From Leptospiraceae bacterium (GTDB lineage: Bacteria; Spirochaetota; Leptospiria; Leptospirales; Leptonemataceae): a stretch of 64,000 bases of DNA. The notes under the pieces are model-generated. The model was not told the DNA's origin. It was given only the letters and a program-made list of their open reading frames with translations, and did not search any database. Below are positions 1-64,000 of the stretch, one piece after another. The position numbers and the translations under genes were made by a program. The stretch is taken from the NCBI GenBank assembly GCA_026418015.1, contig JAOACE010000013.1:62001-126000 (forward strand), read 5' to 3'. Each line of letters starts with the position of its first letter. Position 1 is the stretch's first letter.

Positions 1-1630
1 TTGTGATAAAAGCTTCTTTAAATTTATCAAAATTTTTCTTTATATAATAACCATTCAGAAAAATTCCTCCAATATTAGGGACATAGAATCCTGTGAAGAC
101 TTTAGAATTATTAGGACCATCGTAATTTTCGTAAGAAAATTCAATCACTAAAAAAGAAACGAACTCTAAAAGGGAATTAAGGAAATATCCTTTTTTGATT
201 ACACCATCCGTAGGTAGAGATTTTAAATATGCCAACTTAGTTGTAGAAAGATTATTGTTTTGATCATTTTGGATATATTGATTACGTTCTATTGCATAAG
301 TAGAATCAAAATATTCGGGAATATAATTCGAAGTAATTTCTCTATATTCTGGACGAATACTCCATTTTACTAATCGACTCAATTGCATTTCGAAATTTAT
401 ACCTATGTGAGTACCTCTGCTATTTTCTATGTGTTTAAATTTATTTATATCTATATAAGGAGTTAAATCCATCCATGTAAATGGAGATAATCGAAACTCC
501 ATATCCACACCAGTTACAGTTAAGTTTTCTACTTTATCTGCACGGGGTAATTTTGTTTGTGGATCAATTACTAAGTTATTGGAACCATCTACTTCTAAGC
601 TTAAAGGAGCATTATAATCTGTTATTACAGTATAGCCAATTGCCCATCGATTCCAAAATCCATGCTTTCTTGAACTTTTGGTTCCTTCGGAATCACTCGC
701 TCTATCTTGTAAAACTTCATTTGGTGTTTTTGTTGGAGTTTTCGTAGTTGTATCTGGTGATGGTTGTATTTGATTGGGCTCTGGTATCTCTTCTTTTGGT
801 ACAGGAACAATCTTTACTTCGCCAGATGCAGGATCAAAAACCTCTCGAAATTCCACTTTTTCTTCTTTTAAATCTTCTTTTAGAGGTCTTAACAAATGTT
901 GTTGTAATCTACCCCCTTTACCAGTATTAGGTATTGCAGTTTGGAATAGATAATTTTTATTATATTTTGGATCTCTATTTTCTTGGATGGAATAGGCTAA
1001 TTGACTTTTTGTGTAAGAATCTTCATAAGCTAAATTCCAAACAGATGTAAAAATACCGACAGGACGCACAAAAACACGATAGCCCCTAACTTCTTTTCTT
1101 AGAGCATTGTTGGCAAAAACCTCAATTCCTCCCCAATTATTGTTAATGTCTGCCATAAGGCCTGGACTCCATACAGAAGGATCATAACTACTAATATAGC
1201 GATTAACAATAGTTCTATGACCAATATAGCCATCATTCATTATACCATAATGTAGAGACCAATTAAAAGTATCGTCTGGGTTAAAATATAGATGTGTACC
1301 ATAAGTGATATAACGAAAGATTTTGTAATAATCTGTTACGTCGTCGTAAGTTCCTGGTCTTAAAGAAGGGGTTTTTGGTGCAGATAATGGTTCTTTATCG
1401 TATACTAATACTTCTAAGGGAATTTGTAAACCAATTCGAAAACCAAAAAAAGGAAGTTCAAACATGGGATTGATAGTAACATAGTAATCTTCGTTGATAG
1501 ATTTAATGCCCATGTCGAGCCCAAAGGAATTTCCTTCGATGTTAGTCCCATAACCGGGAGGTTTATAAATCTCTGCATAAATTGTATAGAGGGGGAATAG
1601 AAATAACAATATTTTTATTATGTACTTCAT
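1..1630 (-). CDS. putative outer-membrane beta-barrel protein, C-terminus outside the window
   Basis: Reading the minus strand from the ATG at 1630-1628 gives about 543 codons with no stop before the window edge, so the gene is partial at its 3' end. It opens with a signal peptide (MKYIIKILLFLF, cleavage likely after Ala19 in IYA-E). The mature part is rich in alternating aromatic and polar residues (for example YVTINPMFELPFFGFRIG), typical of beta strands of outer-membrane proteins. A Pro/Thr/Lys-rich linker lies near residues 270-305, and a second strand-rich part follows. It starts 18 nt after the VWA-STAS gene and is probably the last gene of the glyS operon. No specific family is recognised; the barrel call is inference. 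Confidence 0.6.
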   Translation of the reverse strand, partial: MKYIIKILLFLFPLYTIYAEIYKPPGYGTNIEGNSFGLDMGIKSINEDYYVTINPMFELPFFGFRIGLQIPLEVLVYDKEPLSAPKTPSLRPGTYDDVTDYYKIFRYITYGTHLYFNPDDTFNWSLHYGIMNDGYIGHRTIVNRYISSYDPSVWSPGLMADINNNWGGIEVFANNALRKEVRGYRVFVRPVGIFTSVWNLAYEDSYTKSQLAYSIQENRDPKYNKNYLFQTAIPNTGKGGRLQQHLLRPLKEDLKEEKVEFREVFDPASGEVKIVPVPKEEIPEPNQIQPSPDTTTKTPTKTPNEVLQDRASDSEGTKSSRKHGFWNRWAIGYTVITDYNAPLSLEVDGSNNLVIDPQTKLPRADKVENLTVTGVDMEFRLSPFTWMDLTPYIDINKFKHIENSRGTHIGINFEMQLSRLVKWSIRPEYREITSNYIPEYFDSTYAIERNQYIQNDQNNNLSTTKLAYLKSLPTDGVIKKGYFLNSLLEFVSFLVIEFSYENYDGPNNSKVFTGFYVPNIGGIFLNGYYIKKNFDKFKEAFIT

Positions 1631-1648
1631 TTATATATTAGACGAAAT

Positions 1649-3259
1649 TTATCCATCTTTTTGCTCAAGAAATTCTTGGATCATCATTCTTCCAGATGCT
1701 AAACTATCTTTTATGATAAAAAATTCATTTAATTTGGTTAATTCAAATATTTTTTCCACATTTCCCTGAACATTGGTGATTACGATTATTCCACCTCGAT
1801 TTTTTAACCAATTAGAGATTTGAATGAGTGTACCTATACCAGAAGAATCAATGTAATTTAAGTTTGTCATATCCATAATAAAATATCTGTAACCATCTTC
1901 TATTGCATATTTTACTTTCGACTTAAGCTCTGGGCACTTATAAAGGTCTAACTGACCTTCTAGTTGGATTTCGTATATCTTATTATGAGCAGGTTTTTCT
2001 ATCCCTTTATCGCGGAAAGAAAAAGAATCTGATATATCGATTGCTTGCGCCATCATTTTTTTACTTGCGATTACTAAATTTTCTTCTAAATTTTTATGAA
2101 CATCTTTTAGGCGTTCTAATAAACGCGAAAGCATTTTTGGTTCTAAATCTAAGTTTGCTTCTATTCGTTTTTCTGTTCGTATGATCAGTTCTTTTGCAGC
2201 ATTTAAATCCCTTTCTGCCGAAAGACGAGATGCTTCCATCATAGATTTACTTGCGGAAGCCAATAAAGATTCCACACGCACTCTTTTATTAACATATTTT
2301 TCCATATCAACATTTGGCTTAAATTCCGGTTTAAAAGAAAGTTCCATCTTTACAAATTGGGAATTCTTTTGAATATTATAAAACGATAATTCAGCATCGA
2401 TTAAGGATTCTTGTTTTTCTGCAACAGGACCATTAATTTCTGTAATCATGACAAAATTTCTTACATCATCAGAACGTAAGTCTCCTGGTCTTATAGTTAA
2501 TATATCTTCGTAAAGATCAAAAGGAACATCGGATAACATTTCTTTAAAGGTAATTCCCCTTCGCAAAAAGACTTTTAGTTCGAGCCCTTGACCATACAAA
2601 GACGCTAAGCTGCCAAATTCCTTAAAAAAGATTTCGTTGGATTGTTCCGGTCCTTCTATAAAATAAAAATTCCCTCCACCAGCTCCTGCAATATCTTTTA
2701 AAAGGGTTTCGGAAAAATCTTTCCCTACTCCCATCGTTGTAGTAGTAATCCCTAATCCAGAATGTTCACGAGCAATTTTTTTTAACTCTGCTGGATTTAC
2801 TATACCTGCATTTGCCATTCCATCTGTTAATAATATGACGCGTTTTATCACTTTTTCGTTTATATCTCTTAACATTCTTAATGCTTGAAGCCATCCCCCA
2901 CTTAAATTTGTCGATGAACCTGCTGTAATGCTCTGAATTTTCTTAATAACAGAAAACTTATCTGTTAAAGGAATTAAAGGTTGAACCAATTCTACGTTGG
3001 TATCGTAAGCAACAATTCCTACATAATCTTTACGAGTTAACCAATTTACTAACGCACTCGAAGCTTCTATAACAGATTGAAGTTTATCTCCATACATCGA
3101 CTTACTTTTATCAATTACGATTACCACCGCTAATGGTAAACGATTTTGATCCTCCGAAATGGGTGGTGTCTCTATTGATAATAGGGTATGAGCCAAAAAC
3201 TGCTCATTGGAATTTAAAACATTATATTCGTTCAATATCTCGAATTTTATCTCTTTCAT
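1649..3259 (-). CDS. VWA-domain protein with C-terminal STAS domain
   Basis: 536 aa. A von Willebrand A domain lies at about residues 40-230 with a complete MIDAS metal site: D50-x-S52-x-S54, T117 (AGSSTNL) and D146 (LLTDGMAN). A middle region (about 240-420) resembles the usual all-beta/helical part of bacterial VWA proteins. A STAS domain (about 428-530) has the YIDSSGIG loop (S472/S473) that is the phosphorylated serine loop of SpoIIAA-type anti-sigma-factor antagonists. No signal peptide, so cytoplasmic. It sits between a small membrane protein and an outer-membrane protein gene. The domain fusion suggests that a metal-dependent protein-binding module is controlled by partner switching; the target is unknown. 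Domain calls are sound, the role is inference. Confidence 0.85.
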   Translation of the reverse strand: MKEIKFEILNEYNVLNSNEQFLAHTLLSIETPPISEDQNRLPLAVVIVIDKSKSMYGDKLQSVIEASSALVNWLTRKDYVGIVAYDTNVELVQPLIPLTDKFSVIKKIQSITAGSSTNLSGGWLQALRMLRDINEKVIKRVILLTDGMANAGIVNPAELKKIAREHSGLGITTTTMGVGKDFSETLLKDIAGAGGGNFYFIEGPEQSNEIFFKEFGSLASLYGQGLELKVFLRRGITFKEMLSDVPFDLYEDILTIRPGDLRSDDVRNFVMITEINGPVAEKQESLIDAELSFYNIQKNSQFVKMELSFKPEFKPNVDMEKYVNKRVRVESLLASASKSMMEASRLSAERDLNAAKELIIRTEKRIEANLDLEPKMLSRLLERLKDVHKNLEENLVIASKKMMAQAIDISDSFSFRDKGIEKPAHNKIYEIQLEGQLDLYKCPELKSKVKYAIEDGYRYFIMDMTNLNYIDSSGIGTLIQISNWLKNRGGIIVITNVQGNVEKIFELTKLNEFFIIKDSLASGRMMIQEFLEQKDG

Positions 3260-3294
3260 CTCTTTTACCTTTTCTTATAGTTGTATTTTGTAAA

Positions 3295-3807
3295 TCAATT
3301 TTCTATTTTTAAAATTTCCAGTTGTTTATTTTTTGTTTTTTCTTTTTTTTCTGGTAAAGTATTATTTTTTAATTCTTCAATTTCGATACCTTTTTGTTCT
3401 GGAATGGGTTCTTGTTTTTCGGGAAAAATTAATTCATCTTTTTGAGGTAGGATTTGGATATTTTTTCCCGAAGATAAATCCTTCGCTATGTCTGTTTGTT
3501 TAGGCTGATCAGAAGATTCAATTTTTAAAGGTACCTCTTCTTGTACTAAATCGTTTAAATCTGGTAAGATAATCGTTCTTTTTTTGTTTAGGTTTTGTTT
3601 TTCTTGAATCTTTTCTTTGATTTCGTTAAGATAAGATTGTTCACTTACTACTGGTGCATTTTCTCTTCCCTTTAAAAAACTATATAAAGAAACTGCAATT
3701 GCCATAACAATCCACAAAGAAATAAAAGAATATGTAATGATTTTTCTTACTTTGTAGGGAATTGCATTCAACCAATTATCTATAAAAGAAAAGATCTTTT
3801 CTATCAT
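3295..3807 (-). CDS. single-pass membrane protein of unknown function
   Basis: 170 aa. A positively charged N-terminus (KVRK) is followed by one membrane segment at about residues 24-45 (ITYSFISLWIVMAIAVSLYS). A long hydrophilic tail rich in Lys, Glu, Gln and Pro has no recognisable domain. By the positive-inside rule the tail would be periplasmic. It begins 9 nt after the glyS stop and ends 35 nt before the VWA-STAS start, so it is likely co-transcribed with both. The tail could be a flexible spacer or scaffold. I recognise no family. Confidence 0.6.
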   Translation of the reverse strand: MIEKIFSFIDNWLNAIPYKVRKIITYSFISLWIVMAIAVSLYSFLKGRENAPVVSEQSYLNEIKEKIQEKQNLNKKRTIILPDLNDLVQEEVPLKIESSDQPKQTDIAKDLSSGKNIQILPQKDELIFPEKQEPIPEQKGIEIEELKNNTLPEKKEKTKNKQLEILKIEN

Positions 3808-3816
3808 ATAATTTTA

Positions 3817-5259
3817 TTATCGTAAAATTTTCTCTTGTAGGAAACTCAAAATTTTATCGATAGAGATTCGAATTTGTTCTGTGGAATCTCTTTCTCTAAT
3901 AGTGACTGTTTGATTTTCTTTTGTTTCGTAATCTACGGTAATACAATAAGGTGTTCCTAATTCATCTTGACGGTAATATCGTTTACCAATAGAACCAGAA
4001 ACATCAATTTCTACTGGAAAATACGAAATCAATTCTTGATAGATTTTTTCTGCAATTTCTGGAAGACCATCCTTTTTTACCAACGGAAAAATACCTGCTT
4101 TTACAGGTGCAAGCTTCGGGTGAAGTTTTAATACTGTTCTTTGTTCTTTGGTTCCAGCATTCTCTACAAAATATCCATTGGATAGTACAGCCAAAAATAG
4201 ACGATTTACCCCAAGTGCTGGTTCAATCACGTAAGGGACGTAATGTTCTTTGGTATCAGGATCCACATACTCTAAATTTTTTTTGGAAAAATTTATGTGT
4301 TGTCTTAAATCGTAATCTGTTCGCGAAGCAATACCCCATAATTCTCCCCACCCAAAAGGAAATTTAAATTCTAAATCTACGGTATTTTCGGAATAAAATG
4401 CTAGTTCTTCTTTGGAATGTTGACGTATTCTTAAATTCTCTTCTTTTAAACCTAAGGATTTTAACCAATTAAAACAAAAATCAACCCAATAATCAAACCA
4501 TTCTTTTTGTGTACCTGGTTTGCAGAAAAACTCCATCTCCATTTGCTCGAATTCGCGTGTCCTAAAAATAAATTGTCGTGCAGTTATCTCGTTCCTAAAA
4601 CTTTTACCAATCTGAGCAATTCCAAAAGGCACTCTAACTCTACAAGTATCTACCACATTCTTAAAATTGATAAAAATACCTTGTGCAGTTTCGGGACGAA
4701 GATAAACCTTTATATCGGAGCCTTTTGCTGCCCCCATATAGGTTTCGAACATCAAATTGAACTGACGCGGTTCTGTAAAGTCTTTACTACCACATACTGG
4801 ACAAACAAGTGTACCATCCTTTTGTTTTTCGTTGTAAATATTTACTATATCGTTAAAGGATAATTTCGAAGAATCAATTTTAAATTGTTCTTCGTAAAAC
4901 TTATCTACTCTAAAACGCGATTTACAATTTTTACAATCAAACAAAGGATCGTTAAAATTGTCCACATGCCCACTTGCTTTCCAAACCATTGGATGTAATA
5001 GAATCCCTGAATCCAACCCAACAACATCTGAACGCGTTTGAACAAAAGCTCTCCACCATTCATTTTTTAAATTTCGTAATAATTCCACACCATAAGGACC
5101 ATAATCAAAAGTGCTTGCTAATCCTCCATAGATCTCTGAACCCGGATATACAAACCCTCTCCTTTTACAAAGTGCAACAATTTCATCTAATGATTCTTCT
5201 ATAAGATTTTTTGACTTATCCTGCTTTTTATTTGACATAAATCGAAAAAACCAATCCAT
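3817..5259 (-). CDS. glyS: glycyl-tRNA synthetase, single-chain dimeric type
   Basis: 480 aa. A class II aminoacyl-tRNA synthetase that charges tRNA-Gly. It is the alpha2 type found in eukaryotes, archaea and some bacteria, not the bacterial alpha2beta2 GlyQ/GlyS type. Evidence includes the N-terminal GGLASTFDYGPYGVELLRN block, zinc-ligand-like cysteine pairs (CKNCKSR and CPVCGS), the RPETAQGIF motif, the motif 2 region SFRNEIT/FRTREFEQMEMEFF and a C-terminal anticodon-binding domain. The start at 5259 gives MDWFFRFMSNKK; the Met at 5238 (MSNKKQ) is an equally good alternative. First gene of a probable operon running to the window edge. Confidence 0.95.
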   Translation of the reverse strand: MDWFFRFMSNKKQDKSKNLIEESLDEIVALCKRRGFVYPGSEIYGGLASTFDYGPYGVELLRNLKNEWWRAFVQTRSDVVGLDSGILLHPMVWKASGHVDNFNDPLFDCKNCKSRFRVDKFYEEQFKIDSSKLSFNDIVNIYNEKQKDGTLVCPVCGSKDFTEPRQFNLMFETYMGAAKGSDIKVYLRPETAQGIFINFKNVVDTCRVRVPFGIAQIGKSFRNEITARQFIFRTREFEQMEMEFFCKPGTQKEWFDYWVDFCFNWLKSLGLKEENLRIRQHSKEELAFYSENTVDLEFKFPFGWGELWGIASRTDYDLRQHINFSKKNLEYVDPDTKEHYVPYVIEPALGVNRLFLAVLSNGYFVENAGTKEQRTVLKLHPKLAPVKAGIFPLVKKDGLPEIAEKIYQELISYFPVEIDVSGSIGKRYYRQDELGTPYCITVDYETKENQTVTIRERDSTEQIRISIDKILSFLQEKILR

Positions 5260-5477
5260 AGAAGATTTTCAACTATAATTTTATCAATGTTCATGAATCT
5301 AATTGACTCCAAACTATTAATAAAATAAAATTCATTGGTAATTTTAAACATCATTCATTTACAAAAAAAACAATCATTAATTTATATATTTTACTTAATA
5401 AAAGGAATTAAAAAACTCATTAGCATGGTCTAAAAAAAATTTAATGGATTCTTTATGCTTATTCCGATTTTTAAATT

Positions 5478-6398
5478 GTGAATGTAGTAAATGCTTTTAG
5501 CAACGAAAATAGGAATTATTTGATTGAATTCCAAGAATATTTGATCGTAGAAAGAAATCTTAGCCAAAATTCTATTATAGCATATACCCAAGACCTAAAA
5601 AAATTTTTTCAATACGTGATAAATAAAAACCTAAATATCTTAAACATTACTACCGAAGATTTGATAGGATTTCTAAAAGACGACACTGTTAACAATATTT
5701 CGAAACGTTCCTTAGTTCGTTTGATTGCATCGTTAAGACAATTTTATCATTTTTTAGTGATCAAAAACTATATCGATAAAAATCCAGCAGAAAAGATCGA
5801 ACTACCCAAAGTAGAAAAACATCTTCCAGATTACTTAACATTAGAAGAAATCAATAAATTCTTTAATTCTTTCGATACAAATAACATTTTTGAACTACGT
5901 GATAGATGTATTTTTGAGATCATGTATGTAAGTGGTTTAAGAATTTCCGAAGTCTGTAATTTAAAATTAGAAGACATTGATTTTTTAGAACAAGAAATCA
6001 AGATATTAGGGAAAGGCAATAAACAAAGAATTGTTCCCTTTGGAGAAAAAACATTGCAAATACTTCGACAATATTTAGTACATAGTAGGCCATATATATG
6101 TAAGCATAAATCGAAAAAAAACGAATATCTTTTTATCAGCAAAAAAGGAGGGAAATTAGATCGAAAATCGGTATGGAAATTTTTACAAAAATATGCTCTG
6201 CGAGCTGGTATTATAAGAACAATTTCGCCTCATACTTTTAGGCATAGTTTTGCAACTCATATGATTCAAAACCAAGCAGATATAAGAATTGTACAAGAAT
6301 TACTAGGGCATAGTGATATTTCCACAACACAAATTTATACTCATATAGACAAAAGACACCTAAAAGAAGCACACAAAAAATATCATCCCAGAGGTTGA
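5478..6398 (+). CDS. xerC: tyrosine recombinase of the XerC/XerD type
   Basis: 306 aa, the usual length for Xer recombinases. The N-terminal SAM-like core-binding domain (about 12-100) is followed by a catalytic domain with all residues in place: R155 (SGLRISE), K179 (GKGNKQR), H252 and R255 (HTFRHSF), H278 (LLGHSD) and nucleophile Y288 (TQIYTH). Its role would be resolving chromosome dimers at dif. The start is GTG at 5478; no in-frame ATG lies near and no clear ribosome-binding site is visible. There are no phage genes or attachment repeats around it, so a housekeeping Xer is more likely than an integrase. XerC versus XerD cannot be decided here. Confidence 0.85.
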   Translation: MNVVNAFSNENRNYLIEFQEYLIVERNLSQNSIIAYTQDLKKFFQYVINKNLNILNITTEDLIGFLKDDTVNNISKRSLVRLIASLRQFYHFLVIKNYIDKNPAEKIELPKVEKHLPDYLTLEEINKFFNSFDTNNIFELRDRCIFEIMYVSGLRISEVCNLKLEDIDFLEQEIKILGKGNKQRIVPFGEKTLQILRQYLVHSRPYICKHKSKKNEYLFISKKGGKLDRKSVWKFLQKYALRAGIIRTISPHTFRHSFATHMIQNQADIRIVQELLGHSDISTTQIYTHIDKRHLKEAHKKYHPRG

Positions 6399-6519
6399 TG
6401 ATTAATTTTAATTATAAATTTATTCTAATATAATTTTTATAAAATATATAATAAAAATCTTTTTTAATATTTAGAAATATTTGTTTATGTAAAAAGCTAT
6501 TAGAATATTTTTGTCCTAC

Positions 6520-7887
6520 ATGAACTCTAATTATAAACAAGAGCTTGATTTAAAAGAAAGTTTAGCAATCATTGTCGGAAGAATTATTGGTTCGGGCATT
6601 TTTAAAACACCTGCACCTATTATGCTACTTTCTGGTTCTGTTATTATATTTTTAGGCACATGGATTGTAGGAGGCATACTAACCATTTTAAGTGCTACAT
6701 TATATGCAGAGATGGTAGCAGCCTTTCCAAAATCAGGGGGGCCATATGAATACCTAAAAAGAGCTTATCATCCTATTGTATCCTTTCTTCGAGGATGGGC
6801 GATGTTTTTTGTTTCCGAAACAGCATCGATTGTCATTGTCAGTATTGTTTTTTCCGAATATACCTTAAAAATTTTGATGATTTTATTTTCTATCGAGACA
6901 AATTTTTTTATCGAAATGTTATTAACAATTTCTCTTATCTGGGTTTTTTCTATACTAAACTGTTTTGGATTAAAATTTTCTGGATGGCTACAAAACTTAT
7001 TAAGTTTGTTAAAAATATTTGCATTATTTTATATATTTATTTTATGTTTTAGTCATGATCCGAAGAATATTTTTCAATACGAAGATTTTAGTCAAATTAG
7101 TTTAGCAACATTCCTTACAGGTGTTGGCTCTTCTTTAAGATATGCATTTTTCGCTTATAGCGGCTGGGAAGGTGCTACCTATGTAGCAGAAGAAGTAAAA
7201 AACCCCTCGAAAAATTTACCCTTATCATTATTTTTAGGAATTTCTATTGTGATATTTTTGTATCTATTAACCAATATCGCGTATTTAACGCAACTTACAC
7301 CTCAAGAAATAGCAAATTCGAAATTTGTTGCAGCCGATGCAATCGAAAAAGCCTTAGGTGGGATTGCTGCACTCGTAATCTCTATCATAATTGTAATCAA
7401 CACATCTAGTAATGTTAATGCACAAATATTCACAAAATCGCGAACATGGCATGCTATGGCAAGAGATGGTTTATTTTTTTCTTTTCTAAAAAATCTGGAT
7501 AAAAATGGACTTCCAATTGCTTCGTTGATCTTTCAGTCCTTTTGGGCAACCATTCTAACTTTATTGGCTTATAGTTCTTATTTTTTAAAATCGACTGTTT
7601 CTATTTACGATAGACTCATTGACTTTTTTTCTTTTACATCAGCATTGTTTAATATATTAACCATCATTGCTGTTGTAATATTAAGAAAAAAATATCCTAA
7701 TGTTCCTAGACCCTTTAAAGTTCCCTTTTTGTATGCAATCTTTTTGGTTGTTCTAAGTATTTATGGTTTTTATTCGTTTTATACACTTTATACGGCCTTC
7801 TATGAATCCATCTTAGGCATTCTTTTAACGTTAACAGGATTGATTTATTGGTACTTTTTTATCAACAAAAAAACAATAAAGGATTAA
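6520..7887 (+). CDS. amino-acid permease, APC superfamily
   Basis: 455 aa from the ATG at 6520; a TTG nine bases earlier (6511) is possible. About twelve hydrophobic membrane segments. The first contains the APC signature IIGSGIFKTPAPI, where unwound TM1 (GSGIF) binds the substrate backbone. FAYSGWEGATYVAEEVKNP matches TM6 and the following loop of LAT-like exchangers and amino-acid/polyamine permeases. It is an inner-membrane transporter of amino acids; the substrate cannot be read from the sequence. It stands alone between xer and a small secreted protein. Confidence 0.85.
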   Translation: MNSNYKQELDLKESLAIIVGRIIGSGIFKTPAPIMLLSGSVIIFLGTWIVGGILTILSATLYAEMVAAFPKSGGPYEYLKRAYHPIVSFLRGWAMFFVSETASIVIVSIVFSEYTLKILMILFSIETNFFIEMLLTISLIWVFSILNCFGLKFSGWLQNLLSLLKIFALFYIFILCFSHDPKNIFQYEDFSQISLATFLTGVGSSLRYAFFAYSGWEGATYVAEEVKNPSKNLPLSLFLGISIVIFLYLLTNIAYLTQLTPQEIANSKFVAADAIEKALGGIAALVISIIIVINTSSNVNAQIFTKSRTWHAMARDGLFFSFLKNLDKNGLPIASLIFQSFWATILTLLAYSSYFLKSTVSIYDRLIDFFSFTSALFNILTIIAVVILRKKYPNVPRPFKVPFLYAIFLVVLSIYGFYSFYTLYTAFYESILGILLTLTGLIYWYFFINKKTIKD

Positions 7888-7926
7888 AAATTTTTGCTAT
7901 ATCATTTTTTTATTGATTTTTTTTCT

Positions 7927-7932
7927 TATAAT
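7927..7932 (+). promoter_or_regulatory. -10-like box close to a start codon
   Basis: TATAAT ends five bases before the ATG at 7938 and fourteen before the second in-frame ATG at 7947. If used, transcription would begin near or at the first ATG, so translation would be leaderless or start at 7947 with a very short leader. No convincing -35 box is visible. Confidence 0.4.
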
Positions 7933-7937
7933 AAAGA

Positions 7938-8243
7938 ATGTTCTTTATGAAAAAATTATCAATCCTTTTTTTTGCTTTATTGATATTGGGTGCATTGGGA
8001 GAAGTTAACAGGATTTATGCAGATGGTTGTTATACATGTGGATCTGGTTCTTCCGAAAATTGCAAGCATTATTGTAGATATAGTGGTTCGGATACTTTCG
8101 AAAACCGAAAAAAATGCGAAAAAGCTGGTTGTAAAATAACTGGTACAGCTTCTTGTCCCACTGCATCAAATTATAAAGTTTGTTCTGCTTTAAGTAACGA
8201 AAAAACCATTTACGAAAGGTTTGCTTATAATTATTTAAAATAA
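7938..8243 (+). CDS. small cysteine-rich secreted protein
   Basis: 101 aa, or 98 from the second Met at 7947. A signal peptide (KKLSILFFALLILGALG) ends at YA-D about residue 29. The mature domain has eight cysteines, including CYTC, NCKHYC, KKCEKAGC and two later ones, suggesting four disulfides in a compact periplasmic or secreted domain. Cysteine-rich small exported proteins occur in Leptospira, but I do not recognise this family. It is followed directly by a strong hairpin terminator shared with fumC. Confidence 0.65.
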   Translation: MFFMKKLSILFFALLILGALGEVNRIYADGCYTCGSGSSENCKHYCRYSGSDTFENRKKCEKAGCKITGTASCPTASNYKVCSALSNEKTIYERFAYNYLK

Positions 8244-8269
8244 AAAGCCAGAGATACCTGGCTTTTTTT
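8242..8269. terminator. bidirectional intrinsic terminator
   Basis: A perfect 10-bp stem, AAAAAGCCAG (8242-8251) with CTGGCTTTTT (8258-8267), has a 6-nt loop and flanking T-run on one strand and A-run on the other. It sits between convergent genes: it follows the Cys-rich protein and overlaps the fumC stop codon (8268-8270). Confidence 0.85.
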
Positions 8270-9677
8270 AGTGAACTTTTAAGTTAGGATTGATCATATC
8301 TTCTGGTCTTACGTATTGATCGAATTGTTCTGCGGTAAGTATACCTAATTCTACTGCTGCTTCTTTTAGTGTCTTACCTGTTTTATATGCATGTTTTGCA
8401 ATTTTTGCTGCATTATCGTATCCGATGTAAGGATTCAATGCAGTAACTAGCATCAAGGAATTGTTTAAATGCTTTTGTATGTTTTCTAACCATGGTTCAA
8501 TTCCAATTGCACATTTATCGTTAAAGTTCAAACATGCATCTCCAAGAATTCGAATAGAATGCAATACATTATGAATAATCATAGGTTTGTATACATTTAA
8601 TTCGAAATTTCCACCAGCACCACCAAAATTGATTGCTACATCATTTCCCATAACTTGACAACAAACCATCGTCATCGCTTCGCTCTGAGTTGGGTTTACC
8701 TTACCTGGCATAATAGAACTTCCTGGTTCATTCTCGGGAATCTTGATTTCTCCAATACCAGAACGAGGACCACTTGCCATCCATCGTATATCGTTTGCAA
8801 TCTTCATTAAATCTGCTGCCAATGTTTTTAAAACTCCATGAAGGTTCAACAATGCTCCATGAGAAGTAAGAGCTTCGAATTTGTTGGGAGCAGTCACAAA
8901 CGGCAAATTCGTCAACTCTGCAATCTTTTTTGCAACTCTTTCTGGATACTCTGGATGTGCATTCACTCCTGTTCCGACAGCTGTTCCACCAAGTGCAAGT
9001 TTGTAAACGTCGTCTAATGCTTTGTTCAAACGTTCTATCGCATAGTCTAACATTGCTACATAACCAGAAAATTCTTGTCCTAAGGTTAATGGCGTTGCAT
9101 CCATTAGATGGGTTCTACCAATTTTGATAATATTTTTGAATTCTTCGGATTTTTTGTGTAAAGTATTACGTAAAATTTTGATGTTAGGAATTAAATGATG
9201 AACAACGCGTTCTGCTGCTGAAATATGCATTGCAGTAGGAAAAGTATCATTAGAACTTTGTGAAAGATTTACATGATCGTTGGGATGAACAGGTTTTTTT
9301 GATCCTAATTCTCCACCAGCCATTTCGATAGCACGATTGGATATTACTTCGTTTACGTTCATGTTGAATTGAGTTCCACTTCCTGTTTGCCATATAACTA
9401 ATGGGAAATGATCATCCAATTTACCTTCGATTACTTCGTCTGCTGCTTTTATAATTAAATCTGCAATTTTAGGATCGAGTATACCTAATTCTTTGTTTGT
9501 TAAAGCAGATGCTTTTTTGATAATTCCAAATGCTCGAATGAATTCTCGCGGAAAGTGATCGTTACCTATTTTAAAATTCATCAGAGATCGTTGAGTTTGG
9601 GCACCCCAGTATTTATCTGCTGGTACTTCTACTTCTCCCATCGTATCTTTTTCTATACGAAATTTTTTTTCGGACAT
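8268..9677 (-). CDS. fumC: class II fumarate hydratase
   Basis: 469 aa, normal length. Iron-independent fumarase interconverting fumarate and L-malate in the TCA cycle, cytoplasmic tetramer. The fumarase/aspartase signature [11 protein letters not shown] is at residues 319-329. GSGTQFNMN (99-107), [11 protein letters not shown] (141-151) and [11 protein letters not shown] with H190 form the rest of the active site. A good ribosome-binding site (AAGGAG) lies just upstream of the ATG at 9677. Monocistronic, closed by the shared terminator at its 3' end. Confidence 0.97.
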
Positions 9678-9746
9678 ATTCTACTCCTTAAAATTTAAAA
9701 CTTATCTCTATTTTGATTTTTTTAAAAAGAATTCGTGGTCAAGTAA

Positions 9747-11153
9747 TTAGTGGTTTGCAGGTTGCTTGTATTGTACTAAAATTGCAGAAACATCATCCTG
9801 AAAAGAAAACGACGATATATATTTTCTTAAAAATGAAGGAAATTCATTTAATTTGATTTCTTTTTGAGATTGTTTTTTCTCGTTAAAAAAATTGTTTAGA
9901 ATTCTTATAAATTCTGTTCTATCCAAAAGGTTATGATTTTTTAAGAATATTTCGATTAAACCATCAGTACAAAAAAATAAGCTATCGCCTGGTTTTAGTT
10001 GTAATTCGATTATCTTTAATTCTTCGCGTGAGGATATATATTTTAAACCAAGAAGCGGAGATACATAGTTAATAAATTCAATTTTAGACTTTTCTGAATC
10101 ATAATAAAAAATATGGTTCAGAGATCCTGTTATAAAAACTTTACCATTTAAATCGATCTTTATTAGAATCAACGACGCATAGTTTTTGATGTTTAATTTA
10201 TTGATAATTTTATAATAATGATTGTTCAATTCCATAAAAATCGCAGGAATATCGTCTTGTTTTTTTTCTATAATCAAATAATTTAATAACGTGTTGATCT
10301 GCATCGTTAGCATTGCAGATTGTAAACCATGACCTGTAACATCGCCCAAAATTAGATAAAAATAATTTTCTTTTTGGATAACATCAAGATAATCGCCAGA
10401 AACCTCATCATAAGGCAAGGTTAAATAATCAAAATAATAATAATCATTCTTTGGCAAAAATGGATAGAACTGTTTTTGAATTTCTCCTGCAAGTTCTAAA
10501 TCCTTTTTTCGCGATTCGTTGATATGAACCAATTTTAACTCTAATTCTTCTCTAAAATGCTCATAAACCTCTAATACAAACCACGTTATAAGAGAAGTAA
10601 AAACATAATCATAAAAATATCTTAATCGCAGATGTACTACTTCTATGTCTAACTTTAAGCTATTTGTTGTTAAAACCAATGTTAAAAGAACTAAAATAAT
10701 GGCAATATTATACAATAGAGATATCCAACGATTATAAACATAATGCAATACAACGATAGTTAACAAAAACGAAGCATAATTAATTGGAGGAAAAACCTTA
10801 CTATAAATTGCTATGTAAACATTAATTCCAATTCCTAGAAAAATCACAAGAAATAAAAATAACTCAAAATATTCAAACCGCGTAATATAATTAAAAACAA
10901 GAAATACAATCACAATAATAGAATAAGACAAAACAAGATTTATGTTAATCTGTAAATTAAACAAAATCCAGAAAAACAAAAAAATCAAGAGAGAAATAAA
11001 AAAACTTAAACCAATATAAATTCTTAATCTTTGCCTTTTTTTCGGGTTTAAAAGAATGGGATGATCCTCTGGAAGAAAACCATCTAAAAAAAAGCTTGCA
11101 AAGTCAAACAGGGTTTTTCTTTTTTCGATTAATTTTTTAATCTTTTTTGCCAT
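9747..11153 (-). CDS. membrane-anchored SpoIIE-type PP2C phosphatase
   Basis: 468 aa. The N-terminal half has about six membrane segments (residues 45-200). A short helical linker (about 198-225) with AGEIQKQFYPFLP is typical of the lead-in to SpoIIE domains. The PP2C domain then carries its metal-binding acidic residues: SGDYLD (D254), GDVTGHG (D271), CTDGLIE and the C-terminal QDDVSAILV. Such proteins dephosphorylate STAS-type anti-anti-sigma factors. Its start overlaps the upstream gene by 17 nt, so it is translationally coupled to the amidoligase set. The membrane part could be a sensor; the signal is unknown. Confidence 0.85.
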   Translation of the reverse strand: MAKKIKKLIEKRKTLFDFASFFLDGFLPEDHPILLNPKKRQRLRIYIGLSFFISLLIFLFFWILFNLQININLVLSYSIIVIVFLVFNYITRFEYFELFLFLVIFLGIGINVYIAIYSKVFPPINYASFLLTIVVLHYVYNRWISLLYNIAIILVLLTLVLTTNSLKLDIEVVHLRLRYFYDYVFTSLITWFVLEVYEHFREELELKLVHINESRKKDLELAGEIQKQFYPFLPKNDYYYFDYLTLPYDEVSGDYLDVIQKENYFYLILGDVTGHGLQSAMLTMQINTLLNYLIIEKKQDDIPAIFMELNNHYYKIINKLNIKNYASLILIKIDLNGKVFITGSLNHIFYYDSEKSKIEFINYVSPLLGLKYISSREELKIIELQLKPGDSLFFCTDGLIEIFLKNHNLLDRTEFIRILNNFFNEKKQSQKEIKLNEFPSFLRKYISSFSFQDDVSAILVQYKQPANH

Positions 11154-12759
11154 ACATTTTTATATTTTCTATAATATTTGCTGCTTGATCTTTATTCAAA
11201 CTATAAATTCGCAAATAACAAAAACCATAAGGCAATAAAAATATCTTTTCGTAATATTCATTTGTTTGATTCCCCCTTTTGTATGTTACAAAATAGATGT
11301 TTTCTTTCTTTTGCTGGCGTTGAAAAGAATAAATTTGTTTTGTGTTAAAATTCCAAGAAAATTTTTTATCTACCCAATAAAGAACATCGTTGTTTTCTCG
11401 AACTTGATTTTCTCTTGTTTTTTGTAAATAGATATATACAGAACTATTTGAATTATTAAGTAAAAGTATTCTTTTGTTATCGTCAATTTCTATAAAATAA
11501 AACCACTTTACGTTGGATAAATAAAAATACCAATAATCATTTAAGGTCAAAGTGATGCCCCATTCCTCAGATATAAGTTGTGTTTTATTAGACGTAAGAT
11601 TGTATAAAAAATATGGATCGATCTTACGAAAAATTTCGTTTATCTTTTGATTTTTTAATTTTTCTTGCAATGTTTTATAAGATTCTTTTGCTACATCGGA
11701 ATTCTTACTTTTTAACAAGGACTTCCACAAAAATATCGCTGATATAGCTTTTTTTTGTTCCCATAAAGAATTTGCCTCGATATAATGTAAATAAGATTGT
11801 TCGTCTATTGGTATAAGTAAACTCCAATTTAAGTTGCTCTTTTTGTTATTGTAATAGTTTTCTTCCCAATGTAGTTCCATCTCTCCATTTCTAATAGAAT
11901 ACAAATACTCTCGAAAATGTACATCGTAGATAGATTGTTGTTTTATAGGTGTTTCTATCTTTTTTCTTAATAAATGGAGTTCACCATCGATTTGCTTTTT
12001 AACAGGAATAAAATTCTGGGAAAAAACTATTCCCGGCATTAACAGAAAAATCACCCACAAAATGTTTTGAAAAAAGCGATAAGTTTCTTTTAAACTGGTT
12101 TTAATCGCAGTTAAAATATGCTCTTTTAATTCCTTCGAAAAATTGGTAGGATGGACCAAAAATTTTTGATTGATTTCAATTTCTATTCCTACATAATTTA
12201 AAGATAACGTTCTTAAAGATTGAGTATGTCCATCCGAAACACCACGATAAGGAAGGTTAAAATGGCATCGATAAGATAAGTTTTTTTTTATGTGTTTGGC
12301 GAAATAAGATTCATTTTTTCTTTTGGGATCAAACAATATTCCAATTTCTGTCTTGCGTATTTTATTGTTTAAAACTGGTGTAAAAGAATGGATGGATAGA
12401 TGAATGATAGGTTGATGATTTTGTTTTATAACAAAATCTTTTGCTTTCTTACGAAATTCATGATATTTTTTTAATAAAAATTCTTTATATTCTTTGGGCA
12501 AATGTTTAGAATACTTAGAAAATAGTTTTGGATGATGGATAGAACGATTAAAATCGATCAAAAGTCGAGTCATTTCGTTTTTTAAAAACAAGGTAGAATA
12601 ATCTTTCTTTAAATGGTTATACAAATAATTCGATAGATCGAGAGCTCCTAAATCATAACCTAAATGAGAATTTAAAACCTCTTTTTCGATGTAAATATGC
12701 TCTTTCAAATAAGCTGGTATTTGATTTCCACCATGTTCACAAGTAATGAGTAAGTTCAT
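11137..12759 (-). CDS. N-formylglutamate-amidohydrolase-like enzyme fused to a membrane-anchored C-terminal domain
   Basis: 540 aa, about twice the family length. Residues 1-215 match the N-formylglutamate amidohydrolase family: CEHGGNQIP (7-15), SHLGYDLGA (31-39), LLIDFNRS (66-73), SIHSFTP (122-128) and GIEIEIN (191-197), which supply the zinc and carboxylate-binding residues. At 231-247 comes a hydrophobic segment ending in VFSQ that looks like a signal peptide or anchor. About 290 residues follow that I do not recognise and that would be periplasmic. Either this is a real fusion or a second protein starts internally, for instance at the TTG at 12060. It overlaps the GCS2 gene by 4 nt and the phosphatase gene by 17 nt. 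Confidence 0.75.
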   Translation of the reverse strand: MNLLITCEHGGNQIPAYLKEHIYIEKEVLNSHLGYDLGALDLSNYLYNHLKKDYSTLFLKNEMTRLLIDFNRSIHHPKLFSKYSKHLPKEYKEFLLKKYHEFRKKAKDFVIKQNHQPIIHLSIHSFTPVLNNKIRKTEIGILFDPKRKNESYFAKHIKKNLSYRCHFNLPYRGVSDGHTQSLRTLSLNYVGIEIEINQKFLVHPTNFSKELKEHILTAIKTSLKETYRFFQNILWVIFLLMPGIVFSQNFIPVKKQIDGELHLLRKKIETPIKQQSIYDVHFREYLYSIRNGEMELHWEENYYNNKKSNLNWSLLIPIDEQSYLHYIEANSLWEQKKAISAIFLWKSLLKSKNSDVAKESYKTLQEKLKNQKINEIFRKIDPYFLYNLTSNKTQLISEEWGITLTLNDYWYFYLSNVKWFYFIEIDDNKRILLLNNSNSSVYIYLQKTRENQVRENNDVLYWVDKKFSWNFNTKQIYSFQRQQKKENIYFVTYKRGNQTNEYYEKIFLLPYGFCYLRIYSLNKDQAANIIENIKMYGKKD

Positions 12760-13958
12760 AAAAAGTAATGATTATTTGCTAAACATTCCGCGATGTTTTG
12801 ATAGATTTGCAATATCTTTTTAGTAGAATCTCCCTTCATGGACTGATATCGTTTAAGAATTCTTTGGGATAAATTTCCGTGATTCAAAACGATTTCTAAA
12901 AAAGAAAGATATTCTTTTGGATAATCGATTTTTCCTAGAATAAACTTGATAAAATCTTTTACACTTAACTCTGTTTTGTTGATATTCCATATTTTTAGAT
13001 AATCTTTGGGAAGTAATGTTTCGATGCCACAACAGATTGCCTCTTGATAAATTTTATACAAATCTTGTGTATCGAAATCGTTGAATAAATTTTGTTGAAT
13101 CATGTATTGAATTAAATTTACCCACAATAAAATTAACGTAAAATCCATCAAAGGACTTTCTTGAATATCCATGAGTCGTATTTCTATGGCATATCTTTCG
13201 AAACGAGCAATTGCTCCTCTGGAGTTTAACCACTCTTCTTGGAGAATTCCTTCTGGGTGATAGGGCTCAATATCTTTATACATTGGATATAAAATTTTAT
13301 TATAATAATCTTCGATAGAATAAATTGACTCGGGAATCACTTTTCCAGTAATAGATGGTATTTTCTTTTGGTTGTTTTCGTAATAGAATAAACGAGAATC
13401 CAACAATTGAGTTTTTCCTTCCACAAAAGGCGAAGAAGCACTTAATGCAGGAATCAAAGGCAAGATAATGCGAATAGATTGATGCAGTTTTACGAATTCA
13501 GAATCATCAAAAAACGGCAAATTGATGTGAACACTTTGTAAATTTGACCAACCATGCCCTTTACAATCAAAGATTTTATCATAAGCTTCGTAAATTTCGC
13601 GATTACCATATTCCCATAAATAAGTATCTGTTTGTGGATTCATCAAAGGATGCATTGCAGTAGATAATAAAGTCGCATTATAATCATTCAAAAATTGATT
13701 AATTTTTATAATAATTTTATAAAATTCTTTATCTAATCCTTCGAGTGGTTTTTTAGGGCCGTTAGTTTTTAATTCGATTACATGCTTTACAATTTCGTTA
13801 GAAATTCCAAGAGAATTTAATGCGATTTCGTTTGTAATTTTGCCAGAATTAAAATAAGCTAAAATAGCATCTGCCAATGGTCGAATCGAAAGATTTTCTT
13901 TATCCACGATCATGTATTCTGCTTCTATACCAAAAGCCTCGAAAAGATGTAAGTTCAT
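12756..13958 (-). CDS. GCS2-family carboxylate-amine ligase (glutamate-cysteine-ligase-like)
   Basis: 400 aa. Member of the glutamate-cysteine ligase type 2 family in the glutamine-synthetase-like amidoligase fold, which uses ATP to join a carboxylate to an amine. Seen: the N-terminal metal-binding strand FGIEAEYM (E12, E14), the central GHGWSNLQSVHINLPF with the His/Asn ligands, and ARFERYAIEIRLMDIQE. Its start is 3 nt after the RimK-like stop and its end overlaps the next start by 4 nt (ATGA). True glutathione synthesis is possible but unlikely given the peptidase and amidohydrolase neighbours; a peptide-forming role is the better inference. Confidence 0.8.
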   Translation of the reverse strand: MNLHLFEAFGIEAEYMIVDKENLSIRPLADAILAYFNSGKITNEIALNSLGISNEIVKHVIELKTNGPKKPLEGLDKEFYKIIIKINQFLNDYNATLLSTAMHPLMNPQTDTYLWEYGNREIYEAYDKIFDCKGHGWSNLQSVHINLPFFDDSEFVKLHQSIRIILPLIPALSASSPFVEGKTQLLDSRLFYYENNQKKIPSITGKVIPESIYSIEDYYNKILYPMYKDIEPYHPEGILQEEWLNSRGAIARFERYAIEIRLMDIQESPLMDFTLILLWVNLIQYMIQQNLFNDFDTQDLYKIYQEAICCGIETLLPKDYLKIWNINKTELSVKDFIKFILGKIDYPKEYLSFLEIVLNHGNLSQRILKRYQSMKGDSTKKILQIYQNIAECLANNHYFL

Positions 13959-13961
13959 ATG

Positions 13962-15446
13962 TTAAGAATTTTTTGAATGTTGAATTTTATCATAAAAATA
14001 TTTTAATATTTCTTCGTAGAGTTTGTTGCCATCATAATCATCTTCGATACCTGAATCAATATTTGGGTTATCATTTACCTCCATTACATAAGGTTCACCC
14101 TGGACTTCTTTTATATCTACACCATAGAGTCCCTCTCCAATTAAACTAGAAGCTTTAATTGCTACTTCAACCACTTTATCTGGCACCATGTAAATAGGTA
14201 AAGTCTGAAATTTCCCTTCTTTATCTTCTTTAGAGTTCCAGTTATAGATTTGCCAATGGTTTTTTGCCATATAATATTTACAAGCAAACAATGGTTTTTT
14301 ATTAAGAACTCCAATCCTCCAATCGAAATCTGTATAAATAAATTTTTGAACCAACAATAATTCGCTTGTTTTAAAAAGATTTTCTGTTTCTTGAATAAAT
14401 TCTTTTTTATCGGATACCTTAACTACTCCTAAGGAAAACGCACTATCAGGTTGTTTTAAGACACAAGGGTATTCTAATTGATCTGCTATTTCTGTATAAT
14501 TCGATTTATACAATATATACGTTTCGGGAATTTTAATTTTATTTTTTACAAGTAGTTCTGTTAAAAATACTTTATTAGAACATTTTAAAATAGAATTGGG
14601 ATCATCGATAACAATCAATCCCATAGCCTCTGCTAAACGCGAAAACTGATAAGTATGATGGTTCACTGCTGTGGTTTCTCTGATAAATAAAGCATCAAAC
14701 TCTGCTAATCGATCCATATCATCAGGATATAAAAATTCGACGTTAAATCCCATTTTTTTCCCTATGGTTTGGAACTTCATCAATGCTTTTTCGTTAGAAG
14801 GGGGATTTTTTTCGTCTGGGTTGATTAATATCGCTAAATCATAATGAGTATGTTTGATCTTTTTCTGAAATTTCTTTTTAAGATTGATATAATCATTTAA
14901 AGCATAGTTAAAAAATTCATAATGTTCCTGGGGAATATCTTCGATTTTGAGCTGTTGAATACCTTTGATTTTCCAAGAGTTTTTTGATTTCGCAGTTTTA
15001 TCTCTTACAAAATAAACCTTGAATAAAGGAATCTTTAATAATTGAAATAATTCATTCGATAACCTTTCGTGTCTTAATGCGATATTTTTCCCAAAATATA
15101 CGCTTAGTTCAAAATGTTCTGATGTAATCGAAGATAAACTTTTTTCTATAAGTTCACTACACTGATTTGCAACTTTTCTTAACACTTTTAAAGATTTTAA
15201 ATCCTGAATCTGCAAAACCTCAGGTAATGGCTTATGCCCTCTTGCTTCTGCTAGTAAACTTACATAATAACCAATAGATTGATATTTATAAGAACTACAT
15301 AAATTAATTATATAAGCCTTTTTTTCGTCCAGAAATGTCGAAGAGTTGGTTATATATTCTTTTGCTGTGATAATTTTATAATGTTCGTCATTTTCTTTGA
15401 TGAATTCCTTATTTTGTTTTTTATCTATGATAATATAAATACTCAT
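13962..15446 (-). CDS. RimK-like ATP-grasp ligase
   Basis: 494 aa. The N-terminal part (about 1-200) is particular to long RimK-family proteins. The middle has the pre-ATP-grasp domain with FDALFIRET, followed by an ATP-grasp domain: YPCVLKQPDSAFSLGV (ATP-binding Lys and the glycine-loop region), the DWRIGVL strand, and the magnesium-binding end VMEVNDNPNIDSGIED. Known relatives join amino acids, often glutamate, to peptides or proteins through an acyl-phosphate. It overlaps the C39-like gene by 4 nt (ATGA), indicating coupled translation. Substrate unknown. Confidence 0.85.
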   Translation of the reverse strand: MSIYIIIDKKQNKEFIKENDEHYKIITAKEYITNSSTFLDEKKAYIINLCSSYKYQSIGYYVSLLAEARGHKPLPEVLQIQDLKSLKVLRKVANQCSELIEKSLSSITSEHFELSVYFGKNIALRHERLSNELFQLLKIPLFKVYFVRDKTAKSKNSWKIKGIQQLKIEDIPQEHYEFFNYALNDYINLKKKFQKKIKHTHYDLAILINPDEKNPPSNEKALMKFQTIGKKMGFNVEFLYPDDMDRLAEFDALFIRETTAVNHHTYQFSRLAEAMGLIVIDDPNSILKCSNKVFLTELLVKNKIKIPETYILYKSNYTEIADQLEYPCVLKQPDSAFSLGVVKVSDKKEFIQETENLFKTSELLLVQKFIYTDFDWRIGVLNKKPLFACKYYMAKNHWQIYNWNSKEDKEGKFQTLPIYMVPDKVVEVAIKASSLIGEGLYGVDIKEVQGEPYVMEVNDNPNIDSGIEDDYDGNKLYEEILKYFYDKIQHSKNS

Positions 15447-16153
15447 TTTTCGATAACCAATAAATTTGCATCGAAGGTAACAATGCCAAGTAGAATAGAA
15501 TTTATTAACCTACCTACCCTTACTTTATAAGTAATGTTCTTTTTTCCGGGATGTAAAGGATAAGGATCTTTTACAATAATTTTTTTATTTTTAGAATCAT
15601 AACCCACAAGTACCACAAAATGCCCAGCTGGTTCTCCACATATATCATCATCTATTACGGTTGTTGGTGTTGGTGAACGTTCCCTCATAGAATTATACAA
15701 ATAAGTTGAACTTAATCCCGTTATGATAGGTACTCCTCTTTGAAAGATTTTTCTTAGTAATTTTGGTGTCAAATCTTCGTATTTGATTTTACCACCCCAT
15801 TTTATAAATTTTAAATATGCATCTGTTGCTTGTACTAATTTAGAATCTTCTTTTTTACATTTTCGTTGTAAAATCAATTTTTCTTTAAGATTGACGTTTT
15901 TTTTTAAAAACCATGTAGGATCAAAAATCTGTAAATTATACGTATAAATCGTAGCACTATAACCTCTTTCTAATGCATGATTGCCTAACATTACAGCAAG
16001 GGTTCCCCCCTCTTTTAAAAATTCGACTTCTTTTTTTAACTGATCTAACGATGGATAATCTGTTTCATAAAATCGATAAACTGCTTGTAGACAAGTAATT
16101 CCACAAGTTGTTTCGTCTGGTTGATTTTCTATATATATTTCTTGTAACTTCAT
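15443..16153 (-). CDS. C39-like cysteine peptidase
   Basis: 236 aa, a complete papain-fold domain of the C39-like type without transporter segments and without a signal peptide. Catalytic residues are visible: oxyanion Gln11, Cys17 in DETTCGITCLQAV, His178 in AGHFVVLVGYD and Asp196 in IVKDPYP. C39 peptidases of ABC exporters cut leader peptides after double-glycine; stand-alone C39-like proteins have varied peptide or isopeptide substrates. First gene of the amidoligase set, starting 22 nt after a beta-barrel gene. It may trim the product of the two ligases or release it from a carrier (inference). Confidence 0.8.
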   Translation of the reverse strand: MKLQEIYIENQPDETTCGITCLQAVYRFYETDYPSLDQLKKEVEFLKEGGTLAVMLGNHALERGYSATIYTYNLQIFDPTWFLKKNVNLKEKLILQRKCKKEDSKLVQATDAYLKFIKWGGKIKYEDLTPKLLRKIFQRGVPIITGLSSTYLYNSMRERSPTPTTVIDDDICGEPAGHFVVLVGYDSKNKKIIVKDPYPLHPGKKNITYKVRVGRLINSILLGIVTFDANLLVIEK

Positions 16154-16175
16154 AAAATGATTTTATTTTTAATGA

Positions 16176-16994
16176 TTAACGTGCAATCCCAATTCCTATA
16201 CGAAAAGAAATATTTTCTTTTTGAAATAAAAAGCTTTTTTTATTCTTTATAGATTCTAATTTACTATATAATAAAATAGGATTTTGTAAAAATTGCAAAG
16301 AAAGTTGATCCTGTTTAAGTGTTTTGTATACAAAAAAATCTTGAATTAGTAATTGATTTCTTGAATTTCTATATTGCTGGAATGATACTTCACAAAATCC
16401 TATTATACCAAATTCTAAAAAATTCCACCATTTTTGTGGAAAAATATTATATAATCCTATATCCATTGATATACCATAAAAGTTACCAAAATTCTTTTTA
16501 TAATAAATAGACTGTTCAAAATAATTCTGTAAATTATATAAATCTTTCGTTTGATTATAATACCTTTCAAAATAAACTTCCTGAAAACTTTCAGAAATTC
16601 TTAAAGATGTTCCTATATAAAAACCAAATTCAAAAGGAAAATACCGTAATTTGAATGAATTTATAGCTGGATTTTTTTTATTCGAAGTTATAGAAACATT
16701 TTTAAAACTTTCATTCCAGAAATCATAATTATTATATAAAAATTTACTGTTTTCTAAATTTGCTTTATATAAAGAAAATCCTATATGTAAAGGACTAATC
16801 AAACGATACATTATTTCTACACCTTCGCCTTGCTGTTGATTATTCGATACATAAGCAAAACCAGAAAGAAAAAAACGATATTTATCAAAATAAGGATTAT
16901 AATTATAACCCCTTTGTAATCTTGCTTCGATAGAAGAATTTAAAAAGAATACAATAAAAAACAAAAAGAATAAACACTTATAATTTAAATTCAT
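16176..16994 (-). CDS. putative outer-membrane beta-barrel protein
   Basis: 272 aa from the ATG at 16994, chosen because it starts a proper signal peptide (MNLNYKCLFFLFFIVFFLNS, cut near IEA); the frame extends further upstream without one. The mature protein is full of Tyr, Phe and Asn in alternating pattern and ends ISFRIGIGIAR, a strand with hydrophobic alternation. It overlaps the preceding barrel gene by 17 nt and ends 22 nt before the C39-like gene. No family recognised; the barrel assignment is from composition. Confidence 0.55.
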   Translation of the reverse strand: MNLNYKCLFFLFFIVFFLNSSIEARLQRGYNYNPYFDKYRFFLSGFAYVSNNQQQGEGVEIMYRLISPLHIGFSLYKANLENSKFLYNNYDFWNESFKNVSITSNKKNPAINSFKLRYFPFEFGFYIGTSLRISESFQEVYFERYYNQTKDLYNLQNYFEQSIYYKKNFGNFYGISMDIGLYNIFPQKWWNFLEFGIIGFCEVSFQQYRNSRNQLLIQDFFVYKTLKQDQLSLQFLQNPILLYSKLESIKNKKSFLFQKENISFRIGIGIAR

Positions 16995-17979
16995 AGTAAA
17001 TACTCCCTGAAAAAATTTCTTTATGAATTTGAAATTCTGGACCTCTACCTCCACTGGCAATAACATTTTGTATTTCTACCACAGAATATTTTCGAATTTC
17101 TGTTCCATGAGCAAATTTTGGCGTTAAGGTATAAAATTTTTCTTTACGAAATTCTATAATAATGGAACTTTTTTTATTAATATTGAAATTCATATTTAAA
17201 AACAATTCATAACCATTTCCTATATTGTCACCAACAAATTCTAAATACCTTAATGGATGATAAAAATCAAAATGTAAAATCCCTAAAAGAAATAATATAC
17301 CTGACTTTATTTTTAAATTTTTTAATTTTAATATTGGAAACGAAAAACCAGAACCGATAATATAATAATCATTATATAAAAAATGTACGTTTGTATTAAT
17401 AAATAATTTAATATAAGGATTAAAAGCATCAAATAAATAGTAATTTTCTCTTTCGTAATTAATCTTTAAAATAAAATCTAAATATTGATATAATTCTATT
17501 GTGTAGCGAAATTCAAGATTATAATATTTTTGCTTGATGGAAGATTCACTTTTATTAAAAACAATGTAATTATTCCATACATAAATACTATCTTTTCTAT
17601 AAAATAGATTATCAAAATTAAAAGGTTTATAACCCGTATAAGGAAATGTATAAAAATCAATATCATAAGAACCAATTTGCTTTCTAGATTCTCCATACTC
17701 TATTTTAAATCGACAGTTTGATAGTTGTTTATTATAATTTAAACCCACACTTAATACATTATTCCTTACAGGATAAAAAATTTCTGAACCTGCACCCGAA
17801 GGACAAAGAAAATTAGAACATTTATCCTGATTAAAAAGAAATAAATATGAATATTTAAATCCTGTTGTTACAATCTTATTTGAATTAATATTTTTAATTC
17901 CCCAAAAAACAGAAAATTCAGAAGAATCCATATTTTTAAAAACAAATAAAAGAATAAATATAAACAAAAATCGCTTCAT
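16978..17979 (-). CDS. putative outer-membrane beta-barrel protein
   Basis: 333 aa. N-terminal signal peptide MKRFLFIFILLFVFKNMDSS. The mature part has many Tyr/Phe-rich amphipathic strands (for example YYNLEFRYTIELYQYLDFIL) and ends with the strand SIYYEFKL, whose terminal aromatic/leucine pattern suits outer-membrane insertion. One possible disulfide pair lies near the N-terminus (CSNFLC). Its 3' end overlaps the next barrel gene by 17 nt, so the two are translated together. A terminator just upstream separates it from the lipoprotein gene. Function unknown. Confidence 0.55.
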   Translation of the reverse strand: MKRFLFIFILLFVFKNMDSSEFSVFWGIKNINSNKIVTTGFKYSYLFLFNQDKCSNFLCPSGAGSEIFYPVRNNVLSVGLNYNKQLSNCRFKIEYGESRKQIGSYDIDFYTFPYTGYKPFNFDNLFYRKDSIYVWNNYIVFNKSESSIKQKYYNLEFRYTIELYQYLDFILKINYERENYYLFDAFNPYIKLFINTNVHFLYNDYYIIGSGFSFPILKLKNLKIKSGILFLLGILHFDFYHPLRYLEFVGDNIGNGYELFLNMNFNINKKSSIIIEFRKEKFYTLTPKFAHGTEIRKYSVVEIQNVIASGGRGPEFQIHKEIFSGSIYYEFKL

Positions 17980-17997
17980 AAAACATCAATTATGGGT

Positions 17998-18024
17998 AAA
18001 ATAAAAAAGAGGCATTTCGCCTCT
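17998..18024 (-). terminator. intrinsic terminator after the short lipoprotein gene
   Basis: On the minus strand AGAGGC-GAAAT-GCCTCT (18024-18008) is a perfect 6-bp GC-rich hairpin followed by a T-rich run. It lies 5 nt after the stop of the 18029-18460 gene and upstream of the barrel gene at 17979, so it divides the two transcription units. Confidence 0.8.
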
Positions 18025-18028
18025 AATC

Positions 18029-18460
18029 TTAATAAAAATATTTTATTTCGTAAATATCTTTATATTCTAAGATAGCATTCGATAAAGAAGCGATAGTTTC
18101 ACAATTTTGCCTCCATTTTCCCTCTTCGTTTAAATCATAAAGAATATATTCATGAACATAATAAGGTGTTTTAATTATACACATTTTCTTAAAATTTTCT
18201 TTAGGGCAATGAGTTTTACTATATTCCCAGCCACTACAGGGATTATCAATTTCATTATCATTAGATATTCTATTAAATTCATTCCTACAATATTTTCCCA
18301 TATCACTACAACTATATTTAAAATAGAGACGATTTTGATTTTCACTAATTAAGAAATATAATAAAATATCCTGATCTTTTATTTTATTCTGACTTGTATC
18401 AAACCAGGTACAACTTAATAAGATAAATAAAAATAAAAAATTTGTTTTCAAGTAATTCAT
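18029..18460 (-). CDS. short lipoprotein of unknown function
   Basis: 143 aa from the ATG at 18460, chosen because it opens a lipoprotein signal peptide (MNYLKTNFLFLFILLSC, lipidated Cys17). The longer reading frame begins inside the upstream gene. The mature part has further cysteines (CSDMGKYC, NPCSGW, THC, KKMC, NCE) that could form disulfides. It starts 16 nt after the phase-variable gene and ends at a hairpin terminator, so the pair forms one transcript. No family recognised. Confidence 0.65.
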   Translation of the reverse strand: MNYLKTNFLFLFILLSCTWFDTSQNKIKDQDILLYFLISENQNRLYFKYSCSDMGKYCRNEFNRISNDNEIDNPCSGWEYSKTHCPKENFKKMCIIKTPYYVHEYILYDLNEEGKWRQNCETIASLSNAILEYKDIYEIKYFY

Positions 18461-18476
18461 AGTAATTCCTGATCTT

Positions 18477-19441
18477 TTAAAAATTAATTGGTGGTAAAGA
18501 AATAGAAGATGGATTACATAGATACATTTCCTCATAAGAATAAAGATAAACTCCATTACATAAGTTATATACATCTACTTTACGATAACATATAATATTA
18601 TGATTGGGAGGTGTACCATATACTTCTTGACGAATTTGATTTGTCCGACGATGATCTTCCCATACTAAACCAAAATAACATATCAACCATGGATGTTTTT
18701 GAAAAATATTCTGACCTCCCCCACATCCTCCTCGTGTTGTAAAGAATTTTGATTTCGGGCTTTCTGCTATACCTACTTCATTATTGTCTTGTTCTTCTGC
18801 CTTCGCTTTTAATTTTAATTCCATAGAAAAATCTTTCTCCTCTTCTGTCTCTTTATCCTTTACCTTACATCCTTCTATTCGGATTGTTAATTCATCTCCC
18901 TTCGGTGATATTCCACCTCCTGCATTACATTCTTCGCTTACTATATATTCTCTATCCCCTTCTCTTATCGTTATTGTATTCTGAGATGCCTCTTCTCCCT
19001 CTATACTCTTTCTATAAAACTTCGTTCCATTTCCTATATCTACATCATATATCTCTGCTTTGAATTCTATCGGCACTGTATTCAATTTTACCTTAAATTC
19101 CAGTCTATCCTGATTCTCTGATAATGTATTCGACTCCTCTGAACTATATTCTATTAAACTAATTTTCGCTTCTTCTTCCTTATTCGCATTAAAGGGTATC
19201 TCTTTTTCTCCTATCTTTATAACAGAATCTCTTTGTTCTGTTTCCTGAACAGGTTGATTTAATAACGATAAAACCCACATCGCAGTTTTATTTTCTTCTT
19301 TTGTTCCCAAACCACAATATAGAATAATCGATAATCCTATTATGGTTCCAAACGAAAAGCCAATCTTTTTATGAATTGAATTGAATTGAATTGAATTGAA
19401 TTGAATTGTTTTATTTTATTTTTTAGGTTTTGTATCTTCAT
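18477..19441 (-). CDS. repeat-interrupted (phase-variable, currently off) surface-protein gene
   Basis: A strong ribosome-binding site (AAGGAGG, around 19448-19454) is followed by ATG at 19441. The reading frame passes through seven GAATT/AATTC units and then meets TAA after about 34 codons. The long downstream frame (18477 to about 19370) is open and encodes, in order, a hydrophobic signal segment (KKIGFSFGTIIGLSIILYC), an acidic stretch, and a Cys/Gly-rich C-terminal part (GGCGGGQ). Removing one unit or adding two joins ATG and body into one frame of about 319 aa. The lipobox-like ILYC is weak. Without a switch, only an internal TTG at 19310 would give a 277-aa leaderless-signal protein. 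Function unknown. Confidence 0.7.
19373..19408. repeat. pentanucleotide tandem repeat, seven units
   Basis: Seven perfect copies of GAATT (19373-19407) plus one further G. On the coding (minus) strand these are AATTC units inside the first codons of the surface-protein gene. Because five is not a multiple of three, gain or loss of units moves the reading frame; six or nine units would restore it, while seven does not. Confidence 0.95.
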
Positions 19442-19544
19442 TGCTATCCTCCTTTATGTATTATTTTATTGTTTATTTATAATTTTTATATAATATAAAT
19501 TCTGACAATATTTTTTTCTTTGTTTATAAAAAAATTTTTTAAAA

Positions 19545-19590
19545 TTGTCCCTTTTTGGACAAAAAAGGTATCGTTTTGTCCTTTTTGGGA
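19545..19590. promoter_or_regulatory. inverted repeat plus imperfect second copy in a divergent promoter region
   Basis: TTGTCC-CTTTTT-GGACAA (19545-19562) is a perfect 6-bp inverted repeat. A second near copy begins at 19576 (TTGTCC-TTTTT-GGGA). Both lie between the divergent surface-protein gene (start 19441) and the Bdr-like gene (start 19732). This arrangement suits an operator for a dimeric regulator, though the first copy could also form a hairpin in the minus-strand leader. Confidence 0.4.
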
Positions 19591-19731
19591 TAATATTTAT
19601 AATAATACATTTATTATATTTGTAAAATATTGGATTTTCTTTTTTAATCTGTCTGATGGATTAATAATTTAAAAAATATTCTTATAACAAATTTTTCTTT
19701 CTTAATAAAATTGTTTTATTATTATGTTACT

Positions 19732-20256
19732 ATGCCTTTAAAAGCAGATATTAGAAGAGCTAAAATTAAAAAATTTATTACTTTTCTTAAAGAAAATAAA
19801 GAAGATATAGCCATACAAGAATTAGATGAAATCTTTGAAGAAATTACCGAAGAACAACAAAATTATGTCCAAAAATCAGAATTACGAGAATTAATTATCG
19901 AAGTTCGAGAAGGTTTTAAAACAATGGATAAACGTTTTCAGGATCTTATCCACTATACGGACAAAAGATTCGAAGAACAATTGCATTATATGGATAAACG
20001 TTTTGAAGAACAATTACAATATATGAATAAACGCTTTGAAGAGCAATTACAATATATGAATAAACGCTTCGAAGCCATAGATAAAAGATTCGAAGATACG
20101 AATAAAAGAATTCATTTCATCCAATGGTTAATAGTAGTGTTAGTTAGTATTTTATTTAGTACAATGACGTATTTTAATAATAAAAATTTTGATATTTTAC
20201 AAAAGATTTTAGAAACAAATCAACAAATTCAACAAGAGCTAAAAAATAGAAAATAA
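19732..20256 (+). CDS. Bdr-like repetitive coiled-coil membrane protein
   Basis: 174 aa from the ATG at 19732 (MPLKADIRRA); the frame is open a little further upstream from a TTG. A charged helical N-terminus leads into four 11-residue repeats at about 66-109 of the form DKRFEEQLQYM, then a degenerate stretch (NKRFEAIDKRFED). A membrane segment (about 129-148, FIQWLIVVLVSILFSTM) and a 26-residue polar tail follow. This is the architecture of Borrelia Bdr proteins and of DUF1640-like coiled-coil proteins: an inner-membrane protein with the coiled coil in the cytoplasm. Function in the family is poorly known. Divergent from the phase-variable gene. Confidence 0.7.
   Translation: MPLKADIRRAKIKKFITFLKENKEDIAIQELDEIFEEITEEQQNYVQKSELRELIIEVREGFKTMDKRFQDLIHYTDKRFEEQLHYMDKRFEEQLQYMNKRFEEQLQYMNKRFEAIDKRFEDTNKRIHFIQWLIVVLVSILFSTMTYFNNKNFDILQKILETNQQIQQELKNRK
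19927..20058 (+). repeat. 33-bp in-frame tandem repeat, four units
   Basis: Four 33-bp units at 19927, 19960, 19993 and 20026 encode 11-residue repeats. The last three are near-identical at the DNA level, and the last two differ at only a few bases. Because each unit is a multiple of three, copy-number change would lengthen or shorten the coiled coil without a frameshift. Confidence 0.85.
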
Positions 20257-20345
20257 AATTTTGGTTTTTCCTCTATATTTGTATATTTATCAATAATTGT
20301 TATTATTTTCTTGCCTATTAAAAAAACTATATTTTATTGTTTTGT

Positions 20346-20720
20346 ATGAAGGAAAATTCAGATTCTATACACAATAATCAACAAAGCGAAGAACAAAATG
20401 ATCTTTCCAATCAAAATCCAGAGTTAATTTCTAAATTATGGGAAGAAGTAAAAAAAGTTTATGATCCAGAAATTGGTTTCTCTATCGTAGATTTAGGGCT
20501 TGTTTATGATATATGGACAGAAGGAAATAAAGCATTTGTAAAAATGACTTTAACTTCAATGGGTTGTCCAGCTGGTCCTTATTTAGAACACGAAGTAAAA
20601 GAAGCATGTAAGCGTGTAAATGGTATAGAAGAAGCAATTGTAGAAATTACATTTTCTCCTCCATGGGATCCAAGAGAAATGGCAAGCGAAGAAGTAAAAA
20701 TGATGTTAGGTATTTATTGA
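20346..20720 (+). CDS. DUF59/MIP18-family iron-sulfur assembly protein (SufT/PaaD-like)
   Basis: 124 aa from the ATG at 20346. The whole body (about 30-124) is a DUF59 domain: LWEEVKKVYDPEIGFSIVDLGLVYD, then MTLTSMGCPAGPYLEHEV with the conserved cysteine, and ending ITFSPPWDPREMASEEVKMMLG. Family members help load or mature iron-sulfur clusters, as SufT does, or form part of the phenylacetyl-CoA oxygenase (PaaD). No paa or suf genes lie nearby, so a general Fe-S role is more likely. Only 8 nt separate it from the cytochrome-like lipoprotein gene. Confidence 0.85.
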   Translation: MKENSDSIHNNQQSEEQNDLSNQNPELISKLWEEVKKVYDPEIGFSIVDLGLVYDIWTEGNKAFVKMTLTSMGCPAGPYLEHEVKEACKRVNGIEEAIVEITFSPPWDPREMASEEVKMMLGIY

Positions 20721-20728
20721 TTTTATAA

Positions 20729-21127
20729 ATGAAAAATAAATTAATTTTTATTATTGTTATTTTTATATTTTTATTTTGTAAATTACAAAACGAAGAAGAT
20801 AAGAAGAAAAACGAACTAATTCAAACCCTTTTACTAAATAGTATTAATTCTAATTGTAAAGTATATTCTCTATCAGAAGAGCCAACATTTACAGAATTAC
20901 ATCAAAAAAATGTATTCGAAAACTGTCTAAAATGTCATAATTATACTATGCATGAAGGTAATTTAAATTTAAATGATTATAATCAAACGAAAATTAGAGT
21001 TGTTCCTTATGCACCGCAGGAATCCTTATTATACCAGACTATTACTATTGGTAGTATGAAGGATTATTCCAATTCCTGTACAAATGATGCAGTTCGCAAA
21101 TGGATTCAATATGGTGCTAAAGAATAA
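20729..21127 (+). CDS. c-type cytochrome-like lipoprotein
   Basis: 132 aa. Lipoprotein signal peptide with lipidated Cys17 (IFIFLFC). One covalent heme site, CLKCH (C66, C69, H70). The following pattern (LNLNDYNQTKIRVVPYAPQESLLYQTIT and later AVRKWIQYGA) matches small monoheme cytochrome domains with a distant Met ligand, here probably in GSMKDY. Two more cysteines (C43 and that in NSCTND) could pair. It would be anchored on the periplasmic face and carry electrons. Likely co-transcribed with the DUF59 gene, and it ends 1 nt before the convergent folE2 stop. Confidence 0.75.
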   Translation: MKNKLIFIIVIFIFLFCKLQNEEDKKKNELIQTLLLNSINSNCKVYSLSEEPTFTELHQKNVFENCLKCHNYTMHEGNLNLNDYNQTKIRVVPYAPQESLLYQTITIGSMKDYSNSCTNDAVRKWIQYGAKE

Positions 21128-21128
21128 T

Positions 21129-22088
21129 TTATTTTAAACCTCCCTTGATTCCTTTGTAAATTTTGGCAAAAGCATTATGACTATGTAAAGATTCAAAATG
21201 TTCAATTTCAGCTTTCCAGTCTAAAATTTTACTTTCATTATCTAATACTTGATGCAATCGTCTTGCTACATGTTCTACAAAAATAGGATTCATACCATTC
21301 AAAATAGCAAATGCCTGTTCATCAATACGTTTAACCATACTTTGTGTTTCTGTTGGAATAGCTTTACGTAATAATTCTACAAGATAAGGAATAAAAAATT
21401 CTTCTTCTGGTGCTATTTGTACAGTTACTCTTGCTCTGGAACGTTGTGCATGGGCCGTTGCAATTCCATTACCTTCTTGTGTTAATCCTTGAGCATATTC
21501 GTATTCATATTGTTGAGCTAACGATAAACTACAAGGACAAGTAGACGAATATTCATAATCCACTGTATAAAATAATTGAAAATGGTTTTCTTTTAAGAAC
21601 GCTTCGATTTTAGAAGAATAATACTGCCAACCCCAATTATCGCTTTTAAGGGATTTTTGCTTCATAGGGTAAGAAAATTCTAATACTAAATGAGCATATT
21701 CGAATAAATCTTCTGATTCTTCATCGCGCATTTCTATTTGATATCGCTTTAATATCTTTTCGATTAAAGCATGACTAATGGGATGAAAAGATGTTTCTTC
21801 TTGTAAGATTGCACATAATCTACTCATGTTTATGCCCGTCTTCCCTTCTTTTAAGTTTACCCTCATAGAGGCAATACAATCGTGGTTCATAACCGGCTTT
21901 TCGGGTAATTCCAAATGTTCAAACATGATAGGAATTCTGTATCGCGTAATCCCCACTTCTTGAATTCTAATCCCTGTCTTATCGGGGAGTTTTTGGTAGT
22001 CAGATAGTCCTTTTTCGTCTTTTATAGGAAAATGATTTTTATTATTATAAATTTTAGACAATATTTCTTGATTTTCTAAACGTGCCAT
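21129..22088 (-). CDS. folE2: GTP cyclohydrolase I, type IB (FolE2)
   Basis: 319 aa. Converts GTP to 7,8-dihydroneopterin triphosphate, the first step to folate and to queuosine precursors. Family blocks seen: the N-terminal VGITRYRIPIMF, the metal/active-site cysteine in SSTCPCSLSLAQQYEY, the histidine-bearing NGIATAHAQRSRARVTV and the C-terminal HVARRLHQVLDN and ESLHSHNAFAKI. FolE2 does not depend strictly on zinc, so it is often used under zinc limitation; no Zur site is evident. It lies 76 nt after mnmC on the same strand. Confidence 0.92.
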   Translation of the reverse strand: MARLENQEILSKIYNNKNHFPIKDEKGLSDYQKLPDKTGIRIQEVGITRYRIPIMFEHLELPEKPVMNHDCIASMRVNLKEGKTGINMSRLCAILQEETSFHPISHALIEKILKRYQIEMRDEESEDLFEYAHLVLEFSYPMKQKSLKSDNWGWQYYSSKIEAFLKENHFQLFYTVDYEYSSTCPCSLSLAQQYEYEYAQGLTQEGNGIATAHAQRSRARVTVQIAPEEEFFIPYLVELLRKAIPTETQSMVKRIDEQAFAILNGMNPIFVEHVARRLHQVLDNESKILDWKAEIEHFESLHSHNAFAKIYKGIKGGLK

Positions 22089-22164
22089 TTTAAATTCCTT
22101 TTTCTTAAAACATTATCTTTTTGTAGTATAATAATTTGTGAATCAAAAGACAAGTTTAAAATCA

Positions 22165-24054
22165 TTATAAATTAAAAATTTTTCTATTCTGACTCGAGCG
22201 CCATTTTCTAAAAACAAATCGAGCTGGCGATAAATCGTGTAATAAAGATGATTCTATGGGAAGAGGATCTTGGTGGATCATACTTGCAATGATTTCGGAA
22301 GATAGAAATGAGGTAGTATATCCCCTTGTCCCATGACAAGCATGGATAAAAATGTTGTTATGTTCAGGGATAAAAATATCTTTATAATAATATCTTTTAT
22401 TCGGGTTTAAGTTTTTTAAATTTTGGATAAAGGTTTCCCAATGGGTTAATCTTCCAACAACTGGTAGATAATCCTTAGACTGACATCGAAAGCCAACAAA
22501 TGCTTCTGTGGGTATAGTAAATTCATAATGGGAATGATTTTGAGCAATTTCTTTAAAAACAGAAGGGAAATTTTGTTCTAGTTTTTGTAAAATATATTGA
22601 TCCGAAACCCTTTCTCTATTTTGACTGAAAAGATAATATTCGAAAGAAGAGCCTAAATAGATTTTTTGTTTTAGGGCAAAAAGAGAAATATCAGCTATTA
22701 TATTTTTTTTAATAAGTGATTTTATAAATTTTTTATTAAAACGAATGAATTGCCCTCGAACCTTTTGATAATCGATATAAGACAAAAGAGAAAATTTTTC
22801 TAAATCGTAAGAATTACAAAACACAAGAGCATCCACTTCGTAAATAGAATTTTTATGATCTTGTAAAAGAATATTTTCTTTAGTGGATAATACATCGATG
22901 ATTTCTGTATTTGGATAAAAACAAAAGCTATCAGAATATTCGTTAAGCACTATTTTAATTTGATTCAATAATTCTTTTGTATCTATTATACCACCTCGTT
23001 TATTAATAAAACAATTTTGGTTTTTCCTTAAACAATAAGAAGGTATACGATAACATTCTACAAAAAAAGGTAATTTTTCTAGGTATTGATGCTTTTTTAG
23101 GATTAATGTATCTTTATATATTTTATAAAAATCCTTATGAAAAAATTTTAACAAAAAAGATAATAAATAATTATAACTTTTTAATGTATAATCTGATAGA
23201 TTGTTCTTTGTTGTACTTATATATGGCATTACAGAAGCTACATCAATGCCCGAAGAGCCTTGCAAAAAATCCGCATTTCTGTCGAATAGAAAAACTTTAT
23301 ATCCTCTTTTTAAAAGAAGAATTGCTGTTGTTATACCAGAAATTCCTGCTCCAATAATACCAACAGATTCGATTTTTGGAGATATTTTTTGTTCGTTGGA
23401 AAGAAAATATCCCCAAAGCATTTCTTTTTTGTTTTTAAACCCCTTTCGCTTTTGGATAATAAAACCATTTTTAATAAGACCACGTTTTACAATTCCAGCA
23501 GAACTAAATGTAGCGAAAGTCGTTTGATTGTAAGATAATCTTGCCATCTCTTGGTAGATTTCTTCGCGCCACATTTCTGGATTTTTCGAAGGAGCAAAAC
23601 CATCAAGATACCATGCATCAAATTTAGAATTATCGGGAATCAGTCTTAACATATCGACTACATCACCAATCATAAGAGTGAGTCGAATTCTAGGATGAAG
23701 ATAAATCGTAGAAAATCCTTCAATAGGATAATAAATTTTTTTAAATAGATCAATCAAACCTTTAAGTTGCAAAGATATTTCTAAAAAGCGATTGAGTGCT
23801 TTTTGAATTTCTGCAGGTTTTAAAGGATATTTTTCTATGGAATAATAATAAAGGGTATGATGTTGGTTTTTTTCTAAAAAAATCTTAGCTGTCAATAAAA
23901 AATTTAATCCAGTACCAAATCCTAATTCGCAAACAGAAAAATCTTTTGGCAGCATAAAGCGTTCGTGTAATTGATTACCTTCGATAAAGACATATTGGGA
24001 TTCTTCTATTCCCTCTTCGTTAAAATAAATATCTTGAAATTTTTCGCTATACAT
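22165..24054 (-). CDS. mnmC: bifunctional tRNA wobble-uridine modification enzyme MnmC
   Basis: 629 aa, the usual two-domain length. N-terminal methyltransferase (about 1-230): EEGIEESQYVFIEGN, CELGFGTGLNFLL for SAM binding, and DAWYLDGFAPSKNPEMW. C-terminal FAD oxidase (about 235-620): the Rossmann motif VGIIGAGISGITTAILLLK, GSSGIDVASVMPYIS, and HACHGTRGYTTSFLSSEIIA near the end. It converts cmnm5s2U to mnm5s2U at position 34 of tRNAs. The start at 24054 lies 16 nt from the divergent M50-like gene. Confidence 0.93.
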   Translation of the reverse strand: MYSEKFQDIYFNEEGIEESQYVFIEGNQLHERFMLPKDFSVCELGFGTGLNFLLTAKIFLEKNQHHTLYYYSIEKYPLKPAEIQKALNRFLEISLQLKGLIDLFKKIYYPIEGFSTIYLHPRIRLTLMIGDVVDMLRLIPDNSKFDAWYLDGFAPSKNPEMWREEIYQEMARLSYNQTTFATFSSAGIVKRGLIKNGFIIQKRKGFKNKKEMLWGYFLSNEQKISPKIESVGIIGAGISGITTAILLLKRGYKVFLFDRNADFLQGSSGIDVASVMPYISTTKNNLSDYTLKSYNYLLSFLLKFFHKDFYKIYKDTLILKKHQYLEKLPFFVECYRIPSYCLRKNQNCFINKRGGIIDTKELLNQIKIVLNEYSDSFCFYPNTEIIDVLSTKENILLQDHKNSIYEVDALVFCNSYDLEKFSLLSYIDYQKVRGQFIRFNKKFIKSLIKKNIIADISLFALKQKIYLGSSFEYYLFSQNRERVSDQYILQKLEQNFPSVFKEIAQNHSHYEFTIPTEAFVGFRCQSKDYLPVVGRLTHWETFIQNLKNLNPNKRYYYKDIFIPEHNNIFIHACHGTRGYTTSFLSSEIIASMIHQDPLPIESSLLHDLSPARFVFRKWRSSQNRKIFNL

Positions 24055-24070
24055 TCGATAATAATAATTA

Positions 24071-24889
24071 ATGAAATTATGGATTGTTTTAGTAACCTTT
24101 TTTTTGTCTTTGATTCTTTGGGAAAGTCCTTTTTTATTTCCTTTTAAGATGTTAGCTGTTTTAATCCACGAATTATGGCATAGTTTTATTGCTATGTTTT
24201 TTAACGTAGATTGGATTCAATTCCATATCTATTCGGATGAATCGGGCAAAACCCTTATAAAAGGCAACTTACCCTTTTTAGGTTTTATTCTTACCGCTTC
24301 GGCTGGATATATTGGTTCTGTTGTTACTGCATCCTTGTTTCTTCGTGCAAGTTTAAAGCAAGAACTACAAGATTGGTATTATTTAATTTTTGCTTCACTA
24401 CTCTTGATTGTTTCTTTTGTTTTTGCTAAGGTAGGTACGTTGACGTTTCTGATCGCTTTTCTTTGGAGCATTGCGTTAATCATTCTTTATTTTCTGAATA
24501 AAAAGCTAGCATTTTCTTTATTTATTGCAATCCAAAGCTTTATTTTATTCTATAGTTTTTACGATTTGTTGGATTTTTCTAAAAAACCCTTCGAGTCTGA
24601 CATTGGCATTTTGTACAATTTTCTTAAATCGAAAAATGTTTCTCTTGGCGAAGAAAAATCTTTTGTCTACACCATAGCATCGATTTGGATTTCTCTTATA
24701 ATCTATATTTTTTATAAATTAGTGATACATTCTATTTTCGAAGAAGCAACTGAATCAATTCCAGAAGATTCTACTCCAAACGAAACAATCATGGATATTA
24801 CAAATTCACCAACGGAACCACAAGAAATTCCTTTACCAAAAGATTTGCCAACAGACGAAGAAATAAATAAATTGATCAACAATTCTTAA
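24071..24889 (+). CDS. M50B-like membrane zinc metalloprotease
   Basis: 272 aa. HELWH (H33, E34, H37) in the second half of the first hydrophobic region is the HExxH zinc site of M50-type site-2 proteases. Several more membrane segments follow, with a glycine-rich SAGYIGSVVTASLFL as in M50B proteins. The C-terminal about 40 residues are acidic and Pro/Thr-rich and cytoplasmic. It may cleave membrane proteins within the bilayer, but family members without known targets are common. Divergent from mnmC; 2 nt before the HAD gene, so likely co-transcribed with it. Confidence 0.75.
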   Translation: MKLWIVLVTFFLSLILWESPFLFPFKMLAVLIHELWHSFIAMFFNVDWIQFHIYSDESGKTLIKGNLPFLGFILTASAGYIGSVVTASLFLRASLKQELQDWYYLIFASLLLIVSFVFAKVGTLTFLIAFLWSIALIILYFLNKKLAFSLFIAIQSFILFYSFYDLLDFSKKPFESDIGILYNFLKSKNVSLGEEKSFVYTIASIWISLIIYIFYKLVIHSIFEEATESIPEDSTPNETIMDITNSPTEPQEIPLPKDLPTDEEINKLINNS

Positions 24890-24891
24890 AT

Positions 24892-25509
24892 ATGGCAAAT
24901 CGGACAATTATCTTCGATTTAGGCAAAGTATTAATAGATTTTAGTTTCGATCCTTTCTATGATTGGATAGAAAATCATACCAATAGAACAAGAAAAGATG
25001 TTTATAAATTTTTAAAAGAAAATCAACTCATTAAAGATTACGAACTAGGCAAAATCTCTTCTAAGGTTTTTTTTGAATCTCTAAAAGAATTTCTAAATAC
25101 TGACTGCTCCGTAGAATTTCTAAAAGAATTATGGAATGATATTTTTTCTCCCATAGAAGAAAACATTGAACTTCTAAAAGAACTTTTTTTAAACAAAGAA
25201 AAATACAAGATTCAACTAGGACTTTTATCCAACACAAACGATGAACACATAAAGTACTTAGAAAAACATTATGATATTTTTTCTTTCTTTGATGCGAAGG
25301 TTTTCTCGTATCAAGTTCATCTCGAAAAACCCCAAAAAGAAATCTATGAATATACGTTAAATCTTTTAAAAACTAAACCAGTAGTGACATTATTTATCGA
25401 CGATAAAATGGAAAATGTAGAAGGTGCAAAACAATTGGGCATTCATTCAATTCATTACCAACCACATATAAATTTAAAAAATATCATAAATTCATTTGTA
25501 AAATATTGA
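24892..25509 (+). CDS. HAD-superfamily hydrolase, subfamily IA
   Basis: 205 aa. Motif I FDLGKVLIDF (D8) holds the nucleophile; the second Asp of DxD is replaced by Gly, as in many YihX-like members. Motif II GLLSNTND, motif III Lys in HLEKPQKEIYEY, and motif IV TLFIDDKMENVEGAKQLG are all present. Such enzymes are phosphatases on sugar phosphates or nucleotides. The substrate is not predictable. It follows the M50-like gene after 2 nt. Confidence 0.88.
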   Translation: MANRTIIFDLGKVLIDFSFDPFYDWIENHTNRTRKDVYKFLKENQLIKDYELGKISSKVFFESLKEFLNTDCSVEFLKELWNDIFSPIEENIELLKELFLNKEKYKIQLGLLSNTNDEHIKYLEKHYDIFSFFDAKVFSYQVHLEKPQKEIYEYTLNLLKTKPVVTLFIDDKMENVEGAKQLGIHSIHYQPHINLKNIINSFVKY

Positions 25510-25811
25510 TAAAATTCTCGATTAAACAAATCCAAAAACGAAAATAACACGATAAAAAATTATTCTAATTTTAAATTTAAATCAATTTTTAACGTTTCTA
25601 ACAAAAGAATGTCATTTAGTTTTATCGTAATTTTAATATTTTTAACAGAAATTTTATATTTTTATTATTAATTTATCATAATTCTTTGTTAGAATTTCGC
25701 AAGAATAGGAGAAAGTTTTTAGGATATTTTTTAAAATTCAATTTTTAAGAAATCATACATTATAAAAATTTTATATAATAATTTAATCATTTCTTTATAG
25801 GAGTTAAATCC
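25510..25811. other. AT-rich intergenic region
   Basis: About 300 bp with no open frame of note. It holds mostly A/T runs. Near the end a GGAG sits a few bases before the ATG of the glycosyltransferase gene at 25812 and serves as its ribosome-binding site. I see no convincing hairpin terminator or RNA gene. Confidence 0.5.
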
Positions 25812-27194
25812 ATGATGTTTGATATAATATCAAAAGACTTAAAACTAGAAGGTCCGGAATATTATCAAACCCAAAATAAACAAAACATATCTATTCTTGA
25901 ATTATCAAATTTTTTAAAAAATCATTTTCTCTACAAAAGCCTTTTATTTATCTACAATCAAAATTTATCTGGAAATAATCGATTCTCCAATGTTTATAAT
26001 ATTTTTTTAAAAAAGAATTATCCATCGAAAAAAATTGCCTACATCACCGATACATTTTTAGAAATTAATGGCGTTGCAAAAACAACTCAGAAATTACTAG
26101 CATTAACAAATCAATACAAATTCAACATTGATTTTATTGTTTCGTATGATTGCGATATACCCAATCAAGAAAACTTGATTAACTTTAAACCAGAATTTTC
26201 TTTTAAATTGCCCGAGTATCGCGAAATTTCGATTAATTTTCCTAATTTTTTTGAGCTATTCCACTATATCGAAAAGAATCATTTTGATATGATTTATTCA
26301 CCAACCCCAGGACCAATGGGGATTATGGCTTTTGTTATATCGAAAATTTTGAATCTTCCTTTTATTTGTTCGTATCACACAGATTTTCCAGAATATGTTT
26401 ATCGCTATACTAGTGAACCATCGTTAAGGGATTTAGTCATCTTTCTTTTTAGGGTTTTTTATAACCTTAGTGATAAAGTGCTTGTTCCTTCTTTTTATTA
26501 TCAGAGAAAGTTGATCGAAATCGGAATAGAAAAAGAAAAAATCGAAGTCTTTAAAAGAGGAGTAAATTTAAAGAAATTTCATCCCAGTTATAGAAATAAA
26601 GATTTTTGGCGAAACTATGATTCTAATTATGACAACGAAGATGTCATTCTTTATACGGGAAGAATTGCCATCGAAAAGGATTTGGATGTATTTGTTAAAG
26701 TATACGAATTGATGAAGAACAACCCAAAAGTAAAATTTGTTATGGTAGGAGATGGTCCGTATTTAAAAGAGTTAAAAGAAATTTATAAAAATAAAATTAT
26801 TTTTACTGGTTTTCTCGAAGGCAAAGATTTATCGATTGCTTATGCATCATCAGACTATTTTTTATTTCCGAGCACAACAGAAACATTTGGAAACGTCATC
26901 TTAGAAGCAATGGCAAGTGGATTAATTCCATTAGTAGCAGATAAAGGAGCATCCCAAGAAAATATAATAAATCATATTACGGGATTTGTAATTGAAAATA
27001 ATGATCCAACAAAGTATAAACTCATATTAGAAAAATTGATTTATAACCATACTTTAAAATCACGGATAAAAAAGAATATTTTAAATTATATAGTCAACAT
27101 CGAAGAAGAATCACTATTGTTAGAAATGATCAACAAAATATCTTGTAAAGAAATTTCGAACACAATAAAAAATCAAATTATCTATGCTGAATGA
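25812..27194 (+). CDS. GT4-family glycosyltransferase
   Basis: 460 aa. The first about 70 residues are an unusual extension before the GT-B fold starts at KKIAYITDTFLEINGVAKTTQ, typical of the family close to SqdX/PimB/MgtA-like enzymes. The C-terminal half has ILYTGRIAIEKDLD, MVGDGPYLKEL, FTGFLEGKDL and the nucleotide-sugar-binding E-x7-E in PSTTETFGNVILEAMASG. It would transfer a sugar to a lipid or polysaccharide acceptor at the inner membrane. The start is supported by the GGAG ribosome-binding site. No neighbouring glycan cluster, so the product is unknown. Confidence 0.88.
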   Translation: MMFDIISKDLKLEGPEYYQTQNKQNISILELSNFLKNHFLYKSLLFIYNQNLSGNNRFSNVYNIFLKKNYPSKKIAYITDTFLEINGVAKTTQKLLALTNQYKFNIDFIVSYDCDIPNQENLINFKPEFSFKLPEYREISINFPNFFELFHYIEKNHFDMIYSPTPGPMGIMAFVISKILNLPFICSYHTDFPEYVYRYTSEPSLRDLVIFLFRVFYNLSDKVLVPSFYYQRKLIEIGIEKEKIEVFKRGVNLKKFHPSYRNKDFWRNYDSNYDNEDVILYTGRIAIEKDLDVFVKVYELMKNNPKVKFVMVGDGPYLKELKEIYKNKIIFTGFLEGKDLSIAYASSDYFLFPSTTETFGNVILEAMASGLIPLVADKGASQENIINHITGFVIENNDPTKYKLILEKLIYNHTLKSRIKKNILNYIVNIEEESLLLEMINKISCKEISNTIKNQIIYAE

Positions 27195-27276
27195 TGGTTG
27201 AAAAAGCGTGATAAAACTTTTTTTAAAATGTGCATACTTTAAAATGGTTTTTTTATACTCGATAATTTTTTGAATT

Positions 27277-27326
27277 TTTTCTAGAATTTTTTGTTAGAAA
27301 TCTTTCAAAAAGAATATATAATAAGT
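27277..27326 (+). promoter_or_regulatory. conserved promoter-like block before a DUF1564-like gene, TATAAT 4 nt from the ATG
   Basis: Nearly the same block precedes the paralogous gene at 44590 (44539-44589). It contains TTGTTA, then 20 nt, then TATAAT at 27317-27322, then AAGT and the ATG at 27327. Within it AAAAAGAATATATAATA is shared exactly. No Shine-Dalgarno sequence is present. If this is the promoter, the transcript would start at or within the start codon. Confidence 0.5.
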
Positions 27327-27836
27327 ATGAAGACTCAACACTTTTTTACGAAAAAACTTTGCAAAACATCGATAAATATTACGTTGTTTCATTATGAATA
27401 TTTAACTTATCTAACAGAAACGCGATTTAATGGTGATTTATCGTTAACAATTGATTATTTATTAAAACGATATTTAGCCTATCTTTATAAGATTAGTCTC
27501 GCCCCCACGAAAAGAACCCTAACAGCAACCTATCAGCCAAGGACAAAAAACTATGTAATACGTAAGATAAGCATACAGCCAACATACTGGGGAAAGTTGT
27601 ATGAGCTCAGGTTTTTACTAGGGTATTCGATGAGTTTTATCATTCGTACGATGCTGGACTGGGAGATGCAAGAAGAACAAATACCTGTTCAACCTATATT
27701 TACAAGACCACAATTAACCCCAGAAGATGAGAATATCCATGCCTTTATCCGGATTGGGAATAATTATTCATGCCATAACAGAGTGAGTCATGCAAATTTA
27801 GAGGTTTATAGTGAATTTTTGTGTCCAACGGCATAA
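27327..27836 (+). CDS. DUF1564-like protein, copy 1
   Basis: 169 aa from the ATG at 27327; the frame is open upstream to a TTG at 27291, but the paralogue at 44590 and the shared promoter-like block support 27327. It aligns with that paralogue over almost its full length, with blocks such as LSLTIDYLLK, KRTLTATYQPRTK, IQPTYWGKL and MLDWEMQEE. The layout (basic middle, YQP block, then a W-x-x-L helix pair) recalls the multi-copy DUF1564 proteins of Leptospira, possibly DNA-binding. It has visibly more G and C at third positions than its neighbours. Function unknown. Confidence 0.6.
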   Translation: MKTQHFFTKKLCKTSINITLFHYEYLTYLTETRFNGDLSLTIDYLLKRYLAYLYKISLAPTKRTLTATYQPRTKNYVIRKISIQPTYWGKLYELRFLLGYSMSFIIRTMLDWEMQEEQIPVQPIFTRPQLTPEDENIHAFIRIGNNYSCHNRVSHANLEVYSEFLCPTA

Positions 27837-28038
27837 AATCAATGTGAGATTTATTTAATTATTATATATATTTTATAATTTTTTTTATATTCATTAAATT
27901 ATTCTTTTTTGTCTTACTAGAATATTGTTTTTTTAAGTCATAATTTTTTATCATGTTCTATCAAACCCGAATAAATCAAAAAAGCAAATTTCCTGATTTT
28001 TTTGTAGTTTTTTAAATCACTTAAAGAAAAATGACACA

Positions 28039-29307
28039 ATGACATCTCATGATTCTATGAATTCTCATCATACTGATGAATATACTCATCAAGATTTTTT
28101 TAGAATGCCATTAACGTTCGAAGAGATTAAAACCAAAACAGAAAAATATATTTTAAATACTTACAATCGTTTACCAGTAGCATTTTATTTTGGTCAAGGT
28201 CCATATTTATACGATACAGAACACAAAAGATATCTTGATTTTCTAAGTGGTATTTCTGTGACAAATTTAGGTCATGGAGAAGCTGATTTAATCGAAGCAA
28301 TTCGTGAGCAAGCTGAAAGAATTATTCATACATCAAATTTATTTTACAACGAAGAACAAGCAATGCTTGCAGAGGTTCTGATATCTTATAGTTTTCCAGG
28401 TAAAGTTTTTTTCTGCAATTCCGGCACAGAAGCAAACGAAGCAGCAATCAAATTTGCACGTCATTATGGGCAAAAAGAAAAAAATAGTGCAGAAATCATC
28501 GTATCCTTAGAAAGAAGTTTCCACGGAAGAACGTTTGGTTCTCTTTCGATTACAGGTAATGAAAAGGTTCGTAAAGGATTTGGAAGTCTACTATCAAACA
28601 TAGAAATCATTCCAGCAGATACAGATGCATTAATTCGTTTATTCGAATCCAAAGGTGATGAAATTTGTGCATTGATCCTAGAACCGATTCAAGGCGAAGG
28701 TGGTATTTATCCATTATCTAAAGAATTTTTAGTCACTGCAAGAGAACTTACAAAAGAATATAAATCCTTGTTAATATTCGACGAAATTCAATGCGGTATT
28801 GGTCGAACTGGTCATTTATTCGCCTATCAATATTATGATGTTGAACCAGATATTATCACATTAGCAAAAGGATTGGGGAATGGATTTCCTATTGGTGCAA
28901 TGATCGTAAAAGAAGATTTTACTTCTATTTTTGAACCAGGCATACACGGTTCTACTTTTGGTGGCAATCATTTAGCATGTAGAGTTGCTTACGAAACCAT
29001 CAAAGTTCTCATGACTCGCGATATTCTTGATAACATAGAAGGACTATCAGAATATTTTTTTCGAAGATTATACAGCCTAAAAAGTCAATTTTCATTTATT
29101 AAAGATGTTCGTGGAATTGGGCTGATGATTGGGATAGAATTGGATCGACCATGCAAAGAAATTGTTCTTAAATGTTTAGAAAATGGTTTGATCGTAAATT
29201 GCACAGCAGAAAAAGTAATCCGTCTCTTACCTCCATTAAACATAAACTTAGAAATAGCTAATGAAGGTCTAGATATTCTGCAAAAAACGTTTGAGTCGTT
29301 TCGATAA
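28039..29307 (+). CDS. argD: acetylornithine aminotransferase (class III PLP enzyme)
   Basis: 422 aa. PLP-dependent transaminase making N-acetylornithine in arginine synthesis; related enzymes act on succinyl-ornithine, ornithine or 4-aminobutyrate. Seen: FCNSGTEANEAAIKFAR for phosphate binding, SFHGRTFGSLSITGN, the Asp of IFDEIQCGIGRTG, and the Schiff-base Lys in TLAKGLGNGFPIGAM. FEPGIHGSTFGGNHLACR is typical of ArgD. The first about 25 residues, rich in His, are an extra tail; an internal start is possible. No other arg genes lie nearby, so the exact substrate is inferred. Confidence 0.85.
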   Translation: MTSHDSMNSHHTDEYTHQDFFRMPLTFEEIKTKTEKYILNTYNRLPVAFYFGQGPYLYDTEHKRYLDFLSGISVTNLGHGEADLIEAIREQAERIIHTSNLFYNEEQAMLAEVLISYSFPGKVFFCNSGTEANEAAIKFARHYGQKEKNSAEIIVSLERSFHGRTFGSLSITGNEKVRKGFGSLLSNIEIIPADTDALIRLFESKGDEICALILEPIQGEGGIYPLSKEFLVTARELTKEYKSLLIFDEIQCGIGRTGHLFAYQYYDVEPDIITLAKGLGNGFPIGAMIVKEDFTSIFEPGIHGSTFGGNHLACRVAYETIKVLMTRDILDNIEGLSEYFFRRLYSLKSQFSFIKDVRGIGLMIGIELDRPCKEIVLKCLENGLIVNCTAEKVIRLLPPLNINLEIANEGLDILQKTFESFR

Positions 29308-29349
29308 TTTTTTGACTCAAATATTAATAAATACCGATAATGAATAAAA

Positions 29350-29958
29350 ATGGCAATAGAAAATATTGATTTCGCTAAGAAAAGATTGGATTTGGAACCT
29401 ACTGAAAGCAAAAAAAAGGATCCAAAGCAACCTAAAAGTAAGATGAGTTGGTTTTTAATCGTATTTTTTTTAGGCTTTTCTGTTGGTTTTTTTGCTGGTT
29501 TTCAGTTTTTTAAACTTAAACATATCGAAGAAAATCTGATTAAAAATCCAGACCAACTCACAGAACCAGAAGAAAATTTAAACACATATAAAGAACCAGA
29601 AAAAAATAAGAATCAAGAAAATCATAGTGAAATTGCCTATGCCAATGTTTCTAAAGGAAAAATGATCGTATACATAGGAAAATATAATGCAAAACGTTCT
29701 TCGGAAATCATCAAGTACATTAAGTCAAAAGAACTTTCCAATCGATTTGAATTCTATTCTTGCGAAGGATTAGAAAACTTTCAAGCCTTCAAAAATTCTG
29801 GAGGAATCTACCGAATCCCTATTGAAGAAGGAAAATACCATAAAATCATTTTAGGGTGTTTTTTAGATAAAGAAAGTGCAATGGATGTTTTAAGAGAACT
29901 AAAAAAAATCAACGAAAATATGTTTAAAGAAACTACAGTATTAGAAATTGAACACTAA
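29350..29958 (+). CDS. single-pass membrane protein with a SPOR-like C-terminal domain
   Basis: 202 aa. A charged cytoplasmic N-terminus (Lys/Pro-rich) is followed by one membrane segment at about 33-53 (WFLIVFFLGFSVGFFAGF), a Glu/Asn-rich linker and a C-terminal domain of about 80 residues. The last part (MIVYIGKYNAKRSSEIIKYI and KYHKIILGCFLDKESAMDVL) shows the repeated beta-alpha pattern of SPOR domains, which bind denuded peptidoglycan at septa. The assignment is by pattern only. It lies 42 nt after argD and its end overlaps the convergent kinase gene by 18 nt. Confidence 0.6.
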   Translation: MAIENIDFAKKRLDLEPTESKKKDPKQPKSKMSWFLIVFFLGFSVGFFAGFQFFKLKHIEENLIKNPDQLTEPEENLNTYKEPEKNKNQENHSEIAYANVSKGKMIVYIGKYNAKRSSEIIKYIKSKELSNRFEFYSCEGLENFQAFKNSGGIYRIPIEEGKYHKIILGCFLDKESAMDVLRELKKINENMFKETTVLEIEH

Positions 29959-30566
29959 ATAGTTAGAATTTTTTATAATATCTTTTTTATTTTTATTATA
30001 TAATGGCAAAATAACACTATTCCAAAATTCTTCGAGTTCTACCATACTAAAACCCAAATTTTTGTCCTGGAATTCCTTTTCTCTTTCGAAACGTCTTTTT
30101 TTTGCTATGGGAATCGAGCACTCTACGTAGATCAAATAATCTAAAAAGGGCTGAATATAATCAATTGGTTTTTCGTAAGAGCCAAGTAACCATCCATCTA
30201 AAATTAAAACATCTACACAATAGGGGATGATTTCTACTAAACCTACCTCGTTGATGGCTTTATTAAATCGCGGAAAACACAAAAATTCGTTTTTTTTTTC
30301 ACATCGTTTAGAACTTCTAATAACCATTCAATATTATGACTTTCTGGTTGGGAACGCCATCTTAACGATAAAAAATTTCTATAGGTTTGATAAATCACAA
30401 AATCATCCAAAGAGATACTAATTACTTTTTTATTTTGCTGAATCAATCGTTCTTTTAGCCAATATGCCAATGTGGATTTTCCAGAACCAGAAATTCCTGT
30501 TATACCAACAATTCGATAATGGTTTTTGAGAATAAGATTGGTTAAAATACGAATATCTTTATCCAT
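29941..30566 (-). pseudogene. P-loop kinase (glycerate-kinase-like), interrupted by a poly-A frameshift
   Basis: Two overlapping frames on the minus strand together make one protein of about 208 aa. The first (from 30566) has the Walker A GITGISGSGKSTLAYWL and SLDDFVIYQ, then RWRSQPESHN; the second (to 29941) continues NEFLCFPRFNKAI and VDVLILDGWLLG. The order matches the YGR205W/glycerate 3-kinase type of P-loop kinases. The break is at a run of ten A on the coding strand (30290-30299); eight or eleven would restore the frame. It may be a dead gene, a slippage-controlled gene or a sequencing error. It lies 4 nt after cobA. Confidence 0.75.
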
Positions 30567-30570
30567 CGTT

Positions 30571-31341
30571 CTAAGAAAACGGATCTTTATCTATCAATTC
30601 TATTACATGACCAACAATGATTAGAGAAGGATATTCTGCTTTTTCTTCGATGGACTTTTGATAAATATTTTTTAGATTTCCGCGAATCACTTTTTGTTCT
30701 GGTAATGTTGCTTTACTAATAATTACTACGGGTGTATCTTCGCTTCTACCATGTTGAATCAACCGTTCTGCAATTCTTTCGAGATGATATAATCCCATGT
30801 AAAATACAAGAGTTAAAGTTGGATCTGCTAAATGATCCCAATTGTAATCGGGGAAACCAGTCTCATCCTCTGCATTAAAAGAACTATATCCCGTTAAAAA
30901 TATAACTGAACGCCCTAATTCTCTATGGGTTAAAGGAATTTGTAGCTCAGCAGAAGATGCGGAAGCAGTGGTTATACCCGGAACAACTTTTATGGGTATA
31001 CCATGTTTTTTTAAATAACTTAACTCTTCGCCTCCTCTTCCAAAGATAAAAGGATCGCCTCCTTTGAGTCGAACAATGATCTTTCCTTCGAGTGCATATT
31101 TCAAGAGCAAATCATTGATTTCTTCTTGCGAATGACTATGTTGTCCTTTTCTTTTTCCTACATAGATCTTTTCTTTATGAAAGATTTCTGGAAGTTGCAA
31201 TAAAGACTCGTGGATCAAACTATCGTATAAGATTAAATCTGCTTGTTTTAAAATTTTTAAGCCTTTTACCGTAATCAATTCTGGATCTCCTGGTCCAGCA
31301 CCGATCAAATAAACAATTCCTTTTTTTGATTGATCATCCAT
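30571..31341 (-). CDS. cobA: uroporphyrinogen-III C-methyltransferase
   Basis: 256 aa from the ATG at 31341, chosen because the conserved region starts right after it (GIVYLIGAGPGDPELIT). SAM-dependent enzyme making precorrin-2 on the way to siroheme and cobalamin. Family motifs: VGKRKGQHSHSQEEIN, VRLKGGDPFIFGRGGEE, VPGITTASASSAELQIPLTHR, and LVFYMGLYHLE. It has only the methyltransferase domain, not the fused CysG or HemD forms. It starts 24 nt from the divergent ankyrin gene and is followed by the kinase gene. Confidence 0.93.
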   Translation of the reverse strand: MDDQSKKGIVYLIGAGPGDPELITVKGLKILKQADLILYDSLIHESLLQLPEIFHKEKIYVGKRKGQHSHSQEEINDLLLKYALEGKIIVRLKGGDPFIFGRGGEELSYLKKHGIPIKVVPGITTASASSAELQIPLTHRELGRSVIFLTGYSSFNAEDETGFPDYNWDHLADPTLTLVFYMGLYHLERIAERLIQHGRSEDTPVVIISKATLPEQKVIRGNLKNIYQKSIEEKAEYPSLIIVGHVIELIDKDPFS

Positions 31342-31365
31342 TTTGTACCACAAAAATTTAATTTT

Positions 31366-31635
31366 ATGATGAATAAACAAAAAAATTCACTCCTCCATAT
31401 TTATACAAACCAAGGAAACATAAAAAAAGTAAAAGAATTACTCGAAAAAGGAGAAAATCCCAATACCATTGGTAAAGGAAATTATACACCATTAGAAATT
31501 GCATGCTATAAAGGTTTTACAGACATTGTTCAATTGCTCTTACATTACAATGCAACACTCCACAAAGAAAATGCTCTTAAATTAGCCAAAGAATATCAAT
31601 ACAAAGAAATTATCGATTTATTAGAAAATTCATAA
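31366..31635 (+). CDS. small ankyrin-repeat protein
   Basis: 89 aa from the ATG at 31366. Two ankyrin repeats and capping helices: SLLHIYTNQGNIKKVKELLE, then GENPNTIGKGNYTPLEIACYKGFTDIVQLLLH, then a third half-repeat (NALKLAKEYQYKEIIDLLE). No signal peptide, so cytoplasmic protein-protein binding is likely. It stands between divergent cobA and the convergent glycosyltransferase gene, whose stop is only 2 nt away. Partner unknown. Confidence 0.75.
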   Translation: MMNKQKNSLLHIYTNQGNIKKVKELLEKGENPNTIGKGNYTPLEIACYKGFTDIVQLLLHYNATLHKENALKLAKEYQYKEIIDLLENS

Positions 31636-31637
31636 AA

Positions 31638-33404
31638 CTACTCAATTTCGTATATTTTTAAGCAAATAAACTCGTCGATCTGATCTACCAAGATGGTTTT
31701 AAAATTTTTGTTTAAGTTTTTAAGATCAAAAAAAGGACTTTGATATAATTCATTTTTGCAATGATTCGTTATATAAATAAAATTCTGGATGTTTTGATTA
31801 GAATTGAAATATTTGGAATAATTTAAAACAAAACCATTTTTATAAGTTTTATATCGAATATGGACATCTATATCTGTTGGAATCAATAAATATGGATTGT
31901 CTAAGTTGATGTTAGCTTTTTTGTATTCATGAAATTCGTTAAATATGATCCCTTTTGTATTTTCTGGGATTAATTTTGGGATGATTCGCGCAGGTTCAAA
32001 AAGTGTTTGATCATAACCTGCAAAACAAATTTTTCTCGTAGATGGTGGGTTGATTTTTATATAATAAACATTCGACAAAAACAAAAGAGATAACAGAACA
32101 ACGACAACAACTTTTTGTTTTTCGCTCATGTATAAAAAAACTAAGGTATGAAACAAAATCAAACCAGGAATAACCTGAAAAATATATCGCGCTTGATGGT
32201 TCGTTGTTAAAAATTCCAATATAACAAAATGTATCCAGAGAAATAAGATCACATAAAGAATTGGATAATTTTTTAAAAGATCTTTTCTTGTGATGAATAA
32301 ATAAACAATCCATGCAAAAGATAGTATTACGAGTACAGAAAACCCATAGGAATTGATAAAATAATCATAAAATATACTAATAAAAAAGCTTCTTCCTCGA
32401 TCGATTATATCGGATTGTGCCCCCAACAAAGAATGAAACCGATCCGGATGAGAAAGAATCACAACACTAAAAGGAAAAATAAAATACAGATAATAAAATC
32501 GAAACGAATCACTAAACAACTTTATCTTTTGCTTATAAAGAAAAAGGTTTAATTCTACAAAAGAAATTAATATAGTAATATAAATAAAATTTTTTATAAA
32601 TTTTGTTTTTATTAAATCTAAACTAATTCTGGGAGATATAAAAATCAAAAAAATTCCTAAAACTGGTAAGAGTATAAAAACCATTCGATAATTTTTGTAA
32701 AAATCGATTAATTTATGGACTTCTCTAAGAAAGTTTTTAGGATCTTGCAATAGTTCAATGAAGAAAAAAGAAAAAGAGACAAGAACACCATAAGGATATT
32801 TCGTAAAATAAATTAAAAAACCTGTAATAAAAAACAAAATTTTTAATCGATTAGAATATAAATTATTTTTATAAATATAATAAATCAAAAATAAAAAAAA
32901 CGTATAAAAAAACATCCCTTGAATTTCTAACATAGAGTTAAAAAGATATTCTGGAATTTGATCTAATAAAAATAAAAAGGTAATAGAAAGATAGATCGAT
33001 AAAAATAAAAGGATTCGGTTTAAAATATGATTTTTGTATTCCTCATAAAAAAAATAAAGGGTACCGAAAAATATTGCAAGAATTTCTAGAAAAAAGAATA
33101 CAATACTCACTCTTGTATCTAAAATTGGATCAGGTTGTCCGTTTAGAAGTATTAAAATCGCACTAATGAGCGATCTTAAAGGAGGCCAGGTAGGGGAATC
33201 TAAAATCAATTTTACAGCAAAAAAAAATTCTCCTACGCGAAGATAACTTAAAAAATCTATGGATTGAATCATTCTTATGTTTGCATCCCAAAGAAGCATA
33301 TCTTTGTTGGGACAAAGAAGAAAATTTTGATTTAAACTATACACCCAAAAAGAAGTAAAAAAAAGCACTAATAGAAGTTGAATCACAAAAATAAAATATT
33401 TCAT
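31638..33404 (-). CDS. polytopic membrane glycosyltransferase-like protein (GT-C fold)
   Basis: 588 aa. About eleven or twelve membrane segments. An acidic loop follows TM1 (CPNKDMLLWDANIRM), as in GT-C enzymes of the ArnT/PMT/GT39 type, where an Asp is catalytic. LDSPTWPPLRSLISAIL fits the conserved region after it. A C-terminal soluble part of about 130 residues is probably periplasmic. Such enzymes move a sugar from a polyprenyl-phosphate donor to lipid or protein on the outer face of the inner membrane. The substrate is unknown; family assignment is moderate. Confidence 0.65.
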   Translation of the reverse strand: MKYFIFVIQLLLVLFFTSFWVYSLNQNFLLCPNKDMLLWDANIRMIQSIDFLSYLRVGEFFFAVKLILDSPTWPPLRSLISAILILLNGQPDPILDTRVSIVFFFLEILAIFFGTLYFFYEEYKNHILNRILLFLSIYLSITFLFLLDQIPEYLFNSMLEIQGMFFYTFFLFLIYYIYKNNLYSNRLKILFFITGFLIYFTKYPYGVLVSFSFFFIELLQDPKNFLREVHKLIDFYKNYRMVFILLPVLGIFLIFISPRISLDLIKTKFIKNFIYITILISFVELNLFLYKQKIKLFSDSFRFYYLYFIFPFSVVILSHPDRFHSLLGAQSDIIDRGRSFFISIFYDYFINSYGFSVLVILSFAWIVYLFITRKDLLKNYPILYVILFLWIHFVILEFLTTNHQARYIFQVIPGLILFHTLVFLYMSEKQKVVVVVLLSLLFLSNVYYIKINPPSTRKICFAGYDQTLFEPARIIPKLIPENTKGIIFNEFHEYKKANINLDNPYLLIPTDIDVHIRYKTYKNGFVLNYSKYFNSNQNIQNFIYITNHCKNELYQSPFFDLKNLNKNFKTILVDQIDEFICLKIYEIE

Positions 33405-33455
33405 TGATTGCGAAATTTTTTTGTTTTATTAAAAATCCAATAAATTTTTTTAATT

Positions 33456-34070
33456 CTAAGGAAGCTTCATTTTCGCTAAATAAAAATCAATCCCCGAAAA
33501 AAAATATTCTTCGTAAATAGGAGTAAACGCTTGCTTTAAAACGACATCTGTATTACGATTGATATGACAGCCATCACCAATCAATTTCCAACCGGGAGAA
33601 ATGATGTCTTGGAATGTTCCATAGAAATTTTTTTTCGAACGAATGTGCTCGATTAAATAAAAGATGCCTTGTTTTTCGAGAAGCTGTTTGATGTGAGAAA
33701 TCGTTAAACCTAAATCATTCACAGAACATAGAGTTAATGTAGAAACAATGGAATTAAATTTAGGTAGGTGGTTTATTAGAGATTGATTTTCGATAGAATC
33801 TACGATAAAATCTATTCGAGAAGATATTTCGGGAAATTTTTGTTTGATTTTTTCTACCATAAAAGGATTTTTTTCGATAATCGTTAAACGAAAATCCTTA
33901 TTAAAAAAAGGATAGTAAAAAAGATTGGCTCCCGTTCCTGCTCCAATTTCTAATACGGGTGACGTAATATCTTGTAGAAGAAACTTGCGCCTTTCACTTA
34001 AAATGTTTTGTTCAAATGATCCCATAACGGGATCATAAAAATGAGAAAATATCCTTGAATAAAACTTCAT
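33456..34070 (-). CDS. class I SAM-dependent methyltransferase
   Basis: 204 aa. SAM-binding motif I VLEIGAGTGANLFYYP, then LTIIEKNPFMVEKI and DFIVDSIENQSL. VSTLTLCSVNDLGLTISHIKQLLEKQG is motif post-II and is typical of the UbiE/Methyltransf_11 group. HIRSKKNFYGTFQDIISPGWKLIGDGCHINRNT matches small-molecule methyltransferases of the thiol or METTL7 type. It begins 1 nt after fabG ends and is probably translated with it. Substrate unknown. Confidence 0.8.
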   Translation of the reverse strand: MKFYSRIFSHFYDPVMGSFEQNILSERRKFLLQDITSPVLEIGAGTGANLFYYPFFNKDFRLTIIEKNPFMVEKIKQKFPEISSRIDFIVDSIENQSLINHLPKFNSIVSTLTLCSVNDLGLTISHIKQLLEKQGIFYLIEHIRSKKNFYGTFQDIISPGWKLIGDGCHINRNTDVVLKQAFTPIYEEYFFSGIDFYLAKMKLP

Positions 34071-34071
34071 G

Positions 34072-34833
34072 CTACAATCCTATTATGGTTCCACCATCAA
34101 TTCGAATGATATTTCCCGTAATAAAAGATGCATCGTTGGAACATAAAAATCGAACTACGCGAGAAATATCTTTTACTTGACCTGGTCTTCCTAATGGAAC
34201 AGATTTTCTTAGTTCTTCTTTTACAGGTTCTGGTAATGCTTCTGTTAAATCTGTTTGAACATATCCAGGACAGATTGCATTACATAATATTCCTTTTTTC
34301 GCGTATTCGCGTGCTACAACTTTCGTAAAACCAATCAAACCAGCTTTACTTGCAGCATAGTTTGCTTGACCTACTTGACCAATTAAACCAGAGACAGAAC
34401 TAACGTTGATAATCCTTCCTCCATCCTTCGCTTTAAGAAGCATGGGCAAAAATTCTCTTGTGACTAAAAAAGGTCCTTTTAGGTTTACGTTAATTACTAA
34501 ATCCCATTCTTCTTCTTTCATACGAAGTAGTAAGTTATCGCGAAGAATTCCTGCATTGTTTACAAGAAAATCCAATCCACCAAATTCTGCTTTTACCTTT
34601 TCTGCTGCTTGTTTTACTTGATCACTTTTTGTAACATCACAAGCAACAGCGATACATTTAACATTGTATTTTTCGGATATCTCTTTTGCTGTTTTTTCGC
34701 AGTCTTCGATTCGCATATCAAGTATCACCTGATTTGCGCCCCACTCTGCTAAATCCTCTGCAATGGAACGTCCAATTCCCCTTGCTGAACCCGTAACTAA
34801 TGCTACTTTACCTTCAAACGGTCTTGTTGTCAT
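34072..34833 (-). CDS. fabG: 3-oxoacyl-ACP reductase-like short-chain dehydrogenase
   Basis: 253 aa. NADP(H)-dependent SDR reducing 3-ketoacyl thioesters in fatty-acid synthesis or related pathways. Rossmann motif TGSARGIGR, NNAGI, catalytic Ser-Tyr-Lys in NVSSVSGLIGQVGQANYAASKAG, and C-terminal VRFLCSNDASFITGNIIRIDGG. The sequence is close to FabG; other fab genes are absent nearby, so it could be a paralogue with another substrate such as acetoacetyl-CoA. Probably transcribed with the methyltransferase gene. Confidence 0.85.
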   Translation of the reverse strand: MTTRPFEGKVALVTGSARGIGRSIAEDLAEWGANQVILDMRIEDCEKTAKEISEKYNVKCIAVACDVTKSDQVKQAAEKVKAEFGGLDFLVNNAGILRDNLLLRMKEEEWDLVINVNLKGPFLVTREFLPMLLKAKDGGRIINVSSVSGLIGQVGQANYAASKAGLIGFTKVVAREYAKKGILCNAICPGYVQTDLTEALPEPVKEELRKSVPLGRPGQVKDISRVVRFLCSNDASFITGNIIRIDGGTIIGL

Positions 34834-34934
34834 ATTCCCTTTTTTTAGAATTTGACATATAAATCAAGATATTTCTATGAATTAAAATATAATTTTTTGT
34901 TTGATTCAGCTTGATAATACATTTTAAATGTTTT

Positions 34935-35075
34935 TTAGCTTTTTGCTTCTAAAAAAATATTGATTCCTTTTTTATTAATTTTAATGTTCAAATCTTGGAT
35001 TTTTATTTTTTCCAGTTTGAAATTAAATGTGCAAAATTCAAAACAAATAAAATCACTTAATATTTTTGTAAACAT
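34935..35075 (-). CDS. possible 46-residue small protein
   Basis: An ATG at 35075 opens 46 codons ending at 34935. The product is basic, with a plausible amphipathic pattern in the middle (KLEKIKIQDLNIKINKK), unlike the low-complexity products usual from AT-rich spacers. It lies between fabG and the divergent delta-60 lipoprotein gene. No ribosome-binding site is seen, and I recognise no family. It may be the tail of a decayed gene or chance. Confidence 0.3.
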   Translation of the reverse strand: MFTKILSDFICFEFCTFNFKLEKIKIQDLNIKINKKGINIFLEAKS

Positions 35076-35117
35076 TTTTTTTTATTTACATTTTGATTGA
35101 TTGTTATTTTTGAGTAT

Positions 35118-36467
35118 ATGAAAATAAAATTATATGTTTTGCTGCTATTTTTTGTTTTAATTTCTTGTATAAGATTAAAAGAAAATCCAATAGATCCTTT
35201 TACGCCAACAGGTTTTATGCTAAATTATTTATCAAGGAATCCTTACATAGAACCCATAGGTATCTTAGACAATTCCTTTGGAAACAATGGTAAATTTACT
35301 TTTAATTTTAATAGTATCAATAGTTATGGTTCTTCTTTCGCAATAGACAATTTTGGAAAGATCATCATGGGTGGTTCTTGTGGCAACATACCTGACGTGG
35401 ATTTTTGTATGATTCGAATTAATTCTAACGGTACACTCGATACAAGCTTTGGATCTGGAAATGGATATGTAATCAAAAGTATTTCTTCCAATAACAACGA
35501 TATGGCTGCTTCTATTACAATAGATTCTAATGGAAATATTTTATTAGGTGGATATTGTGCTAATAATAGTGGTAGCTTCGTTTTCTGTATTGCAAGATTT
35601 CTTCCTAATGGTTTGATTGATACATCATTTGGCTCTGGTTATGGGTATGTTCTATTAAATATTTCCTCGATTGAAGATCGGGGTCAATCTATTAAAATCC
35701 AACCTGACGGAAAAATCTTATTAGGTGGTTATTGTGGCAGTAGTACTAACTATGATTTTTGTATCGCTAGGTTTAATCCAGACGGAACATTAGATAATAC
35801 ATTTGGTTCTGGAGGTTATATTCTTAAAGATTTTTTTAATATAAATAATTATGGATTTTCACTTTCAATCGATTCTAACGGAAAAATCTTATTAGGTGGA
35901 TATTGTGGCAGCAGTCCAAACTATGATTTTTGTATTGTTCGATTTAACCCTGATGGAACAACAGATCATACATTCAATGGAAATGGTATAGTGATTAAAC
36001 AAATAACCTCTTACGATGATTACGGCGATACTATGACAATACAGTCCGATGGAAAAATTTTATTGGGTGGTCATTGCTATAATGGTACTAATTATGATTT
36101 CTGCATTGCTCGGTTTAACCCTGATGGAACAACAGATTATACATTCAATGGAAATGGTGTAGTAACTCAAAATTTTTCAACTATTGATGTTAGACATCAA
36201 TCTATTGCTGTTGACGTTTATGACAAAATATTATTAGGTGGTCGTTGCTACAATGGTACTAATGATGATTTCTGTATTGCTCGGTTTCTTCCTAATGGTT
36301 TGATTGATACATCATTTGGTTTTGGTAATGGGTATATATTACAAGATATAAGTAAGAATAATGATTATGCTTATTTTCTCTTATTGCAACCGGGAGGGAA
36401 AATCTTATTAGGTGGTTATTGTAATAATGGAAGTTTGGATTTTTTCTGTATTGCTCGATTTAAGTAA
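35118..36467 (+). CDS. delta-60-repeat surface lipoprotein
   Basis: 449 aa from the ATG at 35118, chosen because it opens the lipoprotein signal (MKIKLYVLLLFFVLISC, Cys17). The body is made of seven delta-60 repeats of about 55-60 residues with the core ILLGGYC, FCIARFNPDG, TLDNTFGSG, as in TIGR02608 beta-propeller-like proteins. Each repeat has a cysteine after GG and another before IARF. These are usually outer-surface or exported proteins of unknown ligand. Stand-alone gene. Confidence 0.85.
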   Translation: MKIKLYVLLLFFVLISCIRLKENPIDPFTPTGFMLNYLSRNPYIEPIGILDNSFGNNGKFTFNFNSINSYGSSFAIDNFGKIIMGGSCGNIPDVDFCMIRINSNGTLDTSFGSGNGYVIKSISSNNNDMAASITIDSNGNILLGGYCANNSGSFVFCIARFLPNGLIDTSFGSGYGYVLLNISSIEDRGQSIKIQPDGKILLGGYCGSSTNYDFCIARFNPDGTLDNTFGSGGYILKDFFNINNYGFSLSIDSNGKILLGGYCGSSPNYDFCIVRFNPDGTTDHTFNGNGIVIKQITSYDDYGDTMTIQSDGKILLGGHCYNGTNYDFCIARFNPDGTTDYTFNGNGVVTQNFSTIDVRHQSIAVDVYDKILLGGRCYNGTNDDFCIARFLPNGLIDTSFGFGNGYILQDISKNNDYAYFLLLQPGGKILLGGYCNNGSLDFFCIARFK

Positions 36468-36490
36468 TTTATAAATATTTTTTATAAATT
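36466..36490. terminator. possible AT-only bidirectional terminator
   Basis: AATTTATAAA (36466-36475) and TTTATAAATT (36481-36490) form a perfect 10-bp stem with a 5-nt loop between convergent genes (lipoprotein and prfA). The stem has no G-C pairs, so its strength is doubtful. Confidence 0.35.
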
Positions 36491-36497
36491 TATAAAA

Positions 36498-37604
36498 TTA
36501 CGTTGTTAGAATTTGTTTTTTTCGCTTTTCTTCAAGTTTTCTTAGTTTTTCGTCTTTTACTAATGCTTCTAATAAGGGTAAGATTTTTCCTTCCATAAAT
36601 TCATCTAAATTATACATGGTAAAATTGATTCTATGATCTGTAACCCTTCCTTGTGGGAAGTTATAGGTTCGGATTCGCTCAGAACGATCTCCTGTTTTAA
36701 CTTGATTTTTTTTAAGATCTGCCAACTCTTTATGGTGTTGTTCTTCGTACATCTGTTTTAATCGCGCTCGTAAAATCTTCATTGCTTTGCTTTTGTTTTT
36801 ATGCTGAGATCGTTCATCCTGGCAACTTACTACTACCCCAGTAGGAATATGCGTAATTCTTACTGCTGATTCTGTCTTATTCACATGCTGACCACCAGCA
36901 CCACTTGCACGAAATACATCTATGCGTAAATCCTTTTCGTCAATCTGAAAGTCAGCCTCTTCTACTTCTGGTAATACTGCCACTGTTACTGCACTTGTAT
37001 GGATCCTCCCACTACTTTCTGTAACAGGAATTCTCTGTACGCGATGAGCACCTGCTTCTTGATGAAGTAATTCGTATGCTCTATCGCCTTCTACACTAAA
37101 AATGATTTCTTTATAACCACCCAATCCTGTTTCTGCCAAAGATAGAATTTCTACTTTATACCCCATTTCGTCACAAAACTTGCTGTACATTCGAAAAAGA
37201 TCTGCTGCAAATAATGCTGCTTCCTCTCCTCCTGTACCTGCTCGAATTTCCATAATTATGTTCTTTCCTTCGTTTGGATCGGGTTCGAGCAAAAGAGTTT
37301 CGATCTCGAATACATGTTCGTTTAGTTCTTTTTCTAATTCGTCGCGTTCTAGTTTTGCCATTTCTTTTAATTCTTTATCCGCAGTAGGATCGTTAAGAAT
37401 TTCTTGTGCATCTTCGTATGCTTTAATTTTATGAATGTATTTTTTGATATCATCAATGTAGGATTGAAGTTTTCGATGTTCCAATGATAGTTGTTTGAAC
37501 TTCTCTTGATCGCTAATTATATCGGGCTGACTCAATAAATTTTCCAGTTCGTTATAACGATCCAATTCTTTTTGTAGATGATCTTTTAGTTGATTCCAAT
37601 TCAT
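36498..37604 (-). CDS. prfA: peptide chain release factor 1
   Basis: 368 aa. Terminates translation at UAA and UAG. The GGQ motif GAGGQHVNKTESAVR promotes peptide release, and RIPVTESSGRIHTSA holds the P-x-T tripeptide specific to RF1. The coiled N-terminal domain is present and the C-terminus QGRVTDHRINFTMYNLDEFMEG is typical. It is the last gene of the pcm-lipB-lipoprotein-gltX-prfA set, 51 nt after gltX. Confidence 0.97.
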   Translation of the reverse strand: MNWNQLKDHLQKELDRYNELENLLSQPDIISDQEKFKQLSLEHRKLQSYIDDIKKYIHKIKAYEDAQEILNDPTADKELKEMAKLERDELEKELNEHVFEIETLLLEPDPNEGKNIIMEIRAGTGGEEAALFAADLFRMYSKFCDEMGYKVEILSLAETGLGGYKEIIFSVEGDRAYELLHQEAGAHRVQRIPVTESSGRIHTSAVTVAVLPEVEEADFQIDEKDLRIDVFRASGAGGQHVNKTESAVRITHIPTGVVVSCQDERSQHKNKSKAMKILRARLKQMYEEQHHKELADLKKNQVKTGDRSERIRTYNFPQGRVTDHRINFTMYNLDEFMEGKILPLLEALVKDEKLRKLEEKRKKQILTT

Positions 37605-37655
37605 ACATACCCTTAATTATTATAATAAAATATTTTTAACTGTCAATATTTTTTA

Positions 37656-39209
37656 TCAATCCTTTATTATGTGTTTTACATGTTCAATTCTTTTTAAAAT
37701 GCGTTCTTTCCCTAACAAAAAGAATAGTCGTGGTAATTCCAATCCATGAGCTTTACCTGTTGTAAAAATGCGTATTGGCATAAATAAAAATCGCCCTTTT
37801 CGGTTGGTTCTTTTCCCCGCTTCTTTGATAATATTCGAATAAGTCTCTTCTGTTAGGTTGGTTTCGTTTTGTATCAACTCAACAAAAGTATTTAACAAGT
37901 TTTCAATCCCCGGTTGTTGAGATTCTATAACCTGAATTTCTTCTTTTGCTTCTTTTGTTAAAATTACATCATCACGAGAAAGTTCTTTAATATAAGCTAT
38001 TGCATCGTCTAAGGTAGTTAAATAATCTCTTACAGAAGCAAAAATGCTTTTAACTTTTTCTTCGTTTTCTTGAATCAGATTCTGAACTTCTGCATCTTTT
38101 AAAAGAAAAGGCTTTGCAAGTTCGTAAACTTTTTCCAATGGATAATAGCGAATGTATTTTTGATTCATCCAGTTTAGTTTTGTTTTTGGGTTAATCATTT
38201 GTTTGATTTCTTCGATGGTTAGTTCTGCTACATTGATATCTTCTTGTTCTGTTTCTTTTTCGTTTAAGAAGAAATCGAACATTGCAGGACTTTTCGAACA
38301 TCTTTCAATATCGAATTTTTTTAATAATTCTCCATTGGGCATAAATTCTACTGCATCTTCTGGATACCAACCCAATAAAGCCATATAATTTACCAATGCT
38401 TCGGAAAGGTATCCCAATTCTTTAAAAAACATCACCGAAGTAGCACCACGTCTTTTCGAAAGTTTTTTCTTATCAGTTCCGACAATTTCGGATATATGAG
38501 CATATTTAGGTAAGGGTAAACCCAATGCTTCGTGAATCAAAATTTGTCTTGGTGTATTAGAAAGATGCCCCACACCGCGAATTACATGAGTAATTTTCAT
38601 TTCGTAATCGTCAATTACAACTGCATAGTTGTAAGAAGGAAAACCATCCGACTTAACGATAATAAAATCTCCTATTAACCGAGAATCAAACTTTACCCTC
38701 CCTTGAACAATATCATCAACAACAATTTCTTTTGGTTCTACTTTAAAACGTATTGCATAGGGAATTCCTTTCTGGATTTTTTCTTCTACTTCCTTGGGAG
38801 AAAGATTTCTACATTTTCCATCATAAACGTGGGGGATGCCCAATTTTTTCGAACGTTCTTGTTTAGCCTCTAACTCTTCGTCTGTGCAAAAACAAGGATA
38901 TGCTAAATGACGTTCTAACAAATATTGAGTGTATTTTTTATAAATTTCCAACCTTTCGGATTGCCTATAAGGGCCGTATGAACCACCTTCTTGGGGACCT
39001 TCGTCTGCTTTTATCCCTAACCATTCCAAAGCTTCCAAAATAATTTTTTCTGATTCCTTCGTAGAACGCTCTTGATCTGTATCCTCTATTCGAATTATAA
39101 AAGAACCTCCTTTCGCTTTGGCATACAAATAGTTAAATAAGGCTGTTCTTGCTCCTCCAATATGCAAATATCCTGTTGGAGACGGCGCAAAACGTGTTCT
39201 TACTTCCAT
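37656..39209 (-). CDS. gltX: glutamyl-tRNA synthetase
   Basis: 517 aa. Class I synthetase charging tRNA-Glu. The HIGH-like motif is PSPTGYLHIGGARTALFNYL near the N-terminus, the KMSKS-like motif is DKKKLSKRRGA, and RFKVEPKEIVVDDIVQG lies between. A cysteine-containing insertion (YPCFCTDEELEAKQER, with a later Cys in GKCRNL) is the zinc-like segment seen in many bacterial GltX. It starts 7 nt after the lipoprotein gene. Confidence 0.96.
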   Translation of the reverse strand: MEVRTRFAPSPTGYLHIGGARTALFNYLYAKAKGGSFIIRIEDTDQERSTKESEKIILEALEWLGIKADEGPQEGGSYGPYRQSERLEIYKKYTQYLLERHLAYPCFCTDEELEAKQERSKKLGIPHVYDGKCRNLSPKEVEEKIQKGIPYAIRFKVEPKEIVVDDIVQGRVKFDSRLIGDFIIVKSDGFPSYNYAVVIDDYEMKITHVIRGVGHLSNTPRQILIHEALGLPLPKYAHISEIVGTDKKKLSKRRGATSVMFFKELGYLSEALVNYMALLGWYPEDAVEFMPNGELLKKFDIERCSKSPAMFDFFLNEKETEQEDINVAELTIEEIKQMINPKTKLNWMNQKYIRYYPLEKVYELAKPFLLKDAEVQNLIQENEEKVKSIFASVRDYLTTLDDAIAYIKELSRDDVILTKEAKEEIQVIESQQPGIENLLNTFVELIQNETNLTEETYSNIIKEAGKRTNRKGRFLFMPIRIFTTGKAHGLELPRLFFLLGKERILKRIEHVKHIIKD

Positions 39210-39216
39210 ATCATCC

Positions 39217-39636
39217 TCATTTGATATTTCTTAATTGATTTCTTAAATCATAATCTGTAAAATGAAAAACTACTTCGTACAAATCTTGATTTTCTGATAA
39301 CCTCTTAAAATAAATCATTTTTCCTTTTTGTTCAATCATTTTTCGTATCTTCATCTTTCCTTCGTAAGAAATATTCGCATATAAAAACGGCTCTTTTAAT
39401 AAATATTCTAGTGTAATATTCACAATATCTTTTTTTACTTGCTTTAAACCTTCTACATAACTATTAGCATGCACTTGATAATATACCTGATAGGTGGAAC
39501 TTGTAATCAATGCAGTACGTTTATATTCCTGAGGTATTTCGTATTTTAATGTATTTACTTCTTGAACAAATTCTTTTTTTGCGCTACAAGAAAAGAAAAA
39601 GATCAAAACAAAGATTTTAAAAATTTTTCTGCCCAT
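39217..39636 (-). CDS. small lipoprotein of unknown function
   Basis: 139 aa. Lipoprotein signal MGRKIFKIFVLIFFFSC with lipidated Cys17. The mature part (about 120 residues) is a mixed helix/strand domain with YQVYYQVHANSYVEGLKQ and ending VVFHFTDYDLRNQL. It reads like small periplasmic lipoproteins next to lipB and gltX, but no family is recognised. Its start lies 34 nt inside the lipB end, so the two are translationally coupled. Confidence 0.65.
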   Translation of the reverse strand: MGRKIFKIFVLIFFFSCSAKKEFVQEVNTLKYEIPQEYKRTALITSSTYQVYYQVHANSYVEGLKQVKKDIVNITLEYLLKEPFLYANISYEGKMKIRKMIEQKGKMIYFKRLSENQDLYEVVFHFTDYDLRNQLRNIK

Positions 39637-40271
39637 TTTTTACAAAAATCAATTTTTTTAGAATTCCATTCATCGTCATCTATTTTCTTTATGGTAGGAT
39701 TTTGCTCGATAAGGAGATTTTTGATAGAATTCATCTTTAAGTTTTTGTATCCACAAGGAAAAATATAATCAAATGTTTTTAAACTGTTACTATAATTGAT
39801 GGCAATTCCCGAAGAAGTAAAACCTTTTCGGATTTCGATTCCCATAGATACGATTTTTTCGTTTTTTTCTGTATATAATCCGGGCATCTCTTCTTTGTAG
39901 ATTAAAGAAAGATGAAATTCTTGTTCTATCAAATCCTTTGTAATGTTGATAATAGTTTCTATTAGGTTCGTTAAAAAGATTCTTCGTTTTTTTAGATCGA
40001 TATGAGGATAAATGATGATTTGACCCAATTCGTGAGCGGTAAGATCTCCACCGCGTTTTACATAATGGATTTCTACACCTTGCTTCGAAATAAAATCTGT
40101 TTGGAACTTAAAGCTTTCTTGTTTATATTGAATTCCTGCTGTAATAACTGGATGATGATCACAAAAAACAAGATTTTCGCATCGTTTTTTTCGAAAATAC
40201 TCGGAAAGACTTAAATATGTCTTATAAGGAAGTGTTTTAAAACGAAAAATTTTGATGTTTTTAGGATTCAT
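39603..40271 (-). CDS. lipB: lipoyl(octanoyl) transferase
   Basis: 222 aa. Moves octanoyl from acyl carrier protein to lipoyl domains of dehydrogenase complexes. RGGDLTAHELGQIIIYP (73-89) is the substrate-binding block. K139 in EKIVSMGIEIRKG and the catalytic C173 in YIFPCGYKN correspond to the conserved Lys and acyl-carrying Cys. AGIQYK matches the first block. Overlaps pcm by 11 nt upstream and the lipoprotein gene by 34 nt downstream. Confidence 0.92.
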   Translation of the reverse strand: MNPKNIKIFRFKTLPYKTYLSLSEYFRKKRCENLVFCDHHPVITAGIQYKQESFKFQTDFISKQGVEIHYVKRGGDLTAHELGQIIIYPHIDLKKRRIFLTNLIETIINITKDLIEQEFHLSLIYKEEMPGLYTEKNEKIVSMGIEIRKGFTSSGIAINYSNSLKTFDYIFPCGYKNLKMNSIKNLLIEQNPTIKKIDDDEWNSKKIDFCKKWAEKFLKSLF

Positions 40272-40920
40272 CTTCTTTTACTAATGGCACAAAGCGAACA
40301 GGTAGAATATTTTCTTCTACGAAATGTTGATCATCGATCTTGGTAATCCTGAGTAAATCTTGGTAAACAATTCCCACAGGTAAAACCATGATCCCACCCT
40401 TTTTTAGTTGTTTTTTCCAAGTTTCGGGAATTTTCTTGGGCGCAGCAGCAGAAATGATTCTATCAAATGGAGCATGTTCAGGTAATCCTTCGTATCCATT
40501 TTTACAAAAAAAATGTACGTTCTGAACTCCAAATCGTTTTAAGTTATTTTTTGCAAAATCCACCAATGCTGGAACCACTTCTATGGTATAAACCTCTTTT
40601 GCTAATAGAGAAAGTATCGCTGTTTGATAACCACTGCCAGTACCAATTTCTAATACTTTTTCGTTTCCAGATAAATCTAACAGATCTGTCATTAATGCAA
40701 CAATATAAGGCTGAGAAATCGTTTGATTATAACCAATACTTAATGGACCATCGGTGTATGCGTAGGGTTTGTCTTTTTCTCGAACAAAGTATTCTCTTGG
40801 AAATTTTCGCAAAGCATCCAATACTTTAGAACTCGAAACTCCTCTATACACAATTTGGTTTTTTATCATGTCTTCTAAGGCATTTTTATTGTAAGGTAGT
40901 GAATTAAAATGATTTGACAT
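40261..40920 (-). CDS. pcm: protein-L-isoaspartate O-methyltransferase
   Basis: 219 aa. Repairs isoaspartyl residues in aged proteins using SAM. Seen: the N-terminal MIKNQIVYRGVSSSKVLDALRKFPRE, YTDGPLSIGYNQTISQPYIVALM, SAM motif VLEIGTGSGYQTAILSLLA, and ISAAAPKKIPETWKKQLKKGGIMVLPVG. First gene of the set that runs to prfA. Its start lies 44 nt from the divergent ABC1 kinase gene. Confidence 0.94.
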   Translation of the reverse strand: MSNHFNSLPYNKNALEDMIKNQIVYRGVSSSKVLDALRKFPREYFVREKDKPYAYTDGPLSIGYNQTISQPYIVALMTDLLDLSGNEKVLEIGTGSGYQTAILSLLAKEVYTIEVVPALVDFAKNNLKRFGVQNVHFFCKNGYEGLPEHAPFDRIISAAAPKKIPETWKKQLKKGGIMVLPVGIVYQDLLRITKIDDQHFVEENILPVRFVPLVKEDES

Positions 40921-40964
40921 ACCGATGGTTTTTTATTATATTAAAACTTTAAAACATTAAGCTT

Positions 40965-42251
40965 ATGAATGATAATAATTTTATTTCTGGTACATTTTCA
41001 AGACTTTTTCGATTAGGCGAAACCGCAGGACGTTTTGGATATGCTCTATTAAAAAACTTTGGATCCTACAATAATATCGATGTAGATCAAATTATAAAAG
41101 TGGTTGACAATCTTTCTCGACTAAAAGGCGCTCCAATGAAGGTAGGGCAAATGCTCAGTCTACACGAAGATTTGCTACCACCAGAAATTGTAGAAATATT
41201 TAGAGTTTTACAAAAAGATTCTAACCCTATGCCCTATTACATGGTTCAAGAGGTTTTGAAGCGTGAACTAAAAGAAAAACTACAAGATTTTTCTTCTATT
41301 GAAGAAAAGCCTTTTGCATCTGCATCGATTGGACAAATTCATCGAGCTGTTTTAAAAAATAACGACAAAGTTGTTCTAAAAATACAATACCCAGGTATTC
41401 GTAAATCCATCCATACAGATTTGGCAACAATAAAGATTATTCTTTCCCCGTTGTTTAATGCTTTAGATATTCCTTTTGATCATGCTTGGGAAGAAGTTCG
41501 CGAACGTTTGTTAGAAGAAGTAGATTATATCCACGAATTAAACAATTTAAAGCTATTTCACCAACGAGTACATATTCCTGGATTAGTTTTTCCTAGATAT
41601 TACGAAGAATATACAACACCAGAGGTTTTAACGTTAAGCTACGAAGAATCTCTAACACTCCACGAAGCAACAAAAGATCAAAGATATATTCAAAATCATG
41701 AACAATGGCTTACAACTTTGCTAAAATTAATTGTGTATAGTTTATATGGTTATGGCATCTTGCATGTAGATCCCAATGCTGCAAACTTTGGTTTTAGGAA
41801 TAACGAAGTGGTTTTGTATGATTTTGGATGCATCAAAAAAATTCCCGAAAATATTTCTCGTTCATACAAAGAAGTAGCTTACGCAACAATGCATCATGAT
41901 TGGGATAGAGCAGTTCGAGCCCTTTATGACGCTGGATTTAAAACAAAAGATAATCAACCTTACCCAATCAATTTTATCAAGCCTCATTTAGAAATCCTCG
42001 AAGAAATTTTTCCCGATAGAGAGACCTATTTTGGTGAAGATTCTAAACTCTATCAAAGACTGATGGAAATAGCAAGAGATAGTTGGAAAGATGTAAAAAA
42101 CTTTAACTTCCCCAAAGATATTATTTTTATTCACCGAAATTTGATTGGACAATTTGGAAATTTAAGAAAATTTCGCGTAAAAAAGAATTGGAAAAAGGTA
42201 TTTTTGGAGTTATTAGATCAAACCGATGAAATCAAAAAACAACTCTACTAA
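40965..42251 (+). CDS. ABC1/UbiB-family atypical kinase
   Basis: 428 aa. The family's KxGQ motif appears as PMKVGQMLSLHEDLLPPEI, followed by the Ala-rich loop FASASIGQIHRAVL, the ATP-binding Lys in VVLKIQYPG, the EVDYIHELNNL stretch, the catalytic loop HVDPNAANFGF and metal-binding VLYDFGCIKKIP. Members include UbiB/COQ8, involved in quinone synthesis or lipid handling at membranes. No ubiquinone genes adjoin, so the role is open. The last 26 nt overlap a small unknown gene. Confidence 0.85.
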   Translation: MNDNNFISGTFSRLFRLGETAGRFGYALLKNFGSYNNIDVDQIIKVVDNLSRLKGAPMKVGQMLSLHEDLLPPEIVEIFRVLQKDSNPMPYYMVQEVLKRELKEKLQDFSSIEEKPFASASIGQIHRAVLKNNDKVVLKIQYPGIRKSIHTDLATIKIILSPLFNALDIPFDHAWEEVRERLLEEVDYIHELNNLKLFHQRVHIPGLVFPRYYEEYTTPEVLTLSYEESLTLHEATKDQRYIQNHEQWLTTLLKLIVYSLYGYGILHVDPNAANFGFRNNEVVLYDFGCIKKIPENISRSYKEVAYATMHHDWDRAVRALYDAGFKTKDNQPYPINFIKPHLEILEEIFPDRETYFGEDSKLYQRLMEIARDSWKDVKNFNFPKDIIFIHRNLIGQFGNLRKFRVKKNWKKVFLELLDQTDEIKKQLY

Positions 42252-42441
42252 AATTGCCTATTATACCTTTGGATTAGATTTATTTGGATATTATTATATT
42301 GATTCATTTCTAAAAAATCATCATAAAACACAAAAGAAATATTGTATTTATAACGACTCTTTGCATTTGATCTTGTATTTAGATCAAGAATTACACAAAA
42401 AATATCTTCGAAACTACAAAATTGTCCTTAACGCCAATTAG
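42226..42441 (+). CDS. small protein of unknown function
   Basis: 71 aa. ATG at 42226 lies within the end of the ABC1 kinase gene (26-nt overlap), a common arrangement in this window. The product is basic and Tyr/Lys-rich, with a hydrophobic middle (DSLHLILYLDQELHKK). No signal peptide or domain is seen. An inverted repeat begins at its stop codon. It may be real or a chance frame. Confidence 0.4.
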   Translation: MKSKNNSTKIAYYTFGLDLFGYYYIDSFLKNHHKTQKKYCIYNDSLHLILYLDQELHKKYLRNYKIVLNAN

Positions 42442-42471
42442 CTCAATTCAACCTTGATTTTTCAATTGAGC
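42441..42471. repeat. inverted repeat after the small gene
   Basis: GCTCAATT (42441-42448) and AATTGAGC (42464-42471) form a perfect 8-bp stem with a 15-nt loop. No T-run follows on either strand, so it is not a standard terminator; it could be an mRNA-stabilising hairpin or a protein site. Confidence 0.5.
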
Positions 42472-42686
42472 AAAATCTCTCGTTTCTATTCAGAAAATCA
42501 AAATTTAATGAAAATAAAACTGATGATTGATCACTACCCCAATAAAGTTTTAAAATAAATAAATTTTATTTTATAAATAAAATTATATATTTTATTCTAT
42601 TAATATCTTCAATAAGATTCGTTCGTTTTAAGTTTAAGATTTTTGTTCTTACATAAGCCCTTTTATCGAAAAAATTTTTGATCAAA

Positions 42687-42722
42687 ATACTATATATTTA
42701 TTGACTAATTTTTGTATAGTAT
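42687..42722. promoter_or_regulatory. inverted repeat upstream of umuD, possible operator
   Basis: ATACTATA (42687-42694) and TATAGTAT (42715-42722) are a perfect inverted repeat with 20 nt between, ending 13 nt before the umuD ATG. A TTGACT lies between the arms. In SOS-type umuDC operons a repressor operator is expected here. It does not match the LexA boxes I know, so the regulator is unknown. Confidence 0.4.
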
Positions 42723-42735
42723 TTTTAATGTTCTT

Positions 42736-43167
42736 ATGGAAAATTCTTTTTATAATTTTCGTAAAAATGCTCCTTATTTTAAAATTGACGAAGAACTGTA
42801 TAATAAACTTCTTCCGATTAGTTATTCCGGTTTTCCTTCCCCTGCGGAAGACTTCCTAGAAAAACGTATCGACCTAAACAAAATTTTGATTCGCAACCCC
42901 AAATCCACTTTTTTTATGAAAGTAAAAGGCAATAGCTACGACAATTTGATTCAAGACGAAGATATCATTATTGTAGACTGTTCTCTTACACCAAAAAATG
43001 GTCATTATGTTATAGCTATTATCAATGGAGAATTTAGTATAAGAAGACTTACAAAAAAAAATAATAAATATTATTTATTAAATTTAGATTCCCAAACCAT
43101 AGAAGAAATAGATACAATAGAAATCTGGGGAGTGATTACTTATGTTATCCATCCCGCACAAAAATAA
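42736..43167 (+). CDS. umuD: UmuD-like S24 peptidase subunit of a translesion polymerase
   Basis: 143 aa from the ATG at 42736. Close to E. coli UmuD over its length: GFPSPAEDFLEKRIDLN follows the cleavage region (here Ser31-Gly32), catalytic Ser67 is in KVKGNSYDN, then EDIIIVDCSLTPKNGHYVIAIINGEF. The residue aligned with the catalytic Lys97 of E. coli UmuD is Arg103 (EFSIRRL), which is unusual. Normally RecA-stimulated self-cleavage activates UmuD for polymerase V. The gene overlaps umuC by 26 nt. Confidence 0.85.
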   Translation: MENSFYNFRKNAPYFKIDEELYNKLLPISYSGFPSPAEDFLEKRIDLNKILIRNPKSTFFMKVKGNSYDNLIQDEDIIIVDCSLTPKNGHYVIAIINGEFSIRRLTKKNNKYYLLNLDSQTIEEIDTIEIWGVITYVIHPAQK

Positions 43168-44440
43168 AATCTTTGGGTTAGTAGACGCGAATAACTTTTA
43201 TGCAAGTTGCGAAATCGCTTTTAACCCAAAACTAAAATCTTCCCCCGTAGTGGTTTTATCGAATAATGATGGTTGTGTTATTTCGCGATCGCCCGAAGCA
43301 AAACAATTAGGGATAAAAATGGGGCAGCCTTTATTTGAAATTCAAGATTTAGTCAAAAAATACAATGTAAAAGTTTTTTCTAGCAATTTCCCCCTCTATG
43401 CAGATATGAGTTATCGATTTCACGAAACTTTAAATCTATTTTTTCCCAAAATAGAAGTTTATTCCGTAGACGAAAGTTTTATTGATTTAACCGACTTAAA
43501 AAAATTCGACTTAACTTTATATTGTACTTACGTAAGAAATACAATTCTACAATGGCTTAAAATCCCATCGTGTATAGGCATTGGAAAAACGAAAACATTA
43601 GCAAAGCTTGCTAACAAATATGCGAAATTACATCCTGAATTAGGTGGAGTTTATAATTCCCTCGGTAAAGAAGAAGAACTTTTAAAGAATATGCCCATAG
43701 AAGAAGTTTGGGGAATTGGTAACAAAATTTCTGCTTTTTTAAAAGAAAAAAATATTTTTACTCCTTATGATTTAATCCAACAGAATGATTACTGGATAAG
43801 AAAGCATCTAAAAATTACTGGTTTAAGAATGGTTCATGAATTACGCGGTATTCCTTGTCATGAATTAGAATCTTACAATCCTCAAAAAAAGAATACCGTA
43901 GTTTCGCGTTCATTCGGAATAGCTATAACCAGCATAGAGGATTTAGAAAAAATCTTGATGACCTTCATCGAAAAACTTTCAGAAAAATTAACGAAACAAA
44001 AACAATATGCTACTTATATTGGGGTCTTTATCAAAAGTAATCCTTTTAACAAGAAGGAACCTTATTATTCCAACTATCAGATAAAAAAACTTTCAACCCC
44101 TTCGAATAGTATAAGAATTTTATATCATAATGCTAATATTATATTAAAAAATATTTATAAACAAAATATAAAATATAAAAAAATGGGAGTCATGGCGCTT
44201 GATCTTATTTCTCAGAGTAGTCTACAAAGAGATCTTTTTGATATCAATAATTACGAAAAAGAAGAACAAAGAAACGAAACAATCCTAAAACTAATGGATT
44301 ATTATAATCAATCAGGAAAAAGCAAAATACAATTTGCTAAAAATATTCAACTTCCTCAAAACACTTGGTATCCTAAACAATATCATTTATCGAAACGATA
44401 CACCACAGATATAAACGAAATTCCAATTGCTTATGTTTAA
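43142..44440 (+). CDS. umuC: UmuC-like error-prone DNA polymerase V catalytic subunit
   Basis: 432 aa. Y-family polymerase. Palm/finger motifs: LVDANNFYASCEIAFNP with the first metal Asp, VLSNNDGCVISRSPEAKQLGIKMG, and YSVDESFIDLTDL with the second Asp-Glu pair. CIGIGKTKTLAKLANKYAK and helix-hairpin-helix VWGIGNKISAFLKEK follow. The little-finger and UmuC-specific C-terminal parts are present, so it is full-length. Translationally coupled to umuD. Confidence 0.95.
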   Translation: MLSIPHKNKIFGLVDANNFYASCEIAFNPKLKSSPVVVLSNNDGCVISRSPEAKQLGIKMGQPLFEIQDLVKKYNVKVFSSNFPLYADMSYRFHETLNLFFPKIEVYSVDESFIDLTDLKKFDLTLYCTYVRNTILQWLKIPSCIGIGKTKTLAKLANKYAKLHPELGGVYNSLGKEEELLKNMPIEEVWGIGNKISAFLKEKNIFTPYDLIQQNDYWIRKHLKITGLRMVHELRGIPCHELESYNPQKKNTVVSRSFGIAITSIEDLEKILMTFIEKLSEKLTKQKQYATYIGVFIKSNPFNKKEPYYSNYQIKKLSTPSNSIRILYHNANIILKNIYKQNIKYKKMGVMALDLISQSSLQRDLFDINNYEKEEQRNETILKLMDYYNQSGKSKIQFAKNIQLPQNTWYPKQYHLSKRYTTDINEIPIAYV

Positions 44441-44538
44441 TTATTATTTTTATAAGCAATCTACGAAACAATGAAAAAGATTTATAAAAAGGTCAAAAGA
44501 CTTGGGCTGGAATTCAAAACTTAATAAAAAATGAAGAA

Positions 44539-44589
44539 TTTTCTGAAAATTTTTTGGTATAAATCTTAAAAAAAGAATATATAATAGAT
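44539..44589 (+). promoter_or_regulatory. conserved promoter-like block before the second DUF1564-like gene
   Basis: Matches the block at 27277-27326: TTGGTA (44554-44559), 20 nt, TATAAT (44580-44585), four bases (AGAT), then the ATG at 44590. Spacing from TTG to ATG is identical in both copies. No ribosome-binding site is visible. Confidence 0.5.
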
Positions 44590-45093
44590 ATGAGAACACA
44601 CACTTTTTTTACTCACCCAAAAAATGCCACTTCGATTAACATTACACCAATTCATTATCAATATTTAATTTATTTAACTAATACAAGATTTGGAGGAAAT
44701 CTATCTTTAACCATTGACTATCTATTAAAAAAATATTTAGCTTATTTATATCGAATTAGCATTTCTCAACAAAAAAGAACCTTAACTGCAACTTATCAAC
44801 CAAGAACAAAAAGTTATATTATAAGAAAAATCCATATTCAACCCACATATTGGGGCAAGCTCCAAGATCTAAGATTTTTTTTAGGCTACTCTATCAGTTT
44901 TTTGATTCGCATCATGCTCGACTGGGAGATGCAAGAAGAACACATTCCAATACTACCTTTGTTGAGACTGCCCCGGCTTGAGAATGAATCTGAACATTCT
45001 CAGATTCAATCTGGGAATAATTATTCATCTTATAACAAAATCTGTCATGAAAACTTAGAAATTTTTACTCAGTTCTCGTGTCCAGCAGCATAA
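44590..45093 (+). CDS. DUF1564-like protein, copy 2
   Basis: 167 aa. Paralogue of the protein at 27327-27836, sharing SINITPIHYQYLIYLTNTRF-type N-terminus, LSLTIDYLLKKYLAYLY, RTLTATYQPRTKSY, IQPTYWGKLQDLRF and IMLDWEMQEE, then GNNYSSYNK near the end. The C-terminal about 35 residues diverge most. No signal peptide or membrane segment. A Leptospira-type DUF1564 assignment is by recalled pattern. Unlike copy 1 it has the AT-rich third positions of the surrounding genome. Confidence 0.6.
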   Translation: MRTHTFFTHPKNATSINITPIHYQYLIYLTNTRFGGNLSLTIDYLLKKYLAYLYRISISQQKRTLTATYQPRTKSYIIRKIHIQPTYWGKLQDLRFFLGYSISFLIRIMLDWEMQEEHIPILPLLRLPRLENESEHSQIQSGNNYSSYNKICHENLEIFTQFSCPAA

Positions 45094-45230
45094 TATTTAT
45101 ATAAATTTTACTTTATCTTATCATCATTTTGCCTTTATTTTTGATCATTAGACAAATTCCTGGCTAGTGTTTTGCCAGAATATATTTTGCTAAGCACTTT
45201 AAGCAAGGATCATTTTTTTGGCATTATTTC
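45094..45230. other. structured intergenic region between convergent genes
   Basis: Contains CTGGC-N9-GCCAG (about 45160-45178) and, further on, TTGCT-N10-AGCAA followed within about 8 nt by a run of seven T. The second hairpin may end the DUF1564-like transcript. No open frame of note. Confidence 0.35.
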
Positions 45231-45722
45231 TTAACGACCTTTTAAGGCTTTTTGGACCTCGAACTCTACTTGTTTTTTTAGATTACGACCAGAAGCAAAA
45301 TAAATGCACTCGCAATTTTTCCAGCTACCACCTCTTGGAGCACATTCTTTATTTTGAACGCCTTTAATAACACCATCACGAATAGAGGTTATTGCATAAT
45401 TGGTTGCTTGACCATCCAACATACCTGATTGAGCTTCTACTGTTTCGCCAATCATCTTTCTTATCATATTATCTAGTGCTTGTAACTTCGCTGCTTCCAT
45501 ACAGGTAGTTTTCATCATCTCTGGATCATCTTTTTCTATGGCATTTTCACTTGCTCTTGCAGAGGTCCTTACATAAAAAGTATCAATACCATTTTCTGTT
45601 TTCCACCCTTCGAATTCTTCACCGCCTGCAACATGTGTTGCCGAAGAACAAAAAGCTATCAAAAAAAGAGCATATAGCACAATTAGAATAGACAATACAT
45701 AAGATAAATTTTTTTTCTTCAT
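45231..45722 (-). CDS. LPP20-like lipoprotein
   Basis: 163 aa from the ATG at 45722, chosen because it opens a lipoprotein signal with Cys25 (LFLIAFCSS); the frame is open further upstream. The mature part (FYVRTSARASENAIEKDD, AAKLQALDNMIRKMIGETV, then CIYFASGRNLKKQVEFEVQKAL) resembles LPP20-type lipoproteins, which share an alternating helix/strand core with an Ala-rich helix. Four cysteines lie in the mature part. An outer- or inner-membrane lipid-anchored role is likely; function unknown. Confidence 0.65.
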   Translation of the reverse strand: MKKKNLSYVLSILIVLYALFLIAFCSSATHVAGGEEFEGWKTENGIDTFYVRTSARASENAIEKDDPEMMKTTCMEAAKLQALDNMIRKMIGETVEAQSGMLDGQATNYAITSIRDGVIKGVQNKECAPRGGSWKNCECIYFASGRNLKKQVEFEVQKALKGR

Positions 45723-45767
45723 AACATTAATTTCTATTATCAATCGATTTATTGTCAAGATATTTTT

Positions 45768-46727
45768 ATGAATCATATATTTTTTTTGTTTCTCGAAAGT
45801 TTAATCATCTTACCATTTCTTGCAGGTTTTTATCTGAAAAAAAAACTTCAACTGAACCAAACAGAAAAAAAGCAACTTTCCGAAAGAATGATCAAAATCA
45901 ATTTGTTATTCTTTGAACCCATTATCATTATTTGGTTTATCGGAAAATTGAAATATTCTCCAACGACATTCTATCTTCCTTTTAGTGGCTTATTTTTAGT
46001 CTTTTTAGGTTTTCTTGTTGGTTATCTCTTTTCTTACAATCTTTCCCCAAGAAATCGCATCACCATCGTTGTAAATACATCGTTAGCAAACCATGGATAT
46101 ACTATGGGAGGGATCATTTGCTACTTTCTTTTGGGCGAAGAAGGATTAAGTAAAGCATTGATTTTTATCAGTTATTTTTATCTTTATCTTTATGTATTCT
46201 TATTCCCTTGGATTCGGTGGAAATTACCTTCAAATTATAAAAATCAAACTTACCTATCTTTAAAACAAAAATTATTGGATTATCGATTATTTCCATTATA
46301 TGGGTTAATGATTGCATTGATATTGTTTATTTTTCAAATTCCTCTACCAGAATATCAATTTTTATCTTTTATGGTTCAAACGATTGTTTATATTTCTATT
46401 GTGATTTATTATCTTGCTCTTGGCATCAACTTGGAACTAAAAAAATTATTTTATTGGAATAAACCAATCCTTTTTGTCTTAGGAATTAAATTCATTGTTG
46501 TTCCATTGATAACCTTAATTGTTTTGTGGCTGATTCCTTCTGAATTTCTTTCTTTGTTTGATAAAAAAATTGTATTGATTATGTCTTTTATGCCTGGTGC
46601 AGTTTATTCTATTGTGTCTAGCATTATTTTTAACCTAAATACGCGTTTTACTGTCCAAATCTTTGTTTTAAGTACGCTGATTTTTTTAGGAATGATTCTA
46701 CCTATTTTGTATTTAACTTTAACTTAA
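45768..46727 (+). CDS. auxin-efflux-carrier (AEC) family transporter
   Basis: 319 aa. About ten membrane segments in two halves. The first has LLFFEPIIIIWFIGKL; the second has FIVVPLITLIVLW and MSFMPGAVYSIVSSIIF, the broken-helix Pro/Gly region of AEC permeases in the bile-acid/arsenite-like fold. Family members export or import organic anions. The gene is divergent from the lipoprotein gene and its 3' end overlaps the convergent acyltransferase gene by 26 nt. Confidence 0.7.
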   Translation: MNHIFFLFLESLIILPFLAGFYLKKKLQLNQTEKKQLSERMIKINLLFFEPIIIIWFIGKLKYSPTTFYLPFSGLFLVFLGFLVGYLFSYNLSPRNRITIVVNTSLANHGYTMGGIICYFLLGEEGLSKALIFISYFYLYLYVFLFPWIRWKLPSNYKNQTYLSLKQKLLDYRLFPLYGLMIALILFIFQIPLPEYQFLSFMVQTIVYISIVIYYLALGINLELKKLFYWNKPILFVLGIKFIVVPLITLIVLWLIPSEFLSLFDKKIVLIMSFMPGAVYSIVSSIIFNLNTRFTVQIFVLSTLIFLGMILPILYLTLT

Positions 46728-47883
46728 TCATCTGAAAAGGTTTTTCAAAAATTAGAAAAAAGATCCATCCTAATATTAAGTCTAATAATATAAGAAAAAC
46801 AATCAATGTAACGATCCAAAAAACTTTTATTTCATTGTTTAGTTCAAATTGAAAGAAGTGAATATTTTTAAAAAATAATGATTCAAAAAAATCGCCAAAA
46901 AGAAATATTGTATAACTAATTTTAGAAACAAAAGAATAAAAATTAAAATTAAACAATTGATAAAACCAATCTTTGGAGTTTTCAAATAAAATAAAATACA
47001 TCACTAAAAAAAAGAAAGTCAAATTGTAATAATTATACTTAAAAACGTAATTCATTAAAGGAATTTTATAATAATCTCCTAATAGAATATATCCAAAGTT
47101 GAACAAAAATATTAAAATGATCATTAACCTTAACAACGTTGGAATTTGAATAATTCTTTTTTTATCTTGATAATACAAAGTAAATTCTGCTAATAAAATT
47201 CCTATCACAAAAGAATCTAATCGCGTATGAGTCATAAAATATATTTTTTCTTCTAAAAAATGATTATTATAGTGATAAATTCTAAAAAGTATTGCTAAAA
47301 AATACAAAAAAACCCAAAAAAGAATTCTATAGCTTTTAAAAAACTTATTTGTAAAATGTATCAACAAAGGAAATATGATGTAAACTTGAACAATCGTAGA
47401 GATAGCCCAACCTACATTAACGATTCTCGCTGGTAGATAATTCGAGATAAATAAAACATCCCCCCACCAATATTGAATCGATAGTTTGAGCGCTTTGTAT
47501 AGTTCCAATAATTGATTGTTATCACTATTTAAATTTATTATTTTAGATGTTTTATTTAATTCCTGATGAATCAAATAAAAATATAAAATAAATGCAATAT
47601 AAAACGTCGGTATAATTCTTATGAATCTTTTTAGATAAAAATTTTTTAAATTTTCTTTACTAATACTAAAAAAAATAAAGTATCCACTAAGAAGAAAGAG
47701 TATATCCATACATACGATTAAATTATGAGCAAGGGATTGTATCACCTTACTATCTGTGTACTGGGCAAAACCTATCAAAGGATGTAAGATAATAAACTGT
47801 ATTAAAGCAATCGTTCTTAACGCATGCAATGGTAAGAAGTCTTTTTGTTCAATGTAAAACTCAGAAAATAGGTATTTCTTCAT
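46702..47883 (-). CDS. acyltransferase 3 family membrane protein
   Basis: 393 aa. About ten membrane segments. PLHALRTIALIQFIILHPLI near the N-terminus holds the Arg and His of the acyltransferase-3 active site, and KRFIRIIPTFYIAFILYF is the next block. VNVGWAISTIVQVYIIFPLL is the conserved WxLxxExxFY-type region with Q in place of E. Members O-acetylate or succinylate surface sugars such as lipopolysaccharide. No glycan cluster adjoins. Convergent overlap with the AEC gene. Confidence 0.82.
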   Translation of the reverse strand: MKKYLFSEFYIEQKDFLPLHALRTIALIQFIILHPLIGFAQYTDSKVIQSLAHNLIVCMDILFLLSGYFIFFSISKENLKNFYLKRFIRIIPTFYIAFILYFYLIHQELNKTSKIINLNSDNNQLLELYKALKLSIQYWWGDVLFISNYLPARIVNVGWAISTIVQVYIIFPLLIHFTNKFFKSYRILFWVFLYFLAILFRIYHYNNHFLEEKIYFMTHTRLDSFVIGILLAEFTLYYQDKKRIIQIPTLLRLMIILIFLFNFGYILLGDYYKIPLMNYVFKYNYYNLTFFFLVMYFILFENSKDWFYQLFNFNFYSFVSKISYTIFLFGDFFESLFFKNIHFFQFELNNEIKVFWIVTLIVFLILLDLILGWIFFLIFEKPFQMIKLKLNTK

Positions 47884-47910
47884 GCTGAAAGTTTAATAAA
47901 ATTGAAGCAT

Positions 47911-47995
47911 TGGGCAGGGGAGGATTCGAACCTCCGTAACCCTTCCGGGTGCCAGATTTACAGTCTGGTGCCATTAACCACTCGGCCACCTACCC
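47911..47995 (-). tRNA. tRNA-Tyr (anticodon GTA)
   Basis: The minus strand gives a complete cloverleaf of 85 nt: acceptor GGGTAGG with CCTGCCC, D-arm, anticodon loop CTGTAAA with GTA, a long variable arm as in class II tRNAs (Tyr, Leu, Ser), and TTCGAAT in the T-loop. No CCA is encoded. Confidence 0.95.
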
Positions 47996-48002
47996 AAAAC
48001 AA

Positions 48003-48075
48003 TGCTGCCTGTAGGCTTCGAACCCACGACCTGCTGATTACAAGTCAGCCGCTCTACCAACTGAGCTAAGGCAGC
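48003..48075 (-). tRNA. tRNA-Thr (anticodon TGT)
   Basis: The minus strand folds into a 73-nt cloverleaf: acceptor GCTGCCT with AGGCAGC, D-loop AGTTGGTAGA, anticodon loop CTTGTAA with TGT, short variable loop and TTCGAAG T-loop. Seven bases upstream of tRNA-Tyr on the same strand, so the two are probably one transcript. CCA is not encoded. Confidence 0.95.
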
Positions 48076-48139
48076 ATTTCTGATAAAATCCAAAAACAAT
48101 CTTTTTATTTCTCTGTCAATCAAAATAGGAAATCTTATC

Positions 48140-49495
48140 TTATATTTTTTCTTTTAGTGTTTTATAAATCACTTCATATACTATCTTTAATTCTTCTTTT
48201 CGAATTATATAAGGTGGTACAATATAAAATACATTTCCTAATGGTCGAATTAATGCTCCATTTCTTACAGAAAAATCGATGATTTCTAAATTGAATGCCT
48301 TAAAGGATTCTAACGAAACCACTACATCTATTGCAGCAACGGATCCAAAATAGCGGGTATTTTTGATTTTTTCTTTTACAGAAGAATGCTTCAATTCTTC
48401 GATAAATTCCTTATGCCAATTTTGAATCTGATCAATTTTATTTTTTATATTTAAACTATCATAAAGCTCCACAGAAGCGATACTTACTGCACATCCTAAG
48501 GGATTAGCAGTCATCGAGTGTCCATGAAACATTGTATGAGCTTTATTATCCGAATAAAACGCTTGATAAACATCTTCGGTTGCTAATGTTACAGCAAATG
48601 TTGCATAACCAGCTGATAGTCCTTTACTTAAAGCTAATATATCTGGAAAAATTCCTGCATGTTCGTACGCGAAATATGGGCCAGTTCTTCCAGCACCTGT
48701 AAAAACTTCATCGCATATCATTAAGACTTTGTACTCATCACACAAAGATCGAATTTTTTTTAATACAAAAGGATGATACATCAACATTCCCGCCGCACCT
48801 TGTATAATTGGTTCTAATACAATAGCACATACTTCTTTATGGTGTTTTTCGAAAAAGGTTTCTAAACGATTTAACAACGATTGTAGTTCTAATTTTGCCA
48901 ACTCTTCGTTGTATAAACCTTCTGTGGTATTATAAGCCATAGGAATATGAATTACATCAAACAATAGTGGTTCATATACTTTATGAAAGTCAGAACGTGC
49001 TCCCAAAGACATATTTCCAAATGTATCACCATGATAACCATTTTCTAACACAAGAAACTTGGTTTTTTCTTTTGTTCCTTGATTCTGGAAGTACTGAAAA
49101 GCCATCTTCGCAGCAATTTCCATTGCAGTAGAACCATCATCCGAATAAAACACACGTGGTAGATGGTGTTGTGTTTTTTCCGATAGCATCTCTGCTAAAC
49201 GAAGAGCTGGTTCATGTTCCATACTTGCATAAATCACATGTTCTAATTGATCCATTTGTTTGATTAAAGCTTGTTTTAATGGTTCAAAATTATGTCCATA
49301 TATACTAACCCACCAGGAACTAATAGCATCTACAAATTTTATGGGATTATCATCAGAATCATAACCATACAAGAATACACCCTCTCCTTTTTCGATAAAA
49401 AAGGGCTCTTTTGCAAGCTTCATCGGAGTAAAGGGCCACCAAATATGTTCGTGATGAATCTTTAAAAAATCCTCAATGCGATGTTTCCTATCCAT
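48140..49495 (-). CDS. bioA: adenosylmethionine-8-amino-7-oxononanoate aminotransferase
   Basis: 451 aa. PLP enzyme using SAM as amino donor in biotin synthesis. Motifs typical of BioA: HEHIWWPFTPMKLAKEP near the start, SSWWVSIYGHNFEPL, YSDDGSTAMEIAAKMAFQY, the Asp in MICDEVFTGAGRTGPYFA and the Schiff-base Lys in LALSKGLSAGYATFAVTLAT. MFHGHSMTANPLGCAVS follows. No other bio genes are in the window. It stands just upstream of the two tRNA genes on the same strand. Confidence 0.93.
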   Translation of the reverse strand: MDRKHRIEDFLKIHHEHIWWPFTPMKLAKEPFFIEKGEGVFLYGYDSDDNPIKFVDAISSWWVSIYGHNFEPLKQALIKQMDQLEHVIYASMEHEPALRLAEMLSEKTQHHLPRVFYSDDGSTAMEIAAKMAFQYFQNQGTKEKTKFLVLENGYHGDTFGNMSLGARSDFHKVYEPLLFDVIHIPMAYNTTEGLYNEELAKLELQSLLNRLETFFEKHHKEVCAIVLEPIIQGAAGMLMYHPFVLKKIRSLCDEYKVLMICDEVFTGAGRTGPYFAYEHAGIFPDILALSKGLSAGYATFAVTLATEDVYQAFYSDNKAHTMFHGHSMTANPLGCAVSIASVELYDSLNIKNKIDQIQNWHKEFIEELKHSSVKEKIKNTRYFGSVAAIDVVVSLESFKAFNLEIIDFSVRNGALIRPLGNVFYIVPPYIIRKEELKIVYEVIYKTLKEKI

Positions 49496-49732
49496 AAAAC
49501 CAATTTTAAAATTCTAATTCTTTTATAAAGAAATTAAAATTCATGGATTTTAGATCAAGAGAAGAAAAACAAAATTTTTTAGATTAAATGTCATACCATA
49601 AAATAGATTCAATTTTTTTCAGAACAATACAAACCTCGAATCTATCTAATTTTTTTTATTAACCAATATTTTTTTTGTTTACAAATTTTTATTATACTTT
49701 AAAAGTAAATAAATTTTTCCCAAGGAGTTTAT

Positions 49733-50110
49733 ATGAATTCAAAACGTAAATTGTTTATTTTAATAGGGTTAATATTTGGGTTGATTTTTACTGGTTCTTT
49801 AATTGCAGATACATCTATTTTTTTCTGTGAAGAATCTTCTGCTTATGGTGCAGCATGGGGGGTCCCATTAGCTCAAGCGAGAAAGACAGCCAGAGAATAT
49901 TGCGAACAAAATGGTGGAACAAATTGCCAAGAACTTCTCTATTGCCAAGGAGTAGGTTTTGCAGCCATTGCAACAGATGATGAAGGAACCATTGGTGCAT
50001 CTTGTGGTGCAAACTCTCAAAGAGAAGCAGATCAATTAGCTATAGCAAGTTGTAGAGGAAATAGTGGTAATCCTAATGCTTGTAAAGTAAAACATCGTTG
50101 GCGCGGTTAA
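49733..50110 (+). CDS. DUF4189-like secreted protein
   Basis: 125 aa with a strong ribosome-binding site (AAGGAG). Signal peptide of about 25 residues (LFILIGLIFGLIFTGSLIA), then YGAAWGVPLAQARKTAREYC, CQGVGFAAIATDDEGTIGASCG and SQREADQLAIASCRGNSG. Repeated cysteines and the two Ala-rich helix-start patterns match DUF4189, a small exported domain of unknown function. A terminator follows, so the gene is monocistronic. Confidence 0.75.
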   Translation: MNSKRKLFILIGLIFGLIFTGSLIADTSIFFCEESSAYGAAWGVPLAQARKTAREYCEQNGGTNCQELLYCQGVGFAAIATDDEGTIGASCGANSQREADQLAIASCRGNSGNPNACKVKHRWRG

Positions 50111-50115
50111 TTATG

Positions 50116-50144
50116 ATGCAGGTTCATCCCTGCATTTCTTTTTT
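50116..50144 (+). terminator. intrinsic terminator
   Basis: ATGCAGG-TTCATC-CCTGCAT (50116-50135) followed by TTCTTTTTT. It begins 6 nt after the stop of the DUF4189-like gene. Confidence 0.88.
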
Positions 50145-50189
50145 ACAATTTATTCTTGTTCACAAAAGGTCTTTTATTTTATTAGTTTT

Positions 50190-51317
50190 ATGGTTGAACC
50201 TTGGAGCATTAAACAAATCTATATAGATAGTTCTTTAAATAAAAGCGAAAATCCCTTAATTCAAAATATATTGAAAAATACTCAAAACAAAAATATAAAA
50301 ATCGAATTGATCGATCATCCCAAAGAAATCTTCGATTTTTATTTAAAAAATGGGAATCTTTTCGAAAAAGATACTCTTTTAGTGTACCGACATCAAGGTA
50401 AATTTATCTCTTCTTGCCCTGGCTCCGATGGAATGGTATGCTGTCAATACTTCGTGATTAATTTTGGAATTGGCTGTTTGTATGATTGTCATTATTGTTA
50501 TTTACAAAATTTTATGAATCAACCCTTAATGACAGTTTTTGGTAATATAGAAGATTTATTTATTGAAATAGAAAAAAAAATCAAAGGGAAAAATTTTCAT
50601 TTTCGCATCGGTACAGGAGAATATACGGATTCCTTAGCATTAGATCCTATTTTAGAAATTTCTCCCATCCTTGTAGAATATTTCGCCCAATTAGAAAATG
50701 CAACATTAGAGTTAAAAACAAAATCTAATCATGTAGAAAATTTGTTAGGATTAAACCATCAAAATCACACAGTTGTATCTTGGTCTATTAATCCACAGAA
50801 GATCATCGAACAAATTGAACCAGGGACTGCCAATTTAGAAGAACGCCTTATCGCTGCAAAAAAGGTTCAGGATGCTGGATATAAATTAGCCTTTCATCTA
50901 GATCCTATGATTTATTACGACAATTGGGAAGATGACTACAAACAACTTCTCGATCAGCTTTTCGATACAATCGATACAAATAGAATTGCTTGGATTTCCT
51001 TAGGAACATTTCGTTATTCCATTGGTCAAAAAGAAATTATGCAAAAAAGATTTCTAAACGATAATTTAACAAAAGTAGAAATGGTTCAAGGAAGTGATAA
51101 AAAATTCCGTTATTTTAAAACGATTAGACAAGAAATGTATGCAAAGATCAAAAACTATATCGATAAGAAGGATCCGAAACTTTTTTCTTATCTCTGTATG
51201 GAAACCCAATACATGTGGGAAAAAATTTATCAATTTATACCACAATCCTCTAAAAGTCTTGATGAATATTTTGAAAAACGTAGGCTCTATATGGAAAATT
51301 CTCGTCTGTTTGTTTAG
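50190..51317 (+). CDS. spore-photoproduct-lyase-like radical SAM protein
   Basis: 375 aa. Radical SAM cluster motif C96-x3-C100-x2-C103 (GIGCLYDCHYCYLQ), preceded by SSCPGSDGMVCCQYF with extra cysteines. FRIGTGEYTDSLALDP and LELKTKSNHVENLLGL fit the SPL family. SPL itself repairs the UV spore photoproduct in Bacillus, but such proteins also occur in non-sporulating bacteria with unknown role. The gene's last 56 nt overlap the OmpA-like gene. Substrate is not assignable. Confidence 0.85.
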   Translation: MVEPWSIKQIYIDSSLNKSENPLIQNILKNTQNKNIKIELIDHPKEIFDFYLKNGNLFEKDTLLVYRHQGKFISSCPGSDGMVCCQYFVINFGIGCLYDCHYCYLQNFMNQPLMTVFGNIEDLFIEIEKKIKGKNFHFRIGTGEYTDSLALDPILEISPILVEYFAQLENATLELKTKSNHVENLLGLNHQNHTVVSWSINPQKIIEQIEPGTANLEERLIAAKKVQDAGYKLAFHLDPMIYYDNWEDDYKQLLDQLFDTIDTNRIAWISLGTFRYSIGQKEIMQKRFLNDNLTKVEMVQGSDKKFRYFKTIRQEMYAKIKNYIDKKDPKLFSYLCMETQYMWEKIYQFIPQSSKSLDEYFEKRRLYMENSRLFV

Positions 51318-53229
51318 TTATTCTATTTTTGCCCAAGACATAAGTAGAATTTATTATTACAAAAACGTATTAGAAGATACTACTATTCAAAATCAGTTGC
51401 GTTTAAATACCCAATGGGACGAATATGCCCCCCTCCCCATTTTTGGAGAAAAATACATGATTTTTCAATCCCAACGACCAGGTCCCTACGAAGAACACTC
51501 TTTATGGTATTCCTTTAATAAAAACTATCACGATCCTACCTCTGAACCAGAATGGAGCGATCCCCTACCATTAGTATTTCCCTTAGACAATCAACCCACT
51601 AAAACGATGAAGGTTCTAAACCAAGAAGAATTTACCATCAATTCGGATTCTTTTGTAGGTCATCCTTCTGTACTAATAGAAAACAATCAAATCAAAGAAA
51701 TCTATTTTACTTCGACTAGAAATGGACAATTAGAAGGATATGATCGTTTAAATATCTATGTAGCAAAATTTATTAATGGTAGATGGTCAAAGGTTGAACA
51801 TTTAAACGAAATCAACAGCAATTTTGACGATTTAATGCCTTTTATTACAAAAGATGGAAAAAAACTTTTTTTTGTATCGAATCGCCCTGGTGGTTATGGT
51901 GGTTATGATATTTGGTATGCAGAGAGAGATTTAAATACCGGCAAATGGAGTAAACCAGTAAACCTTGGCCCAACGGTTAATACTCCATATGACGAAATCA
52001 CACCTTTTCTTACGATAAATCAACAAAAATTGATTTTCGCAAGTAATAGACCAGGGGGATTAGGACAATTTGATTTGTACGTAAGTAATTTTAACGGATT
52101 GGACTTTGATCAGCCTCTAAATTTAGGAGAACCTTTTAATTCGCCACAAAACGACGAAGCACTAAAAATCACCGACAACAGTTTATGGACTTATTTTGCG
52201 TCCGATCGTATCCATGTCAATGCTAAGGGTGGCTATGACATCTATCGTTTTTTAATCCCCAAAGAATTAATCGAATTTTATAAAATTATTTTAAAAGGAA
52301 AAATCATCAATGCAGAAACACAAGAACCAGTTAGTGTAGAAGCAACGATTCTAATAGAATTTGGCTTACAAAATTTAGTCCTAAAGTCCGATAGGCGTTT
52401 TAAGAACGATGGAAAAACAATTGAAAATACCTTTAAAGTTGAGCTCTTTTCTGGAAGAATTTATCGTTTAAACATAAGTGCACCTGGATTTTATCCCCTC
52501 GAAACTCTTTTAGACTACAAAGATATTAGTACACAAACAAAAACCGACGAAAGGATTTTTTACCTTCAACCTATCAAACCTATTGAACCGATCATTCGAT
52601 ATATACCAGGCATCGTTATAGACGAAGAAACAAGATTACCACTACCTGGTTCACAAATTATCAAAATTGGTTCAGATGACAAAGCATTGGAATTAAAACT
52701 AGATTCTATGGCACAATTTTCTGTACCAGTTCGAAAAAATGAACAATTCCAGATAAAAGCAACTTCTCCCGGTTATGAAACTAAAACCGAAACATTCAAA
52801 GAATCTAAAGATCTCGAAAAAATCATCATCAAATTAAAAAAGATCAAAGAACCCTGCCAAGAAATGCAACCAGAATGTATATGGAATACTCGCATATTTT
52901 TCGATTTAGATAGTGCTGTTGTAAAACCATCAGAAATCGAAAAATTAAAACTTATTTCAGAAATTTTAAAAAAATATTCTAAGATAAAAATAGAAATTCA
53001 AGGACATACAGATCTTTCTTATCGAGGTCCCAAACAAAAATCTTATGAATACAATTTAAGATTATCCATAGAACGAGCAAATAATGTAAAAAAAGCTTTA
53101 ATCGAATTGGGCATAGAAGAATCTCGATTGATCATAAAAGGATATAGCTACACAAAACCTTTAGTAGAAGTACCTGATCCTATTAGAGGTGCAATAAATC
53201 GACGTGTTGAATTTAAAGAATCACAATAA
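51262..53229 (+). CDS. OmpA-family outer-membrane protein with PD40 propeller
   Basis: 655 aa from the ATG at 51262. That start gives a signal peptide (KILVCLFSYSIFAQD) and overlaps the radical SAM gene by 56 nt; the frame runs on upstream without a signal. Residues about 60-330 hold PD40/WD40-like propeller repeats (FFVSNRPGGYGGYDIWYAER, LIFASNRPGGLGQFDLYV). Two beta-sandwich (carboxypeptidase-regulatory-like) segments follow. The C-terminal OmpA domain has IFFDLDSAVVKPSEIEKL, IEIQGHTD and NRRVEF, which binds peptidoglycan. Anchoring of the outer membrane or a surface complex is likely. Confidence 0.85.
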   Translation: MNILKNVGSIWKILVCLFSYSIFAQDISRIYYYKNVLEDTTIQNQLRLNTQWDEYAPLPIFGEKYMIFQSQRPGPYEEHSLWYSFNKNYHDPTSEPEWSDPLPLVFPLDNQPTKTMKVLNQEEFTINSDSFVGHPSVLIENNQIKEIYFTSTRNGQLEGYDRLNIYVAKFINGRWSKVEHLNEINSNFDDLMPFITKDGKKLFFVSNRPGGYGGYDIWYAERDLNTGKWSKPVNLGPTVNTPYDEITPFLTINQQKLIFASNRPGGLGQFDLYVSNFNGLDFDQPLNLGEPFNSPQNDEALKITDNSLWTYFASDRIHVNAKGGYDIYRFLIPKELIEFYKIILKGKIINAETQEPVSVEATILIEFGLQNLVLKSDRRFKNDGKTIENTFKVELFSGRIYRLNISAPGFYPLETLLDYKDISTQTKTDERIFYLQPIKPIEPIIRYIPGIVIDEETRLPLPGSQIIKIGSDDKALELKLDSMAQFSVPVRKNEQFQIKATSPGYETKTETFKESKDLEKIIIKLKKIKEPCQEMQPECIWNTRIFFDLDSAVVKPSEIEKLKLISEILKKYSKIKIEIQGHTDLSYRGPKQKSYEYNLRLSIERANNVKKALIELGIEESRLIIKGYSYTKPLVEVPDPIRGAINRRVEFKESQ

Positions 53230-53264
53230 TTTACGTCGAATATAATAGAAAGGAAATCTTCTAT

Positions 53265-54332
53265 ATGGAAATAACACAATACAATATTGAAACTATAAAA
53301 GAATCAAAACGACTTTGGGATCACGTTAACGATCCAAAGGTAATAAATAACCTAATACTTGTAAAATTAAATCGACAATCTTTATATTTAAAAAATACTA
53401 TACCACCTGCCGAATTCAAGCCAACAGAACAAAAAGAAGAGGGAATTGAATTTTTTTATAATCCTTCCTTAAAATTAACAAATAAGGTAATATTATACTT
53501 AGATTTAACAAGACATCTTGAATTTCATTTCAATTTACTAAAAGAAATTTCTCCTGGTAGAGCAATATTAGTACCAGAATTATTACGAGTAAGTAAAGTC
53601 CAAAGAAAATACAAAAGAATTCCCGTAAAAGAAGACGAAGTAGTTGCAAATAACTTTCGTCTTAGTAGGCATAAAATATCTGCCAATAATATTCAATTTC
53701 AGATTACGTCTAAGATTATCTTTCCACAAATAGAAGAAAAATATAAAGAGAAATATCCAGGACTGAGAATCTTGCTTTCGAATGCAGAAAATTTACCCGA
53801 AGAATTAAAAAAACAAGAAGTAAGTACACCAACATTGTTAAAAATTAACATAAAATTTCTATATGTTTTTCCTATTGTTGTATATCAAAAAGAAAAGTTT
53901 GTTCCTTTGGCATATATTCTTTTACCATTAGATACTTCTCCAACAGAAGAACAAAAAAGAGAATTGCTTGTTGAGTTAGAAAGAATTGCTGACGAAACAT
54001 ACGAAAAGATCATCGAAGCAAACACTATATTAATTAAAAAAAAGCAAAGAGTTGTTAATATTTCCGAAGGTGGTGCAGCCATAGAAATTACAGATGATGA
54101 ATTAAAATCTCTTATACCCTATCAAGATAGCATCATCTTTGATCTAATCTTTAAATTGGTTGCTCCCATAAGGATGTCTGGAGAAATTAAATACATTCAT
54201 AAATTAAAAAAAGAAAATACAGAAAATCTTCTGATTGGAATTGACTTTACAGGAGAAGGTTATACAGAATTTCGTAAAAAGAACAAAGATTTATTAAAAA
54301 ATCTAATACAAAAATTGGAATCCAAAAAATAA
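53265..54332 (+). CDS. PilZ-like regulatory protein (DUF1577-like)
   Basis: 355 aa, no membrane segments. The RxxxR-like KYKRIPV (about residue 119) and the N-x-S-x-x-G signature VVNISEGGAAIEI (about 265) fit a split PilZ domain binding cyclic di-GMP. The second half IRMSGEIKYIHKLKK, LLIGIDFTGEGY is the last PilZ strands. I recall DUF1577 proteins of Leptospira with this layout, but cannot confirm. It lies 35 nt after the OmpA-like gene and 1 nt before hisS. Confidence 0.6.
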   Translation: MEITQYNIETIKESKRLWDHVNDPKVINNLILVKLNRQSLYLKNTIPPAEFKPTEQKEEGIEFFYNPSLKLTNKVILYLDLTRHLEFHFNLLKEISPGRAILVPELLRVSKVQRKYKRIPVKEDEVVANNFRLSRHKISANNIQFQITSKIIFPQIEEKYKEKYPGLRILLSNAENLPEELKKQEVSTPTLLKINIKFLYVFPIVVYQKEKFVPLAYILLPLDTSPTEEQKRELLVELERIADETYEKIIEANTILIKKKQRVVNISEGGAAIEITDDELKSLIPYQDSIIFDLIFKLVAPIRMSGEIKYIHKLKKENTENLLIGIDFTGEGYTEFRKKNKDLLKNLIQKLESKK

Positions 54333-54333
54333 T

Positions 54334-55668
54334 ATGAAGAAATTTCAACCTTATCCAGGAACGCGAGATTTTTATCCAAACGAAATGTTTCTTCGAAACT
54401 GGTTTTTCGAAAAACAAAGAGAGGTTTGTAGAAATTACGGATACGAAGAATATTCAGCACCTATATTAGAATACACAGATTTATATCGATCCAAATCCTC
54501 CGAAGAAATTGTTAACGAACAGCTTTATACATTTATCGATAGAGGCAACAGAGAAGTCTCTATCCGTCCAGAAATGACCCCTACCTTAGCGCGAATGATT
54601 GCAAATCGTGATCAAAGTTATGTGCCACCATTAAGATGGTTTAGTATTGCTAACTTTATGCGATACGAAAGACCTGGTAAAGGTAGATTAAGAGAATTCT
54701 ATCAGCTAAACGTAGACCTAATTGGTAGCAATACTGTTTATTCTGATGTAGAAATTTTATCGGTTGCAATGGATATTTTAAAATCTTACGGAGCAAATGA
54801 AGATCAATTTATTGTTCGTTTTAGTCATCGCGCCTTGTTAGATCTTTGGTTAGGTTTAACAGATAAAGAAAAACTTCGAAAAATTGGAAGAATCATCGAC
54901 AAAAAAGAAAAAATCACACAAGAGGAATTCGATAAAGAATTAAAATCTATATGCGAAGATAAAGAAATAAAAGCAATTTATAATTTTTTTCAACTAAGAT
55001 TAGAATCCTATCAAGATTTACTAAAAGACATTGAGCCCAAAAGTAGAGATCAAATAAGCGATATATTAAACCAATTAAGCCAAATGGTAAAATATCTGAG
55101 TGTAAACCATAATCCTAAAAATCTTATTTTCGATCCAACCATTGTGCGTGGATTTGATTACTATACAGGACTTATTTTCGAAATTTACGATACTCATCCA
55201 GAAAACAGAAGAGCAATTTTTGGTGGTGGTAGATATGATAATCTGATAGGTCAATTTAGTAAAGAATCTCTACCAGCAATTGGTTTTGGAATGGGAGATG
55301 TTACCCTCGAAGCATTTTTAAAAAATCATCGCCTAATTCCAGAAATATCCACTAAGCAAGGTTTTTATTTTACCCTTTTTGACGAAAATCTATATTCCGA
55401 ATATTTAAAAATAACCCATCTTTTAAGAAAAAATCACTTACCAGTCGAAATCTCTTTAAGTCGTCCCAAAAAATTAGGAAAAGAATTCGAATTAGCAGAA
55501 AAAAAAGGTTACCAATTTTGTTTAATTCTGGGAGAAGACGAATTAAAAAAACAAGTTATCAAAGTAAAAGACTTAACTACTGGTAAAGAAACCGAATTAC
55601 CCTTAGAAGAAACTAAATTCATCGATGGTGTTTATTCTTTAATGCAAGGATACAATAAGCGGTCATAA
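54334..55668 (+). CDS. hisS: histidyl-tRNA synthetase
   Basis: 444 aa. Class II synthetase. Motif 1 near PGTRDFYPNEMFLRNW, motif 2 RWFSIANFMRYERPGKGRLREFYQLNVDLIG, the HisA block IVRGFDYYTGLIFEIYD and motif 3 PAIGFGMGDVTLEAF. RPEMTPTLARMI is the second HisRS signature region. The C-terminal anticodon domain is complete. Last gene of the radical-SAM-to-hisS run; a long hairpin overlaps its stop codon. Confidence 0.96.
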   Translation: MKKFQPYPGTRDFYPNEMFLRNWFFEKQREVCRNYGYEEYSAPILEYTDLYRSKSSEEIVNEQLYTFIDRGNREVSIRPEMTPTLARMIANRDQSYVPPLRWFSIANFMRYERPGKGRLREFYQLNVDLIGSNTVYSDVEILSVAMDILKSYGANEDQFIVRFSHRALLDLWLGLTDKEKLRKIGRIIDKKEKITQEEFDKELKSICEDKEIKAIYNFFQLRLESYQDLLKDIEPKSRDQISDILNQLSQMVKYLSVNHNPKNLIFDPTIVRGFDYYTGLIFEIYDTHPENRRAIFGGGRYDNLIGQFSKESLPAIGFGMGDVTLEAFLKNHRLIPEISTKQGFYFTLFDENLYSEYLKITHLLRKNHLPVEISLSRPKKLGKEFELAEKKGYQFCLILGEDELKKQVIKVKDLTTGKETELPLEETKFIDGVYSLMQGYNKRS

Positions 55669-55692
55669 CGGAAATCTTATGCCGCTTATTGT
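55652..55692. terminator. long hairpin over the hisS stop, probable bidirectional terminator
   Basis: ACAATAAGCGG (55652-55662) pairs perfectly with CCGCTTATTGT (55682-55692). Inside it CATAA (55664-55668) can pair with TTATG (55677-55681), so the stem is 11 plus 5 bp with one unpaired T. It lies between convergent hisS and ilvC; the T-run is weak. Confidence 0.65.
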
Positions 55693-55699
55693 CTAAAAT

Positions 55700-56704
55700 T
55701 TATTTCTTTTTAAGAAACTTCATCATTGCGCGAAGTTTTTTTCCAGTTTCTTCGATAGGATGTTTTTTACCTTCTTCGCGTAAACGATTAAAATTGGGGT
55801 ATCCTTTTTTTGCTTCTTCTAACCATTCTTTTGCGAATTTTGCACCTTTATCTTTTTGGATTTCGGAAAGAATTTGCTTCATATTTTGTTTTACATGATC
55901 ATCCACTACCCTAGGACCGCGTGTTAAATCGCCATATTCCGCAGTATCAGAAATGGAATGTCTCATATTCGCAATACCACCTTCGTAGATCAAATCTGTG
56001 ATCAATTTTACTTCGTGTAAACATTCGAAATATGCAATGTCAGGATCGTAACCTGCTTCTACTAAGGTTTCGAATCCTTTCATAATTAAAGAAGTTAAAC
56101 CACCACAAAGAACTGCTTGTTCTCCAAACAAATCTGTTTCTGTTTCGTCTTTAAAAGTTGTTTCTAAGATTCCTGCTCTACCAGCACCTACTGCTGCTGC
56201 ATGTGCAAGTGCTCTTTGTTTTGCTTTTCCTGTTGCATCTTGATGTATAGCAATCAATGCTGGGACTCCACCACCTTCTACATAAACCCTTCTTACCAAA
56301 TGTCCAGGACCTTTTGGAGCAACCATATAAACATCGATATCAGATGGTGGCTGGATTACCTCGAAATGAATATTAAAACCATGAGAAAATACCAAAGCCT
56401 TTCCTTTAGAAAGATTCGGCAAAATACTTTCTTCGTAGAGTTGTTTTTGTGTTTGATCAGGTGTTAGAACCTGAATAATATCTGCCCTTTTACACGCTTC
56501 TGTGGGATGAAACACTTCGAAACCATCTTCTTTTGCTTGTGCTACTGAACGAGAATCTGGTTTTAAACCAATAATGACTTTTAACCCAGAATCTCTCATA
56601 TTTTGAGCTTGTGCATGTCCCTGACTGCCATAACCAAGTACTGCAATCGTTAAATCTTTTAATACACTTAAATCACATGAATCATCATAATATATTTTAG
56701 CCAT
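55700..56704 (-). CDS. ilvC: ketol-acid reductoisomerase, class I
   Basis: 334 aa, the short class I form. Branched-chain amino acid synthesis; converts acetolactate and acetohydroxybutyrate. NADPH motif [47 protein letters not shown], and the metal-binding Glu/Asp in [14 protein letters not shown] and [32 protein letters not shown] is conserved. Single gene; no ilvB or ilvD nearby. Confidence 0.97.
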
Positions 56705-56812
56705 AAAGTAGATTTTTTATTTATGATTTTATCATCAAGAAAATATTAATTTTTTTATTATTTAAAACAACGATGATTTGATGTATAAAATTATGGTAGC
56801 ATTTAAAAAATG

Positions 56813-56841
56813 TTGACAGTGATATCATTTTATAATAAACT
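56813..56841 (+). promoter_or_regulatory. promoter-like region before the acyl-CoA dehydrogenase pair
   Basis: TTGACA (56813-56818) and TATAAT (56831-56836) both match consensus, but only 12 nt separate them; with 17 nt spacing the -10 would be TAAACT (56836-56841). The palindrome TGATATCA lies between them (56820-56827) and could be an operator. Weak support as a real promoter. Confidence 0.3.
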
Positions 56842-56850
56842 CCTCAAATC

Positions 56851-57978
56851 ATGATAGAAAAATACATTAAGATACCCGAAAATCAAATCGAGTTTTATCA
56901 ATACATAAAAGATTATATAAAAAAAATTAGTATTGAATACCAAAACACAGAACACATTGTGCCAGAAGAAATTCTTAAAAAACATACAAAGGAATTAATA
57001 GAATTAGGGATCATCAATTTAGATACAAACGATAATGAATTTGCTTTGTGGAATTATGAACAAAAACACAATTTATTATTTAGTATTCTTTGCTTATTAG
57101 AACTTTCCATCATTAATGGCAGTTTAGGTTATATTGCTCATCAATTTGCTCTTTCGACTTTTATTAATAGATCTTTAAATTTATCTTTGGATATTTCGCA
57201 TTGGAATTTAACCCAAGGAAATTATGGCATTGCTCGTAATCTATTAGCAAAATATTTATTTTCTCAGATAGACAAAAATGATTGGAATGCTTTAAAACAA
57301 TATTTCGAGATGCCTCAACCCATTACAATTCAAATACCTGATTTCGTTGAATATCTTTCTTTTTTTAGCATTGATGAACAAAACCTTTCGGATAATAGTT
57401 TTACGTTAATATTAGCCAAAATTCATTCCCGAAAACAACAATATCCTTCTCATGGTTTTGACGAAATCAAGACATCCGAAATCCACTACGAAATTATACA
57501 ATCTTATGCTGTGTCTTCTTCGCTTTTTACAGAAATACTCAGTAGACAAATCTTGGGGAATCTTTCTATTGCAACAGCTCGGTTGATCTACGCGTTTTTA
57601 AAAGCATTAAAATATACCAACGAAAGAATTCAAGGTGGACACTTGATTTTTGATTATCCAGCAATTCAAAATCTTTTGTTCAATGCAGAATCGACAATTG
57701 AATTATCCCTTAATTCGCTTTTTCAATGTGGAACTTATCATTCGGAAAAAGATCTTCTTTTAAAAGTTTTAAGGATAAAAAAACAAATTATGCCATTAAT
57801 TGTATATGGTATTTCTGATTGTTTACAAACCCATGGAGGCTATGGGTATATGAGGGATTACGGTTTAGAAAAAGCATATAGAGATGCCAATCATCTAAAA
57901 CAACTCTATGGAACTTCCAACGAAATCAGTTTATTTATTGCAGAAGTATACAAAAACAAGATAAATGAATTATTATAA
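56851..57978 (+). CDS. divergent acyl-CoA-dehydrogenase-like subunit
   Basis: 375 aa. The C-terminal quarter has CLQTHGGYGYMRDYGLEKAYRDANHLKQLYGTSNE, typical of acyl-CoA dehydrogenases. However, the residue before GT, normally the catalytic Glu of YEGT, is Tyr here (LYGTS). The middle lacks the usual FAITEP and FAD-binding WITN-type blocks. It is probably a partner chain in a heteromeric enzyme with the next protein, as in mycobacterial FadE pairs (inference). 27 nt before that gene and likely co-transcribed. Confidence 0.7.
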   Translation: MIEKYIKIPENQIEFYQYIKDYIKKISIEYQNTEHIVPEEILKKHTKELIELGIINLDTNDNEFALWNYEQKHNLLFSILCLLELSIINGSLGYIAHQFALSTFINRSLNLSLDISHWNLTQGNYGIARNLLAKYLFSQIDKNDWNALKQYFEMPQPITIQIPDFVEYLSFFSIDEQNLSDNSFTLILAKIHSRKQQYPSHGFDEIKTSEIHYEIIQSYAVSSSLFTEILSRQILGNLSIATARLIYAFLKALKYTNERIQGGHLIFDYPAIQNLLFNAESTIELSLNSLFQCGTYHSEKDLLLKVLRIKKQIMPLIVYGISDCLQTHGGYGYMRDYGLEKAYRDANHLKQLYGTSNEISLFIAEVYKNKINELL

Positions 57979-58005
57979 TTATAATTAACTTTGAGGTAAT
58001 ATACT

Positions 58006-59322
58006 ATGGAAATCAAAACATTCAATTTAGAAGAAAAACTTTCACCAAAATATTTTTTAGAGCAAATCAAACCATATTTAAAGTTTTTGTTAAAATATGA
58101 TCAAGATAAACTATGGGAAATGGATACACAACTATTACCAAAAAGATTACAAAAACTTAGAAGAAATTACAGAGCCTTTGCAGAGAAACATTTAAAACCT
58201 TATGCACTAGAAATTGATGTAAACAAAAACAAAGAGTTATTAGAAAAAGTGAAGATAGAAGCTGCAAAAGCTGGCTATTTTTCGGATTTATTGCCATCTC
58301 CCATTGGTTCGGTAGATTGGTTAACTTATCGTTATCCCTTTCATTGGATAGCTGCCATTAAATACGAAGAATTATGTGCTGCTTGTGGTGGATTAGGATT
58401 GCTAATTGGTGCACATTCCTTAGGTGTAGCCCCCATATTAGTTTCGGGCGACCTGAACATTATTTTTAATCATTTGTATCCTATCTTAAAGAAAAATAAA
58501 AAAGGAATTCCCACTCTTATGGCATTTGCGATTACTGAACCTTCTGGCGGATCTGATGTAGAAGATACAGAAGGTGGTGCAAGATATAAACCACTTACAA
58601 CAGCAAAACGCGTTTCTGGTGGTTGGTTGTTAAACGGCAGGAAGGTTTTTATCTCTGATGGAGATATTGCTCATGCAGTTACTGTTTTTGCTGCAATAGA
58701 AAATAAAGGATTAGATTCGTGGACTTGCTTTCTTGTATACGATGGAACACCTGGTTTTTCTCGCGGAAGGAATGAACTCAAAATGGGACAAAGAGCTTCT
58801 TCCGCAACAGAACTAATATTCGAAGATTGCTTTGTGCCAGATTCTCAGGTTGTTGGTGGACTAGAAAAAGGCTGGATGTTAAATCGTTTAACTCTTAATT
58901 ATTCGCGTATACCAGTTGGCTCTATTGCATTAGGTATTGCAAGAGGTGCTATGGAACACGCAATCGACTTTGCAAAAAACCATACTTTTGCAGGTAAAAA
59001 GCTCATTGAATACCAAGAAATACAGATGCAAATCGCAGATATGTTGATTTTAACTTCTGCTTCACGTATGATGATTTGGCAATATGCAAAAACTTGGCAA
59101 GCACATCAATCTTGGTCTTCTATGATTAAGGTTTTTTGTTCCGATACAGCAATGAAAGTCTGCGAAATTGCTATGGATATTTTATCGAATCATAGCATAT
59201 ATCATAAAAATTATGTAGAAAAGCATTTTAGAGATGCGCGACTAACCCAGATTTACGAAGGAACAAACCAAATCAATCGTTTAGCAATTATAGAAGATCA
59301 AATCGATGAATTATTTAATTAA
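58006..59322 (+). CDS. acyl-CoA dehydrogenase
   Basis: 438 aa. Flavoenzyme oxidising acyl-CoA to trans-2-enoyl-CoA and passing electrons to ETF. Features: FAITEPSGGSDVEDTEGGA, GGWLLNGRKVFISDGDIAHA, FVPDSQVVGGLEKGWMLNRLTL and the catalytic Glu in QIYEGTNQINRLA. An N-terminal extension of about 45 residues precedes the fold. It has a weak ribosome-binding site (GAGG) and follows the divergent subunit after 27 nt; its 3' end overlaps the convergent methyltransferase gene by 12 nt. Confidence 0.9.
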   Translation: MEIKTFNLEEKLSPKYFLEQIKPYLKFLLKYDQDKLWEMDTQLLPKRLQKLRRNYRAFAEKHLKPYALEIDVNKNKELLEKVKIEAAKAGYFSDLLPSPIGSVDWLTYRYPFHWIAAIKYEELCAACGGLGLLIGAHSLGVAPILVSGDLNIIFNHLYPILKKNKKGIPTLMAFAITEPSGGSDVEDTEGGARYKPLTTAKRVSGGWLLNGRKVFISDGDIAHAVTVFAAIENKGLDSWTCFLVYDGTPGFSRGRNELKMGQRASSATELIFEDCFVPDSQVVGGLEKGWMLNRLTLNYSRIPVGSIALGIARGAMEHAIDFAKNHTFAGKKLIEYQEIQMQIADMLILTSASRMMIWQYAKTWQAHQSWSSMIKVFCSDTAMKVCEIAMDILSNHSIYHKNYVEKHFRDARLTQIYEGTNQINRLAIIEDQIDELFN

Positions 59323-60426
59323 AGATGCTACAATTTCTAGATGAAATGTTCTTGGGAAAAAATCAAATATTGCAATATGATGGATTTTATAACCATATTC
59401 TTTTAATCGTTGAATATCGCGATGGAATGTGGCAGGATTACAAGAAGAATATAGAATAGGCATTTCTATATCCTTAAATGCATTCAAAAGATTTTTTCCC
59501 ATTCCTTTTCGAGGAGGATTGATTATAACTATATCAAATCGATTTTCTAACACAAGTTGATTTGTATACAAATCTTTAAAAATAAATTTATTTTTTTTAT
59601 TATATTTATTATAATTTTTTTTAGCATATTGTAAAGCAACTTTATTGGATTCATACCCTTCTATGTAGGAGAGATGATCCATTAAACTTGCAGAGATGAT
59701 TCCTGTACCACAAAATAGTTCCAAGGTATTTATATGATTCTTTTGCACGATATTTAAAGCATTTTCGCGAATAAAACTTAACCATTCTCTTAATAAAAAC
59801 CTGTTAGTTTGCAAAAAACATTCTGTCGAAAGTTCCCACTCAACAGAAGAATTCAATTTTACTACAAATTCTTGATTTTCTTTAATTTTACCATCAACAT
59901 AAAATATCTTCCTATCTTTTTGTAGGTTTTTTGAATTGTTTAGAATCGATTGATTTAATTCTTGCGATAAGTTTTTGCAACCCTCTTTGGGTAAAGGAAT
60001 AATCTGATTAGAATATAGTTTATAAAATCCAACTTTATTTTTATCGTAATGGATTCTAACTTGATTTCTGTATGCATATTCTGGCGAAAAAAAATAATCA
60101 AATGGATGATTTTCTAAATAGTATTTTAATTCTTTGAATTCTTTTAACAATTCTATCTTGATTTTTATCTCTTCTTGATAATCTAAGTGGCGAAAATTAC
60201 ATCCTCCACAGAGAGGGAAGATACTACAATCGATTGTTTTTCGTATCGGATTAGGTTGATGGATGTTTTGAGCAATACCAAAAGCATGTTGACTATTTTC
60301 TTTTACAATCTCTACATCAACAACTTCTTCGGGTAACGCACCATGAACAAACAATGGTTTGTTATTATAATAAGCTAACGTAAAACCATTCTGTACCCAT
60401 TTAAGTGTTTTAACTGAATAGATCAT
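59311..60426 (-). CDS. RNA (uracil-C5) methyltransferase of the TrmA/RumA family
   Basis: 371 aa. An N-terminal TRAM-like beta domain is followed by a four-cysteine Fe-S type cluster region (CSIFPLCGGCNFRHLDYQEEI). The SAM domain has LELFCGTGIISASLM and the catalytic Cys sits in ILYSSCNPATFHRDI, after INPPRKGMG. It makes m5U in rRNA or tRNA; which position (RlmD or RlmC type) cannot be told. It overlaps xseB by 17 nt. Confidence 0.88.
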   Translation of the reverse strand: MIYSVKTLKWVQNGFTLAYYNNKPLFVHGALPEEVVDVEIVKENSQHAFGIAQNIHQPNPIRKTIDCSIFPLCGGCNFRHLDYQEEIKIKIELLKEFKELKYYLENHPFDYFFSPEYAYRNQVRIHYDKNKVGFYKLYSNQIIPLPKEGCKNLSQELNQSILNNSKNLQKDRKIFYVDGKIKENQEFVVKLNSSVEWELSTECFLQTNRFLLREWLSFIRENALNIVQKNHINTLELFCGTGIISASLMDHLSYIEGYESNKVALQYAKKNYNKYNKKNKFIFKDLYTNQLVLENRFDIVIINPPRKGMGKNLLNAFKDIEMPILYSSCNPATFHRDIQRLKEYGYKIHHIAIFDFFPRTFHLEIVASLIK

Positions 60427-60661
60427 TTTTAAAAATAGAGTCTTCGCTAATTTCTTCTATTATTTCTTTTCCATCGTTTGATTGAATAATTTTATAAATT
60501 TTACCTTCTGCTTCTTGTAGATATTTGTAACACCATTCTTTTAGTTTAATACCTTCTTGGTATAATTTTAAGGATTCTTCCAAACTTAAATCTCCTGTTT
60601 CTAATTTATCAGTGATCTCTTCTAATCGTTTTAAAGCATCTTCGAATTTTAGATGTTTCAT
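60410..60661 (-). CDS. xseB: exodeoxyribonuclease VII small subunit
   Basis: 83 aa, normal size. FEDALKRLEEITDKLETGDLSLEESLKLYQEGIKL is the conserved helical core that binds the large subunit XseA. No xseA lies in this window. It overlaps the methyltransferase start by 17 nt and starts 1 nt after the beta-helix gene. Coupled expression with neighbours is likely. Confidence 0.93.
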   Translation of the reverse strand: MKHLKFEDALKRLEEITDKLETGDLSLEESLKLYQEGIKLKEWCYKYLQEAEGKIYKIIQSNDGKEIIEEISEDSIFKNDLFS

Positions 60662-60662
60662 T

Positions 60663-61787
60663 TTAGATTTTTTTGGAATAGTATAATCTAGTCAATTCGA
60701 TAAAATAAGAATCTACGATTTGATTTCTTCGCGCGAATATCTTCTCGCAATCTTTGATAAATCGTTCTAGTTCATACTTATGACCGCGTATTCCCCAAGA
60801 AAAGGGAGGCATATAAGGAGGAGGACTTCCCCCAAATACATTACAACCAATATCAATTACTGTTCCCGTATTCAGCATTGTTCCTATGGAAGTTTTAACA
60901 CAATCACCTATAATGGAACCAAATTTTATTCGATTTGTATTAACTAGAATAGGTGTATCGGTAAAATCTGGAATACGAGATTCTGGAAGATAAAGACGAA
61001 CTTCTCCATAATTATTTTTTAAATCCGAAGTTGTCGTTAATGCACCTAAATTCACCCAATCTCCGATTAAACTATGCCCCACAAATCCCTCGTGATGTTT
61101 ATTGGTAAAATTTCCAAAAATACTGTTTTCTATCTCTCCACCTACTCTACAATCTCTACCAAGTATTACACCACCAGTTATTCGTACATTATCAATATGA
61201 CAATTCTCTGCGGCATAAAAAGGTCCTTGTATATATGTAAATGCAGAAATCTTGGAATTTTTATCGATTATAATAGGACCATTTCTTGCATCTAATACAA
61301 CTCCATAAGTAATTTCAACAGAAGGGTGTATCCATATATCAGAAGGACTTCCGAGTATTTGGGCATAATTGTTGGAATTATCATAATTTTTTCTATCAAG
61401 ATATTCTAAATCTTTTAAAATATTAACAGATATTTTATCTAGTATGTTAATAATATCCATTTCTATAGAAGTTGCAACGAAACTTTCTTCGAACAATCCT
61501 TTTAAATAATTGATGGATTCCCTTAAATTTTTCTTACTTCTTAACTCTAAGGCAATTTCTGGGTATGTTTCTGTAAATGACTTCCACTGGTTCTTTTTGG
61601 AAAATATTTTTTCTAGATGACTTTCTGGATGAAAGTATATAATATCTTGTGATGGGAATTGTTTTTTAATTCTCGCGATAGGGGAAAAAATCCCATCGCG
61701 AAATTCAAAAATAGATTTATATCTTGCGACTATTCTACAAAAGGGTAAATCAAAATCTATTAGTAAAATATTTTTAATATTTTTCAT
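60663..61787 (-). CDS. GlmU-like protein with a left-handed beta-helix
   Basis: 374 aa. The N-terminal about 150 residues resemble the reduced nucleotidyltransferase part of GlmU-family proteins known from Bacteroidetes. The C-terminal part has hexapeptide repeats (IIIDKNSKISAFTYIQGP, CHIDNVRITGGVILGRDCRVGG, FVGHSLIGDWVNLGALTTTSDLKNNYG) forming a left-handed beta-helix. It may be a sugar-nucleotide uridylyltransferase or acyltransferase. The substrate is unknown. Lies 3 nt after glnN. Confidence 0.75.
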   Translation of the reverse strand: MKNIKNILLIDFDLPFCRIVARYKSIFEFRDGIFSPIARIKKQFPSQDIIYFHPESHLEKIFSKKNQWKSFTETYPEIALELRSKKNLRESINYLKGLFEESFVATSIEMDIINILDKISVNILKDLEYLDRKNYDNSNNYAQILGSPSDIWIHPSVEITYGVVLDARNGPIIIDKNSKISAFTYIQGPFYAAENCHIDNVRITGGVILGRDCRVGGEIENSIFGNFTNKHHEGFVGHSLIGDWVNLGALTTTSDLKNNYGEVRLYLPESRIPDFTDTPILVNTNRIKFGSIIGDCVKTSIGTMLNTGTVIDIGCNVFGGSPPPYMPPFSWGIRGHKYELERFIKDCEKIFARRNQIVDSYFIELTRLYYSKKI

Positions 61788-61790
61788 TCT

Positions 61791-63926
61791 TTATACTTTA
61801 AATAATAAATCAGAATAGTCTGGCATTGGCCAATAATTTTTATCTACCAATAATTCTATTTCGTCTGTAATTTCTCTTAATTCCTTCATTCCCGTATTAA
61901 AGACAACATCTCTTAAATAACAGGCATGTTCATAGGTATCATTAAACGATTTTGTTTTTTCTTGTGCCATTATATTTTCTAAAGAATGTAATTTTTCGTT
62001 AAAAATTTTAAATTTTGCAATTAATTTATCTAACAACGATTCCTGAACACTAGCATCTTTTTGTAGATTTTTTAGAGAAATAACTGTATCAGACAATTCT
62101 TTTATGTATCGATTGATTGCTGGTAAGATCATTTGTTTTGCCATCATGATCATTGTATTCGCTTCTATGCGAATCGTTTTAATATAACCTTCTAGAACAA
62201 TTTCGTATCGTGCATGCAATTCTCTTTGGTTAAAAACACCAAGAGATTCATACATTTTTACGTTTTTTTCTGCTATAATTGCTTTTGCTGCATCGACGGT
62301 ATTGGTTATATTAGGTATTCCTCTTCTTGCTGCTTCTTCTTTCCATTCTTCTGAATAGTTATTACCGTTAAAAATAATTCGTTTATGTTTTTTATAAACA
62401 TCTGATACTATTTCCAATATTGCATCAGAGATGTTTTTATTTTCTTTAAGTTTTTGTTCTAACATGTCTGCAATTTGATTTAGAACATAAGCTGTAATAC
62501 TATTAAGTGTAAAATTTGCAGCGGCAATCGAAGCAGTAGATGGTACCATCCTAAATTCAAATTTATTTCCCGTAAATGCAAATGGAGAAGTTCTGTTTCT
62601 ATCTGTGGTATCTTTTGGTAAATGCGATAATTGAGATATACCAATTTTTAATTCTGTATTACTGTATTTTATGTTATCGATTTCTTTTTTTTCTATTTGC
62701 TCCAATATAGAAGTCAACATCTCGCCTAAATAAATAGAAATTATGGCTGGTGGTGCTTCGTTTCCTCCTAATCGTAAATCATTGCCGGGTGTTGCTGCGG
62801 AAATTCTTAATAAATCTGCAAAATCATCTACTGCTTTTATTACTGCTACTAAGAAAATCAAAAATTGTAAATTTTGATGGGGAGTACTTCCTGGATCAAG
62901 TAAATTAATTCCATCATCTGTTTGAATAGACCAGTTATTATGTTTTCCCGAACCATTGATATAAGCAAAAGGTTTTTCATGCAATAAACAAACCAAGCCA
63001 TGACGATTTGCAACTTTTTTTAGAGATTCCATAATGATTTGATTGTGATCTACTGCAATGTTCGCATTTTCGAAAATTGGTGCAATTTCGTGTTGTGCAG
63101 GTGCTACCTCATTATGACGTGTTTTTGCAGAAACCCCCATCTTCCATAATTCTAAATCCAACTCTTGCATAAAAGAACTAATTCTTTCTTTTATAGGACC
63201 AAAATAGTGATCTTCCATTTCTTGCCCTTTGGGAGGTTTTGCACCAAACAATGTTCTACCAGTAAAAATCAAATCTGGACGTTTTTCGTAATATTTTCTA
63301 TCGATTAAAAAATACTCTTGTTCTGGTCCAACAGTTGCGAAAGCTCTTTTACTTGTAGTATTTCCTAACAATCTCAACACGCGAATAACGCTTTTCGAAA
63401 GTACATCCATGCTTCTTAACAAGGGTGTTTTCTTATCAAGTGCATCACCGTTATAAGAACAAAATGCAGTTGGAATACATAAAACTTTTGTTCCTTGGCT
63501 TTCGTTGATAAATGCTGGAGATGTAATATCCCATATTGTATATCCTCTCGCTTCGAAGGTGGAACGCAAACCTCCAGATGGAAATGAAGAAGCATCGGGT
63601 TCACCTTTAATCAATTGCTTACCGGAAAGTTTTGTAATTGCAATGCCAGTAGTAATTGGCTCTAAAAAAGAATCATGCTTTTCCGCGGTAAATCCAGTCA
63701 TTGGTTGAAACCAATGCGTAAAATGTGTAGCACCATGTTTGATTGCCCAATTTTTCATTGCTTCGGCAATTTCATTTGCATGTTCTAATGATAAAGATTT
63801 GTTATTTTCTACTGCATCTATGTATGCTTCGAAAGTTTTTTTCGACAAATATTTTTTCATTCTTTTAATATGGAAAACATGTATTCCAAAAATCTTTTCT
63901 AGTTTAATTTCTTTTAAATTTTTCAT
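61791..63926 (-). CDS. glnN: glutamine synthetase type III
   Basis: 711 aa from the ATG at 63926 (a Met three codons earlier is possible). The long GSIII form makes glutamine from glutamate, ammonia and ATP. Signature regions: FPSGGLRSTFEARGYTIWD, GPEQEYFLIDRKYY, KTRHNEVAPAQHEIAPIFE, NGSGKHNNWSIQTDDG, LGGNEAPPAIISIYLG and NRTSPFAFTGNKFEFRM. GSIII proteins are hexamers or dodecamers unlike GSI. First gene of the set running to the RNA methyltransferase. Nothing recognisable lies between its start and the window end. Confidence 0.96.
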   Translation of the reverse strand: MKNLKEIKLEKIFGIHVFHIKRMKKYLSKKTFEAYIDAVENNKSLSLEHANEIAEAMKNWAIKHGATHFTHWFQPMTGFTAEKHDSFLEPITTGIAITKLSGKQLIKGEPDASSFPSGGLRSTFEARGYTIWDITSPAFINESQGTKVLCIPTAFCSYNGDALDKKTPLLRSMDVLSKSVIRVLRLLGNTTSKRAFATVGPEQEYFLIDRKYYEKRPDLIFTGRTLFGAKPPKGQEMEDHYFGPIKERISSFMQELDLELWKMGVSAKTRHNEVAPAQHEIAPIFENANIAVDHNQIIMESLKKVANRHGLVCLLHEKPFAYINGSGKHNNWSIQTDDGINLLDPGSTPHQNLQFLIFLVAVIKAVDDFADLLRISAATPGNDLRLGGNEAPPAIISIYLGEMLTSILEQIEKKEIDNIKYSNTELKIGISQLSHLPKDTTDRNRTSPFAFTGNKFEFRMVPSTASIAAANFTLNSITAYVLNQIADMLEQKLKENKNISDAILEIVSDVYKKHKRIIFNGNNYSEEWKEEAARRGIPNITNTVDAAKAIIAEKNVKMYESLGVFNQRELHARYEIVLEGYIKTIRIEANTMIMMAKQMILPAINRYIKELSDTVISLKNLQKDASVQESLLDKLIAKFKIFNEKLHSLENIMAQEKTKSFNDTYEHACYLRDVVFNTGMKELREITDEIELLVDKNYWPMPDYSDLLFKV

Positions 63927-64000
63927 AAAATACACTTTTTTAATTTTTTTATATCAATCAATCTTTTAATTTTAAGTGTTGGAAGTTTTTTACTCTACGG

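Follow-up and report, generated by a model that had tools for sequence, protein, structure and literature searches.

A probable translational on/off switch at the head of an exchanged lipoprotein operon in a Leptospiraceae genome

Frame-switching repeat tracts are known mostly in host-restricted pathogens. Among spirochaetes, poly-G phase variation occurs in the outer-membrane protein genes of the Treponema pallidum tpr family, and in the Vsp and Vpma systems of mycoplasmas a conserved 5′ region with its signal peptide is joined to different lipoprotein bodies. The opa genes of gonococci carry a pentanucleotide repeat in the signal-sequence region and are in frame less often than the expected one third; interspecies mosaicism has also been considered for them (PMC13183285). 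A pentanucleotide tract of only four units in Haemophilus influenzae showed a high measured switching rate (PMC2651432). The original prediction for the present locus had appealed to pentanucleotide tracts at the 5′ ends of surface-protein genes in Neisseria and Haemophilus as a known contingency mechanism. It was aware of no description of this tract type in Leptospira-lineage genomes; open-access full-text searches, in which absence is no proof, likewise returned no phase-variable repeat tract in Leptospira, and for neither Leptospira nor Brachyspira a relevant paper on phase variation. As a mechanism, such switching is already known, and it is the lineage, the gene family and the leader-plus-cassette layout that appear to be undescribed.

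The DNA analysed (the window) is a stretch of 64,000 nucleotides from a 2.91-Mb assembly (28 contigs) of a Leptospiraceae member that is probably free-living. On its minus strand AAAGGAGGATAGCAATG, read directly from 19460, fixes the start codon ATG at 19441-19439; the ribosome-binding site AAGGAGG lies at about 19453-19447 (whole element 19439..19453). Twelve codons (MKIQNLKNKIKQ) separate this ATG from a pentanucleotide tract (19372..19408, minus strand), for which TRF gave a perfect period of 5 over 37 bp; its seven GAATT units occupy 19373-19407 of the plus strand and read AATTC in the gene. The unit of 5 bp is not a multiple of three, and all seven copies lie inside the 5′ coding region, 11-12 codons after the ATG. 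With seven units, the frame from the ATG (frame 0, MKIQNLKNKIKQFNSIQFNSIQFIKRLAFRLEP) continues as FNSIQFNSIQFIKRLAFRLEP and ends at a TAA (19342-19340) after 33 codons (19340..19441, minus strand), where about 34 had been predicted. Another phase of the same DNA (IHKKIGFSFGTIIGLSIILYCGLGTKEENK) is open up to the stop at 18477-18479. By translation arithmetic, six or nine GAATT units, not seven, bring this downstream frame into phase with the ATG; the unit count sets either a short peptide or the full-length product, no alternative standard start being available. The downstream frame has an upstream in-frame stop at 19416-19418, and from there no ATG, GTG or TTG occurs before the TTG at 19310, which sits past the lipobox cysteine, so normal start codons yield no exported product at seven units.

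The downstream frame is a genuine coding frame. Its 297 open codons have a probability of about 7e-9 at the local background stop frequency, and its codon bias is normal (+0.23 bits per codon; the two remaining frames of the same strand score about -0.75). A chance origin of the tract is excluded, because 60 first-order Markov sequences of 64 kb each held a maximum of three to four copies of any 4-7-base unit. In the whole assembly, a pattern search found GAATT repeated four times at a single place, which is the tract of the window. In the 464 kb sampled from this genome as repeat background, the tract was also the one perfect simple repeat to exceed the threshold. The direct readings thus agree with what the original prediction had seen: a strong ribosome-binding site and ATG, seven units, an early stop, and a long frame with a hydrophobic signal segment that six or nine units would join. 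Its conclusion, a phase-variable gene in the OFF state, is supported by the intact frame, the codon usage, the signal peptide, the strong Shine-Dalgarno (SD) sequence and the OFF arithmetic.

In the downstream frame, a putative signal peptide with lipobox (KKIGFSFGTIIGLSIILYC-G; 19305..19372, minus strand) forms the end of the leader described below; direct reading gave a basic n-region, a hydrophobic core and a lipobox cysteine preceded by Y at position -1. Y at this position is permitted under the looser spirochaetal lipobox rules only. The body that follows in the ON frame (18477..19307, minus strand; stop 18479-18477) is open with coding-type codon usage; it had no significant relative in Pfam, NCBIfam or the PDB, and relatives were absent from the named genomes and viral contigs searched. 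The product is predicted to be a lipoprotein and its gene the first of a two-lipoprotein operon: a second predicted lipoprotein (MNYLKTNFLFLFILLSC; 18029..18460, minus strand) starts 16 nt past the stop of the first, and a hairpin with a T run resembling an intrinsic terminator (AGAGGCGAAATGCCTCT-TTTTTATTTT; 18008..18024, minus strand) closes the pair.

Sixty relatives of the window genome (G000) were searched for the body, and convincing relatives were found in one, G003, a member of the same genus (Leptospiraceae MAG KatS3mg129, contig BPKM01000006.1, G003:C6). It carries two copies of the window leader, with ATG at L011:8914 and 15824. The shared leader of ~280 bp comprises an operator-like dyad, a promoter region, the ribosome site, the ATG, the tract and the signal peptide; over this length the two G003 copies show 7 and 4 substitutions relative to the window, and one indel each. 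The sole indel is exactly 10 bp, or two repeat units, and lies inside the tract, which has seven units in the window and five unit lengths in both G003 leaders (in one copy, the last unit carries a C-to-T change). Behind the tract, the leader is nucleotide-identical in the window and G003 copy 2, and copy 1 has one change at the tract end. The count is thus not fixed at seven among relatives, the comparison being one across two species and not inside one population; slippage may well be the source of the difference. Both G003 copies stop after 20 codons and are OFF in the other wrong phase, which makes all three leader copies OFF; at two thirds OFF each, this has a chance of 30%, the copies being related and not independent.

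That the tract was misassembled or misread, and that its true count joins the frames in most cells, might be suspected in a 28-contig assembly, since short tandem repeats can collapse. Such an error is highly improbable, as 37 bp is well within any read length, the unit is of five bases and not a homopolymer, and both G003 copies likewise stand at non-joining counts. Judged by its name, KatS3mg129 probably comes from Katase hot-spring sediment, and for this likely source spring a PacBio HiFi survey has been published, the text of which does not mention KatS3mg129, so that the two are linked by name only (PMC9671151). A population of mixed counts would favour phase variation, not refute it.

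The short frame might instead encode a regulatory leader peptide (attenuation or coupling), in which case the body would be translated from a non-standard start or through reinitiation or frameshifting. Such a role would suit the short ORF with its strong SD ahead of a signal peptide lacking a standard start, as it would an in-frame ATT inside the tract, but this ATT has no SD ahead of it. The OFF peptides, moreover, are 33, 20 and 20 aa long and end in FIKRLAFRLEP, FNS and FNL; with lengths and C-termini that vary among the copies, the short peptide itself is not conserved. The third phase from the ATG, by comparison, runs straight into the signal peptide and gives a lysine-rich N-region of lipoprotein type. 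A leader peptide is therefore regarded as very unlikely.

Upstream of the promoter region, all three leaders have kept a perfect operator-like dyad (GGACAAAA-N9-TTTTGTCC; 19557..19581, minus strand) and a further half-site beside it (GGGACAA, 19545-19551). Elsewhere in the window genome, the dyad is best matched upstream of two genes, one for a lipase-like exported protein and one for a lipoprotein with an LruC domain (DUF4842), which makes it probable that the tract gene shares its regulator with other exported proteins; the sites may form a small regulon of such proteins. These other two dyads (L099:1503-1527 and L098:1503-1527) are likewise accompanied by an extra half-site (GGACAA/GAACAA). 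A weak sigma-70-like promoter candidate (TTGTCA-18-AATTAT; 19479..19508, minus strand), placed by consensus scan, scores no better than shuffled sequence.

Identity between the window and G003 leaders breaks off directly behind the lipobox (GGTTTGGGA). Past this point, the window has a body of ~275 aa and G003 an unrelated one, which is open for 213 codons in copy 2, whereas an IS630-type insertion disrupts it in copy 1. Downstream of the unrelated body, G003 has a possible barrel gene and, after that, a headless fragment, which starts with the middle module of the window body (FSMELKLKAKAEEQ...TTRG; 95-98% identical DNA) and has a different cysteine-containing tail. Within the window body this conserved module (..FSMELKLKAKAEEQDNNEVGIAESPKSKFFTTRGGCGGG; 18715..18836, minus strand) matches G003 DNA at two places with 95-98% identity; a variable Cys-containing tail comes after it, and the two G003 places have different tails. 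The mature part of the second lipoprotein is ~99-100% identical to a G003 lipoprotein and its signal peptide differs, so that exchange near the lipobox took place there too. G003 thus contains duplicated leaders and headless body fragments, and the window genome one copy each of body and leader; a silent body archive was absent from the window genome, and no recombinase was seen beside the locus.

Two further candidates were set aside. A putative second leader of the window genome at C16:488657 shares just the SD and A+T-rich DNA and precedes a WD40-type gene, and a supposed homologue in genome G014 is a chance frame in GC-rich DNA. The WD40-repeat gene at 488.7 kb of G000:C16 (L038:1515-2470), which has a strong SD, seems to be cut by an early stop or frameshift near L038:1670.

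A sliding identity comparison with G003 delimited an island at 16100..21600 of the window (boundaries ±200 bp). Over these ~5.5 kb the DNA is mostly 95-100% identical, and the flanks on both sides are 66-84% identical; with identity so far above that of its flanks, the locus has been exchanged between species. Identity inside the island is uneven (about 1.2 kb at 100%, the remainder at about 93-99%), a pattern that an assembly chimera would not be expected to show and that suggests repeated exchange. The breakpoints lie near the folE2 and C39-peptidase genes, which are conserved and could act as homology arms. The island, which encodes predicted surface proteins, is a recent interspecies replacement. 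Only two species carry the locus; beside folE2 it is absent from both remaining genomes of the genus. Beyond what had been predicted from the window alone, the locus is also a site of cassette exchange.

Within the island, a predicted exported protein of 333 aa (16978..17979, minus strand) is 100% identical in G003 and possibly a beta-barrel; a second predicted exported protein (16176..16994, minus strand) was recognised by its signal sequence and spacing. AlphaFold models of the 333-aa protein and the lipoprotein had mean pLDDT values of 37 and 35, too poor for a structure search. On the plus strand, a divergent gene (19711..20256) encodes a coiled-coil protein with 33-bp tandem repeats (TRF) and a C-terminal membrane segment. 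The original prediction had called this neighbour Bdr-like: the 33-bp repeats are present, and the Bdr assignment was not sustained, since no Bdr family model matched and the family libraries gave sub-threshold coiled-coil matches only, so that repeats and membrane segment amount to a resemblance. In G003 the divergent gene has exactly one extra 33-bp (11-residue) unit (window 19954-20074; L011:8247-8382) and 5 other substitutions in 546 bp (~99% identical DNA).

Around the two leaders of G003 (L011:9679-18448) stands a run of divergent exported proteins of ~250 aa, possibly beta-barrels, together with small lipoproteins, a candidate hypervariable surface island. Two of the possible barrel genes carry frameshifts in G003 (L012:1-708; L011:16563-17271), whereas the window or the other copy has an undamaged version; either decay or assembly indels may be responsible.

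The body swap at the lipobox, the duplicated G003 leaders and the interspecies exchange could also be taken to mean that the locus serves mainly for recombination-driven antigen exchange and that the tract is incidental. This is decidedly unlikely: it leaves unexplained a perfect tract that lies exactly between ATG and signal peptide and varies by whole units, and the window genome has neither silent cassettes nor a second leader. Antigen exchange and tract switching are, in any case, compatible rather than exclusive.

The reading preferred here, to which we assign a probability of roughly 0.78, is a two-lipoprotein operon whose translation is switched on and off by a slipped-strand mechanism, with a constant leader to which interchangeable bodies are attached and the whole on an exchanged island. 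Slipped-strand mispairing in the AATTC tract at the start of the gene would alter the number of units. One count in three would place the ATG in frame with signal peptide and lipoprotein body (ON); the other two would end translation a few dozen codons in (OFF), the state of the window assembly. With translation cut at the start of the first gene, polarity would probably affect the second lipoprotein too, which lies 16 nt downstream in the terminator-closed operon. To the constant leader, which runs from the dyad to the signal peptide, recombination at the lipobox has joined different bodies, and the island passes between species by homologous exchange through the conserved genes at its flanks. 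The products would be expected at the outer surface, with the cells of one population switching between states, and phage, grazers or neighbours could be the selective agent.

Against phase variation counts the finding that every known copy (three of three) is OFF, with no ON allele among them, as does the presence of the locus in two species only, and the 5-versus-7 difference could stem from long divergence instead of frequent switching. The same out-of-frame copies could mean that the tract grew by chance in a decaying gene, with the lipoprotein permanently off and the locus a degrading leftover. Some decay is indeed under way, as indicated by the IS630-type insertion in G003 copy 1 and by one frameshifted neighbouring gene copy, the barrel-like gene behind copy 2. 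As an account of the whole locus, decay is nevertheless unlikely: 297 stop-free codons with normal codon usage stand in a genome of 30% GC, the copy-2 body of G003 is likewise intact (213 codons), SD, start and signal peptide are retained unchanged, and the lone leader indel is two whole repeat units and not random damage.

Under phase variation, a single tract in a genome otherwise almost without simple repeats, and in an organism that is probably free-living, points to on/off surface variation that, in this lineage, does not depend on infecting animals. The common leader, with different counts and swapped bodies in two species, makes the question of switching measurable from public metagenome reads. 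A wider proposal, to which we give somewhat less than even odds, is surface variation at two levels in a non-pathogenic spirochaete, in which an operator-controlled slipping leader, swappable lipobox-fused bodies and interspecies island exchange act together; the variation might be directed at phages or grazers and not at immunity. If this were true, variation both in on/off state and in identity would arise from one site.

Among 393 genomes searched, the tract unit was found in three other spirochaetes only (G078, G351 and G211). G078 (Spirochaetota; L064, L069, L080) has CAATT tracts of 5, 8 and 9 units at several loci; they share the repeat unit and the range of 5-9 units with the window. 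Unlike the window tract, they are intergenic or in 5′ UTRs, outside coding frames, and precede unrelated genes (FkbM-type methyltransferase and glycosyltransferase-like, names read from translations and not from a family search). Any effect would therefore be transcriptional or on the mRNA, and the tracts are likely to be a set of phase-variable loci that act outside the coding frame. In G351 (L067), from another spirochaete family, sixteen CAATT units stand before a small lipoprotein-like gene.

With the tpr genes of T. pallidum, the locus shares a spirochaetal host, surface-protein genes and switching by repeat length, there of a homopolymer; the tpr tracts differ in lying in or near promoters with a transcriptional effect, in a host-restricted pathogen and with other proteins. 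The mycoplasma Vsp and Vpma systems likewise have a constant leader with signal peptide and variable lipoprotein bodies, but in the window genome no silent body archive was found and no recombinase beside the locus. Short pentamer tracts of H. influenzae (for example GACGA in hsdM) also toggle the frame with few units inside an ORF; they belong, however, to restriction-modification and LPS genes, not to a lipoprotein, and have no leader/body mosaic. A close likeness is to Opa of N. gonorrhoeae and N. meningitidis, where a 5′ pentanucleotide in the signal-sequence region of a surface-protein gene sets the frame by its count and is often out of frame. Opa differs in its repeat (CTCTT versus AATTC), in its product (a barrel versus a predicted lipoprotein) and in number (about 11 opa genes versus one locus), and no significant Pfam, NCBIfam or PDB match connects the window lipoprotein with Opa. 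Judged by its sequence, the window locus appears Opa-like in logic and unrelated to Opa in sequence.
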